From the NCBI GenBank assembly GCA_029194535.1, contig JARFXR010000001.1:1310721-1374720 (forward strand): a DNA stretch of 64,000 bases, written 5' to 3'. Within the stretch, counting starts at the first letter, position 1. Each line of letters begins with the position of its first letter. The position numbers and the translations under genes were made by a program. Below are positions 1 through 64,000 of this stretch, one piece after another. The stretch comes from Nitrospira sp. GTDB lineage: Bacteria > Nitrospirota > Nitrospiria > Nitrospirales > Nitrospiraceae. The notes under the pieces were generated by a model. The model did no database searches and was not told the origin of the DNA. It saw only the letters and a list, made by a program, of their open reading frames with translations.

Positions 1-1
1 G

Positions 2-763
2 ACGCATGTCGATCGGTCGATTATGGATCCGGGGACCTTTGCGCACACGGACGTCGTCGGAACCGGCGTGTTGCTGGAGGAAGCCAGGCGCGCCGGCATC
101 TCCCGGTTCCTGCAGGTCAGCACCGACGAAGTCTACGGCAGCGTCGAAACCGGAAGTTCGACGGAGGAGGCGCCGCTCGCTCCGCGCAGCCCCTATTCCG
201 CAAGCAAGGCCGGCGGGGAACTGCTCGTGTTGAGTTACTGGACGACGTTCGGCTTTCCGGTGATGGTGACGCGCGGCAGCAACACCTACGGCCCCAACCA
301 GTATCCGGAGAAGTTCATTCCCTTATTCATCACCAACGCGATCGACGACCAGGCGCTTCCGTTATATGGAGATGGGCGTCAGCGCCGTGATTGGCTGGCG
401 GTCGAGGATCATTGCGCGGCGATCGACCATGTATTGCTCCGGGGCGAGCCGGGGCAGATCTACAATATCGGCGGCGGCAACGAACGGGACAATATCACCG
501 TTGCGGAGCGGCTGCTGGCCTGCCTCGGCAAGCCGACCCGGCTCATCCAATTCGTCCGTGACCGTCCGGGACACGATCGGCGTTATGCGGTCGATTGCGC
601 CAAGCTGCAGCGGCTTGGATGGCAGCCGTCCGTCTCGTTCGACGATGGGCTGAAGGCCACCGTCGAATGGTACCGGACGCATGAATCCTGGTGGCGTCCC
701 CTCAAGTCGGGCGAGTTCCGTCGCTATTATGAGGAGCAATACGGGAAGCGACTCACAGATTAG
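2..763 (+). CDS. rfbB: dTDP-glucose 4,6-dehydratase, C-terminal part (5' end outside window)
   Basis: Converts dTDP-glucose to dTDP-4-keto-6-deoxyglucose, the second step of dTDP-L-rhamnose synthesis, in the cytoplasm. The reading frame is open from base 2 with no start. Its first residues, THVDRSIMDP, are the interior motif of the family, so roughly the N-terminal quarter, including the NAD-binding GxxGxxG, lies upstream of the window. Visible motifs are TDEVYGS and the short-chain dehydrogenase YxxxK as YSASK. The C-terminal half carries the usual substrate-binding segment RGSNTYGPNQ. The rhamnose gene rfbD follows 67 bases downstream. The ATG at 23 is an internal methionine, not a start. 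Other NDP-sugar epimerases/dehydratases are possible but the motif set fits RfbB best. Confidence 0.93.
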   Translation, partial: THVDRSIMDPGTFAHTDVVGTGVLLEEARRAGISRFLQVSTDEVYGSVETGSSTEEAPLAPRSPYSASKAGGELLVLSYWTTFGFPVMVTRGSNTYGPNQYPEKFIPLFITNAIDDQALPLYGDGRQRRDWLAVEDHCAAIDHVLLRGEPGQIYNIGGGNERDNITVAERLLACLGKPTRLIQFVRDRPGHDRRYAVDCAKLQRLGWQPSVSFDDGLKATVEWYRTHESWWRPLKSGEFRRYYEEQYGKRLTD

Positions 764-830
764 GCTGAGGTTGAGGCTGACTCCTCCTGAAGCGCACTTG
801 ACCTGAACCACAACCTGAACCTTTCTTAAT

Positions 831-1685
831 ATGCGCATCTTAATTACCGGCGCACAAGGCCAACTTGGTTTCGCATTGCGGCAGGCGCTTAGAAGCGAGA
901 CCCTGATCCTGAAGGACTTGCCCGAGTTCGATGTGACGGCCCCGTCGTGTGAGGAGCAGATCGTTCAAGCCCGGCCCGACGTCGTGGTGCACGCCGCCGC
1001 CTATACCAATGTTGATGGAGCGGAGCGGGAACCGGACCAGGCCAGGGCGGTCAACGTCGCGGGGACGACCGCCGTGGCGCGCGCGGCGGGGCGGATCGGC
1101 AGCAGGTTGATCTACATTTCGACGGACTACGTGTTCGACGGCGTCAAGGCCGCGCCGTATACGGAAGAAGATCTTACCAACCCCCTCAACGTGTACGGCC
1201 GGTCGAAGCAGGAAGGGGAAGCGGCGGCCGCCGAACAGTGCGAGAATTGCCTCGTCGTCCGCACGGCCTGGCTTTACGGACAGGGTGGACAGAATTTCGT
1301 CAAGACGATCATGCGGCTCGCCGGCGAACGGCCGACGCTGGAGGTCGTGGCGGACCAGCGGGGATGTCCGACGTTCGCCGACGATCTGGTTCACGCGCTG
1401 TGCGACCTGATCCCAAGCAGGCTCACGGGAGTCTGTCACGCGACGAACAGCGGAAGCAGCACGTGGTACGAATTCGCCGACACGATTGTGCGGCTGGCCG
1501 GTGGCGCAGCCGTGGTCCGTCCGATCACCACCGCTGAATCCTCGCGTCCGGCGAAGCGTCCTCCGTACAGCGTCTTGGCGTATGGACGTCTGGGACTGGT
1601 GCGGCCTCCCCTGCCGGATTGGCGCGATGCGCTGCATCGGTTCATGAGACAGAGCCGTTCGTCCGGTCCGGCGGTGCGCTCGTAA
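831..1685 (+). CDS. rfbD: dTDP-4-dehydrorhamnose reductase
   Basis: NAD(P)H-dependent reductase that makes dTDP-L-rhamnose from dTDP-4-dehydrorhamnose, the last step of the pathway, in the cytoplasm. The 284-residue protein has the N-terminal Rossmann motif GAQGQLG (residues about 7-13), the STDYVFDG motif near residue 100 and the catalytic YxxxK as YGRSK near residue 122. Length is normal for the family. It follows rfbB and is followed by a terminator-like hairpin, so it probably closes a rhamnose operon whose rfbA and rfbC would lie upstream of the window. There is no strong Shine-Dalgarno sequence before the ATG. Confidence 0.95.
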   Translation: MRILITGAQGQLGFALRQALRSETLILKDLPEFDVTAPSCEEQIVQARPDVVVHAAAYTNVDGAEREPDQARAVNVAGTTAVARAAGRIGSRLIYISTDYVFDGVKAAPYTEEDLTNPLNVYGRSKQEGEAAAAEQCENCLVVRTAWLYGQGGQNFVKTIMRLAGERPTLEVVADQRGCPTFADDLVHALCDLIPSRLTGVCHATNSGSSTWYEFADTIVRLAGGAAVVRPITTAESSRPAKRPPYSVLAYGRLGLVRPPLPDWRDALHRFMRQSRSSGPAVRS

Positions 1686-1725
1686 GGCGGCGCCTCGGTG
1701 CGCGGGCCGCCGAAGGTTTTTTGTT
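1686..1725 (+). terminator. Rho-independent terminator after rfbD
   Basis: Begins right after the rfbD stop codon. A GGCGGC / GCCGCC stem (1686-1691 with 1706-1711) is followed within five bases by a run of six T (1717-1722). It would separate the rhamnose genes from the following promoter. Confidence 0.6.
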
Positions 1726-1752
1726 TGCACCGTCGCGTCGAGTCGGTATGAT
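1725..1752 (+). promoter_or_regulatory. Candidate sigma-70-type promoter for the KdsC-like/manC/manB genes
   Basis: TTGCAC (1725-1730) and TATGAT (1747-1752) are separated by 16 bases and lie just after the terminator and 35 bases before the next start codon. Called by eye only. Confidence 0.35.
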
Positions 1753-1787
1753 GACGGCGTGAGCGACCCCGAGGGACGTCCATCACA

Positions 1788-2339
1788 ATGACCAAATCTC
1801 GAGCCGCCACGCGTCGCGGTCAGAAGGCGGCCGGCAAGGGGCTCGCTGGCAAGCTCAAGGGGATTCGGTTGTTTGCGACCGACGTCGACGGGGTGCTGAC
1901 CGACGGCGGCATGTACTATGCCGAATCCGGAGACGAGTGGAAAAAATTCAACACCCGCGACGGGATGGGAATCAAACTGCTCCAGCGCGCGGGACTACTG
2001 ACCGCGATCGTGACCCAGGAACGCACCAAGCTGGTCGCCAGGCGCGCTGAAAAGCTGGCGATCCCGGAGGTGCATCAGGGCGTGATGGACAAGCTGGCCC
2101 TGATCCGGGAGATGGCGGCCAGACACGGGTTGACGATGGAGCAGGTGGCGTACATCGGCGACGACATCAACGATCTCGCCACCCTCAAGGCGGCCGGCTT
2201 TTCGGCGGCTCCGTTCGACGGGGTGCGGCAGGTGGTCACGGCGGTCGATTACGTGTGTCGCAAGAAGGGCGGCGAAGGAGCCGTTCGGGAAGTCATCGAC
2301 ATGATTCTTGATGCGCGCAGCGGTTTCGGGGAGGGCTAG
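1788..2339 (+). CDS. KdsC-like HAD-family phosphatase (3-deoxy-D-manno-octulosonate 8-phosphate phosphatase type)
   Basis: Small HAD phosphatase of the KdsC group, which dephosphorylates KDO-8-phosphate in lipopolysaccharide core synthesis. The 183-residue protein has a basic Lys/Arg/Ala-rich N-terminus of about 28 residues, then the HAD motif I DVDGVLTDGG (near residue 32), and motif IV as IGDDINDL (near residue 123). There is no cap domain, typical of the C0 tetrameric KdsC group. No kdsA, kdsB or kdsD is beside it. It sits between rhamnose and GDP-mannose genes, so another sugar phosphate substrate is possible. The basic N-terminal extension is longer than usual. The start ATG follows the candidate promoter by about 35 bases. 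Confidence 0.82.
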   Translation: MTKSRAATRRGQKAAGKGLAGKLKGIRLFATDVDGVLTDGGMYYAESGDEWKKFNTRDGMGIKLLQRAGLLTAIVTQERTKLVARRAEKLAIPEVHQGVMDKLALIREMAARHGLTMEQVAYIGDDINDLATLKAAGFSAAPFDGVRQVVTAVDYVCRKKGGEGAVREVIDMILDARSGFGEG

Positions 2340-2343
2340 TCGA

Positions 2344-3795
2344 ATGAAGGATCGAACGGCGGTATATCCCGTCATCATGGCGGGCGGCAGCGGCACCAGA
2401 TTCTGGCCGTTGAGCCGGCATCTGTTTCCCAAACAGCTGCTTCGCATCATCGGCGATGAGACCTTGATCCAGCAGACGATGAGACGGGTGATTCATGCGG
2501 CGCCGGCCGAACGGGTATTGATCTCGACCAATCCAGCTCAGGCGGAGTCGATCCGGATTCAACTCGGGGAATGGAAGGATGCGATCAAGGACAACTTCGT
2601 GCTCGAGCCGGAAGGCAGGAACACGGCTCCCGCCATCGCCCTGGCCGCGCTGGAACTGGTCCGCCGCGATCCGGACGCGGTGATGCTGGTCGTGCCTGCG
2701 GATCATATCGTCAAGGGGCAGAAGGAGTTCGACGCCGCAGTCGGGCTTGCGGCGGAGCTGGCCGCGCAGGGATATCTCGTGACGTTCGGCATCAAGCCGA
2801 CCAGACCCGAAACCGGCTACGGCTATATCAAGCCCAACAAACGGGTCACCGTCGGCACACAGGGGAAGCTCAAGGGCCATCCGGTGAGCCGTTTCGTGGA
2901 AAAGCCCAACGCCGCCAAGGCGGTGCAGTACATGAAGGCGAAGGAATACTACTGGAACAGCGGCATGTTCGTCTGGCGGGCCGCGACGATCCTCGAGGAA
3001 GTCCGGCGCCATCAACCGGCGCTGTTCAAGGGGATGGCACGCATCCGCGAGTTGATGCGGGCGGGAGGGATGAGAGGGGCGATCGACAAAGAATACAAGA
3101 AACTGGCTCCGGTGTCCGTCGATACCGGGGTCATGGAGCGGTCCACCAAGTCGGCCGTCGTGCCGGTCGCCTTTGAATGGTCGGATGTCGGGAGTTGGGG
3201 CAGCCTCGACGAGGTGGCTCCCAAGGACAAGGCCGGCAACATCGTCGGAGGCCGGGTCGTTGATCTCGGCAGCCGACGGTCCGTCGTCTACGGAGACCGA
3301 CGCGTCGTGGCGACGATCGGGTTGACCGACATGGTGGTGGTCGATACTCCCGATGCCACGCTGGTCTGTCCGAAGAACCGGGCCCAGGATGTGAAGAAGG
3401 TCGTGGACATCCTCAAGCAGCAGGGCGCTCCCGAGCATCTCGAACACGTCACCGTCCATCGGCCGTGGGGATCCTATACCGTGCTGGAGGAAGGGGACGG
3501 GTACAAGGTGAAGCGAGTGACGGTGAAACCGGGCGGGAGATTGTCGCTGCAATTGCATCACCGGAGGAGCGAGCATTGGGTGGTCATCGCCGGCACGGCA
3601 AAGGTGACCAGGGGCGACGACGTCTTCGATCTCCAAGTCGGGCAGAGCACGGCCATTCCGGTCGAGACGCGTCACCGCCTGGAGAATTTCGGCCGCAACA
3701 CGCTGCACATCATCGAAGTGCAGAACGGGCCGTATCTCGGCGAGGATGATATCGTCCGGTTCAAGGACGAGTACGGACGGACCGCGCAGGGTTGA
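2344..3795 (+). CDS. manC: Mannose-1-phosphate guanylyltransferase / mannose-6-phosphate isomerase (type II PMI)
   Basis: Bifunctional cytoplasmic enzyme that isomerises fructose-6-phosphate to mannose-6-phosphate and makes GDP-mannose from mannose-1-phosphate and GTP. The N-terminal nucleotidyltransferase domain carries GGSGTRFWPLSR (about residues 14-25) and FVEKP (about 184). The C-terminal cupin isomerase domain carries HHRRSEHWVV near residue 404. I chose the ATG at 2344 because GGGGAGGG precedes it and because the in-frame ATG at 2308 would overlap the upstream gene by 32 bases. From this start the protein has 483 residues, normal for the AlgA/ManC family. It works with the mutase encoded 18 bases downstream. 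Confidence 0.95.
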   Translation: MKDRTAVYPVIMAGGSGTRFWPLSRHLFPKQLLRIIGDETLIQQTMRRVIHAAPAERVLISTNPAQAESIRIQLGEWKDAIKDNFVLEPEGRNTAPAIALAALELVRRDPDAVMLVVPADHIVKGQKEFDAAVGLAAELAAQGYLVTFGIKPTRPETGYGYIKPNKRVTVGTQGKLKGHPVSRFVEKPNAAKAVQYMKAKEYYWNSGMFVWRAATILEEVRRHQPALFKGMARIRELMRAGGMRGAIDKEYKKLAPVSVDTGVMERSTKSAVVPVAFEWSDVGSWGSLDEVAPKDKAGNIVGGRVVDLGSRRSVVYGDRRVVATIGLTDMVVVDTPDATLVCPKNRAQDVKKVVDILKQQGAPEHLEHVTVHRPWGSYTVLEEGDGYKVKRVTVKPGGRLSLQLHHRRSEHWVVIAGTAKVTRGDDVFDLQVGQSTAIPVETRHRLENFGRNTLHIIEVQNGPYLGEDDIVRFKDEYGRTAQG

Positions 3796-3813
3796 GTCGG
3801 AGCAGGAGCCGGC

Positions 3814-5214
3814 ATGGGGCTTTTTCGAGAGTATGATCTGCGGGGCATCGTCGGCAAGGAGCTGACCGACCCGATCGCCGAACAGGTAGGACGCGCCTAT
3901 GCCACCTATGTCAAGGATCGGGATGTGAAGACGATCTCCGTCGGCCGTGACGGCCGGCTGAGCTCTCCCGGGCTTTTTCAGGCGCTGGTGCGGGGACTGC
4001 TCGGCGGCGGGTTGAATATCGTGGACGTCGGCGTTTGTCCCTCCCCGTTGGTCTATTTCTCGCTGTTCACCTTGCCGGTCGAGGGTGGGATCATGATCAC
4101 CGGCAGCCACAACGCGGCCGAATACAACGGGTTCAAGATCTGCGTCGGCAAGGAGGCCATTCACGGAGAGGCGATTCAGGACCTTCGCCGCATCTTGGAG
4201 GCCGGCCGGTTCGTCTCCGGACAGGGTCGGTTGTCCGAGCACCCGATCATTCCCGACTATCTCGCCTACATCAAGCGCAGTTTCCCTGATGTCAACGGCA
4301 AACGGCTGCACGTCGTCATCGATTGCGGCAACGGGGCGGCGGCCCTGGTGGCCAAACAGGCGCTCGAATTGTTGGGTTGCCGCGTGACCGGGCTCTACTG
4401 CGACCTGGACGGTCGGTTTCCGAATCATCATCCCGATCCGACCGTGCTGGAAAATCTCCACGATCTGATGGAGGCCGTCAAGCGGCATCAGGCGGACGTA
4501 GGCATCGGCTACGACGGCGACGCCGACCGGATCGGGGCCATCGACGAACAAGGGCATGTGTTGTGGGGAGACCGACTGCTCGTGGTCTATGCGCGCGACA
4601 TCCTGGCCTCCAAGCCGGGGAGCACGATCATCTCGGAGGTGAAAGCCTCCCAGAGCCTGTATGACGATATCGCCAAACAGGGCGGTCGGCCGGTCATGTG
4701 GAAAACAGGCCATTCGCTGATCAAGTCCAAAATGAAAAGCGAAAATGCCGTATTGGCCGGCGAGATGTCGGGACACATGTTTTTCGCCGACCGCTATTTC
4801 GGTTATGATGACGCAATTTACGCGTCCTGCCGCCTGATCGAGATCCTGTCCAAGAGATCCCGACCTCTCTCCTCTCTCGTGGCGGACCTTCCACAGACTT
4901 CGGTGACGCCTGAGATCCGCGTCGACATGCCGGATACGGTCAAGTTCGACGTGGTCAAACGGGTCCACGAGCGCTTCGCCGGCTACCTCAAGACAGGGCA
5001 TGAAATCGGACAGTACCGCCTGCCGCTTCGCGACCTGGTCACGATCGACGGGGTACGTGCCATTTTCGACGACGGATGGGGCTTGATCCGCGCCTCCAAT
5101 ACGCAGCCGGCGCTGGTCTTGCGCTTCGAGGCGACCTCGCCCGCCCGCCTCAAGGCGATCCGCACCACGGTCGAGCATGAGTTGGCCGATGCGAAGCACT
5201 CATTGGGACAGTAG
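3814..5214 (+). CDS. manB: Phosphomannomutase / phosphoglucomutase
   Basis: Interconverts mannose-6-phosphate and mannose-1-phosphate (and probably glucose phosphates), linking the two activities of the preceding ManC. The 466-residue protein has the phosphoserine loop as TGSHNAAEYNGFK (about residues 96-108), the metal-binding loop as DGDADRIG (about 234-241) and the sugar-binding GEMSGH loop (about 316). The phosphoserine loop normally reads SHNP; here the Pro is Ala, while the serine is kept. GGAGCAGGAG precedes the ATG. The gene ends inside the first bases of an intergenic repeat. The AlgC-like length suggests dual mannose/glucose specificity, but this cannot be told from sequence alone. 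Confidence 0.92.
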   Translation: MGLFREYDLRGIVGKELTDPIAEQVGRAYATYVKDRDVKTISVGRDGRLSSPGLFQALVRGLLGGGLNIVDVGVCPSPLVYFSLFTLPVEGGIMITGSHNAAEYNGFKICVGKEAIHGEAIQDLRRILEAGRFVSGQGRLSEHPIIPDYLAYIKRSFPDVNGKRLHVVIDCGNGAAALVAKQALELLGCRVTGLYCDLDGRFPNHHPDPTVLENLHDLMEAVKRHQADVGIGYDGDADRIGAIDEQGHVLWGDRLLVVYARDILASKPGSTIISEVKASQSLYDDIAKQGGRPVMWKTGHSLIKSKMKSENAVLAGEMSGHMFFADRYFGYDDAIYASCRLIEILSKRSRPLSSLVADLPQTSVTPEIRVDMPDTVKFDVVKRVHERFAGYLKTGHEIGQYRLPLRDLVTIDGVRAIFDDGWGLIRASNTQPALVLRFEATSPARLKAIRTTVEHELADAKHSLGQ

Positions 5215-5480
5215 CAGGCTGTTGAGAAAGTCCGCCAGCGGCGTTCCCTGCCTTCGCCGAAGCGCTTCGCGCAGGCCGGTCGTGTCGCTCAGAGGCTCAG
5301 AGGGGACTGGCTCCCGCCGTAGCCTGGCGAAGGCGGGTGCCTGTCCCAGTTTCCAGCAACGGGGACAGTCGCCGATCGGAAGGGCGACAATCCCCGAGCT
5401 GCGGCCTTGCCTGTGGAATGGCGCGTGTTGGCGCGCCGGGGTTGGGCGGGTGAGAACCGAGGCCTTTCTGAACAGCCTGC
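5214..5480. repeat. Intergenic repeat family member A (longest copy)
   Basis: Bounded by a perfect 10-base inverted pair, GCAGGCTGTT (5214-5223) and AACAGCCTGC (5471-5480). Its left end reads on as GAGAAAGTCCGCCAGCG and its right end contains GAGGCCTTTCTG, both shared with copy C in the opposite orientation. Inside there is a 7-base stem CTGTCCC/GGGACAG around 5341-5370 and a GCTGCGGCCTTGC segment shared with copies D and E. No credible gene lies in it; it fills most of the gap between manB and the DUF3108 gene. Confidence 0.6.
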
Positions 5481-5564
5481 AGGGCATGCTGATGGCGTCC
5501 GTGACCTCAGACACGACTCCAGGTCCGAGGTCATCACGTAGTTTGTCAACACACTGTTAGCTCG

Positions 5565-6371
5565 TTGGTTCCCTCCTTCTCCCTGCAAACCGTTTCCCAT
5601 TCTACGGCGCGGTGGTTGCTCGCCGCCTCGCTCCTCGCCTCGCTCCTCGGAGATCCGGTTCGGACCCGGGCGGAGACCCGCCCGCTCTTGCCGGCCGTGC
5701 AGGCCGGCGAACGGCTGACCTATGAGCTGTCTTGGCTCAGCATCCTGGCCGGAACCGCCGTGCTCGAGGTTGCGGAGGCCGGCAACGCGCATGCTTCGCT
5801 CAAACTCATGATGACGGCGCAGTCCAGCCCGAAGGTCACCCGGTTCTATCCGGTGGACAATCGGGTGGAATCATTGGTGAGCCGCGACACGTTTCTCTCG
5901 GAACACATGACCTTCCATCGGCGGGAGGGCAAGCGCAAGAATGATTTCGACTACACCTTCCACCACGATCAAGAGACGGTGACCGCGGTCAAGGACGGCG
6001 CGTCGGAGACCCTGCCCATTCCTCCCGACACGTTCGACGCGATTTCCTGTCTGTACTATGTCCGCAGCCTCCCTCGGCTCACGCCGGGCACCACGGAATC
6101 GCTCAATGTTCACCATGACAAGAAGAACTACAAGCTCGAAGTACGTGTGGAGGGCATGGAAGCGATCAACGGCTCGTGGGGAAAGGCGGAGGCGATCCGC
6201 TTGTTGGTGATCATGCCGTTTCAAGGGATCTTTTTGAACCAGGGCAATATCCGCGTGTGGCTGACCAACGACGCCCGGCGCATTCCGCTGAGAATGAAGG
6301 CTCGAGTGATCATCGGCTCGATCGTGGCCGACCTCGTGAGCGGTCTGCCGGGCGGCGCGTCTCACCCTTGA
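5565..6371 (+). CDS. DUF3108 family exported protein
   Basis: Secreted or periplasmic protein of unknown function. The N-terminus has a short polar stretch, an Arg at residue 16, a hydrophobic segment LLAASLLASLL and an Ala-ending probable cleavage site near residue 36, so it is a likely Sec substrate. The rest (AGERLTYELSWLSILAGTA, then a beta-rich body) matches my recollection of DUF3108, a beta-sandwich family found in many Gram-negative bacteria. The start is uncertain: I used the TTG at 5565, which gives the signal peptide an n-region, but it has no clear ribosome-binding site. The gene stands alone between a repeat and fbp. A hairpin TCACCCTT/AAGGGTGA (6362-6379) spans its stop codon and may end its transcript. 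Confidence 0.72.
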   Translation: MVPSFSLQTVSHSTARWLLAASLLASLLGDPVRTRAETRPLLPAVQAGERLTYELSWLSILAGTAVLEVAEAGNAHASLKLMMTAQSSPKVTRFYPVDNRVESLVSRDTFLSEHMTFHRREGKRKNDFDYTFHHDQETVTAVKDGASETLPIPPDTFDAISCLYYVRSLPRLTPGTTESLNVHHDKKNYKLEVRVEGMEAINGSWGKAEAIRLLVIMPFQGIFLNQGNIRVWLTNDARRIPLRMKARVIIGSIVADLVSGLPGGASHP

Positions 6372-6388
6372 AAGGGTGACATGTTTCA

Positions 6389-6418
6389 TTGCTCGTCCCG
6401 TCGCAGACAGGCTATAAT
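6389..6418 (+). promoter_or_regulatory. Candidate promoter for fbp
   Basis: A perfect TATAAT (6413-6418) follows TTGCTC (6389-6394) at 18-base spacing, 57 bases before the chosen fbp start codon and just after the end of the previous gene. Confidence 0.5.
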
Positions 6419-6475
6419 TGCCTGCGATCATCCCATTCGGACAGGGTTCGCGGGCCCTTCAGACGCCGCTCATTC

Positions 6476-7477
6476 ATGGCACTTCATTCGCTGACGCTTG
6501 AGCAGTACTTCAATCGAAGCCACATGGACGTCCCGGGAGGGGGCGCCCTCTTCACGACCCTCCTGTCGCACGTGGGATTGGTGGGCAAGCTCCTGTCCCG
6601 CGACCTTCGCCTGGCCGGTCTCCTCAATGTGCTCGGCACGAGCGGGGATACGAACGTGCAGGGCGAAGCGGTCAAGAAACTGGATCAAATCGCCAACGAA
6701 ACCTGCGTGCAGGTCTTCCAGCGGAGCGACGTCGTGTGCGCCCTCGCCTCGGAGGAAATGGAAAAGCCGGTGATCGTTTCGAAGCCGGGGCCGCAGGCGC
6801 CGTATATGGTCCTGTTCGATCCCCTCGACGGCTCCTCGAATACCGATGTCAACATGCCGCTCGGGTCCATATTTTCGATCGTCACCCACCAGCCGGCCGA
6901 CCGGGCGCCGGGAGAGCGGGACCTGTTGCGGAAGGGTACGGATCAGCTGGCGGCCGGCTATCTCCTCTTCGGCCCCAGCACGATCTTCGTCGTGGCCACG
7001 GGAAAAGGCGTGCACGGGTTTACGCTCGATCCGGGACTCGGCGAGTATCTGCTGTCGCACGAGCACATGACGATCCCGACTCGCGGCAAGATCTACGCGG
7101 TGAATGAGGGAAATTATCGGAAGTGGCCCGACGGGACGAAGCGGTATTTCGATCAGTTGAAGACGGACGATAAGGCGACCGGGCGGCCCTATACCGGGCG
7201 CTATTCAGGCTGCCTGGTCGCCGACGTGCATCGTATTCTACTCAACGGAGGCATCTATCTGTATCCGGCGGAGGCCAAGAAGCCGGAAGGGAAACTCCGG
7301 CTGCTCTATGAGGCGAACCCTCTGGCGCTGATCGTCGAGCAGGCAGGCGGACTGGCGAGCACGGGAACAAAGCGGATTCTCGACGTCGAACCGGAGCGGT
7401 TGCATCAGCGGGTTCCGCTTCTGATCGGGAGCCGGGACGACGTGCGGGAGGCGGAAGCCTTTTTTGCCAAGTCGTAA
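6476..7477 (+). CDS. fbp: Fructose-1,6-bisphosphatase class I
   Basis: Hydrolyses fructose-1,6-bisphosphate to fructose-6-phosphate, the committed step of gluconeogenesis, in the cytoplasm. Family signatures are the metal site DPLDGSSN (near residue 120) and the class I signature GKLRLLYEANPLALIVEQAG near residue 272. I chose the ATG at 6476, giving 333 residues beginning MALHSLTLEQYF, because class I enzymes begin this way. An upstream in-frame start at 6389 would add 29 residues that overlap the promoter. A class I aldolase gene follows 146 bases downstream, so the two consecutive gluconeogenic steps are encoded together. An autotroph would also use this enzyme to move fixed carbon to hexoses. 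Confidence 0.95.
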   Translation: MALHSLTLEQYFNRSHMDVPGGGALFTTLLSHVGLVGKLLSRDLRLAGLLNVLGTSGDTNVQGEAVKKLDQIANETCVQVFQRSDVVCALASEEMEKPVIVSKPGPQAPYMVLFDPLDGSSNTDVNMPLGSIFSIVTHQPADRAPGERDLLRKGTDQLAAGYLLFGPSTIFVVATGKGVHGFTLDPGLGEYLLSHEHMTIPTRGKIYAVNEGNYRKWPDGTKRYFDQLKTDDKATGRPYTGRYSGCLVADVHRILLNGGIYLYPAEAKKPEGKLRLLYEANPLALIVEQAGGLASTGTKRILDVEPERLHQRVPLLIGSRDDVREAEAFFAKS

Positions 7478-7592
7478 GGGGCCTCATGCGGTCCTGGAGC
7501 GGGAGTCCGTGCCCCCCGCGACCTGCCGAGAGCGTGGCGTGAATTCTGCGGTCTTAGGCCGAGGCGTTGCGAAACGAGAAATGAGTTGAAGG

Positions 7593-7606
7593 GCTGTTTC
7601 AACAGC
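7593..7606. repeat. Short hairpin, possible stub of the intergenic repeat family (B)
   Basis: GCTGTT TC AACAGC is a perfect inverted pair and equals the two outer ends of repeat A placed back to back. It may be a deletion remnant of that family. It sits 18 bases before the aldolase start codon, so it could also affect translation of that gene. Confidence 0.35.
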
Positions 7607-7623
7607 TCGATTGGGAGGGACAC

Positions 7624-8547
7624 ATGGCTGACAGGATTCAAGAGATTTTAAGTTGGTACGGCAGCGACAACGCAGGGACCAAGACCAACATCGCGCGCCT
7701 CCTGCGGAGCGGAAAGCTCGGGGGCACAGGCAAGCTCGTCATTCTTCCCGTGGATCAGGGATTCGAGCACGGCCCAGCCAGAAGCTTTGCGCCGAATGCG
7801 GCGGGGTACGATCCGCTGTATCATTTCCAATTGGCCATCGACGCCGGGTGCAATGCCTACGCGGCCCCGTTGGGGTTCTTGGAAGCGGGAGCGAGCCATT
7901 TCGCCGGCCAGATCCCGCTGATCTTGAAACTGAACAATCACGACGTGTTGCACGACGACAAGGATCCGCTTCCTTCCGTCACCGGCAGCGTCCGTGATGC
8001 GCTTCGGCTGGGATGCGCGGCCGTCGGCTTCACGATCTATCCAGGATCGGCCCACTGCAACGCCATGTACGAGCAATTGCGCGCCATCGGGGAGGAAGCG
8101 AAGGACAACGGGCTTGCGTTGGTGGTGTGGTCGTATCCCCGCGGCTCCGCCCTCAGCAAGGAAGGCGAGACGGCGATCGACGTGGTGGCCTATGCGGCGC
8201 AGATCGCGGCGCAGTTGGGCGCGCATGTCATCAAGGTGAAACTCCCCAGCGCCCATCTCGAACAGGCCGCGGCCAAGAAGGTGTATGAGTCGACGCAGAT
8301 TCCCATCAAGACGCTGGCGGAGCGGGTGAAGCACGTCATCCAGAGCTCGTTCGACGGGCGCCGAATCGTGATTTTCTCCGGCGGGGCGAAGGCCGAGGAT
8401 CAGAACGTCTTCGAGGAGGCCCGCGCCATCCGTGAAGGCGGCGGGTTCGGTTCCATCATCGGGCGGAACTCGTTCCAGCGGCCGAAGGCGGACGCAGTCA
8501 AGTTTCTGCACACGATCATGGGTATCTACGCCGGCGAAATCCGATAG
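7624..8547 (+). CDS. Fructose-bisphosphate aldolase class I (archaeal/DhnA type)
   Basis: Reversible condensation of dihydroxyacetone phosphate and glyceraldehyde-3-phosphate to fructose-1,6-bisphosphate through a Schiff base. The 307-residue TIM-barrel protein has LPVDQGFEHGPARSF near residue 41 and IKVKLPS near residue 203; the Lys in this strand is the likely Schiff-base residue. It belongs to the DhnA/FbaB type rather than the zinc-dependent class II type. The start is well supported by GGGAGGGA six bases upstream. It follows fbp, as expected for gluconeogenesis. It is a single-function aldolase, because a separate FBPase gene is present, and so differs from the bifunctional archaeal FBPA/P. 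Confidence 0.92.
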   Translation: MADRIQEILSWYGSDNAGTKTNIARLLRSGKLGGTGKLVILPVDQGFEHGPARSFAPNAAGYDPLYHFQLAIDAGCNAYAAPLGFLEAGASHFAGQIPLILKLNNHDVLHDDKDPLPSVTGSVRDALRLGCAAVGFTIYPGSAHCNAMYEQLRAIGEEAKDNGLALVVWSYPRGSALSKEGETAIDVVAYAAQIAAQLGAHVIKVKLPSAHLEQAAAKKVYESTQIPIKTLAERVKHVIQSSFDGRRIVIFSGGAKAEDQNVFEEARAIREGGGFGSIIGRNSFQRPKADAVKFLHTIMGIYAGEIR

Positions 8548-8684
8548 CAACCGATCGAGTGAACCGACCGCGGCGCGGTGCTCCGGGCCGAGGGACGGAC
8601 GCGGGTCGCGGCAGCTGAAGTCTCGTTCGGGAGCGAGGTCGTGACGGCAATCCAAAGGTCACCGCATTTCGCCGAGGATCACGG

Positions 8685-10208
8685 ATGAAATTGAGTCGGT
8701 CTTGGGTGGTGTCGTTCGTGTTGGTGGTGGTCGGCGTCGTCATCGGCGTCGGGGTCGCGTCCGATTTGGGATGGCTTCCGAGCGGAAGCGCGGGACCGGA
8801 CCCGGTACCCGCGCCTGATCCGATCGTCCGTCCCATCGCCACGGCGCCACAACCGGTCATGCCGGGCGCCGGTGCCAAGAACTTCGTCGAGATCGCCAAA
8901 ATGGTGAAGCCGGCGGTCGTCAACATTGCGGCCACCCGAAACGGAAAGTCCGGTGAGGGACCTCACGGCTCGCCGTTCGATGATCCCTTTTTCCGCCGGT
9001 TCTTCGGCGATGAGTTTTTCAAGCGGGAGACACCCCCGCGGGACCGTAAGGAGCGGGGTCAGGGGTCGGGGGTCATCGTGGATCCGAACGGCGTCATCAT
9101 TACGAACAATCATGTGGTCAGTAAGGCCGACGAGATTCGGGTGTTCCTCTCGGACAAGCGCGAGTTCAAAGCCAAGCTGATCGGGACCGACGCCAAGACG
9201 GACATCGCAGTGGTCAAGATTGAAGCGACCGGATTGCCCGCAGTCTCTTTCGCCGATTCAGACCAGCTTGAAGTGGGCGAATTCGTGTTGGCGGTCGGAA
9301 GCCCGTTCGGACTGACGCAAAGCGTGACCATGGGCATCGTGAGCGCGGTGGGACGGGCCAGCATGGGCATCGCCGAATACGAAGATTTCATTCAAACAGA
9401 TGCCGCGATCAATCCCGGGAACTCAGGCGGGGCGTTGGTCAACGTGCGGGGCGAGCTTGTGGGCATCAACACGGCGATCTTCAGCCAGAGCGGCGGCAAC
9501 ATGGGCATCGGGTTCGCCGTGCCCAGCAATCTGTCTCGATCGATCATGGATCAACTGCTGAGGAGTGGGAAGGTCGTCCGAGGGTGGCTGGGCGTCGCGA
9601 TCCAAGAACTCACGCCGGAACTGGCTTCACAGTTCGGCATCGGCGACACGAAAGGCGTGTTGGTCAGCGACGTTATGGAGGACAGTCCGGCGAAGAAAGC
9701 AGGATTCGAGCGCGCCGACGTCATTGTGGAATACGACGGCAAGCCGATGGATTCTCCGACACATCTAAGGAATGCCGTGGCCCAGACCCCCATCGGGCGG
9801 AAAGTCACCGTCAAGTTGATCCGCGACAAGAAGCCCAAGCTGCTCGAGCTGACGATCGTCGAACAGCCGAAATCGATGAGCCAGTCGGGGGCCGATGACG
9901 GCGGAGAATCCTCTTCCCCGTCCGGGGTACTCTCGGATATAGATGTCCGGGAGTTGAATGAAGACCTGGCCGGGCGGTACGGCCTCAAGGCCTCAGAGCG
10001 GGGGCTCGTGGTGATCCGTGTGAAACCGGACTCCTCGGCGGAGCAAGCCGGCGTGCGGGAAGGGGACATCATCCTGGAAGTCAATCGCAAGGCGGTGAAC
10101 TCCATCAAGTCCTACGAGCGTGCGGCGTCCGGTTTGGCCAAGGATCAATCGGTGTTGCTGCTGCTCAAGCGGAAGGGGCAGGCGATCTATCTCACGCTCA
10201 AGCCGTAG
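8685..10208 (+). CDS. Do/DegP-family periplasmic serine protease with two PDZ domains
   Basis: Envelope quality-control protease that degrades or chaperones misfolded exported proteins. The 507-residue protein begins with a signal peptide or anchor (basic MKLSRS then a Val-rich hydrophobic segment to about residue 25). It has a trypsin-like domain with catalytic His in TNNHVV (about 143), Asp in KTDIAVVKI (about 173) and Ser in PGNSGGALVN (about 247). Two PDZ domains follow, at about 275-375 and 405-505. The linker about residues 400-415 is Ser/Gly-rich. The ATG at 8685 is preceded by GAGGATCACGG. It stands alone between the aldolase and repeat C. DegP, DegQ, MucD and HtrA orthology cannot be separated by eye. 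Confidence 0.95.
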   Translation: MKLSRSWVVSFVLVVVGVVIGVGVASDLGWLPSGSAGPDPVPAPDPIVRPIATAPQPVMPGAGAKNFVEIAKMVKPAVVNIAATRNGKSGEGPHGSPFDDPFFRRFFGDEFFKRETPPRDRKERGQGSGVIVDPNGVIITNNHVVSKADEIRVFLSDKREFKAKLIGTDAKTDIAVVKIEATGLPAVSFADSDQLEVGEFVLAVGSPFGLTQSVTMGIVSAVGRASMGIAEYEDFIQTDAAINPGNSGGALVNVRGELVGINTAIFSQSGGNMGIGFAVPSNLSRSIMDQLLRSGKVVRGWLGVAIQELTPELASQFGIGDTKGVLVSDVMEDSPAKKAGFERADVIVEYDGKPMDSPTHLRNAVAQTPIGRKVTVKLIRDKKPKLLELTIVEQPKSMSQSGADDGGESSSPSGVLSDIDVRELNEDLAGRYGLKASERGLVVIRVKPDSSAEQAGVREGDIILEVNRKAVNSIKSYERAASGLAKDQSVLLLLKRKGQAIYLTLKP

Positions 10209-10236
10209 CGGAGTGTTCGTTCGAAGGAGCATGAAA

Positions 10237-10294
10237 GCCGGCTGTTCAACAAGGCCGTCCGACCGGGTCGCAGCGGACTTCTTCAACGGCCTGC
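10237..10294. repeat. Intergenic repeat family member C (short copy, inverted relative to A)
   Basis: The reverse complement starts GCAGGCCGTTGAAGAAGTCC and ends CCTTGTTGAACAGCCGGC, matching the ends of copy A apart from a few changes and a large internal deletion. It lies between the Do-type protease and the PIN/TRAM gene and ends about 19 bases before the latter's start codon. Confidence 0.6.
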
Positions 10295-10312
10295 AAGGGG
10301 GGAGGTGAGGGT

Positions 10313-11338
10313 ATGGTACCAAGAGCCATATTTGTCCTTCTCAGCGCGTTGGCCGGGATGGCCCTGTTCATAAAGGCTGATGGGGCTGATGCATCATATT
10401 GGCTGTATGGGTTCGTGATCGGGACCGTCACCGGAGGCCTGATCGTCGCGGGGGAATATGCGCTGCGGAACCTGTCATTCGGCATCATCATCGGCGGGAC
10501 GGCCGGGCTGGCGGTCGGGTTGTTGTTGACCGGGTTGGTGGAGTGGGTGGGCGGCGAGATTTTCGACGTCCAGACCTTTCTCTTCCACATCGGCGGCTTG
10601 GTCTTTCTGTTGGGGCTGCCCTATTTGGGGCTGGTCATCGGCGCCCGGTTCGGCAAAGAGAAGCTGCCGAGCCCCGAGCAGAAGTTTTTCGAGCTGTCCG
10701 GAAACACGGTGTGCCCCAAGGTGCTCGACACCAGCGTGATCATCGATGGGCGCGTGGCCGATCTCTGCGAAACCGGATTTCTCGAAGGCACGTTTCTGGT
10801 GCCGCACTTCATCCTGGACGAGCTGCAGCATATCGCCGACTCGTCCGACTCCCTCAAACGGGCCAGGGGCCGGCGTGGATTGGACATCCTGAACAAGGTG
10901 CAGAAGATGCCCGAAGTGGACGTGCGCATCATCGACGAGGACTTTCCACAGGTCAAGGAAGTCGACGCCAAGCTGGTCGTGTTGGCCAAGAAGATGAACG
11001 CCAAGATCATCACCAACGACCTGAACCTCAACAAGGTCGCCGAGCTGCAAGGGGTTCGAGTTCTCAACATCAACGAACTCTGCAATGCGCTGCGCCCGGT
11101 CGTGCTGCCGGGGGAGACCATCCGCGTCTTTGTGTTGAAGGAAGGCAAGGAGGCGGGACAAGGGGTCGCCTATCTCGACGACGGCACGATGATCGTCGTG
11201 GACAATGCTCGTCGGTACATCGGCAAGAACGTCGACGTCGTCGTCACCAGCGTGCTCCAGACCACGGCCGGCCGCATGATCTTCACCAGGCTCAGAGAGG
11301 AGACGGAACGAGAGGAGTTGCAGGTCGCTCGTGGATAG
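10313..11338 (+). CDS. YacL-like membrane PIN/TRAM-domain protein
   Basis: Integral membrane protein with a cytoplasmic nuclease-like domain. About residues 1-115 hold four hydrophobic segments. A PIN domain starts at LDTSVIIDGR (about residue 138) and keeps acidic residues in FILDEL, VDAKLVVLA and ITNDLNLN. A TRAM-type RNA-binding fold (about 262-330) follows. This layout is that of Bacillus YacL and its relatives, whose role is not established. The ATG follows GGGGGGAGGTGAGG. It overlaps ispD by 8 bases. The order yacL-ispD-ispF is the same as in Firmicutes (yacL-yacM-yacN), which supports the assignment. Confidence 0.88.
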   Translation: MVPRAIFVLLSALAGMALFIKADGADASYWLYGFVIGTVTGGLIVAGEYALRNLSFGIIIGGTAGLAVGLLLTGLVEWVGGEIFDVQTFLFHIGGLVFLLGLPYLGLVIGARFGKEKLPSPEQKFFELSGNTVCPKVLDTSVIIDGRVADLCETGFLEGTFLVPHFILDELQHIADSSDSLKRARGRRGLDILNKVQKMPEVDVRIIDEDFPQVKEVDAKLVVLAKKMNAKIITNDLNLNKVAELQGVRVLNINELCNALRPVVLPGETIRVFVLKEGKEAGQGVAYLDDGTMIVVDNARRYIGKNVDVVVTSVLQTTAGRMIFTRLREETEREELQVARG

Positions 11339-12041
11339 TCGCCGCGTCGTTGCCCTGATTCCCGCCGCGGGCCGTGGGCTCCGGATGGGCGGGCCGGTGC
11401 CCAAACAGTTTCTGGCTCTAGGCGGATTTCCTCTGGTCGTTCACTCCCTGCGCGCCTTCCAGTCCGCCGCCGCGATCGACGCCATCGTGCTCGCCGTGCC
11501 GGAAGCCGACGTCAACTACTGCCGATCGGATATCGTTCGCGCGCACGGCTTCACGAAGGTCGCCGAGGTCGTGGCCGGTGGCAAAGAGCGCCAAGACTCG
11601 GTTCGTCTGGCTCTGAACCGGGTGGGCCCCGATACCGAAATCGTGGTCGTCCATGATGCCGTCCGTCCGTTCGTCACGATTCGGATGATCGATGAGGTGG
11701 TGACGGCGGCACGAGCCGGCGGTGCCGCCATCGTCGCACTCCCCATGCGGGACACGGTGAAGCAAGTGGGACCGGACCGGGTCATTGAGCGGACCGTGGA
11801 CCGGACCCCTCTCTGGTTGGCGCAAACCCCTCAAGCGTTCAGACGGGAATGGCTCGCTGAAGCCCATCGTAAGGCGCAGCTCGAAGGGGTCCAAGCGACC
11901 GACGACGCCTACCTCATCGAATGGTTCGGCCGGCCGGTGTCGGTCGTGGAGGGCCACGGAGAAAACATCAAGGTGACGAGACCCGAAGACTTGTTCATCG
12001 GCGAGGCGATCCTCTCGTCTCGGCGTTCATCCACTATGTAA
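11331..12041 (+). CDS. ispD: 2-C-methyl-D-erythritol 4-phosphate cytidylyltransferase
   Basis: Third step of the MEP isoprenoid pathway: joins CTP and MEP to give CDP-methylerythritol. The 236-residue protein has the nucleotide-binding start PAAGRGLRMGGPVPKQFL (about residues 10-27), the VHDAVRPF motif (about 107) and LAQTPQAFRRE (about 163). It starts with GTG, overlapping the end of the PIN/TRAM gene by 8 bases, so translation is probably coupled. ispF follows after 9 bases. The product feeds quinones, the undecaprenyl carrier and hopanoid-type lipids. Confidence 0.96.
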   Translation: MDSRRVVALIPAAGRGLRMGGPVPKQFLALGGFPLVVHSLRAFQSAAAIDAIVLAVPEADVNYCRSDIVRAHGFTKVAEVVAGGKERQDSVRLALNRVGPDTEIVVVHDAVRPFVTIRMIDEVVTAARAGGAAIVALPMRDTVKQVGPDRVIERTVDRTPLWLAQTPQAFRREWLAEAHRKAQLEGVQATDDAYLIEWFGRPVSVVEGHGENIKVTRPEDLFIGEAILSSRRSSTM

Positions 12042-12050
12042 AGGAGCGGT

Positions 12051-12542
12051 ATGTCGAAGCGATCAGGATGGCGAGTGGGATACGGTTACGACGTGCATCC
12101 GCTGGGGGTCGGACGCAAGCTCATCCTGGGGGGCGTGGAGATTCCTCACGACAAAGGCCTGTTGGGGCATTCGGATTCCGACGTGCTCGTACACGCTGTC
12201 TGTGATGCCTTGCTGGGTGCGATGGGAGAAGGAGATCTGGGGCGGCACTTTCCGAGTTCCGATCCGAAGTACAAGGGTATTTCCAGTCTCAAGTTGCTGG
12301 AGGACGTCATCTCCAAGCTCAAGAGCAAGGGGTATCGAATCGGCAACATCGACACGGTGATCGTCGCGCAGGCGCCCCGCCTGGGGCCTCATTTGTCGGC
12401 CATGCAGAAGAGGTTGGCCGAGGTCTCCGGGATTGATCCGGATCTGGTCAACGTGAAGGTGAAAAGCGGAGAAGGGCTCGACGCGGTCGGGAGAGAAGAG
12501 GGCATGACGGCGCACGCCGTTTGTTTGATTGAGCCCGCGTGA
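12051..12542 (+). CDS. ispF: 2-C-methyl-D-erythritol 2,4-cyclodiphosphate synthase
   Basis: Cyclises CDP-methylerythritol-2-phosphate to MEcPP, the step after IspE in the MEP pathway. The 163-residue trimeric enzyme shows the metal site GYDVHPL (residues about 11-17, with the later His in [14 protein letters not shown]), and the C-terminal [17 protein letters not shown] segment. AAGGAG lies before the ATG. It is directly after ispD and 19 bases before cysE. Confidence 0.96.
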
Positions 12543-12561
12543 CCGGCGTACACTGAGCGTC

Positions 12562-13215
12562 ATGTTCAAGGCCATCCGACAGGACCTGCAGGCGGTCTTC
12601 GATCGAGACCCGGCGGCCACCAGCCGCATGGAGGTCATCGTCACGTACGCCGGTTTTCATGCTCTGGTGGCCTATCGCCTCGCGCATTGGCTGAAGGTCT
12701 ACAATGTGCCCTTCATTCCCCGGTTGATTTCTCAAGTCGCTCGCTGGGCCACCGGTATCGAGATCCATCCGTCAGCCAGGATCGGAACCGGCTTCTTCAT
12801 CGATCACGGTATGGGAGTGGTCATCGGTGAGACGGCGGAGATCGGCGACCATGTGACCTTGTTCCAGGGAGTGACGCTTGGCGGCACCGGGAAAGAGCGC
12901 GGCAAACGTCATCCGACCTTGGGCAATCACGTTTTGGTGGGAGCCGGCGCCAAGATTCTCGGCGGGATTACGATCGGAGACAACGTGAAGATCGGCGCCA
13001 ATTCCGTCGTCCTCAAGAGCGTGTCCCCGAATTCGACGGTCGTGGGGGTGCCGGCGCGCGTGATCAAGACCCAGGGAGACCGGTTGCCGGACGCGACGAT
13101 GGACCAGACCAACCTGCCCGATCCGATCAGCGATCGGTTCCTGGCTCTTGAGCAGGAACTAATCCAGCTACGCAAGAAGCTCGAAAATCGCGATAACCCT
13201 CCTTCGCGATCATAA
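12562..13215 (+). CDS. cysE: Serine O-acetyltransferase
   Basis: Acetylates L-serine with acetyl-CoA, the first committed step of cysteine synthesis. The protein has 217 residues from the ATG at 12562 ([18 protein letters not shown]). It has an alpha-helical N-terminal part and a left-handed beta-helix of hexapeptide repeats. The catalytic and CoA-binding stretch reads [16 protein letters not shown], followed by [17 protein letters not shown]. An upstream in-frame start at 12529 would overlap ispF and lacks a ribosome site. The length matches the shorter EpsC/CysE group. No cysK lies nearby. A strong hairpin follows the gene. Confidence 0.95.
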
Positions 13216-13270
13216 CCCACCGCTTCGCGCACATCGTTCACGGTTTCGTGCTACAAGCCAAACAGGTCAG

Positions 13271-13300
13271 CGGGGCGCGAGAAAACCCGCGCCCCGTTCC
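13271..13300. terminator. Bidirectional terminator between cysE and the PsiF-repeat gene
   Basis: A perfect 9-base stem, CGGGGCGCG (13271-13279) and CGCGCCCCG (13288-13296), with an 8-base loop lies between two convergent genes. The plus side is followed by TTCCTCG and the minus side by a short pyrimidine-rich stretch, so T-tracts are weak. Confidence 0.6.
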
Positions 13301-13305
13301 TCGCC

Positions 13306-13620
13306 TCAACTTGAGAGACAGCTGCTCATAAACTGTTTCCGCTCCTCTCCCGCAAGCTTCTTCTGTCCCGCCTCTTTGTTGCACGTCTTCATCTTTTCCT
13401 GCTGAGCCGTTTTTCCCCCCTTGCCGGACTTACCCGACAGGCATGTCTTCATAAACGCTTGCCTGGCCTCTCCCTTGCCTTCGCCCGATAATCCCTTTTC
13501 GTCGGCCGCTGCGTTGCAGGCTTTCATCTTGTTCTGCTCCGGAGGCGCGGCTCCGCCGGTCTGGGCGAGTCCCAAGGCGGCCACGAAACACGACAGCACG
13601 ATCAAACCGGTGATCTTCAT
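13306..13620 (-). CDS. PsiF-repeat small exported protein
   Basis: A 104-residue Cys/Lys-rich exported protein of unknown function. An N-terminal signal peptide (MKITGLIVLSCFVAALGLAQ) precedes two copies of a repeat of the form KMK-x-CN-x(n)-F-M-x(2)-C-L-S: one around residues 32-60 and one around 76-104. These resemble the PsiF repeat named for the phosphate-starvation-inducible E. coli protein. I chose the ATG at 13620 because AAAGGAG lies 8 bases upstream; an in-frame GTG at 13629 is too close to it. Each repeat has a spaced Cys pair that could form a disulphide in the periplasm. No phosphate genes lie nearby. Confidence 0.72.
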   Translation of the reverse strand: MKITGLIVLSCFVAALGLAQTGGAAPPEQNKMKACNAAADEKGLSGEGKGEARQAFMKTCLSGKSGKGGKTAQQEKMKTCNKEAGQKKLAGEERKQFMSSCLSS

Positions 13621-13744
13621 CGGCGGCACTCCTTTGTGAGTAGGTGAACGGCGCGGATGGCGTCCGCCTCGTTCCTGTCTGCGACTACGAGGCGCCGTCG
13701 GAAGGCGCGGTCGCCGTTCAGAGACGATGCGGACACATCATCAG

Positions 13745-13950
13745 CCCGCATTATTCACGAGAGTTCGTAACGAAACCGCCAAGACGCTACGCGAGACGGG
13801 CGCGCGGAGCATACCGCACTTCGTGTGGTCCGGCGGCTCATGCGGCGAAGCCGTTGTTCCTTGCGCCGCCGGAGAGATACCGTCGGCTGTCCGAGCTTGT
13901 CGCGGCGGCCTATCGGCGGTTGCAGAAGAAGTCATCGTGAATAATGCGGG
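13745..13950. mobile_element. MITE-like element with 16-bp perfect terminal inverted repeats
   Basis: CCCGCATTATTCACGA (13745-13760) is matched exactly in reverse complement by TCGTGAATAATGCGGG (13935-13950), giving a 206-bp unit. The interior is GC-rich and has no convincing gene. It sits in the 387-base gap between the PsiF-repeat gene and truA. I could not see a clear target-site duplication (flanks are ATCAG and TTAGG). The shape fits a non-autonomous insertion sequence derivative. Confidence 0.55.
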
Positions 13951-14007
13951 TTAGGCGGCGCCACTATAGCAAAGCTTCTGGAGACTGTCTGCAGAACAGG
14001 CGCAGAT

Positions 14008-14748
14008 TTATTGGTGGTAATCGACGTGCAGCAGAAACAGGCCGTGAGCCGGGGCGGTTCGTCCGGCCTTCGTGCGGTCTTTCGCCGCAAGCATTGCGGG
14101 TATTTCCTCGGCACTGCGTTGCAGATGGCCCACTTCCACCAGCGTCCCCACGATAGCGCGAACCATGTGTTTGAGGAAGCGGTCGGCGTAAGCTTGAATA
14201 TGCAGGTAATCGCCCTCGCGGTAGATCGACAATCGTTGAAGCCGGCACAGGGGATCCTCATTGTCGGTCAGCGACCCTTCGAACGACGTGAAGTCATGTG
14301 AACCGGTCAGCAAGGAGGCGGCTCGTTGCATCGCCTCGACGTCCAGAGGCTTGTGGATATGCCAGACGTGATGCCGGTCGACGGCCGAACGAGTCGGACG
14401 GTTGAGAATGCGGTATTCGTACAATTTACCGCTGGCCGCGTAACGCGCGTGGAAACCGTCCGGCATGATCTCAGCCGACCGGACCGCGATGTCCTTGGGC
14501 AACCTCGCGTTCATACCCTTGAGCCACTCTCGCGAGGTCCAGTCTCTGTCGATGCGGAAACTGGCGACCTGTCCCAATGCATGGACGCCGGCGTCGGTGC
14601 GCCCGGCTCCGACGATCGAAACCTCGGTCTGTGTCAGAAGGTGCACGGCGGTTTCGAGGGCTTCTTGAATGGTCGGATGGTCCGGCTGCCGCTGCCAGCC
14701 GGCATAGGCGGTGCCGTCGTACTCGACGATCAGTTTGACGGTGGCCAT
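14008..14748 (-). CDS. truA: tRNA pseudouridine(38-40) synthase
   Basis: Makes pseudouridine in the anticodon arm of tRNAs. The 246-residue protein has the N-terminal VEYDGTAYAGWQRQP segment (about residues 7-21) and the catalytic Asp in GAGRTDAGVHALGQV (about 47-61), followed by the second-half motif LKHMVRAIVGTLVEVG near residue 200. Length is typical. It lies 27 bases downstream of the amidase gene on the same strand and probably shares its transcript. Confidence 0.96.
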   Translation of the reverse strand: MATVKLIVEYDGTAYAGWQRQPDHPTIQEALETAVHLLTQTEVSIVGAGRTDAGVHALGQVASFRIDRDWTSREWLKGMNARLPKDIAVRSAEIMPDGFHARYAASGKLYEYRILNRPTRSAVDRHHVWHIHKPLDVEAMQRAASLLTGSHDFTSFEGSLTDNEDPLCRLQRLSIYREGDYLHIQAYADRFLKHMVRAIVGTLVEVGHLQRSAEEIPAMLAAKDRTKAGRTAPAHGLFLLHVDYHQ

Positions 14749-14775
14749 GGGATCAGTGGCGCAGCGGGCCGCCGG

Positions 14776-16068
14776 TCATCGAAGCGGCTGCTTGGAAGCC
14801 GCCAGGTATGCCCGCACACCTTCATGCAGCGATTCGGCGACGCGGGTGGTGAACGTATGGTTACGAAGCAGCTCTTCCTCCGCCGAATTGGAGATGTAGG
14901 CGATCTCCGCCAGGATGCTCGGCATGCTCGTGAAGCGCAGGACGTAAAAGGGCGCCGTCTTGACGCCATGATCGACCAGTGAATAGTGGCCGTTGAGATG
15001 TGTAATCATCGCTTCCTTGGCGGTCCAGGCCAGTTCCAATGACGCTTCGATCTTCCTGGTCGTCAGGAGATCCGCCACCAGGTATTCCCATCCGACTCCC
15101 GTGCTGCTCAGCGGCGTGCCGTTTTCCCGGGCCGCCACCTCGAGCGCCCGCTGATCCTTGGCTTCACCGAAGTGATAGATTTCGATGCCGCGCACGGAGC
15201 GCTGGGGATGGGAATTAACGTGGATCGACACGAAGAGATCCGCTTCATGGCCGTTGGCGAACTTCGCCCGGTCTTCCAATTCCACGAAGATATCACGGTC
15301 CCGCGTCATGACGACGCGCAGCCCCGGCTCCTTTGCGAGCAGATCACGCAGTTTGAGCGCCACTTTGAGCGTGATGTCCTTTTCCTCCGTCCCGCGTTGG
15401 CCGTGCGCGCCCGGGTCTCGGCCGCCGTGTCCAGGATCAATCACCACCGTCGTGAAGGGCTTGGCTCGCGGCGGGACTGGCTGAACAGGCGGGGAGAACG
15501 GCGGAGGCGTTTCTTCCACGGCATCGGGAGCGGGCAAGCCTCCGGCCTGCTTTGAGGGTACGACGTCGACGACCAACCGAGGAGGATTCGAGAGGGACAG
15601 CAGTTTGTAGGACTGAAACGTGCCGGCGGGCAGTGCGATCGAAACGGCCTTGTCGGAGGTTTGCGCAATGACAAAGGGCTTGGCCAGCAGGCCTCGAGCG
15701 AGTTTGGCTTGAGCGGACTTGCCCAGCGTGGCGCGCGGGATTTCAATGACGACGCCTTCCGCCTGCGGCGCCGGTCTGGCGGGGGTGCGGGTGACGTGGT
15801 CGAGGTCCAGAACCAACCGGGTCACATCGGAAGAGACGGCCGTGCGGAGGTTTTGAATGGTCGTGATGCCGATCGTGGTCGGCGTCATGCTGATGCGCGA
15901 GTTACGGCTGCGTTTGGAGGTGCTTGGTTGATCCTGGAGGGAACGATGGGTTTCAGCCAGGGCTGTGGGGGAACCGGGTGTGTCGTAGCAGCCCGGACCG
16001 GTCAAACTGATCGTGACGGCGATGACGAGAGCGCGCCAGAGAGCCAACGGCATGACGAAGCTCAACAC
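14776..16068 (-). CDS. N-acetylmuramoyl-L-alanine amidase (AmiC-like, AMIN + Amidase_3)
   Basis: Zinc amidase that splits the peptide from the glycan strand of peptidoglycan, used in daughter-cell separation. The 430-residue protein has an export signal (hydrophobic segment from about residue 7 to 25; the Cys in LTGPGCYD might be lipidated but the lipobox is not canonical). It then has an AMIN-type beta domain (about 55-150) and a Pro-rich linker. The Amidase_3 domain begins VVIDPGHGGRDPGAHG near residue 210, with a zinc-ligand Glu in the following helix and the catalytic Glu in SILAEIAYISN near residue 400. The GTG start at 16068 is uncertain; an ATG at 16053 is the alternative. Confidence 0.92.
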   Translation of the reverse strand: MLSFVMPLALWRALVIAVTISLTGPGCYDTPGSPTALAETHRSLQDQPSTSKRSRNSRISMTPTTIGITTIQNLRTAVSSDVTRLVLDLDHVTRTPARPAPQAEGVVIEIPRATLGKSAQAKLARGLLAKPFVIAQTSDKAVSIALPAGTFQSYKLLSLSNPPRLVVDVVPSKQAGGLPAPDAVEETPPPFSPPVQPVPPRAKPFTTVVIDPGHGGRDPGAHGQRGTEEKDITLKVALKLRDLLAKEPGLRVVMTRDRDIFVELEDRAKFANGHEADLFVSIHVNSHPQRSVRGIEIYHFGEAKDQRALEVAARENGTPLSSTGVGWEYLVADLLTTRKIEASLELAWTAKEAMITHLNGHYSLVDHGVKTAPFYVLRFTSMPSILAEIAYISNSAEEELLRNHTFTTRVAESLHEGVRAYLAASKQPLR

Positions 16069-16179
16069 AATGAGAATGTCATCTATGTCTCAGAAGTTCA
16101 ACGACTTGTCAAGGGTACGGGCAGAACGCGCGTGGTCGCCGCGGTTGACAGCCCGCGACCTCGCGCGTAGGGTTTGCCC

Positions 16180-16707
16180 ATGCCGGTACACCTTATCATC
16201 GACGGGTACAATCTGCTCGCCGTGATGGGCGGGCAGGCTCGCTGCGACGGCCCGCGTTCGTCATCGGGTCGCGACAACTTGGTGAGGGATCTGTCGGCCT
16301 ATCGGCGCCGAAAAGGGCATGCGGTGACGGTGGTGTTCGACGGTTGGCACTCGGGGCAGCTCTTTGAGGGGCGCGAGCATCGTTTGGGAATCCAGATCAT
16401 CTATTCGAAGCGGGGAGAGCGGGCCGACCAGGTGATTCAACGGCTCGCGAAGGAGTTCGAGTCGGATTGCGCGGTCGTCAGCTCCGACCGCGAAGTCACC
16501 GACTATGCGCGAGCCCAGGGAGCATTCGTGATGGAGGCTCGGGAATTTGCCGAAAAGCTGTTATCCGCTGCGGTCACGGGGGTGGCACACAAGGAATTGG
16601 ACCCGGGAGAAACGTATCCTGTGCGACGTGGTCCGGAGAAGCGGGGCAACCCCAGAAAACTTCCGAAGTCGGCACGCCGTCGAGGACGGCAGCTCAGGCG
16701 ATTTTGA
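16180..16707 (+). CDS. NYN-domain protein (YacP-like)
   Basis: PIN-like nuclease-fold protein of the YacP/NYN group, which is linked to RNA processing in other bacteria; its role here is inferred. The 175-residue protein starts HLIIDGYNLL with the conserved acidic Asp (residue about 8), then has VVFDGWHSG (about 53), a RADQVIQ segment and VVSSDREVTDYARAQG (about 103), together giving the acidic cluster of a PIN active site. The C-terminal 35 residues are Lys/Arg/Pro-rich. I prefer the ATG at 16180 to the TTG at 16174. It is divergent from the amidase gene and overlaps the end of tatD by 14 bases, tail to tail. Confidence 0.82.
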   Translation: MPVHLIIDGYNLLAVMGGQARCDGPRSSSGRDNLVRDLSAYRRRKGHAVTVVFDGWHSGQLFEGREHRLGIQIIYSKRGERADQVIQRLAKEFESDCAVVSSDREVTDYARAQGAFVMEAREFAEKLLSAAVTGVAHKELDPGETYPVRRGPEKRGNPRKLPKSARRRGRQLRRF

Positions 16708-17473
16708 ACAGCCGCTTGGCGTTTTCACTGGTGATCCGCTCGATGTCGTCGAGGGTCAGACTCGCCTGTTCTGCATGCAATGTCGCCAGTTGTTTGGCGA
16801 CCAGCGAGACGTAGGCCGGTTCGTTTCGCTTCCCTCGGTGCGGCACGGGAGTCAGGTACGGACAGTCCGTTTCGATCAAGAGGCGATCGAGCGGCGTCTG
16901 TCTTGCGATGTCCCGCAACATGGATGCGTTGCTGAAGGTCAGGATTCCGGAAAACGACAGGTAAAATCCAAGATCCAGCGCGTCCTTGGCCAGCCACGCA
17001 TCTCCGGAAAAGCAGTGGAAAACTCCCCCGATCTCCGAGGCCTGTTCCTCCCGCAAGATCTGAACGGTGTCTTCTTGCGCTTCTCTCGTATGAATGATCA
17101 CGGGCAGGCGCAGTTCTCGTGCAAGTCGAACTTGTTCACGAAATCGATCGCGCTGCTGCCGGGGCGATGAATGGTTGTAGTGGTAGTCGAGCCCGATTTC
17201 GCCGTAGGCGACCACCTTCGGGTCGACGGCCAGTCGGCGGAATTCATCGTACCAGCCATCGTCGATATGTTTGACCTCGTGGGGATGCACGCCGATCGAC
17301 GCGTAGACCGACTCATATCGTCCAGCCAAACCGACCGCCGCCCGGCTGGTCGCCAGATCGCAGCCGATGGTGATGGAGGTCCCGACACCGGCTTCGCGAG
17401 CGCGGACCATCGTCGCGTCGCGATCCGCATCGAATCGGGGATCGTCGAGGTGCACATGAGTATCGATGAGCAT
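16694..17473 (-). CDS. TatD-family metal-dependent hydrolase (DNase)
   Basis: TatD enzymes are cytoplasmic metal-dependent nucleases with a TIM-barrel fold. The 259-residue protein has the metal motif as DTHVHLDD (residues about 4-11), IGVHPHE (about 60), GEIGLDYHY with the bridging Glu (about 91), IIHTREA (about 128), FHCFSGD (about 152) and ETDCPYLTP (about 203). I took the ATG at 17473 since the open frame upstream of it is Gly/Pro/Thr-rich and unlike the family, and this gives the normal length. The gene is often near metG in other genomes; here it follows DAHP synthase by 44 bases on the same strand. Confidence 0.93.
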   Translation of the reverse strand: MLIDTHVHLDDPRFDADRDATMVRAREAGVGTSITIGCDLATSRAAVGLAGRYESVYASIGVHPHEVKHIDDGWYDEFRRLAVDPKVVAYGEIGLDYHYNHSSPRQQRDRFREQVRLARELRLPVIIHTREAQEDTVQILREEQASEIGGVFHCFSGDAWLAKDALDLGFYLSFSGILTFSNASMLRDIARQTPLDRLLIETDCPYLTPVPHRGKRNEPAYVSLVAKQLATLHAEQASLTLDDIERITSENAKRLFKIA

Positions 17474-17517
17474 GGATCCGGTTCCGGCGGGGCTGGTGGG
17501 GGTGGGGCCGGTATTGC

Positions 17518-18576
17518 CTAGGCAGGTCTGGCCACAATCGCGTCGGCCAGTTCCGCAAGCAACTGTTCGGTCTCTTCCCACCCGAGACAGGCGTCGGTAA
17601 TGGAGACTCCGTGGGTCAGCGCTTTCCCCTCTTGCCAGGTCTGCTTGCCAGGGAACAGATTGCTCTCAAGCATCAGACCCATGATGGAGGAGCGGCCGTC
17701 CTGAAACTGGCGGACCACCTCACGGGCGACCAATGCTTGTCGCCGATGGTCCTTGCTGGAGTTGTCGTGCGAGCAATCGATCATGATGGGGCGTGCGATG
17801 CCTTCGCCGGCCACCGCAGCCTCGGCCTTTCCCACATGCTCGGCGTCATAGTTCGTTTTCCCGCCGCCTCCCCGAAGCACGATATGCCGGTCGGGGTTGC
17901 CCAAGGTCTTGATGATGGAGGTCTGCCCGTCGGCGTTGATCCCGACGAAGTGATGGGGCGTCCGGGCCGAGATCATCGCGTTGACCGCCACCTGCAGACT
18001 GCCCTCCGTGCCGTTCTTGAAGCCGACCGGCATGGAGACTCCGCTGGCCATTTCCCGATGGGTCTGGCTCTCCGTCGTCCTCGCACCGACGGCGGTCCAG
18101 CTGATGAGATCGGCGATGTATTGCGGGCTGATCGGATCAAGCAGCTCCGTCGCGCAGGGGAGACCTCGTCGGTTGATCTCAAGCAGGATCGTTCGGGCCA
18201 ATTCCATCCCGGTGGCGATGTCGCACGTGCCGTCCAGATGGGGATCGTTGATGAGCCCTTTCCATCCGACGGTGGTCCTGGGCTTTTCGAAGTAGGTGCG
18301 CATGACGATGAGCAGCCGGTCGCGCAAGGCATCCGCCGTCACGTTAAGCCGGTCGGCATACTCATAGGCGGCATCCGGATCATGGATCGAGCAAGGACCG
18401 ACGATCACGACAAGACGGTCACGATCGGTGCCATGAAGGATTCGGCGGATCGCCTCTCTGGTTTCGACCACGAGGGCTGCCGCCTGATCGCTGATGGGCA
18501 GCTTGGTCTTGATGGCGCGAGGGGAAGGCAACGCCTTGATTTCTATGACGTGCTGGTTATCGAGCGGTCGGTTCAT
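17518..18576 (-). CDS. aroG: 3-deoxy-7-phosphoheptulonate (DAHP) synthase, class I
   Basis: Condenses phosphoenolpyruvate and erythrose-4-phosphate, the first step of aromatic amino acid synthesis. The 352-residue protein matches the AroF/G/H type in length. Motifs are VGPCSIHDP (about residues 59-67), MRTYFEKPRTTVGWKG (about 92-107) and, later, HIVLRGGGGKTNYDAEHV and MIDCSHDNSSK, which hold metal and phosphate ligands. The N-terminal 45 residues form the extension that in E. coli carries feedback control, so regulation by an aromatic amino acid is likely; which one cannot be told. It is the first gene of a short minus-strand run with tatD. Confidence 0.95.
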   Translation of the reverse strand: MNRPLDNQHVIEIKALPSPRAIKTKLPISDQAAALVVETREAIRRILHGTDRDRLVVIVGPCSIHDPDAAYEYADRLNVTADALRDRLLIVMRTYFEKPRTTVGWKGLINDPHLDGTCDIATGMELARTILLEINRRGLPCATELLDPISPQYIADLISWTAVGARTTESQTHREMASGVSMPVGFKNGTEGSLQVAVNAMISARTPHHFVGINADGQTSIIKTLGNPDRHIVLRGGGGKTNYDAEHVGKAEAAVAGEGIARPIMIDCSHDNSSKDHRRQALVAREVVRQFQDGRSSIMGLMLESNLFPGKQTWQEGKALTHGVSITDACLGWEETEQLLAELADAIVARPA

Positions 18577-18706
18577 GGCGTGGTGGCAGGTTCGGCCAAA
18601 AGGTTAGTAGGGTGGTGCAGCATAACGAAATGTTGAGGAAATGTCCACTGGTCAGTCCATAAGTGATTGAAGTCTTAGCCGTAATACTCAACAAGCCACT
18701 CTAATT

Positions 18707-18735
18707 TGACAGACTTCCGATCATTGTGCTACAGA
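18707..18735 (+). promoter_or_regulatory. Weak candidate promoter for the His-rich protein / TonB receptor genes
   Basis: A perfect TTGACA (18707-18712) is followed at 17 bases by TACAGA (18730-18735). If this is used, the ATG at 18747 rather than the GTG at 18726 is the start of the first gene. The surrounding 149-base divergent gap has no other clear signal. Confidence 0.3.
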
Positions 18736-19079
18736 CTGCGCCCTCCATGGGCCTTATTTCCTCGCAAGAGCCACGAAACGGACTGCTGCACAGTGGGCTA
18801 TCGGTTTGGCTTGTGCTGTTGCTGCTCACGATGGCCCCGTTTGCCGTCGCTCAGGATGTTCACCACGAGCTGGCAGCGGCGGACGACGATGGGCATGAGC
18901 ATTCGGATGCCGACCTCTGCCAATGGGTGCAACACCATACCTCGGGTTCACTCGATTTCAGCGAGCCGGTTTTCACCGTTTGGGAACTCGTCGGCCATTG
19001 CGAGGTCCCGGCTCAGTCGGCTCTTCTCTCCGTTGAGTTTTCCTCCGTCGGTCCTTCTCGGGCGCCTCCTCACGTCTGA
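18726..19079 (+). CDS. Small His/Asp-rich exported protein (DUF2946-like)
   Basis: A protein of up to 117 residues that I do not recognise with certainty. A hydrophobic signal segment (LSVWLVLLLLTMAPFAVAQ, ending about residue 43) is followed by a mature part with HHELAAADDDGHEHSDADLC, then QWVQHHTSG. This cluster of His, Asp and one Cys looks like a metal-binding or metal-sensing segment. Small exported proteins of this sort (DUF2946-like) often sit in front of TonB-dependent receptors for metals, and one such gene follows here. The start is unclear: GTG at 18726 has no ribosome site and ATG at 18747 is the alternative, still ahead of the signal segment. Confidence 0.55.
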   Translation: MLQTAPSMGLISSQEPRNGLLHSGLSVWLVLLLLTMAPFAVAQDVHHELAAADDDGHEHSDADLCQWVQHHTSGSLDFSEPVFTVWELVGHCEVPAQSALLSVEFSSVGPSRAPPHV

Positions 19080-19171
19080 TTGCCGGTCATCGCGGGGGAC
19101 GCTGGTTCGGCTCGTCGGGCCGGCCGCTGCTCCCGATTCGATTGCATTCATCGGCGTCGGAGGAAGTGGCG

Positions 19172-21595
19172 ATGCGTCGCCTTGCACCCGTTCATACCTG
19201 TCTGCACGTCTGTCTGGCGGTCTCTCTATCGAGCGTCGTCGCAGGATCCTTTTCCACGGCGTCTCTACATGCGGAGGAGACGCCGCCCATGCGGGTCATC
19301 ACCGGGGCGGTCCAAAATCAGGATTTGCGTCGGGTGGATCAGGCGATCGTGCAGGTTCGCGATCAAGAAGGGAACGTCGTGACGCAGGGCGTCACGAATC
19401 AGGCCGGCGAGTTTTCCCTGACGGTGGCTGAGGACGGCTTCTTTTCGATCAGCGCAGTGCAGGATACGTACAAGAGCGAGTATGTGGTGGTGAAGGTCGG
19501 AACCGAGCAACCCGCTTCGGTGACGCTTACCCTGTCGATGACGCAGGAAATCGCGCTAGAGATCGTGTCTCCGTTGCCGGCCATCCAGTCCAAGGCGTCC
19601 AGTACCACCTACCAATTGAGCCGGAAAGAGGTGGAGCTGCTGCCTCGCGGCAACAACAACGAGGTTCACGACGTGCTGATGACGATTCCCGGCGTCGCCT
19701 ATGGAGCGTTGAAGCAAACGCACATCCGTCAGGACCATGCGAACCAGCAGTTCCGCATCGACGGCATTCCCATCCCCGACACGGTCACGGGGGCGTTCGC
19801 GGATATCGTACCCCCGCGTGCGTGGGAACGATCGGACATCATCCTGGGCGGCATGGAAGCGCAATATGGGAACAAGACCGCCCTCATTCTCGACATCACC
19901 AGCAAGAGCGGAACCAAACCGGGATTCGGATCCGTTCAAGTATTCGGCGGCTCCAACGAAACAGTGAACCCATCATTCGAATACGGAGGGACTATCGGCG
20001 AGAAAGCCAGGTTTTATGTCCTCAACAGCTATCTTACGACCAACCGGGGCATCGAGCCTCCGACATTGGGGCGGCCGAGCTACCACAATCAGAGCGAAAA
20101 GAATAACACCTATCTCCGCGGGGATTATCAGCACGATAATCGGAATAACTTCAGCTGGATTTTCCTCGGCTCCGTGGCGAAATACCAGATTCCGACGATA
20201 CCGGGTCTCGAGGCCAACGGCGACGTGCTGGCGCTGCTGCCGGCCGGATTTGTCCCGGCGGCGTCGCAGTCCGTCAATCAGTTTCAGAAGGAGAATAATC
20301 AATACAGTCAGTTGGTATGGCGGCATGACGTGAACGCGAGCAATTTCTTCGGGCTGGGATTTTATTTCCGACGCGGTGTGGCGGACTTCCAGACCGATGC
20401 GTTGAACGCACTGGCCTATGCGGACGACGTCGATACGGCACAGACGGCCAGCCAGAAGCGCACGGCCTATTCTGGCGGCCTGCGCTTGGATCATACGTGG
20501 GTTCCCAATAGCCAGCATCTGGTGAAAGGTGGGATCCAGATCGACTACAGCCGGGCGGACAATTCGTCGCAGCTGTTCGCCTTCGAGACGAGCGGCGGCG
20601 CGCCGGTCGGGCCGGTCGTCTCCCGAGAAGCCTCTAACACCAACATTCAAACGAGGCAGGAGTTCTGGCTCCAGGATCAGTGGAGTCCGAATGAGCACTG
20701 GACGCTGAACTTGGGCCTGCGAGGTGATGCGATTCAGGGATTCTATAACGAAGGCCAGGCCAGCCCGCGTATCGGCGTCACGTACAAACACAATCCATCG
20801 AACGTGTTTCACGCCTACTACGGGCGGCTCTTCACGCCGCCGAACATTGAACAGGTCGCATTTGTGAATCTCAACACGCAAAACACCACGGCGGCACCGG
20901 ACGATCCGACGGGGTTTCGCCCCCGATCGGAGCGCGCGCACTATTTTGAAGTGGGGAGTTATCACGCCCTCAACGACTATGCCACGCTGGAGGTGGCGGG
21001 GTACTACAAGCTCTCCCGATATCTGTCGGACGCAGGACAATTCGGCTCAACCCCCTTAATGAACTTTTTCGCGTTCGAGCAGGGATGGCAGGCCGGGATC
21101 GACGGGGCCTTGAAAGTGCAGGTCGGGGAGAACCTGACGGGGCGCGGGAACGTCTCCTATGGGCAGTGTAAAGGCTATGGATTGCAGTCGGGGCAGTTTC
21201 TGCTCGATCAGGCGGAGATCGACGACATCAACTCGGCAGGCGGCGTCTTCTGCGACCACTCCCAGTTCGTGACCAGCAACGCCGTGCTGAGCTATAGGCT
21301 GTGGGAACGGACGACGATCTCGGGACAGATGTTGTACGGCTACGGCCTGAGGACGTCCGAAGTGGGCGCGAAGACGAATTCCTCGCATGAGCCGTCGTAC
21401 ACCGTCTATAATGCATCGATCACCCACGTGGTTCCCTTGCCCTGGGAGAACCAAAAGATATTGCTGGGCTTCGATCTGATCAATCTGTTCAACGAGCAAT
21501 ATTTCTACAACTCGGGAGAAGGCAGCATCGGCCTCGGAATCGCGCACGCGGGCATGCCCCGGTCGTTCTTCTTTCGCGCCCAGTGGTTTTTTTGA
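19172..21595 (+). CDS. TonB-dependent outer-membrane receptor with carboxypeptidase-regulatory-like domain
   Basis: Energised outer-membrane uptake channel, substrate unknown. From the ATG at 19172 (preceded by GGAGGAAG) the protein has 807 residues. It has a signal peptide to about residue 35, a carboxypeptidase-regulatory-like beta-sandwich (about 40-120: ITGAVQNQDLRRVDQAIVQV onwards), a plug domain with LPRGNNNEVHDVLMTIPGV and IDGIPIPDTVTG (about 165-220), and a long beta-barrel ending in aromatic residues (FFFRAQWFF), typical of outer-membrane insertion. The neighbours, a His-rich exported protein upstream and a TonB-C-like protein downstream, plus CDF and CobW genes nearby on the other strand, suggest a metal or metal-chelate substrate. 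That is inference. Confidence 0.9.
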   Translation: MRRLAPVHTCLHVCLAVSLSSVVAGSFSTASLHAEETPPMRVITGAVQNQDLRRVDQAIVQVRDQEGNVVTQGVTNQAGEFSLTVAEDGFFSISAVQDTYKSEYVVVKVGTEQPASVTLTLSMTQEIALEIVSPLPAIQSKASSTTYQLSRKEVELLPRGNNNEVHDVLMTIPGVAYGALKQTHIRQDHANQQFRIDGIPIPDTVTGAFADIVPPRAWERSDIILGGMEAQYGNKTALILDITSKSGTKPGFGSVQVFGGSNETVNPSFEYGGTIGEKARFYVLNSYLTTNRGIEPPTLGRPSYHNQSEKNNTYLRGDYQHDNRNNFSWIFLGSVAKYQIPTIPGLEANGDVLALLPAGFVPAASQSVNQFQKENNQYSQLVWRHDVNASNFFGLGFYFRRGVADFQTDALNALAYADDVDTAQTASQKRTAYSGGLRLDHTWVPNSQHLVKGGIQIDYSRADNSSQLFAFETSGGAPVGPVVSREASNTNIQTRQEFWLQDQWSPNEHWTLNLGLRGDAIQGFYNEGQASPRIGVTYKHNPSNVFHAYYGRLFTPPNIEQVAFVNLNTQNTTAAPDDPTGFRPRSERAHYFEVGSYHALNDYATLEVAGYYKLSRYLSDAGQFGSTPLMNFFAFEQGWQAGIDGALKVQVGENLTGRGNVSYGQCKGYGLQSGQFLLDQAEIDDINSAGGVFCDHSQFVTSNAVLSYRLWERTTISGQMLYGYGLRTSEVGAKTNSSHEPSYTVYNASITHVVPLPWENQKILLGFDLINLFNEQYFYNSGEGSIGLGIAHAGMPRSFFFRAQWFF

Positions 21596-21600
21596 TGAAT

Positions 21601-21719
21601 GATGCTGAATACGACTGCCAGCTTTGTGTCCTGGCCCTCAAACCCCTCCACGTACGAGGCAGAGTACGCGTCGGGGTCCTCGGGCCTTGCGGCCTTGCTG
21701 GAGAGCCGTTTTGAGCATT
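21601..21719. repeat. Intergenic repeat family member D
   Basis: Starts GATGCTGAATACGACTGCC and ends CCGTTTTGAGCATT, so its ends form a short GATGCT/AGCATT inverted pair. It shares GCGGCCTTGCTGGAGAGCCG with the matching part of copy E, and has the ACGTACGAGGCAGAGTACG near-palindrome. It fills the gap between the TonB-dependent receptor and the TonB-C-like gene and is open in one frame by chance. Confidence 0.6.
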
Positions 21720-21745
21720 ATTACACTTTAGAATTCTTGAATCCT

Positions 21746-22174
21746 ATGTGGATTTTCAAATGTCTTGTGTTGCTATCGATCTGGCTCGCGCCGGCCGCCG
21801 CGTTCGCGGTGGCTGGTGATGATGCCACGCATCAAAGCGATCACGAGGAAGACGTCGTGGAACTCCCGGAAGTCCATGTCCATGGCGTTCCGCTCAACAA
21901 GGACCAGCAACTCGGACCGGTGCCGAAGTCCACGCCTTGGCCCCGAATTCCTCCCGCGCTCGAAGGCACCGTCATCGACGATTGGATGAAAGCCCGGGTG
22001 TTGGTCTCCAAGGACGCCAAGTCGACGGTCATCGTGCTGGAGCCTGCCAAACATCGGGAGTTGACCCAGGCCGGCATTGCGGCGCTCAATAAGTGGACCT
22101 TCGAGCCGCAGATGAAGGGAGATGATCCCGTTGACGGTGAACTGACGGTCCGCATTCACTTCCGCAGCCGGTGA
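21746..22174 (+). CDS. TonB C-terminal-domain-like exported protein
   Basis: A 142-residue protein with a signal peptide or single membrane segment (MWIFKCLVLLSIWLAPAAAF), an acidic His-containing stretch (ATHQSDHEEDVVELPEVHVH) and a C-terminal domain ending LNKWTFEPQMKG ... ELTVRIHF, like the C-terminal fold of TonB-type energy transducers. It lacks the usual Pro-rich periplasmic spacer, so it may not transmit energy like classical TonB. I start it at the ATG at 21746. The open frame extends upstream to 21599, but those 49 codons lie in repeat D. The gene is 150 bases downstream of the receptor and could act with it. Confidence 0.65.
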   Translation: MWIFKCLVLLSIWLAPAAAFAVAGDDATHQSDHEEDVVELPEVHVHGVPLNKDQQLGPVPKSTPWPRIPPALEGTVIDDWMKARVLVSKDAKSTVIVLEPAKHRELTQAGIAALNKWTFEPQMKGDDPVDGELTVRIHFRSR

Positions 22175-22237
22175 GGAGGTTGAAACCAGAGCGTTCCCAA
22201 TATCGCTGATTGTCCTGCCTCGTGTTAAGATGCCCGC

Positions 22238-22813
22238 GTGAGTTGGGATGAATCCCTGTTCCGGACCGTCAACGGCCTCGCCGGACGATCGGGTATCTTG
22301 GACTGGCTGGCGCTCACGCTGTCCTCTCCCGATCTTCTCTGGGTTCCCGCCATCATGCTGGGAGGCTACTGGCTGTGGCTGTCTCGGCAGGAAATGATCA
22401 TCGCCGCCCCTCTGTTGGGCGCCGTGATCGGCATCGCCGATTTTCTCGGTGCCCGTATTAAGGGGTTGGTGGCCCGGCCGCGACCGTGCGTCGCGCTGCC
22501 GGATATTCATCAGATCCAGGCCTGCGGAAAGGCGTTCGGCTTTCCCTCCAACCATGCGATCAACACGGCCGCCGCCGCTGCCTTCCTTCACGTGTTGTAC
22601 CCTCGGTCGGCCTGGGTCAGCTGGCCGCTCGTGGCCATGATCGGCTTGGCGCGAGTCTTCATCGGCGCTCATTATGTGACGGACGTGCTGGCGGGCTGGC
22701 TGCTGGGCGGTCTGTTCGGGGCGGCGACGGCCTGGGCGCTCCTCCAATGGCCGAGATTTCGGCGTCGTGCGCTTTCCTCCCCCTCTTCTACCGGTGTCGC
22801 CGCGAAACGGTGA
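22238..22813 (+). CDS. PAP2-superfamily membrane phosphatase
   Basis: Integral membrane acid-phosphatase-type enzyme acting on lipid phosphates, possibly undecaprenyl pyrophosphate. The 191-residue protein has about five or six hydrophobic segments and the three family motifs: KGLVARPRP (about residues 76-84), PSNHA (about 104-108) and RVFIGAHYVTDV (about 139-150), which hold the catalytic His residues. The GTG start at 22238 is followed by SWDESLFRTVNG, the usual beginning of short PAP2 proteins. It converges with the CobW gene, one base away on the opposite strand. The exact lipid substrate cannot be told. Confidence 0.9.
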   Translation: MSWDESLFRTVNGLAGRSGILDWLALTLSSPDLLWVPAIMLGGYWLWLSRQEMIIAAPLLGAVIGIADFLGARIKGLVARPRPCVALPDIHQIQACGKAFGFPSNHAINTAAAAAFLHVLYPRSAWVSWPLVAMIGLARVFIGAHYVTDVLAGWLLGGLFGAATAWALLQWPRFRRRALSSPSSTGVAAKR

Positions 22814-22814
22814 G

Positions 22815-23780
22815 TCAGTTTTTGGTCGGCAGTTCGATGCAAGCCAGGAGACCGGCCACGCAGCGATCCACCTCGTAGTTGCGCCCGATCATCACGACGG
22901 CGTGATTCGGTTCATCCAGCAACATGACCGGCGTGATGGTGGCGGATCCCGGCGGCGCATACTGTAATTCCTGCAGGTCCGGCTCGCCGGAAAAGCGGAA
23001 GAATCCCTTTGCCCTCTCCAATGCCTTGGGCAGCGTCTCTACCCATTCCAGCAGCCGTTCGCGGTGTAGAGCACCGGAGAGCCGAACGGTGGTGGCCATG
23101 GGATGGTAGGACTCACGAGTCTGTATGCCGAGAGGCCGCTCCTTACCGAAGCGGACATTGGTCGGGGTCGGTTTGAGCGCGGTACGAGGAGCCAGGAGCG
23201 TTCCCGGATCAATTCGGGCCTGCGTGGTTTCCCAGAGCCGAGCGAACGGATTGTCTCGGACGATCGACTCTTTGAACTGTTCCCAATGCCCCGGGATGTA
23301 CAGGTCCCGCTTGTTCAGAATCAGCTCATCCGCGCATCGAATCGCCTGGGACGTCACGAACCGACTGGAGTGGCTGTGATCCTCTGCGACGGGATGGAGC
23401 AGCGCGATGACTCGTTCGAGCGATGCGAGCCGGGACGTATAGAGGTCGGTGACGGCGTCCACGACTTCGACCGGATCCGCCAAGCCCGAGCATTCCAACA
23501 CGATCAAGTCCGATTCATGATCGTGAACCAGCTGCGCGATGCCCCAGGAGAGATCTTCCTTCGTATCGCAGCAGACGCATCCGCCGGCTAGATTCATCAC
23601 CTGTTCGGCGATGGTGCCGGCGCGCGGCCCGTCGATGCTGATCTCGCCGGCCTCGTTCATGAGGACGCCCGCTCGTTTGCCGGTTGACTTCCAATGTTCG
23701 AGGAGGCGCATCAGGAGCGTGGTCTTGCCCGCCCCCAGAGATCCGCACAACAGATAGAACGGCACCGGCGAAGGCATCAT
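22815..23780 (-). CDS. CobW/COG0523-family G3E GTPase
   Basis: GTP-dependent metallochaperone family, involved in zinc, cobalt or other metal handling. The 321-residue protein shows Walker A as GSLGAGKTT (about residues 13-21), the CxCC metal motif as GGCVCCDT (about 67-74), Walker B and switch as LIVLECSGLADP (about 92-103), and NKRD for guanine binding (about 156). A C-terminal CobW_C-type domain follows (about 205-321). It starts 9 bases after the stop of the CDF exporter gene, so the two are almost certainly cotranscribed. This supports a role in zinc or cobalt balance; the specific metal is not determined. Confidence 0.92.
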   Translation of the reverse strand: MMPSPVPFYLLCGSLGAGKTTLLMRLLEHWKSTGKRAGVLMNEAGEISIDGPRAGTIAEQVMNLAGGCVCCDTKEDLSWGIAQLVHDHESDLIVLECSGLADPVEVVDAVTDLYTSRLASLERVIALLHPVAEDHSHSSRFVTSQAIRCADELILNKRDLYIPGHWEQFKESIVRDNPFARLWETTQARIDPGTLLAPRTALKPTPTNVRFGKERPLGIQTRESYHPMATTVRLSGALHRERLLEWVETLPKALERAKGFFRFSGEPDLQELQYAPPGSATITPVMLLDEPNHAVVMIGRNYEVDRCVAGLLACIELPTKN

Positions 23781-23789
23781 GGCATCGGG

Positions 23790-24824
23790 TCAGTGGATGA
23801 CGTGGACGGATGCGACGCTCGGGTGGTGTCCCGCCAATGTGTTGAGATTGCAGTGCATCGCATTCGGATGAGCGCAGCTGGTCTCCAACTGGATCGTCAT
23901 GTGTTTGATCCCGAAGTCTCCGGTGATCCGGTCACGGATCGTCTTCAGCAACGATGTGGTGTCGGCGGTATCTTCTCCCTCGATCAGAATGTGACAGGTG
24001 AGCATGATCAGCCGAGGTTCGATGGCCCAAATGTGGAGATCGTGGACGTTGACCACGCCCTGGATCGATTCGATTGTCGCGGCGACGCTCGAGGCGTTGA
24101 TGCCGGGCGGAGTCGATTCCAACAGCACCTCCAACGATTCTTTGAAGATCGGCCAGGCCCCGTGAACGATGGCGGCCACGACGAAGATGCTCATGAGAGG
24201 GTCGAGCACGGTCCAGCCCGTGAGCAGGATGGCTCCGCCGCTCACGATCACGCCGAAGGACACCCAGGCGTCGGCCAGCATGTGCCAGAAGGCACTGCGG
24301 ATGTTGAGGTCGTCCTTGGCGCCCTGTTGAAGGAGCAGGGCGATGCCCAAATTGGCGGCGAAACTCACGGCAGCGATGCCCATCATCCAAGCGCCGTCGA
24401 CGACGACCGGTTCGAACAGCCGTTTGAGGCCGATGAGCAGGATACCGCAGGCGGTCACCAAGAGAATGAACGAGTTCAGAAAGGCGGCGATCATCCCGGC
24501 GCGATGATAGCCGAAGGTTCGAGATTCCGTGGCGGGCCTCGAGGTCAGGAGATGGGCGTACAAAGCGAGAAACAACGACCCCTGGTCGACGAGATTGTGG
24601 CCTGCGTCGCTCATGAGTCCCATGCTGTTCAACAGCCACCCTCCGGCGAATTCGCCGACGATGATGACAGCATTCAATCCCAGAGCGAGGTGCAGGCGGG
24701 CACGAAGATGGTGATAGGCGGTCGGTGTGCTCACGTGCATAGTGTCGCACGCGCACGCATTCGCGGCAAGTGCTGCGGCAAGTGCTGGGGTGCCCGTCTC
24801 AACACAGAGAGGGGTGCGCAACAT
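23790..24824 (-). CDS. Cation diffusion facilitator (CDF) metal exporter
   Basis: Proton-coupled efflux of divalent metal from the cytoplasm. The protein has six hydrophobic segments and a C-terminal cytoplasmic ferredoxin-like domain. Metal-site residues are in MSDAGHNLVD (second membrane helix) and HMLADAW (fifth helix), an HxxxD/HxxxD pair that suits Zn, Cd or Co rather than Mn. The ATG at 24824 overlaps the previous gene's stop as TGATG, which favours coupled translation and gives 344 residues with a leading stretch containing NACACD. The later ATG at 24740 is an alternative start. CobW follows 9 bases downstream. Confidence 0.92.
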   Translation of the reverse strand: MLRTPLCVETGTPALAAALAANACACDTMHVSTPTAYHHLRARLHLALGLNAVIIVGEFAGGWLLNSMGLMSDAGHNLVDQGSLFLALYAHLLTSRPATESRTFGYHRAGMIAAFLNSFILLVTACGILLIGLKRLFEPVVVDGAWMMGIAAVSFAANLGIALLLQQGAKDDLNIRSAFWHMLADAWVSFGVIVSGGAILLTGWTVLDPLMSIFVVAAIVHGAWPIFKESLEVLLESTPPGINASSVAATIESIQGVVNVHDLHIWAIEPRLIMLTCHILIEGEDTADTTSLLKTIRDRITGDFGIKHMTIQLETSCAHPNAMHCNLNTLAGHHPSVASVHVIH

Positions 24825-26833
24825 CAAGACGGCTTGGAAGGTTGGCGCAGGGAGGGAACTTCGAATACGAACACATTGTTCTTGGCGAACAACAAGGTCA
24901 TCGAACCGGGCAGGCGCTTGAGTCGTTGATCAAGAAGGGGGCCGTCCGTGCCATCAAAGGCCAGGACGTGATAGGCATCGTGAAGACGTTTGAACTCCCT
25001 CGTGTTGAGCACGACATGCGTAATTCCTTCCGCTCGTAAGTGATCCACAACTTGATCGGCCGAGGTTGCGTCCTTCAACCAGACGGCCAGCGGATGCTCG
25101 TGAAAGGGATATGGGGCCAGGGTGGACCGCTCGAAATAGAACGGCCGAGATTCTCCGATGAACAGCAGGCGTGCATCGGAGGGAACGTGTGCGCGGACAT
25201 ATTGTGCCGACTCGAAATGATCCACGGTTCTCGACAGGTATTCCGAGCGGGATTCTCGACCAAGGACAATCTGGTCCGATGAAAAGACATCGGAATGTTG
25301 TGTGATGAAGCGGTCCGTTCCCATGATGCCGAGCGTCGTGAACGCGAGCATGGCGGCGGCCTGGACAGGTGGGCGACATCTCAGGGTGAAGGCCGAGATC
25401 AACGTGAGTCCGAGCATGAACGTCGGAGCAAAGAAGCGAACCGTTGTTGAAGTCAGAATCCAACAGGCTCCTGAAACGATGACAAAGACGCTGACGGCCC
25501 GGGCGATCCGCTGCACGCGCCCTTCGCTCCGTAGCAGCATCGTCCACATGGGCAGAGTCAACATGAGACATAACCCCAGAACGGCGATGAGCCCGACATC
25601 GGATGCGGATCCGAACCGCTCGGGGTAAGCGACCAGGTCGTACGGCAGGCGAAGCCATGCCCCAAGCTCAGACGCGTCCGCGAAATGAGGAAGATCCTGC
25701 TGCAATAACTTTTCGCTCGTGTCGGTCCAGTACCGGCTGCCAATCCATTTGTATCCGAGCGGGTACAGCGGGTTGCCGGTCAGCGCCCACGAGCGGATCC
25801 ACCATGGGGCGGCGCAGCCGATTCCGAGCGCGGCGGCGGCAACGACGGATCGCAACGGCCAGCCGACCATGAGTGCGGCAAGCCCTGAGGCGAGGATCCA
25901 GGATGGTCCGGAAAGTTTCACCGACATGACAAATCCCCAGAGCAGTCCGACCGCAATCCAATCGGCCCGCAGAGAGGGCGCTAGGATCAGCGCCAACGAA
26001 GCAAGCACGCCGAATGTCAGAGAGCATTCGGCAAAGGGCAGCGTGCCAAGAAAGAACACCGTTGCCGAAGACGAGAACGTGCCAGCCAGGAGCAACCCTA
26101 GCTTCCGTTGACTCAAGGGGTGTATCGCCTCTACGAGGCCCCAGGCCGCGATCCAGATTCCGAACCACAATGCGAGATGCAGAGCCCGCGCTCCCAACTC
26201 TCCTCCCACGGCCAGTCCCCATCCAAGCAAGAGATCAGAGAGGTGGGGCATCAAGGTAAACCATGACCAGGGAGAGGCGGGCAGGTTCCCCGTTCGGAGT
26301 GCGGATTGAGGAATCGGCAGATGGTAGGCCAGTTCATCGTAGAACGCTGGAGGAACGGTTCCCCATAGCCAAGCGACGGTCCAGACGAGACCGATTCCTA
26401 TCCCGCCGACGAGGATGCCCGTGTCGATGCGGAGCGTGCGCCATTTACCGGTTTGAATCAGCGAATAGCAGCCCCAGCCGCAGGCGATCATCACCAGTAT
26501 GCCCGTCCAGGGGTATACGCCGCTGAGCCCCAAGAGTGTCGCCGCTATTCCGATGAGAGACACGCCGATTGCGAGTCGCCGCGTCAGCCCTACCATCGGT
26601 AAATGCCGTGGAATAGGAGGCACATGAGATCCTGCGATCTGTACGGCGAATTGACCGGCTCCGTACGCAGCCAGCAGAAAGGAGGCGGGAATCATCACCA
26701 ATGGAAGACGCACCGCGTCGATCAACGCCGTTCCGACCACAACGATCATGGTGGCGAGGAGGAAGACGGAGACAGCCGGAGATCCGGCCTGCACTGGAGT
26801 ACTCGTCTCTGTCTCTGTGCCGGTGCGTTGCAC
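24824..26833 (-). CDS. GT-C type polytopic membrane glycosyltransferase (ArnT/PMT-like)
   Basis: Large membrane protein (669 residues) with a dozen or more hydrophobic segments, followed by a soluble C-terminal part of about 120 residues. After the first third the sequence PPAFYDELAYHLPIPQ has the acidic luminal-loop motif (DE) of GT-C enzymes, which use a polyprenyl-phosphate sugar donor on the outer face of the inner membrane. The acceptor is unknown. The GTG start at 26833 has no clear ribosome site, so the N-terminus is uncertain. It overlaps the CDF gene by one base (TGATG). A DPM1-like GT2 gene two genes upstream on the same strand could supply the lipid-linked sugar. Confidence 0.8.
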   Translation of the reverse strand: MQRTGTETETSTPVQAGSPAVSVFLLATMIVVVGTALIDAVRLPLVMIPASFLLAAYGAGQFAVQIAGSHVPPIPRHLPMVGLTRRLAIGVSLIGIAATLLGLSGVYPWTGILVMIACGWGCYSLIQTGKWRTLRIDTGILVGGIGIGLVWTVAWLWGTVPPAFYDELAYHLPIPQSALRTGNLPASPWSWFTLMPHLSDLLLGWGLAVGGELGARALHLALWFGIWIAAWGLVEAIHPLSQRKLGLLLAGTFSSSATVFFLGTLPFAECSLTFGVLASLALILAPSLRADWIAVGLLWGFVMSVKLSGPSWILASGLAALMVGWPLRSVVAAAALGIGCAAPWWIRSWALTGNPLYPLGYKWIGSRYWTDTSEKLLQQDLPHFADASELGAWLRLPYDLVAYPERFGSASDVGLIAVLGLCLMLTLPMWTMLLRSEGRVQRIARAVSVFVIVSGACWILTSTTVRFFAPTFMLGLTLISAFTLRCRPPVQAAAMLAFTTLGIMGTDRFITQHSDVFSSDQIVLGRESRSEYLSRTVDHFESAQYVRAHVPSDARLLFIGESRPFYFERSTLAPYPFHEHPLAVWLKDATSADQVVDHLRAEGITHVVLNTREFKRLHDAYHVLAFDGTDGPLLDQRLKRLPGSMTLLFAKNNVFVFEVPSLRQPSKPS

Positions 26834-27165
26834 GGTTCAGACTCTTGTTCTGTGAGGCGTTCGGCGAGGAGCGATCTGCCGCAGCATCGAAGTCGAAACG
26901 ACCCAGGACCGTGACAGGGAATGACATGATGACTGTACGGCGTCTGAGGTGAGGTTCCCGTGAAACAGAAGGAATGTCAATCAAATCGGGGATCCTATGT
27001 CGTTTTCGGAAGCAGATGTTGCCGATGCCATGCGATCTGGCCGCAGGGGTGTACTTCCGTCGTGGGGCGTGCAAACTCGGCGGGCGTGAACCGATGCGAG
27101 AGTGGCGCTGGGCGGCCGATCCGATGCCGGATCCGCGGCGGGTCGTCTCCCGTGAAATCGATCTG
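26834..27165. other. 332-base gap without a recognised feature
   Basis: Lies between the radical SAM gene end and the GT-C gene start, both on the minus strand. Open frames here are overlaps of neighbouring genes' shadows. I saw no convincing promoter, terminator or repeat; the GT-C gene may have its own promoter here. Confidence 0.5.
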
Positions 27166-28695
27166 CTACCCGGAAGGCAGAATTCTGAACGCGCGGGTTC
27201 CTGTTCGCCTCGCCGACGGACTCGATGTTCGCAAGATGAATGGGGGAAGCGTGCCCTGGCCCATGGAATGCTCATAGCGAAGGCCGGGATCGGCGGTGTT
27301 GAACGGAAGGCGGAGTGTCGTACGAACGTCGGTTTCCAGTCGGTCGCGCAGCTCGACAAGCCGCTCGCTGCTCAGGTGATCGGTGTAGACGAAGGCCGTG
27401 TAGTGTCCCGGCGCTCCTTTATAGTAATCAGCGACGTGACGGTAATCCACCTCGACGCTGTGGAGTCGATCCTGAGAGCCTCGGCACGTGTACGTCCAGA
27501 TGCCGGGAGACGTTTCGTCCGCTTCATCGAAGTAAGGCGTACCCGGATAGGTCGTAATCACGGTAGCGTCAAAGTCATCGGGACCGGTTTCGATGAGCCA
27601 GTCGCGTGTCGCCTGGACCGATTCCTCTGATTCGCCTGGGTGCCCGATCGACATCAAGGCCTTGACCTTCAAGCGATGCCGCCGGGCCATGTCCAGGCAG
27701 CGGGCGTTTTCTTCGCGCGTCGCCTGCTTCTGGATGTTGTTTAGGATCCTGGGGTGGCCTGATTCGAAGCCTACGAGAATCCATCGGAAGCCCGCCTCGT
27801 ACATCGCACCTGCCTGTTCGTCCGTGAACAATTCGGCCTTGATGAATCCGCGCAGGCGAAACTCGACTCCCAACCGGTGCTGCGTATTGGCGATCAAGCT
27901 CATGAGCGAAACCATCTTGGGATTCACATTGAGCTCATCGTCGTACAGCATGAATCCGGTTACCCCATACGTGTGGTGGAGGTGCACCATCTCGTTCACG
28001 ATGTGTTCCGGCGACCGTGTGCGGATCCGGCGCAGCGAAGGACTCATCCGACCTCCGCAGAACCCGCAGCCGAACGGGCACCCCAGCTGGGCGATCATCG
28101 AGAGGGCTCGTGAGCCGTCGATGTGAAACCGGTAGGACGAGACGTCGATCAGGTGACGAGCCGGAAACGGCAAGCGCTCAAGGGCGGCGTTGGTCAGAAA
28201 CCGCTGCGACTTCGGGTCATCCCCGTCGATGATCCGGGCAGGAGTCTGCTGAAGAGCTTCCAGCGCGGCGAGTTCGCCGTCTCCGATCACGAGGATATCG
28301 AACATGCCCGTCAATTGTTTGACCGCTCGTGACGCGCGTCCAAGGACGCTCCGCTTTCGTTCATGCTTTGCCGCCGCGCAGACGAGGGTGGCGTGCGGTC
28401 CTCCCAGGATAATCCGCGCGGTCGGACGCAGCCGGCGGATCATGTGCTGGATTCTGGACGCCGCCGGCATCTGCGGGGTCGTCGCAGTGAGGCCGAAACA
28501 GGGCGCGCGGCTGAATTCGAGATGGGCAGCGAGCGCCTCCTCGTAATTGGCGACGCCAGACAGGTCCAGCAACTCCACGGTAACGCCTTCCTGCTCGAGC
28601 ACGGCCGCGACCTTCAAGATCCCGAGACTCATGAAGACGCGTTCGTCCAACAGAAACAGCGAGGGCGGGATGATGAGGCAAACGTGGTCGATCAT
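27166..28695 (-). CDS. B12-binding-domain radical SAM protein
   Basis: Radical SAM enzyme with an N-terminal cobalamin-binding-type domain; reaction unknown. The 509-residue protein starts with a Rossmann-like region (LIIPPSLFLLDERVFMSLGI; later ILGGPHATL near residue 95), then the iron-sulphur motif CPFGCGFC (CxxxCxxC) near residue 208, and FMLYDDELNVN and VGFESGHPRIL typical of the TIM-barrel part. Members of this class methylate unactivated carbons or modify lipids, sugars or natural products. It starts 15 bases after the stop of the GT2 gene and is presumably cotranscribed. The last 40 residues are Arg/Pro-rich and not conserved in the family as I know it. Confidence 0.88.
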   Translation of the reverse strand: MIDHVCLIIPPSLFLLDERVFMSLGILKVAAVLEQEGVTVELLDLSGVANYEEALAAHLEFSRAPCFGLTATTPQMPAASRIQHMIRRLRPTARIILGGPHATLVCAAAKHERKRSVLGRASRAVKQLTGMFDILVIGDGELAALEALQQTPARIIDGDDPKSQRFLTNAALERLPFPARHLIDVSSYRFHIDGSRALSMIAQLGCPFGCGFCGGRMSPSLRRIRTRSPEHIVNEMVHLHHTYGVTGFMLYDDELNVNPKMVSLMSLIANTQHRLGVEFRLRGFIKAELFTDEQAGAMYEAGFRWILVGFESGHPRILNNIQKQATREENARCLDMARRHRLKVKALMSIGHPGESEESVQATRDWLIETGPDDFDATVITTYPGTPYFDEADETSPGIWTYTCRGSQDRLHSVEVDYRHVADYYKGAPGHYTAFVYTDHLSSERLVELRDRLETDVRTTLRLPFNTADPGLRYEHSMGQGTLPPFILRTSSPSARRTGTRAFRILPSG

Positions 28696-28710
28696 GATGA
28701 CGTCCCGGGG

Positions 28711-29454
28711 CTATGTCGCGGCATTCCGATAGGCCTCGAGTTTGGCGTCCTCAAAGGACTGGAATCGCCATTTGACAATAGTCCACAGGATGATGACGCC
28801 ATGGCGCCAGGTGATCTTCTTTCCCTGCGAGTATGTCCGCGGGTTGTATCGAATCGGGACCTCGCGGATGCGCAGGCGCTTCCTCAGCAGCTTGCAGATC
28901 AGTTCATTGTCGAACTCGAATCCGGTGGCTTGGATCGGAGTATCGAGCAGATGCGATCGGAGAAACGCCTTGTAGCAGCCTTCGTAGTCCGTGAATCGTT
29001 TTCCGTATAGAACGTTCGTCATGCACTGGATCAGCAGGTTTCCGATATAGTGGTTCAGATATGGTGACTTGCCTCTGCCCCAAAACACCGGCCGCTCTCG
29101 AAGAAAGCGGGACCCCATTACGGCATCGCATGAGCCGTTCAGGATTGGTTGAATGACGGCCGGGTAGTCCTCGGGGGCATATTCGAGATCAGCATCCTGG
29201 AAGACCACGATGTCGCCGGTGGCGGCTCTGATACCGGTTGACAGCGCTGCTCCCTTGCCTGAATTGACTGAATGGCGGATGACCCGGATCCCCGTCAGAC
29301 AATTGAGGATTCGGGGCGTGCCGTCGTGAGACGCGTCGTCGACGACGATGATCTCCTTGGAAACGGTTCCGAGATCGACGGCGAGGATGCGCCGGACCAC
29401 CGCTTCGATAGTGTCCGCTTCATTGAATGCCGGAATGATGATCGATAGTTTCAT
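28711..29454 (-). CDS. Family 2 glycosyltransferase, DPM1/polyprenyl-phosphate sugar synthase type
   Basis: Cytoplasmic-face glycosyltransferase that probably moves a sugar from a nucleotide donor to polyprenyl phosphate. The protein has 247 residues from the ATG at 29454 (MKLSIIIPAFNEADTI). It has the GT-A fold with VVDDASHDGT (about 38), DADLEY as the metal-binding DxD-like motif (about 93), GSRFLRERPVFWGRGKSP (about 122) and NYEG-like FTDYEGCYKAF (about 165). No membrane segments are obvious, so it resembles the soluble DPM1 group. The ORF could begin at 29514, but the extension is unlike the family. It heads a run with the radical SAM and GT-C genes. Confidence 0.9.
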   Translation of the reverse strand: MKLSIIIPAFNEADTIEAVVRRILAVDLGTVSKEIIVVDDASHDGTPRILNCLTGIRVIRHSVNSGKGAALSTGIRAATGDIVVFQDADLEYAPEDYPAVIQPILNGSCDAVMGSRFLRERPVFWGRGKSPYLNHYIGNLLIQCMTNVLYGKRFTDYEGCYKAFLRSHLLDTPIQATGFEFDNELICKLLRKRLRIREVPIRYNPRTYSQGKKITWRHGVIILWTIVKWRFQSFEDAKLEAYRNAAT

Positions 29455-29580
29455 GACGATTTCTGCCGGCGACGCTTCGTGAGCATCTCGTGGCCGGCTG
29501 GGGATGTCAAACAAATCAGCTATTTGTCAGCGAGGAGTTGATTCGGATGCGGAGAGGGGACGCGTAGGAGGAGCGCGCAT

Positions 29581-30438
29581 TTAAGGTCGGGGTGCCGGTT
29601 TCAATCGTTCGGGCAGGACCGGGTAGGTCGTGGTTCCCATGCCGGAATTTCCTGTGGAGAGATCGGTGGCGATCACGCGCAGCGTGATGCCGTCCGGCGC
29701 GTCTTTCACCGTCGGAACAAAGAATGGAGCCTCAAAACTGCTGCTTTCTCCGGAGTAAAACATCTGGAGGCGTTCCACGATGCGCGTGCCGATCAGCACT
29801 TCTCCATAAATGTTGATCCGGCGCGAATCCCAGTCCCCGTGTGGTCGGACCAAGGTGCCGGACAGAGTGCGGACCGATGCTCGAAGCTTCACGTCTTCCT
29901 TGGCGATGAGCGAGTCGCCCGGCTTCGGACGTTCGATCTGGACGAGATAGCCGTACAGGTGCAGCACGATGCCGTCGTTCGTGAGATCCTGTCCTGGGAT
30001 AAGAAGGACCGTCTCGCTTGTCCGTTGCATCGAGGCGGGATAGGCGAGCGGCCCCTCCGCCGAAATCTCCACGAGGGTGGGGCGACTCAATTCTAGAGTC
30101 GTCGTGAACGCTGCGGAGGGTCGAGAGCTGTAGATCGGTTCCTGCATCGTTCGCGGCGTCCGCATGATCTGATTCTGATCACCGGCCTCGCCTTGCTGGA
30201 TGCCGGTGGCCAGAATGTGCTTCGTGGTCGCGTCGGTGATCGTGACCTTGGCTCCGCCTACTTCGCGACCAAGGACCATCGCGCCATGGGCGACCACGCG
30301 CACGACGATCGTGGTGGCTTTCGGTTCATTGAGATGCGGGTCGGGGGGAGGCTCATCCTCCGCGGGGAGCGACCAACCTGGCCGAGGAATCGCTAGGGCG
30401 GCCAGCAGGAGGACTATCGTGCCCGTCGATCTGGTCAT
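29581..30438 (-). CDS. Hypothetical exported protein
   Basis: A 285-residue protein that I do not recognise. It has a probable signal peptide (IVLLLAALAIPRPGWSLPA, cleavage near residue 25) and a mature part that looks beta-rich, with two Ig/carboxypeptidase-like stretches: TTIVVRVVAHGAMV to about residue 90 and LIAKEDVKLRASVRTLSGTL to about 230. The latter ends in DWDSRRINIYGEVLIGTRIV. The C-terminus is Pro/Arg-rich (VLPERLKPAPRP). Its start overlaps the stop of metG by four bases (ATGA), so it is probably translated from the metG transcript. Nothing else indicates its job. Confidence 0.6.
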   Translation of the reverse strand: MTRSTGTIVLLLAALAIPRPGWSLPAEDEPPPDPHLNEPKATTIVVRVVAHGAMVLGREVGGAKVTITDATTKHILATGIQQGEAGDQNQIMRTPRTMQEPIYSSRPSAAFTTTLELSRPTLVEISAEGPLAYPASMQRTSETVLLIPGQDLTNDGIVLHLYGYLVQIERPKPGDSLIAKEDVKLRASVRTLSGTLVRPHGDWDSRRINIYGEVLIGTRIVERLQMFYSGESSSFEAPFFVPTVKDAPDGITLRVIATDLSTGNSGMGTTTYPVLPERLKPAPRP

Positions 30439-32456
30439 TTGACTTTGGTTCCTGGATCGACCTCTTCCAGGATGGTGACGAGCCCCCGCACGTCGCTGTC
30501 GCCTGCGGCGAGCACCATCCCTTGCGATTCAATCCCCATGAGCTTCGCCGGCTTCAGATTGGCGACGATGACGATGGTCTTGCCTACCAGGGATTCCGGC
30601 TCATATTTCTTGCCGATGCCCGCCACAATCTGGCGCTCTTCCGTCCCCAGCGAGACGCGAAGCTTCAGCAGCTTCTCGGATTTGGGGACCCGCTCCGCCG
30701 CGAGAACCTTGGCGGTCTTGAGCTGGATTTTCGTGAACTCGTCAATGGTGATCTGAGCCGAGGCGGGTGGCGCTGGCACCGGCGCCGGCACGGCAGTTGG
30801 AGTGGACGCCGCAGCTGAAGGGGCGGCGGTCGGTTGAGACGGTGTTGCAAAGTCGCTCACGGGGCTGCCTCCTTGTGGTTTTGGGTCAACGCGTGGGAAG
30901 AGGGGAGACCCCTTGCGGATCTTCGTTCCGGCATGGAGCCCGCCCCACTGGACTGTGTTGCGCAACAACGGCCGGCTGAAATCAACGCTCAGGCCCAACT
31001 GCTCTGCGATCTTCTCCGCGGTGTCCGGCATGACCGGGTAGAGATAGAGGCTCAACATACGCAAGCACTCGGCAGCGCTGTACAGGACGGCGTGCAGCTC
31101 GGTCTGTTTGCTCGGGTCTTTCGCAAGCTTCCAGGGTTCGTGTTTATCGATAAACGTGTCTGCATCGGAGACTCGGCTCGCGATGAGGAGGAGAATAGTG
31201 TTGAACTCAAAACCATCGAACAATGTGTCCAGCCGGTCTCCCAACGTCAGCAGGGATTCCCGTGCATGAACGAGGAGCGGGTATCTGTTCTGCGCATCCT
31301 CGCCGTCGAGGTAGTCGTGGGGAACATCCGGGATCCTACCGGCGCAGCTCCGTTCAATCATCGTCAATGTCCGGCTCAAGAGGTTACCGATTCCATTCGC
31401 CAGGTCGCTGTTGATTCGCCTCGCCATCCCCTGTTCTGAAAAATCTCCGTCCTGGCCGAAGGGAACCTCTCTGAGCAGGAAATATCGGAAAGGGTCGGCG
31501 CCGTAGGCCTCCACCATGCTGTTGGGGTCCACGACGTTGCCGCGGCTCTTGGACATCTTCTCTCCGTCGACCGTCCACCATCCGTGTGCAAAGATGGTTT
31601 CCGGCAACGGCAGATTCAACGCCATCAGCATCGTGGACCAATAGACGGCATGGGTGGTGAGAATGTCCTTGCCCACCAGGTGTATGGCGGCGGGCCAGTA
31701 TCGTCCGACGGACGGCGACGGCAATTTATACTCGAGGGCGGAGAGGTAATTCACCAGTGCGTCGAACCACACGTAGGTGACGTACTGTGCGTCGAACGGC
31801 AGCTCGATGCCCCACGACAGCCGGGACTTCGGTCGCGAGATCGAGAGGTCCCCGAGCTTCTGCGTTTGAAGGAAGCCCAAGACTTCATTGCGGCGCGGCT
31901 CCGGGCGCACGAAACGATCGTGGGTCTTGATGTAGTCGATCAGTCGATCCTGATATCGCCCCATCCTGAAGAAATAGTTGTGCTCGCTGATCTGCTCGAC
32001 GGGACGTTTGCAGTCGGGACAGAGGCCGTCGTGGACATCTTTTTCGGTCCAAAATCGCTCGTCGAACGTACAGTACCATCCAGTGTACGAACCTTTATAA
32101 ATTAGATCTTTGTCGAATAACTGTTGAAGGTATCGTTGAACGATTGATTTATGCGGAACATCGGTCGTTCTGATGAAGGCGTCGTTGGAGATGTTGAGGC
32201 GGGTCCAGAGCGTCCGGAACTGCGGCGCGAGGGTGTCGCAATGGTGCTGCGGGTCGATGCCGGCCTTGACGGCGGCCTGCTGAACTTTCTGACCGTGCTC
32301 GTCCAGACCGGTGAGGAAAAAGACATCGCGTCCCTTCATTCTTCGGTAGCGAGCCAGCACGTCGGCCGCGATGGTCGTATAGGCGTGTCCGATATGGGGC
32401 ACGTCGTTGACGTAGTAGATCGGGGTGGTGATGTAAAAGGTGCTTTTGGCGCTCAT
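30435..32456 (-). CDS. metG: Methionyl-tRNA synthetase with C-terminal tRNA-binding domain
   Basis: Charges tRNA-Met. The 673-residue protein has HIGH as PHIGH (about residues 20-24) and KMSKS in GEKMSKSRGN (about 298-304), an anticodon-binding domain (about 385-540), a low-complexity Pro/Ala-rich linker (about 535-575) and an EMAP/Trbp111-like OB-fold domain at the end (ITIDEFTKIQLKTAKVLAAE onward). A zinc-type knuckle appears as one CPDC pair (CPDCKRP) plus the single Cys in WYCTFDE. It is in a minus-strand run with tmk and holB, a common bacterial arrangement. Confidence 0.96.
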   Translation of the reverse strand: MSAKSTFYITTPIYYVNDVPHIGHAYTTIAADVLARYRRMKGRDVFFLTGLDEHGQKVQQAAVKAGIDPQHHCDTLAPQFRTLWTRLNISNDAFIRTTDVPHKSIVQRYLQQLFDKDLIYKGSYTGWYCTFDERFWTEKDVHDGLCPDCKRPVEQISEHNYFFRMGRYQDRLIDYIKTHDRFVRPEPRRNEVLGFLQTQKLGDLSISRPKSRLSWGIELPFDAQYVTYVWFDALVNYLSALEYKLPSPSVGRYWPAAIHLVGKDILTTHAVYWSTMLMALNLPLPETIFAHGWWTVDGEKMSKSRGNVVDPNSMVEAYGADPFRYFLLREVPFGQDGDFSEQGMARRINSDLANGIGNLLSRTLTMIERSCAGRIPDVPHDYLDGEDAQNRYPLLVHARESLLTLGDRLDTLFDGFEFNTILLLIASRVSDADTFIDKHEPWKLAKDPSKQTELHAVLYSAAECLRMLSLYLYPVMPDTAEKIAEQLGLSVDFSRPLLRNTVQWGGLHAGTKIRKGSPLFPRVDPKPQGGSPVSDFATPSQPTAAPSAAASTPTAVPAPVPAPPASAQITIDEFTKIQLKTAKVLAAERVPKSEKLLKLRVSLGTEERQIVAGIGKKYEPESLVGKTIVIVANLKPAKLMGIESQGMVLAAGDSDVRGLVTILEEVDPGTKVK

Positions 32457-32534
32457 GGGCAGTGGGCCAGAAGATACCAGGTTGCACGGAACGAAAGCTA
32501 TGCGGACAGGGACGGGGGACGAACCCTGCGATCG

Positions 32535-33563
32535 TCAGAACGACGGGACCGGAGTGTGGGGGAAGACTGCATCACGCAGGCGAAGGAGAATGTTTTCAAG
32601 GGCGATCTGGAGATTGACGTGTCTGCCGGACTGTTGCTCCGTCTGCTCGATGTCCTGCAGCAGTAGGAGAAGGGAATCAGTGTCGGCCTGGCGCGCACAG
32701 GTTTCAAGCGCCTGGACATGCTCAGAGAACATGAGTTGGTCGGGGTCGCCTCCTACCTTGACGAACACCACGTCTCGGATCCATCGGGCCAGCCACGTCA
32801 GGGTTTCTTGCGAGCGCTCGGACTTATGGAGCGACTCGACAGCCGTGAGCAGCAAGGCGCTCGACTGCAAAGATTGCCGGCTGACCAGTTCCACAACTTC
32901 CCGCTGGCGAGTTCGGAGGTGTCCGGCGTCGGCGGAAAACGCTTCCCCGATCCGTCCCTCGCTGAGGACCGCCAGTAACCGGGCTTCGGCGGGCGCCTTC
33001 TGCCGATCGCGAATGAGCGCCGCTACCACCTGCGCCCGCGCCGGAACGGCGAACCGAAGCTGCTGACACCGAGAACGGATTGTGGCGGGCAAGGCGGCCG
33101 GCCGGCTCGAGATCAGTAGGAACAGGCTGTGGTCCGGCGGTTCCTCCAGCGTTTTCAACAGGGCGTTGGAAGCCCCGATGGTCATGCGGTCAGCGTCGTC
33201 GATCAGGCAAATCTTCTGTCCGCCGACCAGCGGACGGTACACCATCTGTTGTTCGAGTCCGCGAATCTCTTCGATCTTGATCTGAGGCGTGGCCAATTCT
33301 CGGTCCGGCTCGATCACGAAGACGTCCGGGTGGGTGCGAGCTTCGATCTGGAGGCACGAGCGGCAGAGGCCGCATGCGTCGGGTGGGCTCGTCGTCTCCA
33401 CCCGCTCGCAATTGAGGGCCTGGGCGAATCGAAACGCCGTCAGCCGCTTCCCAATCGCGACGTCCCCGTGAAAAAGATAGGCATGGGCTAATCGCCCGCC
33501 GGTTGCGGCAGCTTGCAGGGCGGCGATCGTCGCCTCGTGACCGATGACATCATGAAACGGCAT
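32535..33563 (-). CDS. holB: DNA polymerase III delta' subunit
   Basis: Part of the clamp-loader complex. The 342-residue protein has the clamp-loader AAA+ start LAHAYLFHGDVAIGKR (about residues 25-40), where the P-loop Lys is kept but the following Thr is replaced by Arg, as is usual for the non-hydrolysing delta' subunit. A zinc-binding module CGLCRSCLQ (about 64-72), EEIRGLEQ, DDADRMTIGASNALLKTLEEP (sensor 1 area) and the SRC motif (IRSRCQQL) follow. Its start overlaps the end of tmk by 14 bases, and metG follows 78 bases on. Confidence 0.92.
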   Translation of the reverse strand: MPFHDVIGHEATIAALQAAATGGRLAHAYLFHGDVAIGKRLTAFRFAQALNCERVETTSPPDACGLCRSCLQIEARTHPDVFVIEPDRELATPQIKIEEIRGLEQQMVYRPLVGGQKICLIDDADRMTIGASNALLKTLEEPPDHSLFLLISSRPAALPATIRSRCQQLRFAVPARAQVVAALIRDRQKAPAEARLLAVLSEGRIGEAFSADAGHLRTRQREVVELVSRQSLQSSALLLTAVESLHKSERSQETLTWLARWIRDVVFVKVGGDPDQLMFSEHVQALETCARQADTDSLLLLLQDIEQTEQQSGRHVNLQIALENILLRLRDAVFPHTPVPSF

Positions 33564-34236
33564 GCGTACCCTTCCGCCGTCCTACATACCGTGCCGCCCA
33601 CCTTAGTGCAAGCGGCTCGATCTCTGCGCGGACTTCCTCCGCGGATCGATCCGCGTTGATCACTTTGATTCGTCCGCGCGCCTGTTGGGCCAACCTGAGA
33701 AAGCCTTGCCGAACGAGCCGGTGGAACCGCGCCGCCTCCCGATCCAGCCGGTTTTGCCCGCCGGCCGAAGACCGTCTCCGCGCCAAGCCGACGGCGATAG
33801 GCAGATCCAGCAATATTGTAAAATCCGGTCGCAGTCCCTCCGTTGCGACGGCGTTGGCTCGTTTCAGCCATGCTCTGTCCAGTCCGCGGCCGAATCCTTG
33901 GTAGGCGATGGTTGAGTCGGAGAAACGGTCGCATAGGACCACAGCGCCCCGCATTAGTGCCGGCTTGATGACCTGAGTCACGTGCTGGCTGCGGGCGGCG
34001 AGGATCAACAGGGCTTCAGTCTTCGCGCCGATCGGCTCTGTGTGTCGAGAAAGCAGCAGCACGTTGCGGATCGCTTCGGCCACCGGGGTGCCCCCCGGTT
34101 CTCTAGTGGCGACGACCCGGTACCCGGCGCTTCGAAGGAGGGCAGCGACGTGTCGGATCTGCGTACTTTTTCCGCTCCCCTCCGATCCTTCCAGGGTGAT
34201 GAAGAGGCCTCGGTGTGTTCGCGTCCGTCGGTTCAT
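33550..34236 (-). CDS. tmk: Thymidylate kinase
   Basis: Phosphorylates dTMP to dTDP. From the ATG at 34236 the protein has 228 residues; the open frame continues 40 codons upstream but the family begins about 10 residues before the P-loop. The P-loop is GSEGSGKST (about residues 17-25), followed by the DR(Y/F) motif as CDRFSDSTIAYQGFGRGLD (near 105) and LDLPIAVGLARR (near 144). It is followed by holB (14-base overlap) and then metG, a common bacterial gene cluster. Confidence 0.95.
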   Translation of the reverse strand: MNRRTRTHRGLFITLEGSEGSGKSTQIRHVAALLRSAGYRVVATREPGGTPVAEAIRNVLLLSRHTEPIGAKTEALLILAARSQHVTQVIKPALMRGAVVLCDRFSDSTIAYQGFGRGLDRAWLKRANAVATEGLRPDFTILLDLPIAVGLARRRSSAGGQNRLDREAARFHRLVRQGFLRLAQQARGRIKVINADRSAEEVRAEIEPLALRWAARYVGRRKGTHAVS

Positions 34237-34368
34237 CGTGTCGGGGATCCTGACAGGGGGGAAAACGGGCGGAATCGTAGTCCAAGTTATTGAAAATAGC
34301 AACAAAAGGCTTGCGAGCGTCTCCGTATCCTTTGTATGATGTGACTCCACCTCCACGGGCGCGATTTC

Positions 34369-35037
34369 ATGCTGAAAGCCTCGCTAAAACGCTACTTTCT
34401 GACAGGTCTTCTGGTGATTACCCCGATCTGGGGGACCATCCTCATTTTGAAGACACTCTTCATCGCGGTGGACGGCATTCTCGGAAATCTGCTGGCCTCG
34501 ATGGTGCCGAATCATTATGTGCCGGGATTGGGCATCCTCGCGCTGATCGTGCTGGTGTTCGCGACGGGTCTGTTTGCCGCCAATTTCATCGGCAGGCAAA
34601 TCGTCAAGGCGTGGGAGAGCTGGCTGAACCGCGTGCCGCTCGTGCGCGGGATCTATTCGACTCTGAAGTCCATGATGGACATTCTTTCGTTTTCCGAGCG
34701 GGGATCGTACCATCGTGTCGTCCTGATTCAGTTTCCGAAGAACGGTCACTATTGCTTCGCCTTCGTCACCGGAGTGACGAAGGGGGAGATGCAGGACATC
34801 ACACCGGATGCGTTGATCCATGTCTACGTTCCCACCTCACCGAATCCGACGTCCGGATATTTTCTGTTGGTGCCGGAGCGCGAAGTGACGTCCGTTGATA
34901 TCAGCGTGGAGGAGGCGATGAAGCTAATCGTCTCAGGCGGGCTCTATTCGCCCACCCCGTCGCTGGCCGCGGCCATGCCGACTGAAGCCAAGTGGGGTCC
35001 GATCAAACAGCCGGATTCGGGAGTGCCCATCGGATGA
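34369..35037 (+). CDS. DUF502 family inner-membrane protein
   Basis: Predicted membrane protein of unknown function, 222 residues. Two hydrophobic segments (about 8-32 and 48-72, FLTGLLVITPIWGTIL and LGILALIVLVFATGLF) precede a cytoplasmic or periplasmic beta-rich part containing VPLVRGIYSTLKSMMD, typical of DUF502. The C-terminal tail is Pro/Lys-rich. It is divergent from tmk and its stop overlaps the glmU start by four bases (ATGA), so the two are probably translated together. Homologues in other phyla are sometimes near peptidoglycan genes, but no function is established. Confidence 0.88.
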   Translation: MLKASLKRYFLTGLLVITPIWGTILILKTLFIAVDGILGNLLASMVPNHYVPGLGILALIVLVFATGLFAANFIGRQIVKAWESWLNRVPLVRGIYSTLKSMMDILSFSERGSYHRVVLIQFPKNGHYCFAFVTGVTKGEMQDITPDALIHVYVPTSPNPTSGYFLLVPEREVTSVDISVEEAMKLIVSGGLYSPTPSLAAAMPTEAKWGPIKQPDSGVPIG

Positions 35038-36599
35038 GCCGGCCGACAGAAGCAACAGCATCGGCTGCCGGCAGAGTCGTCGGCGGTGACGCCACGGTTC
35101 CGGGGCTTGCCGTCGTCGTCATGGCGGCGGGGCTCGGCAAGCGGATGAAGTCCAAGCATCCGAAAGTGCTGCACGCGGTCGCCGGCCGGGCCATGGTGCT
35201 GTACTCGATCGACGTGGGCGTGCGTGTGGCGGGCCACCGTGTGGCCGTTGTCGTCGGTCATCAGGCCGACCGGGTGCGACAAGCGATCGAAGCCGCCCTG
35301 CCGGTCCACGGCGGCCGTGCCCCGGTGGCGATTGTCGAGCAACGCGAGCAGCTGGGGACCGGGCATGCCGTCTTGCAGACCAGATCCGTCTTCAACGCGA
35401 CTGGGCAATCGGCGCCGGTCTGTTACCTCATCCTCAACGGCGACACGCCGCTGCTGCGGGAAGAGACGGTGCGGAGGCTGCTGCAGGTGCACCAGCAGGA
35501 ACGAGCGACCGTGACCATCCTTACGGCGAAGCTGGAGGATCCGAGCGGATACGGACGCGTCGTCCGCCAATCCGCCGACGGGCCCGTCTCGCGTATCGTC
35601 GAGGATCGCGACGCCGGTCCGGCCGAGAAAGCGATCAGGGAAATCAACGCGGGAACCTACGTTGTCGACGGCGGTTTTCTGTTTGCGGCGTTGGACCGAT
35701 TGGATCCGAGCAACGCGCAGGGGGAATACTACCTCACCGATATTTTGCAAGTGGCCGTCGCGCAAGAGCGTCGAGTGTGCGCGGTTACGCTCGACGATCC
35801 GGGCGAAGGGCTGGGCGTGAATTCACGCCGGCAGCTGGCGGAAGCCGAATTGATGCTGCGCCGCCAGATACGGGAGCATTGGTTGGACGCGGGAGTGACC
35901 ATGATCGATCCAGGTTCGACGTGGATCGACGCCGGCGTGTCGATTGGCAAGGATACGGTGCTCCATCCGTACGTGATGCTCGCCGGGAGGACGGTGCTCG
36001 GTGAGGATTGCGTCGTGCATGCGTTCACGCGGTTGACGGATTGCACCGTCGGTCACGGCGTGGAGATTCTCGGCCATTGTGTGTTCCGCGAGGCGCGGAT
36101 CGACGATCACGCGGCGTTGGGACCGTTCGCGCATCTCCGTCCCGGCGCTATCCTCAGGAAAAAGGCGAAGGTGGGAAATTTTGTGGAAATGAAACAAGCG
36201 GAGCTGGGTGAAGGATCAAAAGCCAATCACCTGACGTATTTGGGGGATGCCCGCATCGGGAAGGGCGTGAACATCGGGGCCGGAACGATCACCGTCAATT
36301 ACGACGGCGTGAAGAAGCATCAAACGGTCATCGGAGACAACGTGGCCGTCGGGAGCGACACGCAGCTGATCGCGCCGCTGACGGTCGGGGCAGGCGCCAT
36401 TATCGCGGCCGGCACGACAGTGACGGAGGATGTGCCGTCGGACGCATTGGTGATCGCCCGCGTGCCTCAAGTCAATCGCGCGGGCTGGGCCGCACGTCGC
36501 CGCGCCCTGTTGACGTCGCCTCAGGATACCGGCGCGCCATCGCCGGCCAAAACATCGAGGCCGCGGCCGACTGCGAGCCGGGCCAAGCGGCGGAGGTAA
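35034..36599 (+). CDS. glmU: Bifunctional UDP-N-acetylglucosamine pyrophosphorylase / glucosamine-1-phosphate acetyltransferase
   Basis: Acetylates glucosamine-1-phosphate and joins it to UTP to give UDP-GlcNAc, the precursor for peptidoglycan, LPS and polysaccharide. The 521-residue protein has an Ala/Gly-rich N-terminal extension of about 20 residues, the N-terminal nucleotidyltransferase domain starting MAAGLGKRMKSKHPKVLH (about residues 30-47), EQLGTGHAVL and LNGDTPLL, and the C-terminal left-handed beta-helix with NYDGVKKHQT and GDNVAVGSDTQL. I used the ATG at 35034 because it overlaps the DUF502 stop; the ORF could begin at 34992. glmS follows after 7 bases, so both glucosamine steps are together. 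Confidence 0.96.
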   Translation: MSRPTEATASAAGRVVGGDATVPGLAVVVMAAGLGKRMKSKHPKVLHAVAGRAMVLYSIDVGVRVAGHRVAVVVGHQADRVRQAIEAALPVHGGRAPVAIVEQREQLGTGHAVLQTRSVFNATGQSAPVCYLILNGDTPLLREETVRRLLQVHQQERATVTILTAKLEDPSGYGRVVRQSADGPVSRIVEDRDAGPAEKAIREINAGTYVVDGGFLFAALDRLDPSNAQGEYYLTDILQVAVAQERRVCAVTLDDPGEGLGVNSRRQLAEAELMLRRQIREHWLDAGVTMIDPGSTWIDAGVSIGKDTVLHPYVMLAGRTVLGEDCVVHAFTRLTDCTVGHGVEILGHCVFREARIDDHAALGPFAHLRPGAILRKKAKVGNFVEMKQAELGEGSKANHLTYLGDARIGKGVNIGAGTITVNYDGVKKHQTVIGDNVAVGSDTQLIAPLTVGAGAIIAAGTTVTEDVPSDALVIARVPQVNRAGWAARRRALLTSPQDTGAPSPAKTSRPRPTASRAKRRR

Positions 36600-36606
36600 G
36601 TCGCGT

Positions 36607-38436
36607 ATGTGTGGAATCGTCGGTTACGTCGGCGATCAGGAGGCGGTGCCGATCCTGATCGGGGGGCTCGCGAAGTTGGAATACCGCGGATACGATTCGG
36701 CGGGAGTCGCGGTCCTGCAAGGCCAGAAGATCGAAGTGCGGAGGAGCGTAGGAAAGCTGGCCAACCTTCAAAAATCGCTCAAGGACAAGGAGATGGCCGG
36801 CCTGGTCGGGATCGGCCACACCCGATGGGCGACGCACGGGAAGCCGTCTGAACAGAACGCGCATCCACATCGGTCGAAAAGCTGCGTCCTTGTGCACAAC
36901 GGAATTATCGAAAATTATCAACCGCTCAAGCAGCAGTTGGAGCGCGAAGGCTACAAGTTCCATTCGGACACGGATACAGAAGTTGTGGCGCACCTGATCG
37001 ACAAACATATGCAGAAGGGCCTGGGTTTGGCCGATGCGGTCCGGGCGGCGACGAAGGAAGTGCGGGGGAGCTATGCATTGGCCGTGATTTCCGAGCAGGA
37101 ACCCGGGACTCTGGTTGCGGCGAGGCTCGGCTGTCCGCTGGTCGTCGGCCGAGCGAAAAACGCCTCCTTCGTTGCGTCCGACGTGATGGCGATGCTGACG
37201 CACACGCGTGACGTGACCTATCTCGAGGAAGGTGACGTGGCCGTGGTGACCGCTTCCGATGTCCGCATGACGGATGCGGAAGGGCATGCCATGGTCAGAA
37301 AGCCGTCCAGGATCACCTGGGATGCGGCGGATGCGGAGAAAAGCGGATTTCCCCATTTCATGCTCAAGGAGATCCACGAGCAACCACAGACCATCTTGGA
37401 TACGATGCGCGGGCGGTACTCGTACGAAACCGGTGAAGCCGATCTGCCGGATATCGGATTGACGCCCAAGGAATTCGCGGCCGTGGACCGGATCTGGATC
37501 GTGGCTTGCGGAACGTCGTGGCATGCAGGTCTGGTCGGCAAGTATCTCTTCGAGGACATGGTGCGGACCCCGGTGCAAGTCGATATCGGGAGCGAATTCC
37601 GCTACCGCGACCCGCTGGTCGGCAAGAACGATCTGTTCCTGACGATTTCCCAATCCGGTGAGACCGCCGATACCCTTGCGGCCGCGCGGGAGGCCAAGCA
37701 GAAAGGCGCGCGCGTGGTGTCGATCGTGAACGTCGTCGGCAGCACCCTGGCGCGGGAGTCGGACGGTGTGTTGTACACCCATTGCGGACCGGAGATCGGG
37801 GTGGCGTCGACCAAGGCGTTCACGGCTCAATTGACCGCCCTGTATCTGATGGCCCTGCACCTGGCCCGCGTCCGCAATGTGATGAAGGAAGCCGACGGCA
37901 AGGCCTGGCTCGATCGACTGGTGCGCCTGCCTGTGCTGGTGGAAAGCGTCCTGCGGCGTGAAGCCGAGATCGTGGCGATCGCCAAACGATATTACAAGAA
38001 GCGTAATTTCCTCTTCTTGGGCCGAGGCATCAATTACCCGATTGCGCTGGAAGGTTCGCTCAAGCTCAAGGAAATCTCCTACATTCACGCGGAAGGGTAC
38101 GCGGCGGGCGAGATGAAGCATGGGCCAATCGCATTGATCGACCGGGGCATGCCGGTGGTGGTGCTGGCGCCTCGCGACCGGTTGTATGAAAAAACCGTCA
38201 GCAACCTCATGGAAGTCAAGGCCCGCCATGCTCCGGTCATTGCACTGGTGGCCGAAGGGGAGCGAGAATTGGGGAAGACCGCCGATGCGGTCTTTACGAT
38301 TCCCGAAACGCATCCGCTCATTTCGCCGATTCTGTTCACCATCCCGCTGCAGCTATTGGCCTATCATATTGCGGTGCTGCGCGGCGCGGACGTGGATCAG
38401 CCGAGGAATCTTGCGAAGAGCGTGACCGTAGAATAG
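36607..38436 (+). CDS. glmS: Glutamine-fructose-6-phosphate aminotransferase (isomerising)
   Basis: Makes glucosamine-6-phosphate from fructose-6-phosphate and glutamine. The 609-residue protein starts MCGIVGYVG, so Cys2 is the glutaminase nucleophile after Met removal. The N-terminal domain has HTRWATHGKPSEQNAHPH (near 73) and the C-terminal SIS domains carry CGTSWHAG (about 303), SQSGETADTLAA (about 348) and the closing DQPRNLAKSVTVE. GGAGG precedes the ATG. It is 7 bases after glmU. Repeat copy E follows it directly, before gatC. Confidence 0.97.
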   Translation: MCGIVGYVGDQEAVPILIGGLAKLEYRGYDSAGVAVLQGQKIEVRRSVGKLANLQKSLKDKEMAGLVGIGHTRWATHGKPSEQNAHPHRSKSCVLVHNGIIENYQPLKQQLEREGYKFHSDTDTEVVAHLIDKHMQKGLGLADAVRAATKEVRGSYALAVISEQEPGTLVAARLGCPLVVGRAKNASFVASDVMAMLTHTRDVTYLEEGDVAVVTASDVRMTDAEGHAMVRKPSRITWDAADAEKSGFPHFMLKEIHEQPQTILDTMRGRYSYETGEADLPDIGLTPKEFAAVDRIWIVACGTSWHAGLVGKYLFEDMVRTPVQVDIGSEFRYRDPLVGKNDLFLTISQSGETADTLAAAREAKQKGARVVSIVNVVGSTLARESDGVLYTHCGPEIGVASTKAFTAQLTALYLMALHLARVRNVMKEADGKAWLDRLVRLPVLVESVLRREAEIVAIAKRYYKKRNFLFLGRGINYPIALEGSLKLKEISYIHAEGYAAGEMKHGPIALIDRGMPVVVLAPRDRLYEKTVSNLMEVKARHAPVIALVAEGERELGKTADAVFTIPETHPLISPILFTIPLQLLAYHIAVLRGADVDQPRNLAKSVTVE

Positions 38437-38439
38437 TGG

Positions 38440-38525
38440 GATGTGGAAAATGGCGGACGCACCCCAGAGGGTACGCCTCGTTGTCGGGTTCCCTGCGGTC
38501 TTGCCGGAAGACCATTTTAAGCATC
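38440..38525. repeat. Intergenic repeat family member E
   Basis: Begins GATGTGGAAAATGGCGGACG and ends CCATTTTAAGCATC, aligning base for base with many positions of copy D, including CTGCGGTCTTGCCGGAAGACC against its GCGGCCTTGCTGGAGAGCCG. The ends form GATG/CATC. It fills most of the 111-base gap between glmS and gatC. Confidence 0.6.
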
Positions 38526-38547
38526 GCGAAGCCACGAGGAGGTAAGG

Positions 38548-38835
38548 GTGGAGATCACCAGACAAGAAGTCGAGAAGGTGGCGCAACTCGCGCGACTGGC
38601 CATCTCTCCGTCCGAGCAGGAGGCGTTCGCCCGGCAATTGAGTCAGATCCTGACCCACGTCGAGACGCTGAACCGGTACGAGACCGCGGGCGTCGAACCG
38701 ACGACGACAGTGCTGGGGCAGGTCAACGTGTTTCGGGAGGACATCGTCCGTGCGTCGTTGCCGGTGGATCTCGCGCTGGCCAATGCGCCGGAACGGGAAG
38801 CCGACGGATTCCTGGTGCCCAAGATTATCGAGTGA
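38548..38835 (+). CDS. gatC: Aspartyl/glutamyl-tRNA amidotransferase subunit C
   Basis: Small subunit of the GatCAB complex, which converts Glu-tRNA-Gln and/or Asp-tRNA-Asn to the amide forms. The 95-residue protein has the family pattern VEKVAQLARLAISPSEQEAF (about residues 7-26) and LNRYETAGVEPTT (about 45). It starts with GTG after GAGGAGGTAAGG. panD follows after a short gap, then gatA. gatB is 2.7 kb further on, so the subunits are clustered but interrupted. Confidence 0.94.
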   Translation: MEITRQEVEKVAQLARLAISPSEQEAFARQLSQILTHVETLNRYETAGVEPTTTVLGQVNVFREDIVRASLPVDLALANAPEREADGFLVPKIIE

Positions 38836-38868
38836 TTGCGAGATTCCTATCGAAAGGCTGAGGCGTTC

Positions 38869-39225
38869 ATGTTCCGACAAATGCTACGGTCGAAAATCCA
38901 TCGTGCGACGGTCACCGGCACGCATCTGGAGTACGAAGGCAGCCTGACGATCGATCAGGATCTGATGGAAGCTGCGGCCATTCTCCCGTATGAGGCGATC
39001 ATCTGCTCGAACTTGAATAACGGCGAACGCTTCATGACCTACGCGATCGCCGGCAGGCGAGGCAGCGGGGACATCGTGCTCAACGGCCCGACCGCGCGCA
39101 AGGCGGCGGTCGGCGACCAGATCATCATCTTTTGCTACGAATACTATGCCGAGGAAGAGATCAAGAAGCACGCGCCGAAAATCGTGCGCGTCAATGACAA
39201 GAACCGGATCGTGAACGGGAGTTAA
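38869..39225 (+). CDS. panD: Aspartate 1-decarboxylase proenzyme
   Basis: Makes beta-alanine for pantothenate from L-aspartate with a pyruvoyl cofactor. The 118-residue protein has the expected self-cleavage site Gly-Ser within LEYEGSLTID (about residues 21-30), and CSNLNNGERFMTYAI downstream (about 47). From the ATG at 38869 the length is normal; the upstream TTG at 38836 would add 11 unrelated residues and abut the gatC stop. It is placed between gatC and gatA, with no other pantothenate gene nearby. Confidence 0.95.
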   Translation: MFRQMLRSKIHRATVTGTHLEYEGSLTIDQDLMEAAAILPYEAIICSNLNNGERFMTYAIAGRRGSGDIVLNGPTARKAAVGDQIIIFCYEYYAEEEIKKHAPKIVRVNDKNRIVNGS

Positions 39226-39300
39226 AACTCGGATGCATGTGCGCCGGCGGGTGTAGAGGGCGTGCGTGGATCATCGTGAGGCAGCCCCGGGGATGACGTG

Positions 39301-40767
39301 ATGTCGATTTATAAGTTTTCGTTGTGCGATCTGCAAAAGAAATTCACCGCCGGCGAAGTAACCGCGGTCGAAATCGTGCGCGCCTATTCGTTACGGATCG
39401 GTCAGGTCGAGCAGAAGGTCAAGGCCTATGTGACGAGGACCCATGACTCGGCTTTGGCGCAGGCGGCGGCGCTGGACGAGAAGCTCAAGACCTGGCGCCA
39501 CACGACGCCGATGATGGGCATGCCTTTGGCGATCAAGGACAACCTGTGTACGGCCGGCGTGCCGACGACCTGCTCTTCCCGCATGCTCAAGGACTTTGTT
39601 CCGCCCTACGACGCTACGGTGGTCGCGAGGCTTCGAGAGCAGGAATACCTTCTTCTGGGGAAGACCAATCTTGACGAGTTCGCGATGGGGTCCTCTACCG
39701 AAAACTCAGCCTTCGGGCCCAGTCGAAATCCTTGGGATCTGCAGTGTGTACCAGGTGGGTCGAGCGGCGGCTCGGCTGCGGCCGTGGCCGCTGACGAATG
39801 CGTGGCCGCTCTGGGGTCCGATACCGGCGGATCGATCCGCCAGCCCGCGGCGTTCTGCGGAGTGGTCGGCATGAAGCCGACGTATGGGCGTGTCTCGCGC
39901 TACGGACTCGTCGCCTTCGCGTCCTCCCTGGACCAAATCGGTCCGATCACGAAATGCGTCGCCGACGCCGCGTATCTCCTCGGTGTCATCGCCGGGCACG
40001 ATCCGATGGACTCCACCTCCGCCGATCTTCCCGTGCCGGATTACATGAAGGCGCTGAAGAAGAGGGACCTCAAGAAGCTCAAAGTGGGTGTGCCCATGGA
40101 ATTCTTCGGCGAAGGGCTGGATTCTGAAGTCGAGCAGGCCGTCAGAGCCGCCGTTGAGGAACTCAAGGGCCTCGGGGCCGACATCAAGGAGATTCAACTC
40201 CCGCGGACCGATGCGGCAGTCGCGGTGTATTACGTGATCGCGACCGCAGAGGCCAGTTCCAACCTCGCACGATTTGACGGCGTGAAGTTCGGGTTGCGAG
40301 CCAAGGAAACGAAGGATCTCTTGGATCTGTATATGAAGACGCGGCAGGAAGGCTTCGGACCGGAAGTGAAACGACGGATCATGTTGGGCACCTACGCCCT
40401 GAGCTCAGGGTACTATGAGGCCTATTACGGGAAAGCTCAGGCGGTGCAGACGCTCATTCGTCAGGACTTCTCCGAGGCATTCAGTAATGTGGACTTGATC
40501 GTGACGCCCGTGACGCCCACTCCTGCGTTCAAACTCGGGGCCAAGGCCGAAGATCCCCTGCAGATGTACTTGTCGGACATTTTCACCATTTCGGTCAATC
40601 TGGCTGGGCTGCCGGCCATTGCCTTGCCCTGCGGGTTCAGCAAGGCCCGTCTGCCGATCGGCCTGCAGATCATCGGCCGTGCCTTTGAAGAAGAGACGGT
40701 GCTTCGAGCGGCCCACGCGTATGAGCAAGCGACCCAATGGCACCAGAAGAAACCCATCGTTCGCTAG
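39301..40767 (+). CDS. gatA: Aspartyl/glutamyl-tRNA amidotransferase subunit A
   Basis: Glutaminase (amidase-signature) subunit of GatCAB that supplies ammonia. The 488-residue protein has the Ser-cisSer-Lys triad: Lys in AIKDNLC (near 78), cis-Ser in [12 protein letters not shown] (about 152-163) and Ser in [13 protein letters not shown] (about 170-182). The ATG at 39301 is preferred to the overlapping GTG at 39298. It follows panD by 75 bases; a GGGG stretch is the only ribosome-like signal. Confidence 0.96.
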
Positions 40768-40791
40768 ATCCGGAAGTCGGAGGACCAGAGC

Positions 40792-41199
40792 ATGAACGCC
40801 GTTGAAATCGCCGCCATTCTGATCGCCGCCGCCTTTGCCGTCCTGGTCGGTTATTTGGTGCCGTTGCTGATACAGTTGCGCAAAACGGTCGCCGAGTCCG
40901 AGCAATTGCTCTCCAAAATGAACACCGACATGCCGGCGCTTGTATCGGAGCTGCGAGCGATGAGCCAGAATCTCAATGACCTGACGGAGCAGGCTCGTGG
41001 CGGGGTGGAGCACGCCTCGTTGCTGTTGCACGCGGTCGGAGAAGTCGGAGAATCCGTTCAGCAAGTTCACAACGCCGTTCGAGGATCGAGCGGCGCGCTT
41101 CTGACCAACGTGGCGAGCGTTGTGGCAGGACTCAAAGCCGCGACGCACATCATGCGGGAGCGATACCGAAGGGAAGGAGAACCACACAATGGCGGATAA
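40792..41199 (+). CDS. DUF948-type membrane-anchored protein
   Basis: A 135-residue protein with an N-terminal hydrophobic segment (IAAILIAAAFAVLVGYLVPLL) followed by a helical, probably coiled-coil part (QLRKTVAESEQLLSKMNTDM and LRAMSQNLNDLTEQARGGVE). This layout fits the DUF948 group, of unknown function. It is followed by a YtxH-like gene that overlaps its end by 11 bases; such DUF948-YtxH pairs are common. Its role in this gatA-gatB interval is not known. Confidence 0.75.
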   Translation: MNAVEIAAILIAAAFAVLVGYLVPLLIQLRKTVAESEQLLSKMNTDMPALVSELRAMSQNLNDLTEQARGGVEHASLLLHAVGEVGESVQQVHNAVRGSSGALLTNVASVVAGLKAATHIMRERYRREGEPHNGG

Positions 41200-41500
41200 T
41201 CACGGATCGGCGGCGGGCGTGGTGTTGGCGTTTCTGAGCGGCGCGGCGTTGGGAGCTGTGGCGGGGTTGCTGTTGGCGCCCCGGTCGGGTCGCGATTCAC
41301 GGGAGTTGCTCCGCGGCTATGCCAGGCAAGCGGAGGACAGTTTGCGTGATTTGGCCGGTCAGGCCGGTGAAACGATCGAAGGCGCGATCGATCAGGGGAA
41401 GGAATTCGTCGAAGCCAAGAAGTCCGTATTGCGTGAGGCATTCGAAGCGGGACGAGAGGCTGTAAAGCGGGAGCGGGATCGGGTTCGAGGAGAAGGGTGA
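41189..41500 (+). CDS. YtxH-domain protein
   Basis: A 103-residue protein starting at the ATG at 41189 after GAAGGAGAA. A Gly/Ala-rich hydrophobic segment ([20 protein letters not shown]) is followed by [14 protein letters not shown] and a helical Lys/Arg/Glu-rich tail ([18 protein letters not shown]), as in the YtxH group of general-stress proteins in Firmicutes. It lies between DUF948 and gatB, overlapping the former by 11 bases. The stress link comes from other bacteria and is not shown here. Confidence 0.75.
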
Positions 41501-41507
41501 CGCGCGC

Positions 41508-42944
41508 GTGAGTTACGAGGTCGTCATCGGCGTCGAGGTGCATGCCCAGCTGCGGACCAAGTCCAAGATGTTCTGCGGGTGCGGGACGACCTTCGGGCTG
41601 CCGGCGAACAGCCAGACCTGCCCTGTCTGCTTGGGATTGCCGGGCTCCTTGCCGGTGATCAACAGGGCCGCGGTCGAAATGGCTGTTCGTGCCGGATTGG
41701 CGCTGAACTGCACCATCGCTTCTGCCAACCGATTCGCCAGGAAGAATTACTTCTATCCGGACTTACCGAAGGGCTACCAGATATCCCAGTATGAGGCGCC
41801 GATTTGTGAACGGGGATGGATCGACATCGCCGCAGGAGACGTCCGAAAGCGGGTCCGCATCCGGAGAGCTCATCTGGAAGAAGATGCCGGAAAGAGTGTG
41901 CACGAAACGGCCGCGGGCGGCAGTCGTGTAGATCTCAACCGTGCCGGCACTCCGCTGCTCGAAATCGTCACGGAGCCGGACATGCGTTCGGCGGAAGAAG
42001 TTGTCGCCTATCTAAAAGGGCTTCGGGATATCCTGATGTATCTCGAGATTTGCGACGGAAATATGGAAGAAGGCAGTTTTCGCTGCGAGCCCAATCTCTC
42101 GCTTCGCCCTCTCGGACAGCAAGAGTTCGGTACGAAGGTCGAGTTGAAGAACATCAATTCGTTCAAGTACGTCAAAGACGCGATCGAATATGAAGTGAAG
42201 CGGCAGACCAAGGTCTTGAGCGACGGCGGCGCCATCCGACAGGAAACGCGCCTGTGGAACCTGGATCGCGGAGAAACTGCGGTCATGCGGAGCAAGGAGG
42301 AAGCACATGACTATCGCTATTTCCCGGATCCTGATTTGGTGCCGCTGAAGCTTGACGCCGAATGGGTTCAAGATTTCCGCGGGGGCGTCCCGGAATTGCC
42401 GGCCGCCCGCGCCCGGCGCTTCGTCAACGAGTACGGGTTGCCTGAATATGACGCCGGCCTCCTCACCGCCTCCAAGGCCATGGCGGACTATTTCGAGGGT
42501 TGTGTCGGTCTGTTCAATCACCCGAAGACGATCAGCAATTGGGTGATGGGAGAACTCACCAGGGAACTGAACAATGCGGGAGCCGAGGTTGGCGCGTCCG
42601 CGGTTTCTCCGGAACGACTCGTCGACCTGCTGGCAATGGTGGATCGCGGTACCGTCAGTTTGAAAGTCGCGCGCGAAATTTTTCCCGAGTTATACCAGAG
42701 CGGAAAATCCGCGGAGGAGATCGTTCGAGACAAGGGGCTCACACAGGTATCCGACGAAGGGACGCTGGAAGCGATCATCGCCGACGTACTGGCGAGGAGT
42801 CCAGCGCAGGTGGCCCAGTTCAAGGAAGGCAAGCACCAAGTGCTGGGGTTCTTGGTCGGTCAGGTGATGAAGGCCAGCGGAGGGAAGGCGAACCCCGGTA
42901 AGGTGAATGAACTGCTCAAGAGCAAGCTGGGAGTTTCTCGATGA
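41508..42944 (+). CDS. gatB: Aspartyl/glutamyl-tRNA amidotransferase subunit B
   Basis: tRNA-binding and transamidating subunit of GatCAB. The 478-residue protein starts [13 protein letters not shown] (about residues 3-15), contains the zinc Cys cluster C-G-C-x(n)[12 protein letters not shown] (about 24-50), and [12 protein letters not shown] (about 86). The C-terminal helical YqeY-like tRNA-binding part (about 330-478) ends [10 protein letters not shown]. The GTG start follows GAGGAGAAGGG. It lies 7 bases after the YtxH gene and 48 bases before eno. Confidence 0.96.
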
Positions 42945-42971
42945 TGTGGAGCGGAGTGTCAACCATGATGA

Positions 42972-44279
<1,308 letters not shown>

Positions 44280-44288
44280 CGATCGTTC

Positions 44289-44639
44289 ATGCTCATTAAG
44301 CAGAACAGAGGCAAGCAATGGTTGGACTGGCAACGGCGCTTCGTCACTGGCGCGCAGTACGCCTGCCTGGGTCTGTGTCTGCTTCTTCTGCTGGCTTTAT
44401 GTTTCGGCGAGATGGGGCTGCCTCGCTATTTCGCCATGAGGGACCATGCCCGACAGCTTGAGGTTGAGATCCTCGATCTCCAGCGGGGGGTCAGAGGATT
44501 CCGCGGCGATATTGATCGACTAGAGCATGACCCGCTGAAGATCGAGCAATTGGCCCGAGAGCAGCTTGGATATCTGCGCAAAGGCGAAACGGTCTATCAA
44601 TTGCTTCCGGAAATGTCTCAAGATCGATCCAGGCCGTGA
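44289..44639 (+). CDS. FtsB/DivIC-like septum formation initiator
   Basis: Small bitopic membrane protein of the divisome. The 116-residue protein has a basic N-terminus (KQNRGKQWLDWQRR), one hydrophobic segment (about 23-45: AQYACLGLCLLLLLALCFG), and a coiled-coil periplasmic part (AMRDHARQLEVEILDLQRGV). It ends in EQLGYLRKGETVYQL, close to the FtsB/DivIC pattern AREELGYVRPGE. In E. coli ftsB is also near eno (eno-ftsB), a synteny kept here. It is followed 4 bases later by era. Confidence 0.88.
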   Translation: MLIKQNRGKQWLDWQRRFVTGAQYACLGLCLLLLLALCFGEMGLPRYFAMRDHARQLEVEILDLQRGVRGFRGDIDRLEHDPLKIEQLAREQLGYLRKGETVYQLLPEMSQDRSRP

Positions 44640-44643
44640 TGCG

Positions 44644-45528
44644 ATGAAATTCGGGACGGTGGTCATCGTCGGGCGGTCGAATGTGGGGAAATCCACATTG
44701 CTGAATCGGTTGCTCAGGGAAAAGATTGCGATCGTATCGGAAAAGCCACAGACCACCAGGACAAGAATCCTCGGGGTGGTTCATGCTCTCGGTGCCCAGA
44801 TCGCGCTCCTGGATACCCCGGGTATCCACCGGCCTGAGCACTTACTGAATCGTCGGATGGTTCGAACCACCCTCGAGACGCTTGAGGAAGCCGATCTGCT
44901 CTTTGTGCTCATGGATGCCACGAGTCTTCCTGGCCCCAGCGATTTGTTGGTGCTGGATCATGTCAAGACCGCCGTTCACAAACAGGCCAGACCGGTGATG
45001 TTAGTTTTGAACAAGATCGATCTGGTGAATAAGATGAAGCTGTTGCCGGTTATCGACACCTATGCCCGGTTGTATTCATGGGTCGAGGTCGTTCCGGTCT
45101 CGGCTGAGACCGGTGAGAACGTTGAACGGCTGCTTGACGTGACGGTGGCCCACCTTCCGGTGGGAGATGCCGTGTACGACGAGGAAACGATCACCGATCA
45201 GTCCATGCGGACGTTGGCTGCGGAGATGATCAGGGAGAAACTGCTGCGGCAGACGTATGAGGAAGTGCCGCATTCGATCGCGGTCGAAATCGATCAGTTC
45301 GTCGAAGAAGGGAAGCGGGCGCGGATCAGCGCTTCGGTTCTGGTCGAACGCGAGTCGCATAAGGCCATCGTCATCGGCAAGCGTGGCGAACGGCTAAAAG
45401 CGATAGGAACCGAGGCGCGGATCGAGATGGAGCGTGTGTTCGGCATGAAGGTATTTCTGGAGGTGTGGGTGAAAGTGCGGGAAGCCTGGCGGGAAGACGA
45501 GCACGCATTGAGGGAATTGGGGTACTGA
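44644..45528 (+). CDS. era: Era GTPase
   Basis: Ribosome-assembly GTPase that binds 16S rRNA. The 294-residue protein has the G1 motif GRSNVGKST (about residues 9-17), the switch region TRTRILG (about 38), G3 as DTPGI (about 59), G4 as NKID (about 122) and a C-terminal KH-domain (IVIGKRGERLKAIG near 240). I used the ATG at 44644; the ORF continues 26 codons upstream in the ftsB-like gene. GATGCGATGAAA at the junction shows overlapping stop and start signals. Confidence 0.95.
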   Translation: MKFGTVVIVGRSNVGKSTLLNRLLREKIAIVSEKPQTTRTRILGVVHALGAQIALLDTPGIHRPEHLLNRRMVRTTLETLEEADLLFVLMDATSLPGPSDLLVLDHVKTAVHKQARPVMLVLNKIDLVNKMKLLPVIDTYARLYSWVEVVPVSAETGENVERLLDVTVAHLPVGDAVYDEETITDQSMRTLAAEMIREKLLRQTYEEVPHSIAVEIDQFVEEGKRARISASVLVERESHKAIVIGKRGERLKAIGTEARIEMERVFGMKVFLEVWVKVREAWREDEHALRELGY

Positions 45529-45537
45529 GAAGCCAAG

Positions 45538-46998
45538 ATGCACCAGACGGATAAGATCACAGAAAGCCGTGCGGCAGAGGCCCGACACCGCGCAGGAGAT
45601 CGGGATCTCTTGCGCGATGCGTTGCGGGATCAGGCGGATCGAGGTCAGACGAAATCCGACATCGTTCTGTTGTCCGTCCAGAGGTTGCTCCGGCGCGGTG
45701 CGATTACTAATCTTGCGAAAATGCTGGGGCGGATGCACCCCGCCGACGTGGCCAAAGTCATTGTGCACCTGTCCTCTCCGAAAGAAAAACGTGAAGTATT
45801 TGAGTTGGTCCGAGGGGACTCGAAACGCGGACAGGTCCTGAGCGAGCTCGACACGGACAGCATCACACAGGTGTTGGCGGATCTGTTGCAATCGGATATC
45901 GCATGGTTGATCAAGGATTTGGGACCGGACGACGTCGCCTACATTCTCGGCGTGCTGCCAGAAGAGCGCGCGAAAGAAATCCTTTCGCTCATGCGGACCG
46001 AGGATTCGACGGAGGTCGCCGACATCCTGAAATATCCAAAGGACACGGCCGGCGGCATCATGACCACCGAGTTCTTCGCGCTGTCGGAGGATGCGACGGC
46101 ACAGGACGCCATCCGGCGGCTTCAAGAGGCGACCGATGCAGAAATGGTGTTCTACATTTACGTCACTGACAAGGATGAGCGCTTGGTCGGCGTGCTCTCC
46201 TTGCGCCAGTTGTTGACGGTTCCTCCCTCGACGCCTCTGAAAAATATCGCGACGCGTGACGTCATCAATGTATCGGTCGACATGGATCAGGAAGAAGTAG
46301 CACGGCAAGTGGCGAGCTACAATCTCTTGGCCATTCCGGTTGTGGATAAGGAAGGGGTTCTCGTCGGAATCATCACGGTGGACGACGTCGTGGACGTCAT
46401 CCGAGAAGAAGCGACAGAAGACATGTTGAAGATGGCCGGCGCGGTGCAGGAAGAAGCCGTGTCGAAGTCCTCGAGTCTTGCCGCAGCAAAAGTCCGGTTA
46501 CCGTGGTTGTTCACCAATCTGGTGGGAAGCCTGCTTTCCGGCGCAATTCTGTGGGAGTTTCGATATACGATTCAGGAAGTCGTGGCGATCGTAAGCTTTA
46601 TTCCCGTTATCGCGGCCATGGGAGGTAATGTTGGCCTGCAGTCCTCGACATTGATCATTCGAGGATTGGCGACCGGCGTGGTCGAATTGACCGACGTCTG
46701 GTCGGTCTTTCTGAGGGAAGTCAAGATCGGACTGCTGATGGGAGTGGCATGCGGAATGATTCTATCCCTGGTCGGCTGGATTTGGCACCAGGGGTTTCTG
46801 GGCATGGTTGTCGGCATGTCGCTCATTACCGCGTTTCTGGTGTCCACCAGTATGGCGACGTTTATGCCTATATTCTTGAAGCGGATGGGCGTAGATCCGG
46901 CCGTGGCGGCCGGCCCCTTTGTGACGACTGCCAATGACATCACCGGCATCACCATCTATCTCACACTGGCCACGGTGTTTATGGAATATCTCCGGTAG
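45538..46998 (+). CDS. mgtE: Mg2+ transporter MgtE
   Basis: Magnesium channel of the inner membrane with Mg-sensing cytoplasmic domains. The 486-residue protein has an N-terminal domain of helical repeats (about 45-160, with KMLGRMHPADVAKVIVHL), two CBS domains (about 165-295, including GGIMTTEFFAL and IPVVDKEGVLVGIITVDDVV), a connecting helix and five hydrophobic segments (about 325-486: FIPVIAAMGGNVGLQSSTLI holds the conserved pore motif). It follows era by 9 bases; recO follows 59 bases later. Confidence 0.95.
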   Translation: MHQTDKITESRAAEARHRAGDRDLLRDALRDQADRGQTKSDIVLLSVQRLLRRGAITNLAKMLGRMHPADVAKVIVHLSSPKEKREVFELVRGDSKRGQVLSELDTDSITQVLADLLQSDIAWLIKDLGPDDVAYILGVLPEERAKEILSLMRTEDSTEVADILKYPKDTAGGIMTTEFFALSEDATAQDAIRRLQEATDAEMVFYIYVTDKDERLVGVLSLRQLLTVPPSTPLKNIATRDVINVSVDMDQEEVARQVASYNLLAIPVVDKEGVLVGIITVDDVVDVIREEATEDMLKMAGAVQEEAVSKSSSLAAAKVRLPWLFTNLVGSLLSGAILWEFRYTIQEVVAIVSFIPVIAAMGGNVGLQSSTLIIRGLATGVVELTDVWSVFLREVKIGLLMGVACGMILSLVGWIWHQGFLGMVVGMSLITAFLVSTSMATFMPIFLKRMGVDPAVAAGPFVTTANDITGITIYLTLATVFMEYLR

Positions 46999-47057
46999 CG
47001 GAGCCCTTGACGTAGAGGATTGAATGGTGATCCCCGTTTCCCGAAGACCTGGATTGC

Positions 47058-47810
47058 ATGCCGCTCATTAAAACCGCTGCGGTCACGCTGAGAAGCCGGA
47101 AGTGGGGCGAGGCGGATCGCATTGTCACGTTCTATACGAGAGTTGCCGGAAAAGTTCGGGGTGTTGCTCGCGGAGCGCGTCGCCCGAAGAGCCGATTAGG
47201 AGCGACGCTTGAACCGCTTACGATTTGCGAGTTGAATCTTTTCGAAAAATCAGGCGATTCGCTCTATCGTGTCTCACAGGCTGATTTGGTCGAACCGTTT
47301 GTGTGTTTCAGAGAAGATCTGACATTGATGGCCGCGGCGGCCAGAATGGCCAATGTCGTTGCCGCCATCACGCCTGATGGAGATCCTGATCCACAACTCT
47401 TTGAGACGCTCGAACAGGGGTTGTATTCGCTCGCTGCGAGTGAAGATCCTGCGCTGACGGCGCTGTTGTTTCAGATCCGGTTGCTCGGGCTGACGGGATT
47501 CCGTCCACAGACGGATCATTGCTCGGCTTGCGGACGGGGGCGAACGATTCCAGAATCGCAGTTTTCTCCCGTTTCCGGTGGCCTGGTCTGCGCGACGTGC
47601 GCGACACGACAGCAGTTTCATTGTGTGCCCCTTTCACGCGGAAGCCTGGCATTCCTCCAGCAGGCACTTCGGTTGGCTCCGGCGGTGATCACCAGATTGA
47701 AGGCAGGAGGCCAGGTCAGAGCCGAGGTGGAGGATGCCATCGAAGGATATGTTACCGTGGTAGTCGGCAAACGACTCCCTCCTGTTGATTTTCTTTCGCA
47801 CCCCGTGTGA
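47058..47810 (+). CDS. recO: DNA repair protein RecO
   Basis: RecFOR-pathway mediator that loads RecA. The 250-residue protein has the N-terminal OB-fold start KTAAVTLRSRKWGEADRIVT, RGVARGARRPKSRLGATLEP (about 33-52) and a C-terminal zinc-type module with CSACGRGR and CATC (about 155-183). era, mgtE, recO and the downstream genes are tightly spaced on one strand. era-recO neighbourhood is common in bacteria. Confidence 0.95.
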   Translation: MPLIKTAAVTLRSRKWGEADRIVTFYTRVAGKVRGVARGARRPKSRLGATLEPLTICELNLFEKSGDSLYRVSQADLVEPFVCFREDLTLMAAAARMANVVAAITPDGDPDPQLFETLEQGLYSLAASEDPALTALLFQIRLLGLTGFRPQTDHCSACGRGRTIPESQFSPVSGGLVCATCATRQQFHCVPLSRGSLAFLQQALRLAPAVITRLKAGGQVRAEVEDAIEGYVTVVVGKRLPPVDFLSHPV

Positions 47811-47841
47811 GAGGACTTGCTGGCGGAGGAAGGTAGACATC

Positions 47842-48198
47842 ATGGCGGAAGCAGTGCTTGAGCCCAAGGACATGTCTTGGATCGACAAAGGCGTGCTGAG
47901 TATAGAATGGAACGATGGACATCGCGCGGTATATCCCGTTCGATATCTGCGTCAACAATGCCCCTGTGCGGCCTGTGTGGATGAGTGGACGGGAGAACGA
48001 AGGCTGCAGGCGGACGATGTGCCGCTGCTGATCATGCTGCAGGACATTGAATCGGTGGGACGGTATGCTCTGCAGTTCAAGTGGAGCGATGGGCACGATA
48101 CCGGGATTTATTCATATCAGTTGCTGAGAAGGCTCTGTCAGTGCGACCTGTGTCAGCCTGTCAAGCCAACCGAACCCCGAAGCCGGAGGTTATTGTGA
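47842..48198 (+). CDS. DUF971 domain protein
   Basis: A 118-residue cytoplasmic protein of the DUF971 family, which shares a fold with the N-terminal domain of gamma-butyrobetaine hydroxylase. It starts at the ATG at 47842; the ORF upstream of it overlaps recO. Key positions are SIEWNDGHRAVYPVRYLR (about 24-41), a Cys cluster CPCAACVDEWTGER (about 45-58), and the closing LLRRLCQCDLCQP, so six Cys in two groups could bind a metal such as Fe-S or Zn. The function is unknown. Its stop overlaps the start of the lipoprotein gene by four bases. Confidence 0.8.
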   Translation: MAEAVLEPKDMSWIDKGVLSIEWNDGHRAVYPVRYLRQQCPCAACVDEWTGERRLQADDVPLLIMLQDIESVGRYALQFKWSDGHDTGIYSYQLLRRLCQCDLCQPVKPTEPRSRRLL

Positions 48199-48653
48199 GA
48201 CACTCCGCAACCTGGTCGGGGGTGCCGGTGATCTGCCTGCTCGGCATTCTCGCAGGATGCGGCGGTACGCTGTCCCTGGTTGAGCAGGAGCAGCATATTA
48301 GGAATAACGAGTTGCCGCTTCATCAGCTCACACCGCGAGCGTTTGTCGGAGTGTGGGGGATGCCAACCTATCAACGAGTCGAGTTTATGCAGTTTTTTGT
48401 CATGAAAGACGGAGCGTTCGTTCCACGGTCTCGTGTGGCCCTCGGAGAAGCTCCTAAAGGGTGGGACGCAAGTGTTGAGGCCGGTGAAGCCTTGTTCCTA
48501 GCCTATCCCGATCGTGGCTGGCTCTTGGTATTCTTTGATGAACGCTTGGTCTACAAGGAGGCACTTACGGCAGCACAGTTGCATGCGGTAGGACGAAATT
48601 GGAAGGTGGAAGATCGGTATCGTTCCCGGCTTGAGAACCCCTCTGCACCCTAG
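48195..48653 (+). CDS. Hypothetical lipoprotein
   Basis: A 152-residue predicted lipoprotein. From the GTG at 48195 (GTGA overlap with the DUF971 stop) the signal peptide is MRHSATWSGVPVICLLGILA, and the Cys after LLGILAGC is the lipobox Cys, at about residue 22. The mature part contains RAFVGVWGMPTYQRVEFMQF and WLLVFFDERLVYKEALT, but I recognise no family. It lies between DUF971 and glgA and may share their transcript. Confidence 0.72.
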   Translation: MRHSATWSGVPVICLLGILAGCGGTLSLVEQEQHIRNNELPLHQLTPRAFVGVWGMPTYQRVEFMQFFVMKDGAFVPRSRVALGEAPKGWDASVEAGEALFLAYPDRGWLLVFFDERLVYKEALTAAQLHAVGRNWKVEDRYRSRLENPSAP

Positions 48654-48674
48654 CCAGGATTTTGCAGGCTTTTC

Positions 48675-50186
48675 GTGAAAGAATCTCGCCCGCTGAATCT
48701 CTTAATAGCTGCGTCCGAAGCTGTGCCGTATGCTAAAACCGGAGGGCTTGCCGATGTTGTGGGGGCATTGCCGGCCGAACTGGCCAAACTCGGTCATAAC
48801 GTCATCCTTATGTTACCTCGGTATCGCAGCTTAGATGATTCAGGGCGAACTTTCCATGTGCTCGAACCTGTCCTGTTTCACACTCCTCTAGGTACAAGCG
48901 AATTGTCGATTGAGGAGGACATCATCTCACTGTCCGGCCAGCTATCGGTGCGGGTTTGGGCGTTACGGCACGAGTTCTTTTTTAACCGCTCAGGCCTCTA
49001 TCAAGAACAGGGGAGGGATTTTGAAGATAACCTTGAACGATTCGCCTGGTTTTCTCGAGCGGTGATCGAAGTGATGATTTACCTCCATCGTCAGAAAGGT
49101 TGGAAAACAGACGTATTGCATCTTCATGATTGGCAGACCGCCCTATCCGCCGTGTATCTCAAGACAGTTGACAGTATCAGGCCGGATGTTCAAGGGACCA
49201 AAACGGTACTCACGCTACACAACGTCGGATATCAAGGAATTTTCCCGGCTGCGAAATTCTGGCAGACGGGTCTTCCACAGGCGCTGTTCACCCCTGAGGG
49301 CCTTGAATTTTACGGATCAGTGAATTTGCTTAAGGGTGGAATACTCTTCGCCGATCGGTTGACGACGGTCAGTCCCACGTATGCTGAGGAAATCCTCACT
49401 TCGGAGTTTGGTTTCGGATTGGAAGGCGTGCTGCAGGCAAGGCGAGCAAAGCTGCAGGGGATCATCAACGGAATTGATGTTGACGTTTGGAATCCTGAGA
49501 CTGATCCACATCTTCCGGTCCGGTATTCGGCGGACAGTCGAACCGGTAAGCTGCAGTGCAAACAGGCGCTCCAGGAGGAATTGGGGTTGTCCCGAAAGGC
49601 AGTGCCGCTGCTTGCAGTCATTGCTCGTTTAACCTCGCAAAAGGGGCTCGATCTGGTTGAGGCAGCCATTCCTCGGATTATGGACCTTGACTTGCAGTTG
49701 GTGGTCTTGGGAACTGGAGATCCCGCCCATGAATCGAGTCTTGCGAAGATGCGAGATCGATTTCCAGATCGCATGGCATTGCGCATAGGATTTGATGAAG
49801 GGCTAGCTCATCGAATCGAAGGTGGGGCCGACATATTTCTCATGCCTTCGCGCTACGAGCCCTGTGGCTTGAGTCAGCTGTATAGCTTGCGGTACGGAAC
49901 GGTGCCCATTGTGACCAAAACGGGAGGGCTAGTCGATACCGTAGCGCCACTGGGCAGCGATGCCACGAACTCAGATAGAGCAACGGGTTTTCACATCGTG
50001 GTACCGACAGCTGATGCTGTGGTCGATGCCGTGCATAGGGCAGTCAGGGTGTATAGACGCCCAGCGTTGTGGAGCGATATGGTCCGCAGAGGTATGAAAA
50101 CTGACGTATCGTGGGCAGGGAGCGCTCAATCGTATGAGGAACTTTTTGTGAATTTGGTCGACGAAGTCGGTCCAGGAACAAGGTGA
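48675..50186 (+). CDS. glgA: Glycogen synthase (ADP-glucose type)
   Basis: Adds glucose from ADP-glucose to glycogen. The 503-residue GT5 protein has the N-terminal PYAKTGGLADVVGALP motif (about residues 17-32), LHDWQTAL (about 154), the central EGLEFYG and RLTSQKGLDLVEA (about 318) segments, and the C-terminal PSRYEPCGLSQLYSLRYGT (about 393) active-site region. The GTG start follows GCAGGC, a weak ribosome site. Glycogen storage enzymes are common in Nitrospira. No other glg gene is in the window. Confidence 0.95.
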   Translation: MKESRPLNLLIAASEAVPYAKTGGLADVVGALPAELAKLGHNVILMLPRYRSLDDSGRTFHVLEPVLFHTPLGTSELSIEEDIISLSGQLSVRVWALRHEFFFNRSGLYQEQGRDFEDNLERFAWFSRAVIEVMIYLHRQKGWKTDVLHLHDWQTALSAVYLKTVDSIRPDVQGTKTVLTLHNVGYQGIFPAAKFWQTGLPQALFTPEGLEFYGSVNLLKGGILFADRLTTVSPTYAEEILTSEFGFGLEGVLQARRAKLQGIINGIDVDVWNPETDPHLPVRYSADSRTGKLQCKQALQEELGLSRKAVPLLAVIARLTSQKGLDLVEAAIPRIMDLDLQLVVLGTGDPAHESSLAKMRDRFPDRMALRIGFDEGLAHRIEGGADIFLMPSRYEPCGLSQLYSLRYGTVPIVTKTGGLVDTVAPLGSDATNSDRATGFHIVVPTADAVVDAVHRAVRVYRRPALWSDMVRRGMKTDVSWAGSAQSYEELFVNLVDEVGPGTR

Positions 50187-50196
50187 AAACAAGAAC

Positions 50197-50682
50197 CTAG
50201 TGGAGATACAGGGAGACCGCAATGGCTGGATTATCGAGATTCAAAAGCCCGGCCTTCGCTTGCAAGGAGTAATAGGCGTAATCAGCTTGAGGTCTATACT
50301 CTAGGACGCTCTCAAAAAGCGATCGAGCGACTTCGATTTGGCCGATTTGAGCAGCCGCTTGCCCCGCGCGTAGCGAACAGGATGCAGCCATTGCTTTTAC
50401 ATCGACAGCAAGGCGAGCGGAAGGTGCGGAGACAAGCCGCTCAAGGTTGACGGGTAGCGGTATCACAAATCCGTCTTGAGGATTTGAGCGTTTTGCAGCA
50501 GTTCTTAATGTTAGAGCATCACGGTTGAGTTGATCGATGCTACCCCCACTGTTGCAGCGGGAATAGGTTTGCCAGAGGGCTGAGAAGCTACTGTTGTCAC
50601 CTTCTCTCGCCAGGTTAGAGCTCTGACAGCCTAGCATTGTCAGAAGAGATAGCCCCACGAGAATTGGCAATGTGCTCTTCAT
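50197..50682 (-). CDS. Small predicted lipoprotein
   Basis: A 161-residue protein with lipobox LTMLGC (signal peptide MKSTLPILVGLSLLTMLGC, ATG at 50682). The middle and end contain AGQAAAQIGQIEVARSLFES and YRPQADYAYYSLQAKAGLLN, similar to a single tetratricopeptide-like helix pair. It lies convergently 10 bases from the end of glgA, on the minus strand just downstream of the LuxR-type regulator. It might belong to the polysaccharide locus, but the function is unknown. The open frame could start at 50733. Confidence 0.6.
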   Translation of the reverse strand: MKSTLPILVGLSLLTMLGCQSSNLAREGDNSSFSALWQTYSRCNSGGSIDQLNRDALTLRTAAKRSNPQDGFVIPLPVNLERLVSAPSARLAVDVKAMAASCSLRAGQAAAQIGQIEVARSLFESVLEYRPQADYAYYSLQAKAGLLNLDNPAIAVSLYLH

Positions 50683-50841
50683 GCACAACGAAGGACTGCA
50701 ATCGGTGCACCAAGGATAGAATCTCGTAACCAATTGTAAAACAAATAAAAATTAAATTTTCACAGTTGAAACTAATGTGGCGTGAATAGCGCACCGTTGC
50801 ATTTTTAATACAACATCGAACAATGTAAGTCAAAAGATAAT

Positions 50842-51447
50842 CTAGGAATTGAAGATTTGGACAAGAATACCGGTTCGTGTGGTGGCATTGGTCTTTCTCA
50901 TAATGTGCTTAATGTGTTCCTTAACGGTCTGTTCGGTGATTTGGAGAGCATTTGCAATCTCTTTATTCGTCCAGCCTTTTGCAAGATGCTCAATGACCGC
51001 CTGTTCACGATTTGTTAACTGAAACTTCTCCTTCGCTTGGTCAGTATTCAGCTGTTGTCGACGTGTCAATTCTTCTAATGTAACGACCAGTCTTGCGAAC
51101 TGGACTCCGCCCCGATCTGGCAATCCGAATCCTCGAAGAAGTACCGGTTGCTCAGGGTTGCCAGTAACACGCTTAATCTCAAATTGTTCCCAGTCTTTTG
51201 CCTCGGTGCGAACGTGGAGCGCTTTGACGATCTCTCCACAAAGCTCTGTCAACACAGACGGAAGTACACCCTGGGCTGGTCGTGAGCTATTTCCTCCATG
51301 CTCGGCAAGATTGATTTGTCTTGCCAGCTCCGACGCCTGACGATTCATATGCAGTAGCTGCATGGATGCGGACAGCACCACAATGCCTGGGCCTGCACGC
51401 TGGTCGGCAAGTGTTTCCGAGTTACCTGCTGATGGTGATTCGCTCAT
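50842..51447 (-). CDS. LuxR-family transcriptional regulator
   Basis: A 201-residue regulator with an N-terminal PAS-like sensing part (GIVVLSASMQLLHMNRQASE, about 18-60) and a C-terminal LuxR helix-turn-helix (LTNREQAVIEHLAKGWTNKE, about 141-160, then IANALQITEQTVKEHIKHIM). No receiver domain is visible, so it is not a classical response regulator. It is divergent from the PilZ/NusG/EPS operon and is probably its regulator; this type of regulator is common at the head of exopolysaccharide loci. I used the ATG at 51447. Two AGGTATA copies lie in front of it. Confidence 0.85.
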   Translation of the reverse strand: MSESPSAGNSETLADQRAGPGIVVLSASMQLLHMNRQASELARQINLAEHGGNSSRPAQGVLPSVLTELCGEIVKALHVRTEAKDWEQFEIKRVTGNPEQPVLLRGFGLPDRGGVQFARLVVTLEELTRRQQLNTDQAKEKFQLTNREQAVIEHLAKGWTNKEIANALQITEQTVKEHIKHIMRKTNATTRTGILVQIFNS

Positions 51448-51470
51448 GTTCCGAGGAAGCTTTCTAGAAC

Positions 51471-51492
51471 AGGTATACAGGTATAATGTCAA
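51471..51492 (-). promoter_or_regulatory. Tandem AGGTATA pair with TTGACA on the minus strand upstream of the LuxR gene
   Basis: AGGTATA occurs at 51471-51477 and again at 51479-51485, one base apart. On the minus strand TTGACA (51492-51487) precedes them, which could be the -35 box of the LuxR-type gene. The direct repeat may be an operator, perhaps for autoregulation. Not proven. Confidence 0.3.
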
Positions 51493-51629
51493 TGCTAGAC
51501 AATCGCATGATTTCTGTTAATCTACGTAAACAATCCTAATTCCAATACAGTGATAATACGGAAACTTTACCTAACCCTTTTGGGGGAGTCAACACCCACT
51601 TTAGCGAACACTGGCATACGTGTTCGGTA

Positions 51630-51658
51630 TTGTCCATTTCTCGATTCGTTTCTATACT
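51630..51658 (+). promoter_or_regulatory. Candidate promoter of the EPS operon
   Basis: TTGTCC (51630-51635) and TATACT (51653-51658) are 17 bases apart on the plus strand. Expected start of transcription is near 51665, about 140 bases ahead of the PilZ gene. It lies in the 355-base divergent gap between LuxR and PilZ. That gap is AT-rich; the 82-codon open frame across it (51550-51798) is not convincing. Confidence 0.45.
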
Positions 51659-51802
51659 CGCGTCATTGTGAGGTGACTTCCCGTTTTTCTGCCTCTCTAA
51701 TGTGCAAGTTCACATGGAAGATGGACAGGAACATTGCCGCTGATGCGACAGGTAACATCACAGCAAATCGAGAAAATATTGATGGAACAATGACTTAGAT
51801 AC

Positions 51803-52168
51803 GTGTTGAAAGGGGGAGCAGTGGCACAGAACGAGTGGGAATGGGCAATCACCAAAGATTTTCAGAAGCATAGCGAACGAGTTGCGTTATTGAGGTCAAT
51901 TCCGTATGAAATTACGGCTCCAGTTGAAGATCCAGCTGGAGGAACCCGCCAAGGGAAGGCACTATCGCTCAATATAAGTAGCGGCGGAATGCTTGTATTA
52001 ATGGATCAGGCTCCAGCCATTGAGCAAGTATTGAAAGTATATGTCCCGACACCGACGGCCGCTGCAGAAACTCCCACACTAGCTGAAGTGCGTTGGACTA
52101 GAAAATTGCCGTTTAGCCGCCCCAACGGGTTTGGCCCTTATTTTGTTGGACTGAAGTTTATGTTTTGA
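51803..52168 (+). CDS. PilZ-domain protein
   Basis: Candidate c-di-GMP receptor of up to 121 residues. It has an Arg cluster (ERVALLRSI) and the PilZ box as LNISSGGML (near residue 58, matching the D/NxSxxG pattern), then a beta-rich part ending GPYFVGLKFMF. The Arg spacing is Rx4R rather than the usual Rx3R, so c-di-GMP binding is not certain. GTG at 51803 is used; GTG at 51821, preceded by AAGGGGGAG, is an alternative. It stands in front of the NusG-like gene and is presumably cotranscribed with the EPS genes. Confidence 0.75.
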   Translation: MLKGGAVAQNEWEWAITKDFQKHSERVALLRSIPYEITAPVEDPAGGTRQGKALSLNISSGGMLVLMDQAPAIEQVLKVYVPTPTAAAETPTLAEVRWTRKLPFSRPNGFGPYFVGLKFMF

Positions 52169-52214
52169 CCGGAAATCACTAGTTGTTGCGGGAGTAGAGA
52201 TCTGGAGTAGAAAA

Positions 52215-52718
52215 ATGGAGAAGTGGTACGCCATTATGGCGAAACCGAAGCAGGAGTATCCAACCGCTTCAGCCCTGCATCAAGTAGGGATTGCTACTTA
52301 CTATCCAGAGATCCGGGAAATTTTTTACGTTCGAGGTAAACGACATATTCGACCAGCAGGATTGTTTCCAGGCTATTTTTTTGCGAGATTTGATTATGAG
52401 AGACAATATCGGATGGTATCCTATTGTCGAGGAGTTCGAAGAATAGTGATGTTTGGGCACCTCCCAGCAGAAATCGAACCAACTTTACTAGAGGAAATCA
52501 AGATTAGGTTGGAACGACAGGACACGATCCATTTGCCTAGTTTCAAACCTGGCGAAGTCGTTAGGATCAATCATGGTCCTTTGGCCGGAATAAAGGCTGT
52601 ATTTGACTCTTCTTTACCGAGGAAGGAACGAGTCATTGTGTTCCTGCGGACTCTTTTCTATCAAAGCCGAGCAATTGTGCAGCTTTCAGATATCGAAAAA
52701 TTTCCTGAAGCTGTATAA
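52215..52718 (+). CDS. NusG/RfaH-like specialised transcription antiterminator
   Basis: A 167-residue NusG paralogue at the head of an exopolysaccharide operon. The N-terminal NGN domain starts KWYAIMAKPKQEYPTASALH (residues 3-22), then AGLFPGYFFARFDYE (near 48), as in RfaH and NusG. The C-terminal KOW domain reads FKPGEVVRINHGPLAGIKAV (about 116-135), followed by VIVFLRTLFYQSRAIVQL. It is short and lies in a polysaccharide locus, so it is a specialised factor (like RfaH, LoaP or UpxY) rather than the housekeeping NusG. The start is supported by GGAGTAG. An ops-like sequence follows it before the first export gene. Confidence 0.9.
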   Translation: MEKWYAIMAKPKQEYPTASALHQVGIATYYPEIREIFYVRGKRHIRPAGLFPGYFFARFDYERQYRMVSYCRGVRRIVMFGHLPAEIEPTLLEEIKIRLERQDTIHLPSFKPGEVVRINHGPLAGIKAVFDSSLPRKERVIVFLRTLFYQSRAIVQLSDIEKFPEAV

Positions 52719-52783
52719 GTATTATAGTGCACGAGATAGGTCTGCTCTTGGGTTGGTTGAGGGGGTAGAGGTGTATCCTCAAT

Positions 52784-52797
52784 GGCGGTAGCCTGTC
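52784..52797 (+). promoter_or_regulatory. ops-like antitermination element (GGCGGTAGCCTGTC)
   Basis: Its first eight bases are the exact 8-base ops core GGCGGTAG recognised by E. coli RfaH, and the first twelve differ from the 12-base form GGCGGTAGCGTG only at one place (C instead of G at position 10). It is on the transcribed (sense) strand, 66 bases downstream of the NusG-like gene and 38 bases before the first Wza-type gene. The same 8-mer also occurs by chance inside the ABC permease gene at 60831, so position and context are the main support. Confidence 0.5.
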
Positions 52798-52834
52798 TTG
52801 GTCATGACAACAATATTGCTATGAGGTCATCGAT

Positions 52835-53515
52835 ATGCGGAAGCTAGACGCATTTGGACTGTACGGGGTGCTACTAATAAAGCTGATTTGTGCATCCGTG
52901 GTTTTAGCGCAGGACGTTGAACTGAAGAAAAATGTCGTATCTCCTTCAAAGGCGACAACAGCTGGCGCTGCCGAAAAATCACTCCTAATAGTCACGTCGG
53001 ATTATATTATAGGTCCCGAGGATATTTTGGAGATCACCGTCTGGAAAAATGCAGATCTCTCCAAGCAAGTCCAGGTGAGGCCTGATGGAAGAATCTCACT
53101 CCCTCTTCTGGGCGATATCTCTGCGGTTGCAAAAACACCCACTCAATTGACCGAGGAGATCTCGACAGGGCTCAGGGCCTATATGGAAAACCCCACGATT
53201 TCTATCATGATCAAGGACGTGCAGAGTTACAACATTTATGTGTTGGGAGAAGTCAACAAACCTGGAAAGTATCCTCTGAAGAGTAAGACCACTTTGCTTC
53301 AAGGCATTACTGTCGCTGGAGGATTCACACCCATGGCGGCTCGTAACAAGATCGTCGTGTTCCGGTTCACTAAGGATGGCGAAGGACAGACCAAGCTCAA
53401 GGCTAGCTATGACGACATCGTCGTACGAGATGGATCGAGTCAGAACATCGAATTGAAGCCAGGTGATCAGATCGTTGTCCCGTCTGAGACGATGGTGGTG
53501 CTCCCCAGTCGCTAG
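52835..53515 (+). CDS. Polysaccharide export protein, Wza type, first copy (no lipobox)
   Basis: Outer-membrane polysaccharide secretin-like subunit. The 226-residue protein has a Sec signal (GVLLIKLICASVVLA, to about 26), then the Poly_export domain DYIIGPEDILEITVWKN (about 52-68) with LPLLGDIS, and a SLBB-type fold YVLGEVNKPGKYPLKSKTTL. There is no lipobox Cys at the cleavage site, unlike E. coli Wza. It is very similar to the next gene in the motif region, so the two arose by tandem duplication. Both lie downstream of the NusG-like gene and the ops-like site. Confidence 0.9.
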   Translation: MRKLDAFGLYGVLLIKLICASVVLAQDVELKKNVVSPSKATTAGAAEKSLLIVTSDYIIGPEDILEITVWKNADLSKQVQVRPDGRISLPLLGDISAVAKTPTQLTEEISTGLRAYMENPTISIMIKDVQSYNIYVLGEVNKPGKYPLKSKTTLLQGITVAGGFTPMAARNKIVVFRFTKDGEGQTKLKASYDDIVVRDGSSQNIELKPGDQIVVPSETMVVLPSR

Positions 53516-53580
53516 AAGTTGAACCGACGGCGACCGGCAAACGAGTTAAATTGTAGAAATTCTGGTCTCATGGAGCCAAC

Positions 53581-54222
53581 ATGGGCGTAGCGAAGAAGTT
53601 TCTCACTAGTGAACGCGAGGGGAGAGGGCGTCTTATTGCGTGGCTTCTCGTAGTGTTGCTGCAGTATTCTTTAGCGGGCTGTCAGTCTCACGACATGCAG
53701 TACCGCGGTTCCTCCGTGCCTCCCACCGAATTCCTCATTGGGCCTGAAGATGTATTAGTCGTTACCGTTTGGAGAAATCAGGATCTCTCCAAAGAGGTTA
53801 TTGTCAGGCCAGATGGAAAGATTTCTCTCCCATTAGTCGGTGATATTACGGCGGCTGGTCTTACCGCGCAGGACCTATCGAAGCAGGTCGCGGACAAGCT
53901 AGCAGAATACATGTCGACCCCCACGGTGTCAGTGCAGGTTAAAGAGATCAATAGCTACCATGTGTTCGTCGTCGGTGAAGTCGCGAAGCCGGGAAAGTAC
54001 GTGTTGAAGTCCTTTGCGAGCGTGATCCAGGGAATCTCTTACGCCGGAGGGTTCACTACCTTCGCGTCCAGAAATAATGTACATGTTCTTAGAATGGTCA
54101 AGAACGGGCAGGGGGAAACGAAGCAGGTCATGATTCCAGTGCCTTACCAAGATATTCTCCAAGGAAGAAACCTGGAGGCAAATATTGTCCTGAAGGCTGG
54201 TGACGTCATTGTTGTACCCTGA
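53581..54222 (+). CDS. Polysaccharide export lipoprotein, Wza type, second copy
   Basis: A 213-residue Wza-type exporter with a lipobox (LQYSLAGC, lipid Cys at about residue 34) and the Poly_export core EFLIGPEDVLVVTVWRNQ, followed by a SLBB-like part VGEVAKPGKYVLKSFASV. It shares most of the core pattern with the gene just before it. The ATG at 53581 is followed by an Arg/Lys-rich n-region. The next gene overlaps its end by 23 bases. Whether the two proteins form one mixed pore or act separately cannot be told. Confidence 0.92.
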   Translation: MGVAKKFLTSEREGRGRLIAWLLVVLLQYSLAGCQSHDMQYRGSSVPPTEFLIGPEDVLVVTVWRNQDLSKEVIVRPDGKISLPLVGDITAAGLTAQDLSKQVADKLAEYMSTPTVSVQVKEINSYHVFVVGEVAKPGKYVLKSFASVIQGISYAGGFTTFASRNNVHVLRMVKNGQGETKQVMIPVPYQDILQGRNLEANIVLKAGDVIVVP

Positions 54223-55759
54223 TTCCGGCCTAGGTGGACAATGGGGTGTCGTCGCCTTCATTATAGTGCTTGCTACCCTCGGTTGGTTCATGAGCATGGA
54301 CGTGTTTGCGCAGACGCGTGTCATCCCGCTTGTGTCGGTCACAGAGACGTATGATTCAAACGTTTTTTATACACCTAAGTCACTATTGCCGCCTGGTACC
54401 CAACCTGAGGATTTCATCACACAAATTACTCCTCAGATCAACGTGGCGCATTTAGGCTCGCGCGTGCGAGGTAGTTTCTCGGTCGGGGGCCTGGTTTCGA
54501 TGTATGCTCACAACAGCGATCTTAACTACACGGGGCTCAATGCCACAGGGCGGCTTGATCTCAAGAACTATGCGGAGAGAATCTCCCCACGCATTATCTC
54601 CTTAGGTCTAACCGGTACGTATCAATATACCCCAGCGTTGGCAGCCTTTGGACCTCAGGCGACTGGCTTAGGAGGCGGAGCTGGAGCAACGGTCATAACC
54701 GCTCCATTGAATACCGGCCAGGTGACTAACTTTACGAACACGCACAGCGTGAATCTTGGAATAACCACAGGCTATCAGTTGACACGTACCACGACTGTAA
54801 CCGGAGGCTATAACTACTCCAAGGTTATGTTTGGAGGTCAGTCTGGAGGGCAGGACAATCAGCTTTTTGATACGGATGGCCATCAGGCGACGATGACCAT
54901 TGCAAATCAATTGTCGCTCAGGGACACAGTGGGAACCACTGCGATGATGTCTCATTTCGGGCAAGAAGGATCCAACGATGGAGGTGCGTCGAGTTCTTTC
55001 ACAACTTTCAACGGGACGCTCAACTGGGCACGAAAGTGGACCTCGAGGCTGACCACAACATTGATGGGGGGAGGAGTCATGACCTTGCCGATAGATTCAA
55101 CGTCGCCCGGTCAGAGGGTCAAGACTCAGATAGCGCCATCCATCACCGCCAATCTGAATTACGTAACATTTTCGGAAGGTCTCCGAGCCGCGGGCACGGT
55201 TGCCCCTGGACCATTCGAGGGCTTGCCTGCCTTACAAGGAACCTTGATGCCTGGTGGGATCATGCCACCCGGTCAGTTTCGGACCACGCTGAATTACAAC
55301 TACAATGTGTACCCAAGTTATGTGATCGGGTCAGGTCCGACGAAAACGCAGGTCGTCAGCGCAAACGTCACCGGGGGCATTACCTCGAAACTCTCGGGTC
55401 AACTGGGCCTCAATTATGCCCATGGTTCAAGCAGTAATCCCCAAACGACGTACGACTCAGTCAATGCGAACGTCGGAGCCAGCTATCTTATTGGACCAGT
55501 GCTCGCCAATCTGACTTACAGGTGGATGTATTTCTCAAACATTAATGAGCAACCGGGTGGAATCGAAGACCAATACGCATTTTCGAAGAAAATGGTGCTA
55601 TTGACGCTCTCCTACGCATTCACAAATCAATCGTTCTTCCGGACGGGTGGACTAGGGTCGTTTGGAACGACTGCTCCCGCTGAAGGTGCGACTCCTTCAG
55701 ATCTGGGACCTGGGGAAAGCCCATCCGGCGGCGAGTCCCCGCTCGACCCTGGAAAGTAA
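54200..55759 (+). CDS. Outer-membrane beta-barrel protein of the EPS locus
   Basis: A 519-residue exported protein with a signal segment (VVAFIIVLATLGWFMSMDVFA, end about residue 38) and a repetitive beta-rich barrel. It begins TETYDSNVFYTP (about 48) and has many alternating aromatic strands such as RWMYFSNINEQ and GGYNYSKVMF. The type fits the outer-membrane proteins found in exosortase-A-type exopolysaccharide loci (TIGR03016-like). After the last strand (about 480) there is a 35-residue Gly/Pro/Ser-rich tail (EGATPSDLGPGESPSGGESP), unusual since barrels normally end with an aromatic residue. Its GTG start lies inside the previous gene. Confidence 0.8.
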   Translation: MTSLLYPDSGLGGQWGVVAFIIVLATLGWFMSMDVFAQTRVIPLVSVTETYDSNVFYTPKSLLPPGTQPEDFITQITPQINVAHLGSRVRGSFSVGGLVSMYAHNSDLNYTGLNATGRLDLKNYAERISPRIISLGLTGTYQYTPALAAFGPQATGLGGGAGATVITAPLNTGQVTNFTNTHSVNLGITTGYQLTRTTTVTGGYNYSKVMFGGQSGGQDNQLFDTDGHQATMTIANQLSLRDTVGTTAMMSHFGQEGSNDGGASSSFTTFNGTLNWARKWTSRLTTTLMGGGVMTLPIDSTSPGQRVKTQIAPSITANLNYVTFSEGLRAAGTVAPGPFEGLPALQGTLMPGGIMPPGQFRTTLNYNYNVYPSYVIGSGPTKTQVVSANVTGGITSKLSGQLGLNYAHGSSSNPQTTYDSVNANVGASYLIGPVLANLTYRWMYFSNINEQPGGIEDQYAFSKKMVLLTLSYAFTNQSFFRTGGLGSFGTTAPAEGATPSDLGPGESPSGGESPLDPGK

Positions 55760-55783
55760 TAGAACAAGGAGCACCGTTAAGAC

Positions 55784-58054
55784 GTGTACACAGGCCTTAA
55801 TACCCCTGAAGACTATCTTAAGGTCGTCGTAAAGCACAAGTGGATGATTCTCCTGGCGATCTTGGTGTGCACCGGTCTCGCCTGGGGGCTGTATGAATGG
55901 CTGCCGAAAAGCTACCGGTCGAGCGTGCTGGTGCAATTTGAAGGACAAAAGGTCCGTTACGTCCAAGGAGTCGATGATCCCACCGACAAACCGGAGTTGG
56001 TGATGGCGAATCGAATAGCGGGCATGAGCGAATGGCTCTATAAACGGGAACTCTTAACGCAAGTCGCTCAGGAATTCCATTTGTACGGATACGAAAAGGA
56101 GGGATCGACTCCTGACATCGATGACTTTGTGGCGACGAGAATGCGCGTACAGGTCAAGTTCGATGGGAAGGAGGCACCCTTCGTCAGGGTCTCGTTCGCC
56201 GATTCCAGTCCCGAGATGGCCAGAGACGTCATAGCCCGCTTGGCGGATCTTTTTGTGAAGGAGCACACGGAAAGCCGCGCCGTGATCGCTCAAAGTTCCT
56301 CCGAATTTCTGCAGCACGAGTTGGATCTCCTGAAAAAGCAACTGGAAGTCAAAGAACAGGCACTCGCCGAGTTCAAACAATCGCACCTCGGACAGTTGCC
56401 AGATCAACTCAATTCTAACGTGCACGCGATCGATCGGCTGGAGACCGAGTTGGCCTCACAACAGGAAGTGGAAAAGTCGATCAACCTCCGTCTTGAATCC
56501 GTCGATAAGGCGATCAGAGAGTATGAAGACCCGACGAGTGACGCGGGCCAGAAACGCGCGGAAAAAGATCCTCGATTGGCAAAGATCAAATCCCTTGAAC
56601 GCAATCTGGCGACATTGCAATCTGTCTACAAAGAGTCCTATCCCGACGTAGCCGTGGTGCGCAATGAGATCAAGAAACTTCAGGCGATGACCACAGAGGA
56701 CTACATTGCGCTCTATGTAGAGCAGGAGCCCGTCGAAGTTGATGAAGGAGGGAAACGGAAACGCAAGGCTCTCGACCCGTACAAGGCGGAGTTGACAAAG
56801 CAGCGGGAAGAAGTGATGAGGGAACTGGAGATGATCGGCCTGCGGCAATCGCGCATCAAAGCGGAGATCAAGAAGTATGAGGCCAGGATAGAAGGCACCA
56901 CCATGCACCAGCAGGAGTTGATGTCGATCCAACGTGATTATGACAATCTTCAAAAAAATTATCAGTCGCTGTTGGAGAAAAAGCTCACGATAGGGATGGC
57001 GGGCGATCTCGAGGAGAAGCGTCAAGGAACGAAACTAAGGATCATTCAGCAGGCCGGTTTGCCCAACCTGCCCGAGAAGCCGAACCTCTACATGATCATG
57101 TTTGGAGGCTTGGCGGCTGGCTGCGCGCTGGGTTTTGGCTCCGCATTCGGCATGGAACTGTTGCGGAGAGGATTCGTGTCGGCTGAAGAAATTGAAATTA
57201 CCCTGGGACTTCCGGTGCTCGCCGCGATTTTTCAATTCGAGTCCGCCTGGCCAGGATCCGCCAGGGCGGTGGAGCAGGCTTCGAGCAAGCCAAGATTGTT
57301 GTCACTGCCCGGCCTAGGCAGGGACGACTCCGTTGTGAACGGTCTCAGCCAGGTCACCGTCTGCCCAGAGCTGGTTGCGATGTGGTATCCCAGGTCGGCT
57401 GTGGCGGAACAGTATCGTGTCGCCGCCACCCGACTCGGCCTGATGGTGGACAAGATGAAGAGCTCTGTCGTGTGTGTCTCCAGCGCGTTGATGGGCGAAG
57501 GGAAAACCTCCACCGCATTGAATCTGGCCCATGTGCTCTCAAGAGATCTGAATAGAAAGACGGTGCTCCTTGATTGTGATCTGAAAAGGCCGATGGTACA
57601 CGCTTATGCAGGATTGGAACTGGCAGCCGGAGTAGCTGAAGTATTACTTGGACACAAGACATTGGAGGAGTGCCTAGAATACCATGAGCAGTTAGGAATC
57701 TGGATCCTACCAGCCGGAATTGAGCAGTCTGGAACTGCCGCACTTACCCATGCTGATCGGCTCACGGAGCTCATTGCCAGTCTGAGAGAGCGGTTCGATT
57801 ATGTCGTTGTTGACTCTCCCCCGCTGCTTCCTGTTGCTGAAGCCATGCTCATAGTCCGGTCCGCAGATGTAGTAGCTCATGTCGTCAGGGCTCGAGCCAC
57901 CTCTCGTGATGTAGTGAGTAATGCTATCAAGATGATTGGGCAGGAGCGGGCCGTTGCCATTGTCTTGAACGGAGTCGAAGCGCAGGATACGACATACTCT
58001 TACTATAACTATAGCAGCAGGGTGTATGAGCCTAATCGTAAGCAGCTCAGATAG
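55784..58054 (+). CDS. Wzc-type polysaccharide co-polymerase / autophosphorylating tyrosine kinase
   Basis: A 756-residue inner-membrane protein joining a chain-length determinant domain to a cytoplasmic BY-kinase. It has a first hydrophobic segment about 20-38, a long periplasmic coiled-coil part (about 160-400), a second segment near 433-458, and the kinase with Walker A as LMGEGKTST (about 567-575), Walker A' LLDCDLKRP (about 594) and Walker B DYVVVDSPP (about 672). The C-terminal tail [13 protein letters not shown] is the Tyr cluster normally phosphorylated. The GTG start at 55784 follows AAGGAGC. The following gene overlaps its last 29 bases. Confidence 0.94.
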   Translation: MYTGLNTPEDYLKVVVKHKWMILLAILVCTGLAWGLYEWLPKSYRSSVLVQFEGQKVRYVQGVDDPTDKPELVMANRIAGMSEWLYKRELLTQVAQEFHLYGYEKEGSTPDIDDFVATRMRVQVKFDGKEAPFVRVSFADSSPEMARDVIARLADLFVKEHTESRAVIAQSSSEFLQHELDLLKKQLEVKEQALAEFKQSHLGQLPDQLNSNVHAIDRLETELASQQEVEKSINLRLESVDKAIREYEDPTSDAGQKRAEKDPRLAKIKSLERNLATLQSVYKESYPDVAVVRNEIKKLQAMTTEDYIALYVEQEPVEVDEGGKRKRKALDPYKAELTKQREEVMRELEMIGLRQSRIKAEIKKYEARIEGTTMHQQELMSIQRDYDNLQKNYQSLLEKKLTIGMAGDLEEKRQGTKLRIIQQAGLPNLPEKPNLYMIMFGGLAAGCALGFGSAFGMELLRRGFVSAEEIEITLGLPVLAAIFQFESAWPGSARAVEQASSKPRLLSLPGLGRDDSVVNGLSQVTVCPELVAMWYPRSAVAEQYRVAATRLGLMVDKMKSSVVCVSSALMGEGKTSTALNLAHVLSRDLNRKTVLLDCDLKRPMVHAYAGLELAAGVAEVLLGHKTLEECLEYHEQLGIWILPAGIEQSGTAALTHADRLTELIASLRERFDYVVVDSPPLLPVAEAMLIVRSADVVAHVVRARATSRDVVSNAIKMIGQERAVAIVLNGVEAQDTTYSYYNYSSRVYEPNRKQLR

Positions 58055-59093
58055 GTCGGCGTCGCAAAGAGCCCAGGTGCTCATCGATGATCGAGCCCCG
58101 AAGGCCATTTTTCGCGTCCCGGGAGCGAAGCGCCGAATTCTAATTCTTGGGACAGGACAATTGGCCAAAGGCTTGTCGCAGATCCTACTTTCGCGACGAA
58201 AGATGTTCACCGATGTCGTGGGAATGCTTGCCAAAGACAACGGGCAGATGGTCGATAGCCAGAGCGAGGTGGTCGGGACGATGGAACAGCTGATCGACGT
58301 AGTCGAACGCCATCGTGTCGACACTATCGCTGTGTGCCTCGAAGATCGGAGGGCAGTTCTGCCCTTGAAGGAACTACTGGATTTGAAGGGGATGGGGATC
58401 GATGTGTTCGACGGGCATCATCTCTATGAAGAGGAATCAGGCCGGATTCCGATCGACGAGCTGAAGCCGAGCGCCATCATCTTCTCCACCGGGTTTCGAG
58501 CCGGGTTCGTTGTTAAGACCGTCAAGCGACTCATCGACATTTGCGTTTCATTCGTCGGGCTCACTGTGCTTTTCCCTGTTGTGGTGTTGATCGGGGCTGT
58601 GATCCGACTGGATTCTCCCGGCCCGGTCTTTTATCGGCAAGTGAGAGTAGGATTGCGCGCGCAGCCGTATATGATTTGGAAGTTCCGCTCGATGTTTCTC
58701 GACGCCGAGAAGGGCGGCGCCAGGTGGACGACCGAAAAGGATCCTCGCGTGTCACGGGTTGGCCGGTATTTAAGGAAATGGAGACTTGACGAGATTCCGC
58801 AGCTCATCAATGTGCTGAAAGGTGAGATGAGCCTTGTCGGTCCTCGGCCCGAGCGCCCCGTTTTTGTCCAGGAACTCAGGGCAGTGATTCCGTACTATGA
58901 TATTCGGCATGCCGTCAGGCCCGGAATCACCGGTTGGGCCCAGACCCAGTTCAGATACGGTGCCTCAGTAGAGGACTCGCACGTGAAATTGCAATATGAC
59001 CTCTACTATGTCAAGCATCTGTCGATGCGATTGGATACGCGCATTCTGCTTGAGACGGTGCGAGTTATTCTCCTGGGCGAAGGCGCTCGATGA
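58026..59093 (+). CDS. Initiating sugar transferase (undecaprenyl-phosphate hexose-1-phosphate transferase)
   Basis: Starts the repeat unit by linking a sugar-phosphate to undecaprenyl phosphate. The 355-residue protein has a Rossmann-like N-terminal region ([16 protein letters not shown], about 38), one membrane helix ([17 protein letters not shown], about 178-195) and the conserved catalytic domain with [10 protein letters not shown] (about 202), [13 protein letters not shown] (about 218), [20 protein letters not shown] (about 250) and [10 protein letters not shown]. Unlike WbaP/WcaJ it lacks the four N-terminal membrane helices, a form known from exosortase-A-linked loci (TIGR03013-like). 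The start overlaps the previous gene by 29 bases; its own stop overlaps the deacetylase start (ATGA). Confidence 0.92.
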
Positions 59094-60007
59094 ATGTTTC
59101 AGAGGGAAATCTCGTGCATTGTCTCTCGTTCGATGTGGAAGAGCACTTCCAGGTTTCAGCTTTTGAATCTCCGGCCAGACGGAGCCAATGGGAACAGTGC
59201 GAAAGTCGCGTTCACAAAAATACGGATAAGATCCTTGAACTGCTTGCGAGTCAGCAGGTTCGCGCGACCTTTTTCGTGTTGGGGTGGGTGGCGGAGCGTT
59301 ATCCGGTAATTGTCAGAAGCATTTCCGCCGCAGGGCATGAAGTGGCATCCCATGGTTATGGACACGAATTGATTACGTCCCAGACTCCTGCGACCTTTCG
59401 GAATGACATCCGCAAGGCCAAGATCATTCTGGAGGATATCTTGGGCCGACGCATTTATGGATATCGCGCCCCGAGCTTTTCAATTACGAGGAGTACGGTA
59501 TGGGCGTTACCCATTCTGGTAGAGGAGGGACATGTCTACGATTCAAGCGTGTTCCCAATCGTGCACGATAGATATGGGATGCCCGAGGCACAACCTGCCT
59601 GTCACGAGCTGGAGACGGCTGTCGGACGTTTGTGGGAGGTTCCTCCGTCGACGATCAGTGTGCTCGGATTGAGAGTTCCAGTCGCAGGAGGGGGATATTT
59701 CCGCCTGTTTCCATATGGGATCTTGAGGAATTGCTTGAGACGGATCGAGCAAATGGGACAGCCGCTGGTCATGTATCTGCATCCGTGGGAATTTGATGTC
59801 ACCCAGCCGAGAATGAAGGGACCGCTGTTGTCACGATTCCGCCATTACGTCAATCTTGACAAGACGGAGGGGCGGCTGATTCGACTTCTCAGGGATTTCC
59901 GCTTTGCCCCAATATGCGAGACGATCACACCTGTCGCCCAAATATGCCGCCAACATATCGCGTCATTGCCGGCCCATCGTTCGTGCGAGGTTCCGCAAGG
60001 GACGTAA
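59090..60007 (+). CDS. Polysaccharide deacetylase with DUF3473 (XrtA-locus type)
   Basis: A 305-residue hydrolase that removes acetyl groups from polysaccharide. It has the NodB-type fold with LSFDVEEHFQVSAFE (Asp at about residue 13), HEVASHGYGHELI (His pair at about 83-87) and GYRAPSFSIT (about 124), and a C-terminal region (YLHPWEFDVTQPRM, near 228) that fits DUF3473. In other genomes this deacetylase belongs to exosortase-A polysaccharide loci. It overlaps the sugar transferase by four bases. After it comes a 260-base gap without a recognised feature, before the ABC permease. Confidence 0.9.
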   Translation: MNVSEGNLVHCLSFDVEEHFQVSAFESPARRSQWEQCESRVHKNTDKILELLASQQVRATFFVLGWVAERYPVIVRSISAAGHEVASHGYGHELITSQTPATFRNDIRKAKIILEDILGRRIYGYRAPSFSITRSTVWALPILVEEGHVYDSSVFPIVHDRYGMPEAQPACHELETAVGRLWEVPPSTISVLGLRVPVAGGGYFRLFPYGILRNCLRRIEQMGQPLVMYLHPWEFDVTQPRMKGPLLSRFRHYVNLDKTEGRLIRLLRDFRFAPICETITPVAQICRQHIASLPAHRSCEVPQGT

Positions 60008-60267
60008 ATGTTGGAAACGGTGAGAAGAATGAATGATCTTTCCTAATGTAGACTGCGGACGATCTTGAGACACAGATTGAATATTCCGCCGATCAATCCG
60101 GCCTCCAGCATACGCCTGCAGGCCAGTCGGCTTCTGATTCGCTAGAAGCTAGGCTCTGCATAGTCTCCTAAAGCGAACGTGTGAGCGAATACTCGTCTTG
60201 ACGAGCAGAAAACAGCTATCCGGACGCGCGTGACCTTGCGCGATAAATCCAAGAGAGGGCGGCCGAA

Positions 60268-61146
60268 GTGATCCTCAGCCAAACGAAAGTCCCTGACGCG
60301 ATGGACGCGAGTGTGGATGGGATGGGACCGTGGACGGTCGAAATCCGCCCACAACGCGGGCTTGTCAGTCTCGATTTCGCGGAATTGTGGGAATACCGCG
60401 AGCTGTTGTATTTTTTCGTCTGGCGCGACCTCAAAGTGCGCTATAAGCAGACGCTCATCGGGGCGGGATGGGCGATCTTTCAGCCGGCCATGACAATGGT
60501 GATATTTACGATAGTCTTCGGAAAATTGGCGAAGATTCCTTCTGACGGTTTGCCCTACGCGGTGTTTGCCTACACCGGGCTGTTGCCGTGGACCTACTTC
60601 AGTCAGGCCCTAGGGCGGAGCGGGACCGGTCTTGTCAGTAATGCCCACTTGATTACGAAGGTGTACTTCCCCCGCCTGGTCGTTCCGCTATCGGATGTAA
60701 TCACGCCTGCCGTGGATTTCCTGTTTGCATTCTTGCTTCTCCTTGGAATGATCGGCTGGTTTGGAGTAACGCCAAGCTGGGGACTGTTGGCCTTGCCGCT
60801 ATTCCTCGTCATGGCCATGGTCACGGCGTTGGCGGTAGGGCTCTGGCTGGCCCCCCTGAATGTGCGCTACCGAGATATCGGTCACACGATTCCATTCCTG
60901 ACTCAGTTTTGGATGTTCGCATCGCCCGTCGTATATCCTGTGAGCCTGGTTCCTGAGTCCTGGCGACTGATCTATAGCCTGAATCCCATGGTCGGGGTAA
61001 TCGAGGGATTTCGGTGGGGGCTGCTGGGCAAAGAGAATCCGGATTTCTCCGTGATGTTCATCAGCGTAGTGGTGGTGCTTTTGGTTTTCGTAGGCGGGCT
61101 GGTATTTTTTAAACGAATGGAACGGAATTTCGCCGACATCATATAG
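60268..61146 (+). CDS. ABC-2 type polysaccharide exporter permease (Wzm-like)
   Basis: Inner-membrane permease, 292 residues, of an ABC transporter that exports polymer to the periplasm. The basic N-terminal region has DLKVRYKQTLIGAGWAIFQP (about residues 56-75), the family signature, followed by six hydrophobic segments. It starts with GTG at 60268 after GAGAGGGC; the in-frame ATG at 60301 is an alternative start. The ATPase partner begins only at 63474, because an HTTM-DCC gene lies between them. It is preceded by a 260-base gap, so it may have its own promoter. Confidence 0.9.
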   Translation: MILSQTKVPDAMDASVDGMGPWTVEIRPQRGLVSLDFAELWEYRELLYFFVWRDLKVRYKQTLIGAGWAIFQPAMTMVIFTIVFGKLAKIPSDGLPYAVFAYTGLLPWTYFSQALGRSGTGLVSNAHLITKVYFPRLVVPLSDVITPAVDFLFAFLLLLGMIGWFGVTPSWGLLALPLFLVMAMVTALAVGLWLAPLNVRYRDIGHTIPFLTQFWMFASPVVYPVSLVPESWRLIYSLNPMVGVIEGFRWGLLGKENPDFSVMFISVVVVLLVFVGGLVFFKRMERNFADII

Positions 61147-61284
61147 ATGCATCACAAGACTTCCGATTTCCGACGGTTGTCACAACTGGTTGAGGGAATC
61201 GGGCGATGGAAAACATGAAGGGACCTGGGATTAGAGCGATGACTTCAGCCCTTGCGGAGGCCGAAACAAAGGAGGGTAGTAACA

Positions 61285-63420
61285 ATGAACCCCGACGGTG
61301 ATCTGTGGATGGGCATGAAACGCATCCGGTTGCCCCTAGTGATGATGTGTGTAGCATTGGGACTCTGGATCGTTTTCGCCGATCTGGTCGTGCCCTCGGT
61401 GATCGAGAGCGCGCACCGGGGCCAAAGTTTTCCGGTCTTCAATGGTCTTATCAAGGGGCATGCAACCCATTCAGTGGATGAATATCTGCGGGATTGGGAT
61501 CAACTTGCCTGGCGTACGACGGTGGCCTCCACCGTCTTCGGGCTACTTGGTCTGCTGGTATTCATGATGGCAACCAGTCCGACATTCTTCCGCAAGTTCG
61601 TGGGAGAAGCGACACCCGGGACACTCGGCGCGATCAGGGCGTGGACATGTGGAATTCTCTTGCTCTGGACAGTGATAGAAGATCTCCCCAGCATTGCATG
61701 GCTTCCCGTCGAAGGGCGAAATCCGGTGGGGGTGATGGGCTGGCTGTACGCCCTTCCGATCGGTTTCGACAAACTGGTCGCGAGTGAAGCAGGACTGCAT
61801 GTGTTTCAGTTTCTGACGGAACTGCTCTTGTTCTTGGGGATGATCGGTTATAGGACAAGACTGGTCATTCCGCTCGGCGCGGTCTGTTTCGCCCTATTGG
61901 GCGGTATCCTGCGTGATTATAGCTTCAACTGGCACCAGGGATGGGTCCCGCTCTATCTGATCACGATCCTTTCCTTCACTCCTTGCGGTGATGGGTGGTC
62001 GGTGGATCGGCTCCTGAGAGTCGTCCGTGGACAGCCAGTCCCTGATCCCAAACGTGCCGTGCCCGTGTATGGATGGGCCCGATATACTTGTTGGGTGGCG
62101 ATCGCGGTGACGTATTGGGAAACCGGGCTCTGCAAGCTCCGTGGTGGTGGACTGTCCTGGGGCAGCGCGGATGGCTTAAGGGCGACCTTTTATGAAGACA
62201 CCCTTCTCCCCAGGGAATACCCTTGGTCCTGGTCCCTCTCCCTGATTCAGGCCCCTGATGCGTTGTTTGTTTTTCTGGGACTGTTCGTTCTGGTTTTCGA
62301 GTCCTTCTGGATTGCGGTGTTGTTTTCTAAGACCGTTCGCAGGTACTGGCCTATCTTGACGGCGACCTTTCATACAGGAGTATTGTTCTTACAAAAGATC
62401 CTCTTCATCGATCTCATACTCCTGCAGGCGCTCTTCTACGATTTCACCGGAATCCGGAAAACGATCGCACGGCGCCTGGAGACCGTTTCCGGCCCGATAC
62501 AAATTCTCTTCGACGGACACTGCCCTCTCTGCAATCGGACAGTCCGAGTCCTGGGATTTTTCGACCTGTTCACCCGGCTTGAATTTATCGACTTTCGTCG
62601 GTTGGACCTCGCCGAGTACAACCGACGACATCAATTAGCCCTGACGATCGAAGATCTCGATAGAGAGATGTATGTCATCAGCCGGGGGCAGGTGTATGTC
62701 GGGTATTATGGCTACCGTGTTTTGTCACGGGCATTGCCTGCGTTTTGGCTGCTGAGCCCCTTGCTCTATATCCCTGGAGTCTCGTGGTTTGGCGAGCGGG
62801 TCTATGGCTATATCGCGCGCCATCGGCTCGCTCTGCTCCATTGCGATACGCACTGTCCGACCGTGCCTTCAGGAACCACCGACCTCCGGACCACGTTCCA
62901 AGTCAGTGAAGGGCCACAGGCGTTCCGCTACGCCTGGCTCATCTCTGTCTTCTGCGTCGTCATGGCTGTCTCCTATTTCTACAGGGTCGAGTTTTACCCT
63001 GTGATGACCTCATGGCACCTGTATGCATCCTTAAACTACTCAGGGGAGATCAGCTATTTTAAGGCGGTCGGGCGGCAGGCCTCCGGGGCGGTTATTCCTG
63101 TCCGCGTAGGAGACTCCGTTGGCGCGCTCCGCTACGACGGTCGGGACACCCCTCTCCTCAAAAAATGCTTCAGTGGCCACCTCGATGAGAAAGGTGCTTC
63201 GCTGGCGAAAGACCTCGAAACCTGCCAAAAGTTCCTCATTCTGAGCGGCGCAATTTACAACAAGAATTCTCCCTCTGATCGGAAAATTAGTCAATTAGAG
63301 CTTCAAGAATGGGTCTGGAACTTCCGTTCCAACCCATCCGATCCTGAGCATGGAGAAGTAAGGAGCCGCGTGGTCGTTGAGATTGAGCCGGTTTCGGCCG
63401 CCGCGAAGCAGGAGACATGA
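61285..63420 (+). CDS. HTTM-domain membrane protein fused to DCC-type thiol-disulphide oxidoreductase domain
   Basis: A 711-residue polytopic membrane protein. Residues about 8-380 hold a block of hydrophobic segments (from RIRLPLVMMCVALGLWIVFA to FLQKILFIDLILLQALFYDF) that resembles the HTTM family (related to vitamin-K-dependent gamma-carboxylase). Near residue 410 comes the DUF393/DCC1 motif ILFDGHCPLCNRTV, a DxxCxxC redox site, then a C-terminal hydrophobic segment near 560 and a soluble tail. The start ATG at 61285 is preceded by AAAGGAGGG. It separates the ABC permease from its ATPase. The role in polysaccharide synthesis is unknown. Confidence 0.82.
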   Translation: MNPDGDLWMGMKRIRLPLVMMCVALGLWIVFADLVVPSVIESAHRGQSFPVFNGLIKGHATHSVDEYLRDWDQLAWRTTVASTVFGLLGLLVFMMATSPTFFRKFVGEATPGTLGAIRAWTCGILLLWTVIEDLPSIAWLPVEGRNPVGVMGWLYALPIGFDKLVASEAGLHVFQFLTELLLFLGMIGYRTRLVIPLGAVCFALLGGILRDYSFNWHQGWVPLYLITILSFTPCGDGWSVDRLLRVVRGQPVPDPKRAVPVYGWARYTCWVAIAVTYWETGLCKLRGGGLSWGSADGLRATFYEDTLLPREYPWSWSLSLIQAPDALFVFLGLFVLVFESFWIAVLFSKTVRRYWPILTATFHTGVLFLQKILFIDLILLQALFYDFTGIRKTIARRLETVSGPIQILFDGHCPLCNRTVRVLGFFDLFTRLEFIDFRRLDLAEYNRRHQLALTIEDLDREMYVISRGQVYVGYYGYRVLSRALPAFWLLSPLLYIPGVSWFGERVYGYIARHRLALLHCDTHCPTVPSGTTDLRTTFQVSEGPQAFRYAWLISVFCVVMAVSYFYRVEFYPVMTSWHLYASLNYSGEISYFKAVGRQASGAVIPVRVGDSVGALRYDGRDTPLLKKCFSGHLDEKGASLAKDLETCQKFLILSGAIYNKNSPSDRKISQLELQEWVWNFRSNPSDPEHGEVRSRVVVEIEPVSAAAKQET

Positions 63421-63473
63421 GAAATCAGTCGGCGACGAACACGATTAAGACTTCCCAGTGAGGATTCGAGTCC

Positions 63474-64000
63474 ATGGACACTATCGCCATCCGCGTGGAG
63501 CATCTCTCGAAGCAGTATCACATAAAGTCAGCAAATGACTGGCATGACAGGCTGGGTGATAAACTTGCGGATGGTCTGTGGTCTATGTGGAGGGGTAATA
63601 AACAGCTGCATCTTGGTCAGAAGAGTTTCTGGGCGTTGAAAGACATCTGCTTTGAGGTCAAGCAAGGTGAGGTCATAGGTTTCGTTGGTGGCAACGGAGC
63701 CGGCAAGAGCACCTTGCTGAAAATCTTGTCCCGGATCACGGAGCCGACTGAGGGGAGAGCTCGGGTGTACGGCCGGATGGGTTCTCTCCTCGAAGTCGGC
63801 ACCGGCTTCGTGGGCGACCTCAGTGGGCGAGAGAATGTCTATCTAAGCGGCGCCATTTTAGGAATGAAAAAGTCGGAAATTGATCGGAGATTCGATGAGA
63901 TCGTCGAGTTCTCAGGGGTGGAGGAGTTCATTGACGATCCAGTCAAGCATTACTCAAGCGGAATGTATGTCCGCCTGGGCTTTTCGGTGGCGGCACATCT
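63474..64000 (+). CDS. ABC transporter ATPase of polysaccharide export (Wzt-like), 3' end outside window
   Basis: Nucleotide-binding subunit that should pair with the permease at 60268-61146. The frame is open from the ATG at 63474 to the end of the window (175 residues seen). After AIRVEHLSKQYHI and an inserted stretch to about residue 50, typical of Wzt-type proteins, it has Walker A as GGNGAGKST (about 73-81), LEVGTGFVGDLSGRENV (about 108-124) and the ABC signature as HYSSGMYVRLGFS (about 157-169). Walker B, the D-loop and any C-terminal carbohydrate-binding domain lie beyond the edge, so substrate class cannot be judged. Confidence 0.92.
   Translation, partial: MDTIAIRVEHLSKQYHIKSANDWHDRLGDKLADGLWSMWRGNKQLHLGQKSFWALKDICFEVKQGEVIGFVGGNGAGKSTLLKILSRITEPTEGRARVYGRMGSLLEVGTGFVGDLSGRENVYLSGAILGMKKSEIDRRFDEIVEFSGVEEFIDDPVKHYSSGMYVRLGFSVAAH

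Follow-up and report, generated by a model that had tools for sequence, protein, structure and literature searches.

A probable MITE with IS1380-type ends and a conserved branched fold beside truA in Nitrospira

What is the 206-bp sequence that adjoins truA at positions 13745-13950 of the Nitrospira stretch analysed here (64,000 nucleotides, hereafter the window), and how did it come to lie there? By inspection of the 64-kb window it is non-coding and framed by two arms that match in reverse complement at 16 of 16 bp with 174 nt between them, just as an earlier note, made from the letters alone, had placed them. The non-coding interior claimed by that note also holds, since the 98-aa ORF that spans the element (13644-13940) matches none of the Pfam families. 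With 206 bp and no transposase gene, the element is within the size range of MITEs (below about 500 bp). A Pfam scan identifies its neighbour as a genuine psiF-repeat protein. In the ORF table the psiF-repeat frame ends at 13629 and the truA frame starts at 14008, which leaves a gap of 378 bases rather than the 387 first given; both genes are on the minus strand. At up to 3 mismatches, the end motif occurs in the 64-kb window only as the element's own two ends (0.64 expected by chance). On its own, the 206-base element folds with far greater stability than its shuffled versions, at z -5.6 for RNA and z -5.0 for DNA. The parts of the element are listed in Table 1.

Table 1. Parts of the element and its flanks, in window positions
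Feature	Position	Strand	Remark
Left flank TCAG	13741..13744		what is left of the target duplication, which is YTAG in the family consensus; included in the empty-site alignment
Left terminal inverted repeat CCCGCATTATTCACGA	13745..13760	+	
Conserved left arm GTTCGTNACGAAACCGC... GCGCGCGGAGC	13761..13810	+	base-paired to the right arm in the family's consensus structure (alignment and fold)
Middle, non-canonical interior	13801..13895	+	78% identity over 95 bp to G000:C1:2218245-2218339
Conserved right arm GCTTGTCGC.GCGGC.TATCGGCGGTTGCAG.AGAAG	13895..13934	+	
Right terminal inverted repeat, CCCGCATTATTCACGA on the minus strand	13935..13950	-	
Right flank TTAG	13951..13954		the target's second copy; included in the empty-site alignment

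The element belongs to a dispersed family. Its own genome (G000; 3.98 Mb in 5 contigs, 99.88% complete) holds the end motif at 36 places with up to 2 mismatches, against 0 for the reversed control, so that the 16-mer is clearly not single-copy, and 11 places there score above 120 bits on one strand with the R1 model. A DNA search with the element matched 22 of 41 genomes, namely its own and 40 relatives. The genome with most copies, G017, a single contig from the same family as the source, has 162 end matches vs. 0 for the control. Across 295 genomes of the phylum, the canonical 209-bp copy finds matches in 68: 67 of these belong to the family of the source and one, G153, to its class; two candidates per genome were scored, and the count thus gives presence, not copy number. 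The R1 totals (G000 26, G017 109, G223 35, G308 13, G153 12, G001 5, G004 3) include both strands of each place and are likewise not copy numbers. No match to the window copy or the canonical copy was found among annotated plasmids and phages.

A scan of a named genome collection for the target plus the end motif gave at least 118 stretches, from which 80 loci were listed and examined. Among these 80, 44 are Nitrospira-type by title, including Nitrospira moscoviensis, and 36 are from other groups by title or carry no group assignment; those that are not Nitrospira-type include Acidobacteriota, Planctomycetota, Gammaproteobacteria, Myxococcota and others. At 44 of these 80 loci a second inverted end lies within 2.6 kb. 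The ends account for most of the R1 score in other phyla, where it is 40-65 bits (a 45-bp palindrome alone reaches 39.6), and a model without ends, R2, was therefore built. Outside Nitrospira-type genomes its matches are weak (Gammaproteobacteria L203, E 7e-4; Acidobacteriota L235, 0.008, and L213, 0.03; Myxococcota L275, 0.018; L207, for which no group is given, 2e-6), so that on these sequence comparisons the ends held in common are widespread across phyla and an interior held in common outside Nitrospira-type genomes is no more than suggested.

Several unusual copies were also seen. Minimal copies of 36 bp (L112:379-414, in G017) and 45 bp (L251:6461-6505, with CTAG flanks on both sides) consist of the ends as a perfect hairpin and little else. 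Three elements with family ends lie within 3.3 kb in a member of the Mariprofundaceae (L278:491-3798), with flanks TTAG, TTAA and CTAA. The apical hairpin (model positions about 43-101) occurs, as if it were a separate module, apart from the canonical remainder at L221:6843-6888, L236:2047-2105, L240:4863-4920 and L205:3401-3460.

The flanks of the family tell what the ends were joined to. For 42 distinct paired copies they read CTAG/CTAG in 11 and TTAG/TTAG in 6, with only 2 mixing TTAG and CTAG; the same YTAG thus stands on both sides in 17 of 42, a 4-bp duplication, and such agreement of the two sides is the pattern expected from a duplicated target. The window copy, with TCAG/TTAG, keeps three of the four bases and carries a decayed form of this duplication. 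The earlier observation that no target duplication is obvious is therefore right only in that the duplication is degenerate here; for the family it is wrong. At 16 of the 84 element sides the flanking TAG terminates an open frame at least 100 codons long, and 12 of the 15 proteins scanned out of these 16 have Pfam domains; since TAG is part of the target, copies are often placed exactly at stop codons.

The proposal that the truA-psiF gap be compared between relatives proved fruitful. In G001, the closest congener searched (TruA 86% identical), the gene order truA, psiF, cysE is the same and the locus (L119) is free of end-motif matches. With the element and one TTAG taken out, the alignment of the window gap to the G001 gap runs across the insertion site (TCATCAGGCGGCGCC vs. 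TGATT-GGCGGCGCA), where G001 reads ATT-GG, i.e. without a clean TTAG. Four other congeners (G003, G004, G002 and G010) have psiF beside truA and no element, in gaps too short for good alignment. End matches are absent from the congener truA loci L119-L123, and L124 has one chance-like match inside truA. For two further copies of the own genome, whose flanks are not conserved in G001-G003, no empty site was found; one empty site was thus found in total.

The CC-starting ends, together with a 4-bp duplication, pointed to the IS1380 family. In the first 25 genomes searched, the IS1380 elements have ends that do not match, and those of the nearest relatives were rejected as mobiliser on account of their differing ends. 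Across the phylum PF13701 has matches in 88 of 295 genomes, and complete ISs with matching ends, 1650-1705 bp long, were recognised at five of the 31 IS1380 loci examined (L140, L141, L142, L143 and L145). The IS of L141 is 1673 bp long and ends in CCCGCATTATTCATGA and CCCGGATTATTCACGA; the flanks are CTAG/CTAG in L140, L141, L143 and L145 and CTAG/TTAG in L142, and the three transposases tested, from L141, L143 and L145, reach 358-371 bits with NF033539, the IS1380 model (cut-off 180). Seven loci of the same clade (L144, L146, L147, L148, L151, L157 and L160) are partial or lack two matching ends in the fetched stretch. On plasmids, three of four IS1380 elements examined, including ISPosp7, have CTAG duplications and CCYGNATWTYTCAC ends; the ends of the fourth, which is IS1380A-like, did not resolve. 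An IS of the matching type and R1-model elements co-occur in G153. Judged by ends and target, the mobiliser is probably a subgroup of IS1380.

In the own genome a matching IS was not found, and the single PF13701 match there, below cut-off, is an IS4-like fragment; the suggested search for full insertion sequences with these ends thus gave five ISs with matching ends in other genomes of the phylum and none in this one. Among the 80 listed loci of named genomes no IS1380 transposase was detected near the end motif (best E 0.54). The MITE interior, compared with 14 IS loci, gave nothing below E 0.1, and since it does not match the ISs, an origin by internal deletion of an IS1380 element is unsupported. 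Two candidates from G017 were set aside: its four near-identical IS1380 copies (L322-L325) have other ends, CCCTATTCTCCGGCTAAGC, and the 1354-bp element, the sole long one there with both ends, is a family copy that holds an IS110-family IS and is therefore not the mobiliser. That IS (373 aa, PF01548 and PF02371) lies inside the copy's interior at L098:563-1916 (G017:C1:2769062-2770415), and the copy adjoins tRNA-gene-like sequence.

The earlier description of the element as MITE-like is borne out in these computations by the dispersed copies, the terminal inverted repeats, the 4-bp duplication of the family, the empty site in a congener and the matching ISs elsewhere. The element is very probably a copy of a MITE with IS1380-type ends and target that was moved in trans, is now stranded, and has a conserved fold. 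We infer that an IS1380-family DDE transposase with matching terminal repeats would bind both ends in trans, excise the element and join it to a YTAG, mostly CTAG, site, of which the four bases would be duplicated. The insertion between truA and psiF would have occurred at a TTAG-like site after the split from the nearest congener searched. The TAG in the target would bring many copies exactly to stop codons with the gene left intact, and the element, when single-stranded, keeps a conserved branched hairpin.

The window copy itself is divergent, with an R1 score of 135 bits vs. about 220 for canonical copies, though both conserved arms are kept. Its middle, about 13801-13895, resembles places in the own genome that are without family ends: besides the one given in Table 1, which is followed by a second copy, there is 82% identity over 73 bp at 214883 and 72% at 657140. 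Either a second repeat was captured or two families swapped parts. A GC-rich repeat, ACCGCACTTCGTGTGG...GCGCCGCCGGA, without family ends is found in the own genome at L114:546-775, L113 and L115; it is repeated at one place and is common to the middle of the window copy. The perfect ends had been read as a sign of recent activity. The ends, however, co-vary in the family (6 of 21 copies have A-U for G-C at pair 4/224), so that perfect pairing is a standing trait, and the divergence of the copy, its decayed duplication, its foreign-looking middle and the failure to find a matching IS in the genome likewise leave that reading unsupported. With no matching IS found in its own genome, the copy has the look of a stranded element and not of a recently active one, and it can probably no longer move unless a transposase arrives from outside.

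What sets the family apart most is a conserved branched fold that extends well past its ends. An alignment was made of 21 copies of 195-212 bp out of the 42, the rest being longer, shorter, with N or poorly oriented. In the consensus fold the ends close a long stem, which contains conserved asymmetric internal loops and leads into two hairpins. Of 66 pairs, 33 have changed on both sides; the share of paired cells is 95.7% vs. 30-45% for slid partners, and the covariation score lies above all 500 shuffles. A second set of 26 further copies (29 loci, 3 of them already included), aligned by sequence alone, gave 96.5% vs. 31-44%, with both-side changes in 28 of 66 pairs; in both sets the cells come from related sequences and are not independent. 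On the plus strand G-U cells exceed A-C cells by 49 to 14 and by 54 to 26 when two mostly-G-U pairs are left out. In 18 of 53 pairs A-C is the commoner. Plus-strand RNA folds better than minus in 46 of 47 copies, by a mean of -11.6 kcal/mol, and this advantage goes beyond dinucleotide shuffles by -6.6, in 41 of 47 copies. Orientation to neighbouring genes, as scored for 34 of 42 copies, shows no bias (+/- 11, -/- 9, +/+ 6, -/+ 5, unclear 3), and neither the window copy nor a canonical copy has an Rfam match at gathering score. These results point to a real fold, which may stem from selection on a single strand (RNA or single-stranded DNA) or from quasipalindrome correction.

A structured RNA that the interior forms or codes for, made mobile by the terminal repeats, would add to the MITE reading rather than replace it; the plus-strand fold would then be selected for a role of the transcript, or of single-stranded DNA of that polarity, in the life cycle of the element or for the host. 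The both-side changes in the two sets, the G-U excess and the plus-strand stability favour it, but the unbiased orientation, the missing Rfam family, the pairs richer in A-C, the relatedness of the copies and the non-canonical middle of the window copy tell against it, as does the minus-strand placement of both window neighbours, from which read-through would give the other strand; we hold it to be rather unlikely. Quasipalindrome correction, which is template switching during replication, could equally produce paired changes with no selection of the fold, and the near-perfect pairing of repeats and inner hairpins whose sequence is free (pair 134/167 is A-U in 10 copies, C-G in 5 and G-C in 5) is what it would leave. 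Against this, the asymmetric loops TTCGTNACGAAA opposite TTGCAGTAGAAG persist uncorrected, with many of their positions invariant in the 21 copies, and the G-U excess and the plus-strand stability call for an extra cause, so that this account too seems doubtful to us. Bolder, and unlikely, is the view that the whole family is a mobile structured RNA, a strand-specific branched module that adopted IS1380 ends to spread and whose single-stranded form is required in transposition or has an effect on the host; were it true, the weak matches seen outside the phylum would imply an old apical hairpin module, put to use again with the same ends.

Two readings do without a DDE transposase. The hairpin form, the extragenic place and the minimal copies with little beyond two ends (36 bp in G017) recall REPIN-like elements, whose mobility depends on a REP-associated tyrosine (Y1/HUH) transposase; yet to our knowledge REPINs make no target duplication, whereas YTAG is duplicated here and complete DDE ISs have matching ends and flanks, which makes this reading, already disfavoured, very improbable. 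A stable hairpin between two genes could also be a fixed part of the truA-psiF region, regulatory or a terminator, that is not mobile, but this is practically ruled out by the dispersed copies and the empty site, and the congener truA loci without end matches argue the same way.

The MITE reading connects an abundant repeat family of nitrite-oxidising Nitrospira and their relatives with one particular type of transposase and of target, and the IS1380-type target would account for the copies at TAG stop codons. The family also offers a well-resolved case in which to ask whether the hairpin of a bacterial MITE owes its conservation to selection of the RNA, to selection of single-stranded DNA, or to errors of replication. 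MITEs are a known kind of element, but this family, abundant in Nitrospira and relatives, is apparently undescribed: no account of it was found in the examined passages of PMC10969869 or the beginnings of other abstracts, and the words IS1380 and Nitrospira are absent from the main text of that review of MITEs.

With IS1380 ISs (NF033539 / PF13701), such as ISPosp7, the element shares related CC-starting terminal repeats and the 4-bp CTAG duplication; unlike them it has 206 bp, no transposase and an interior that does not resemble theirs. The ERIC, BIME-REP and REPIN sequences of enterobacteria and pseudomonads are extragenic, palindromic repeats that form RNA hairpins, and the Nitrospira family resembles them in its extragenic palindromic hairpins but differs in its ends, its target and its DDE-type duplication. 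The prokaryote MITEs, e.g. QMITE2 of Coxiella, are in the passages of the review that describe them short, non-coding and dispersed, with TIRs, direct repeats and a transcript predicted to form a stable stem-loop (PMC10969869). The Nitrospira family is like the elements so described in being short, non-coding, dispersed and stem-loop-forming with TIRs and direct repeats, and unlike them in its branched fold, its many both-side changes and its strand polarity.
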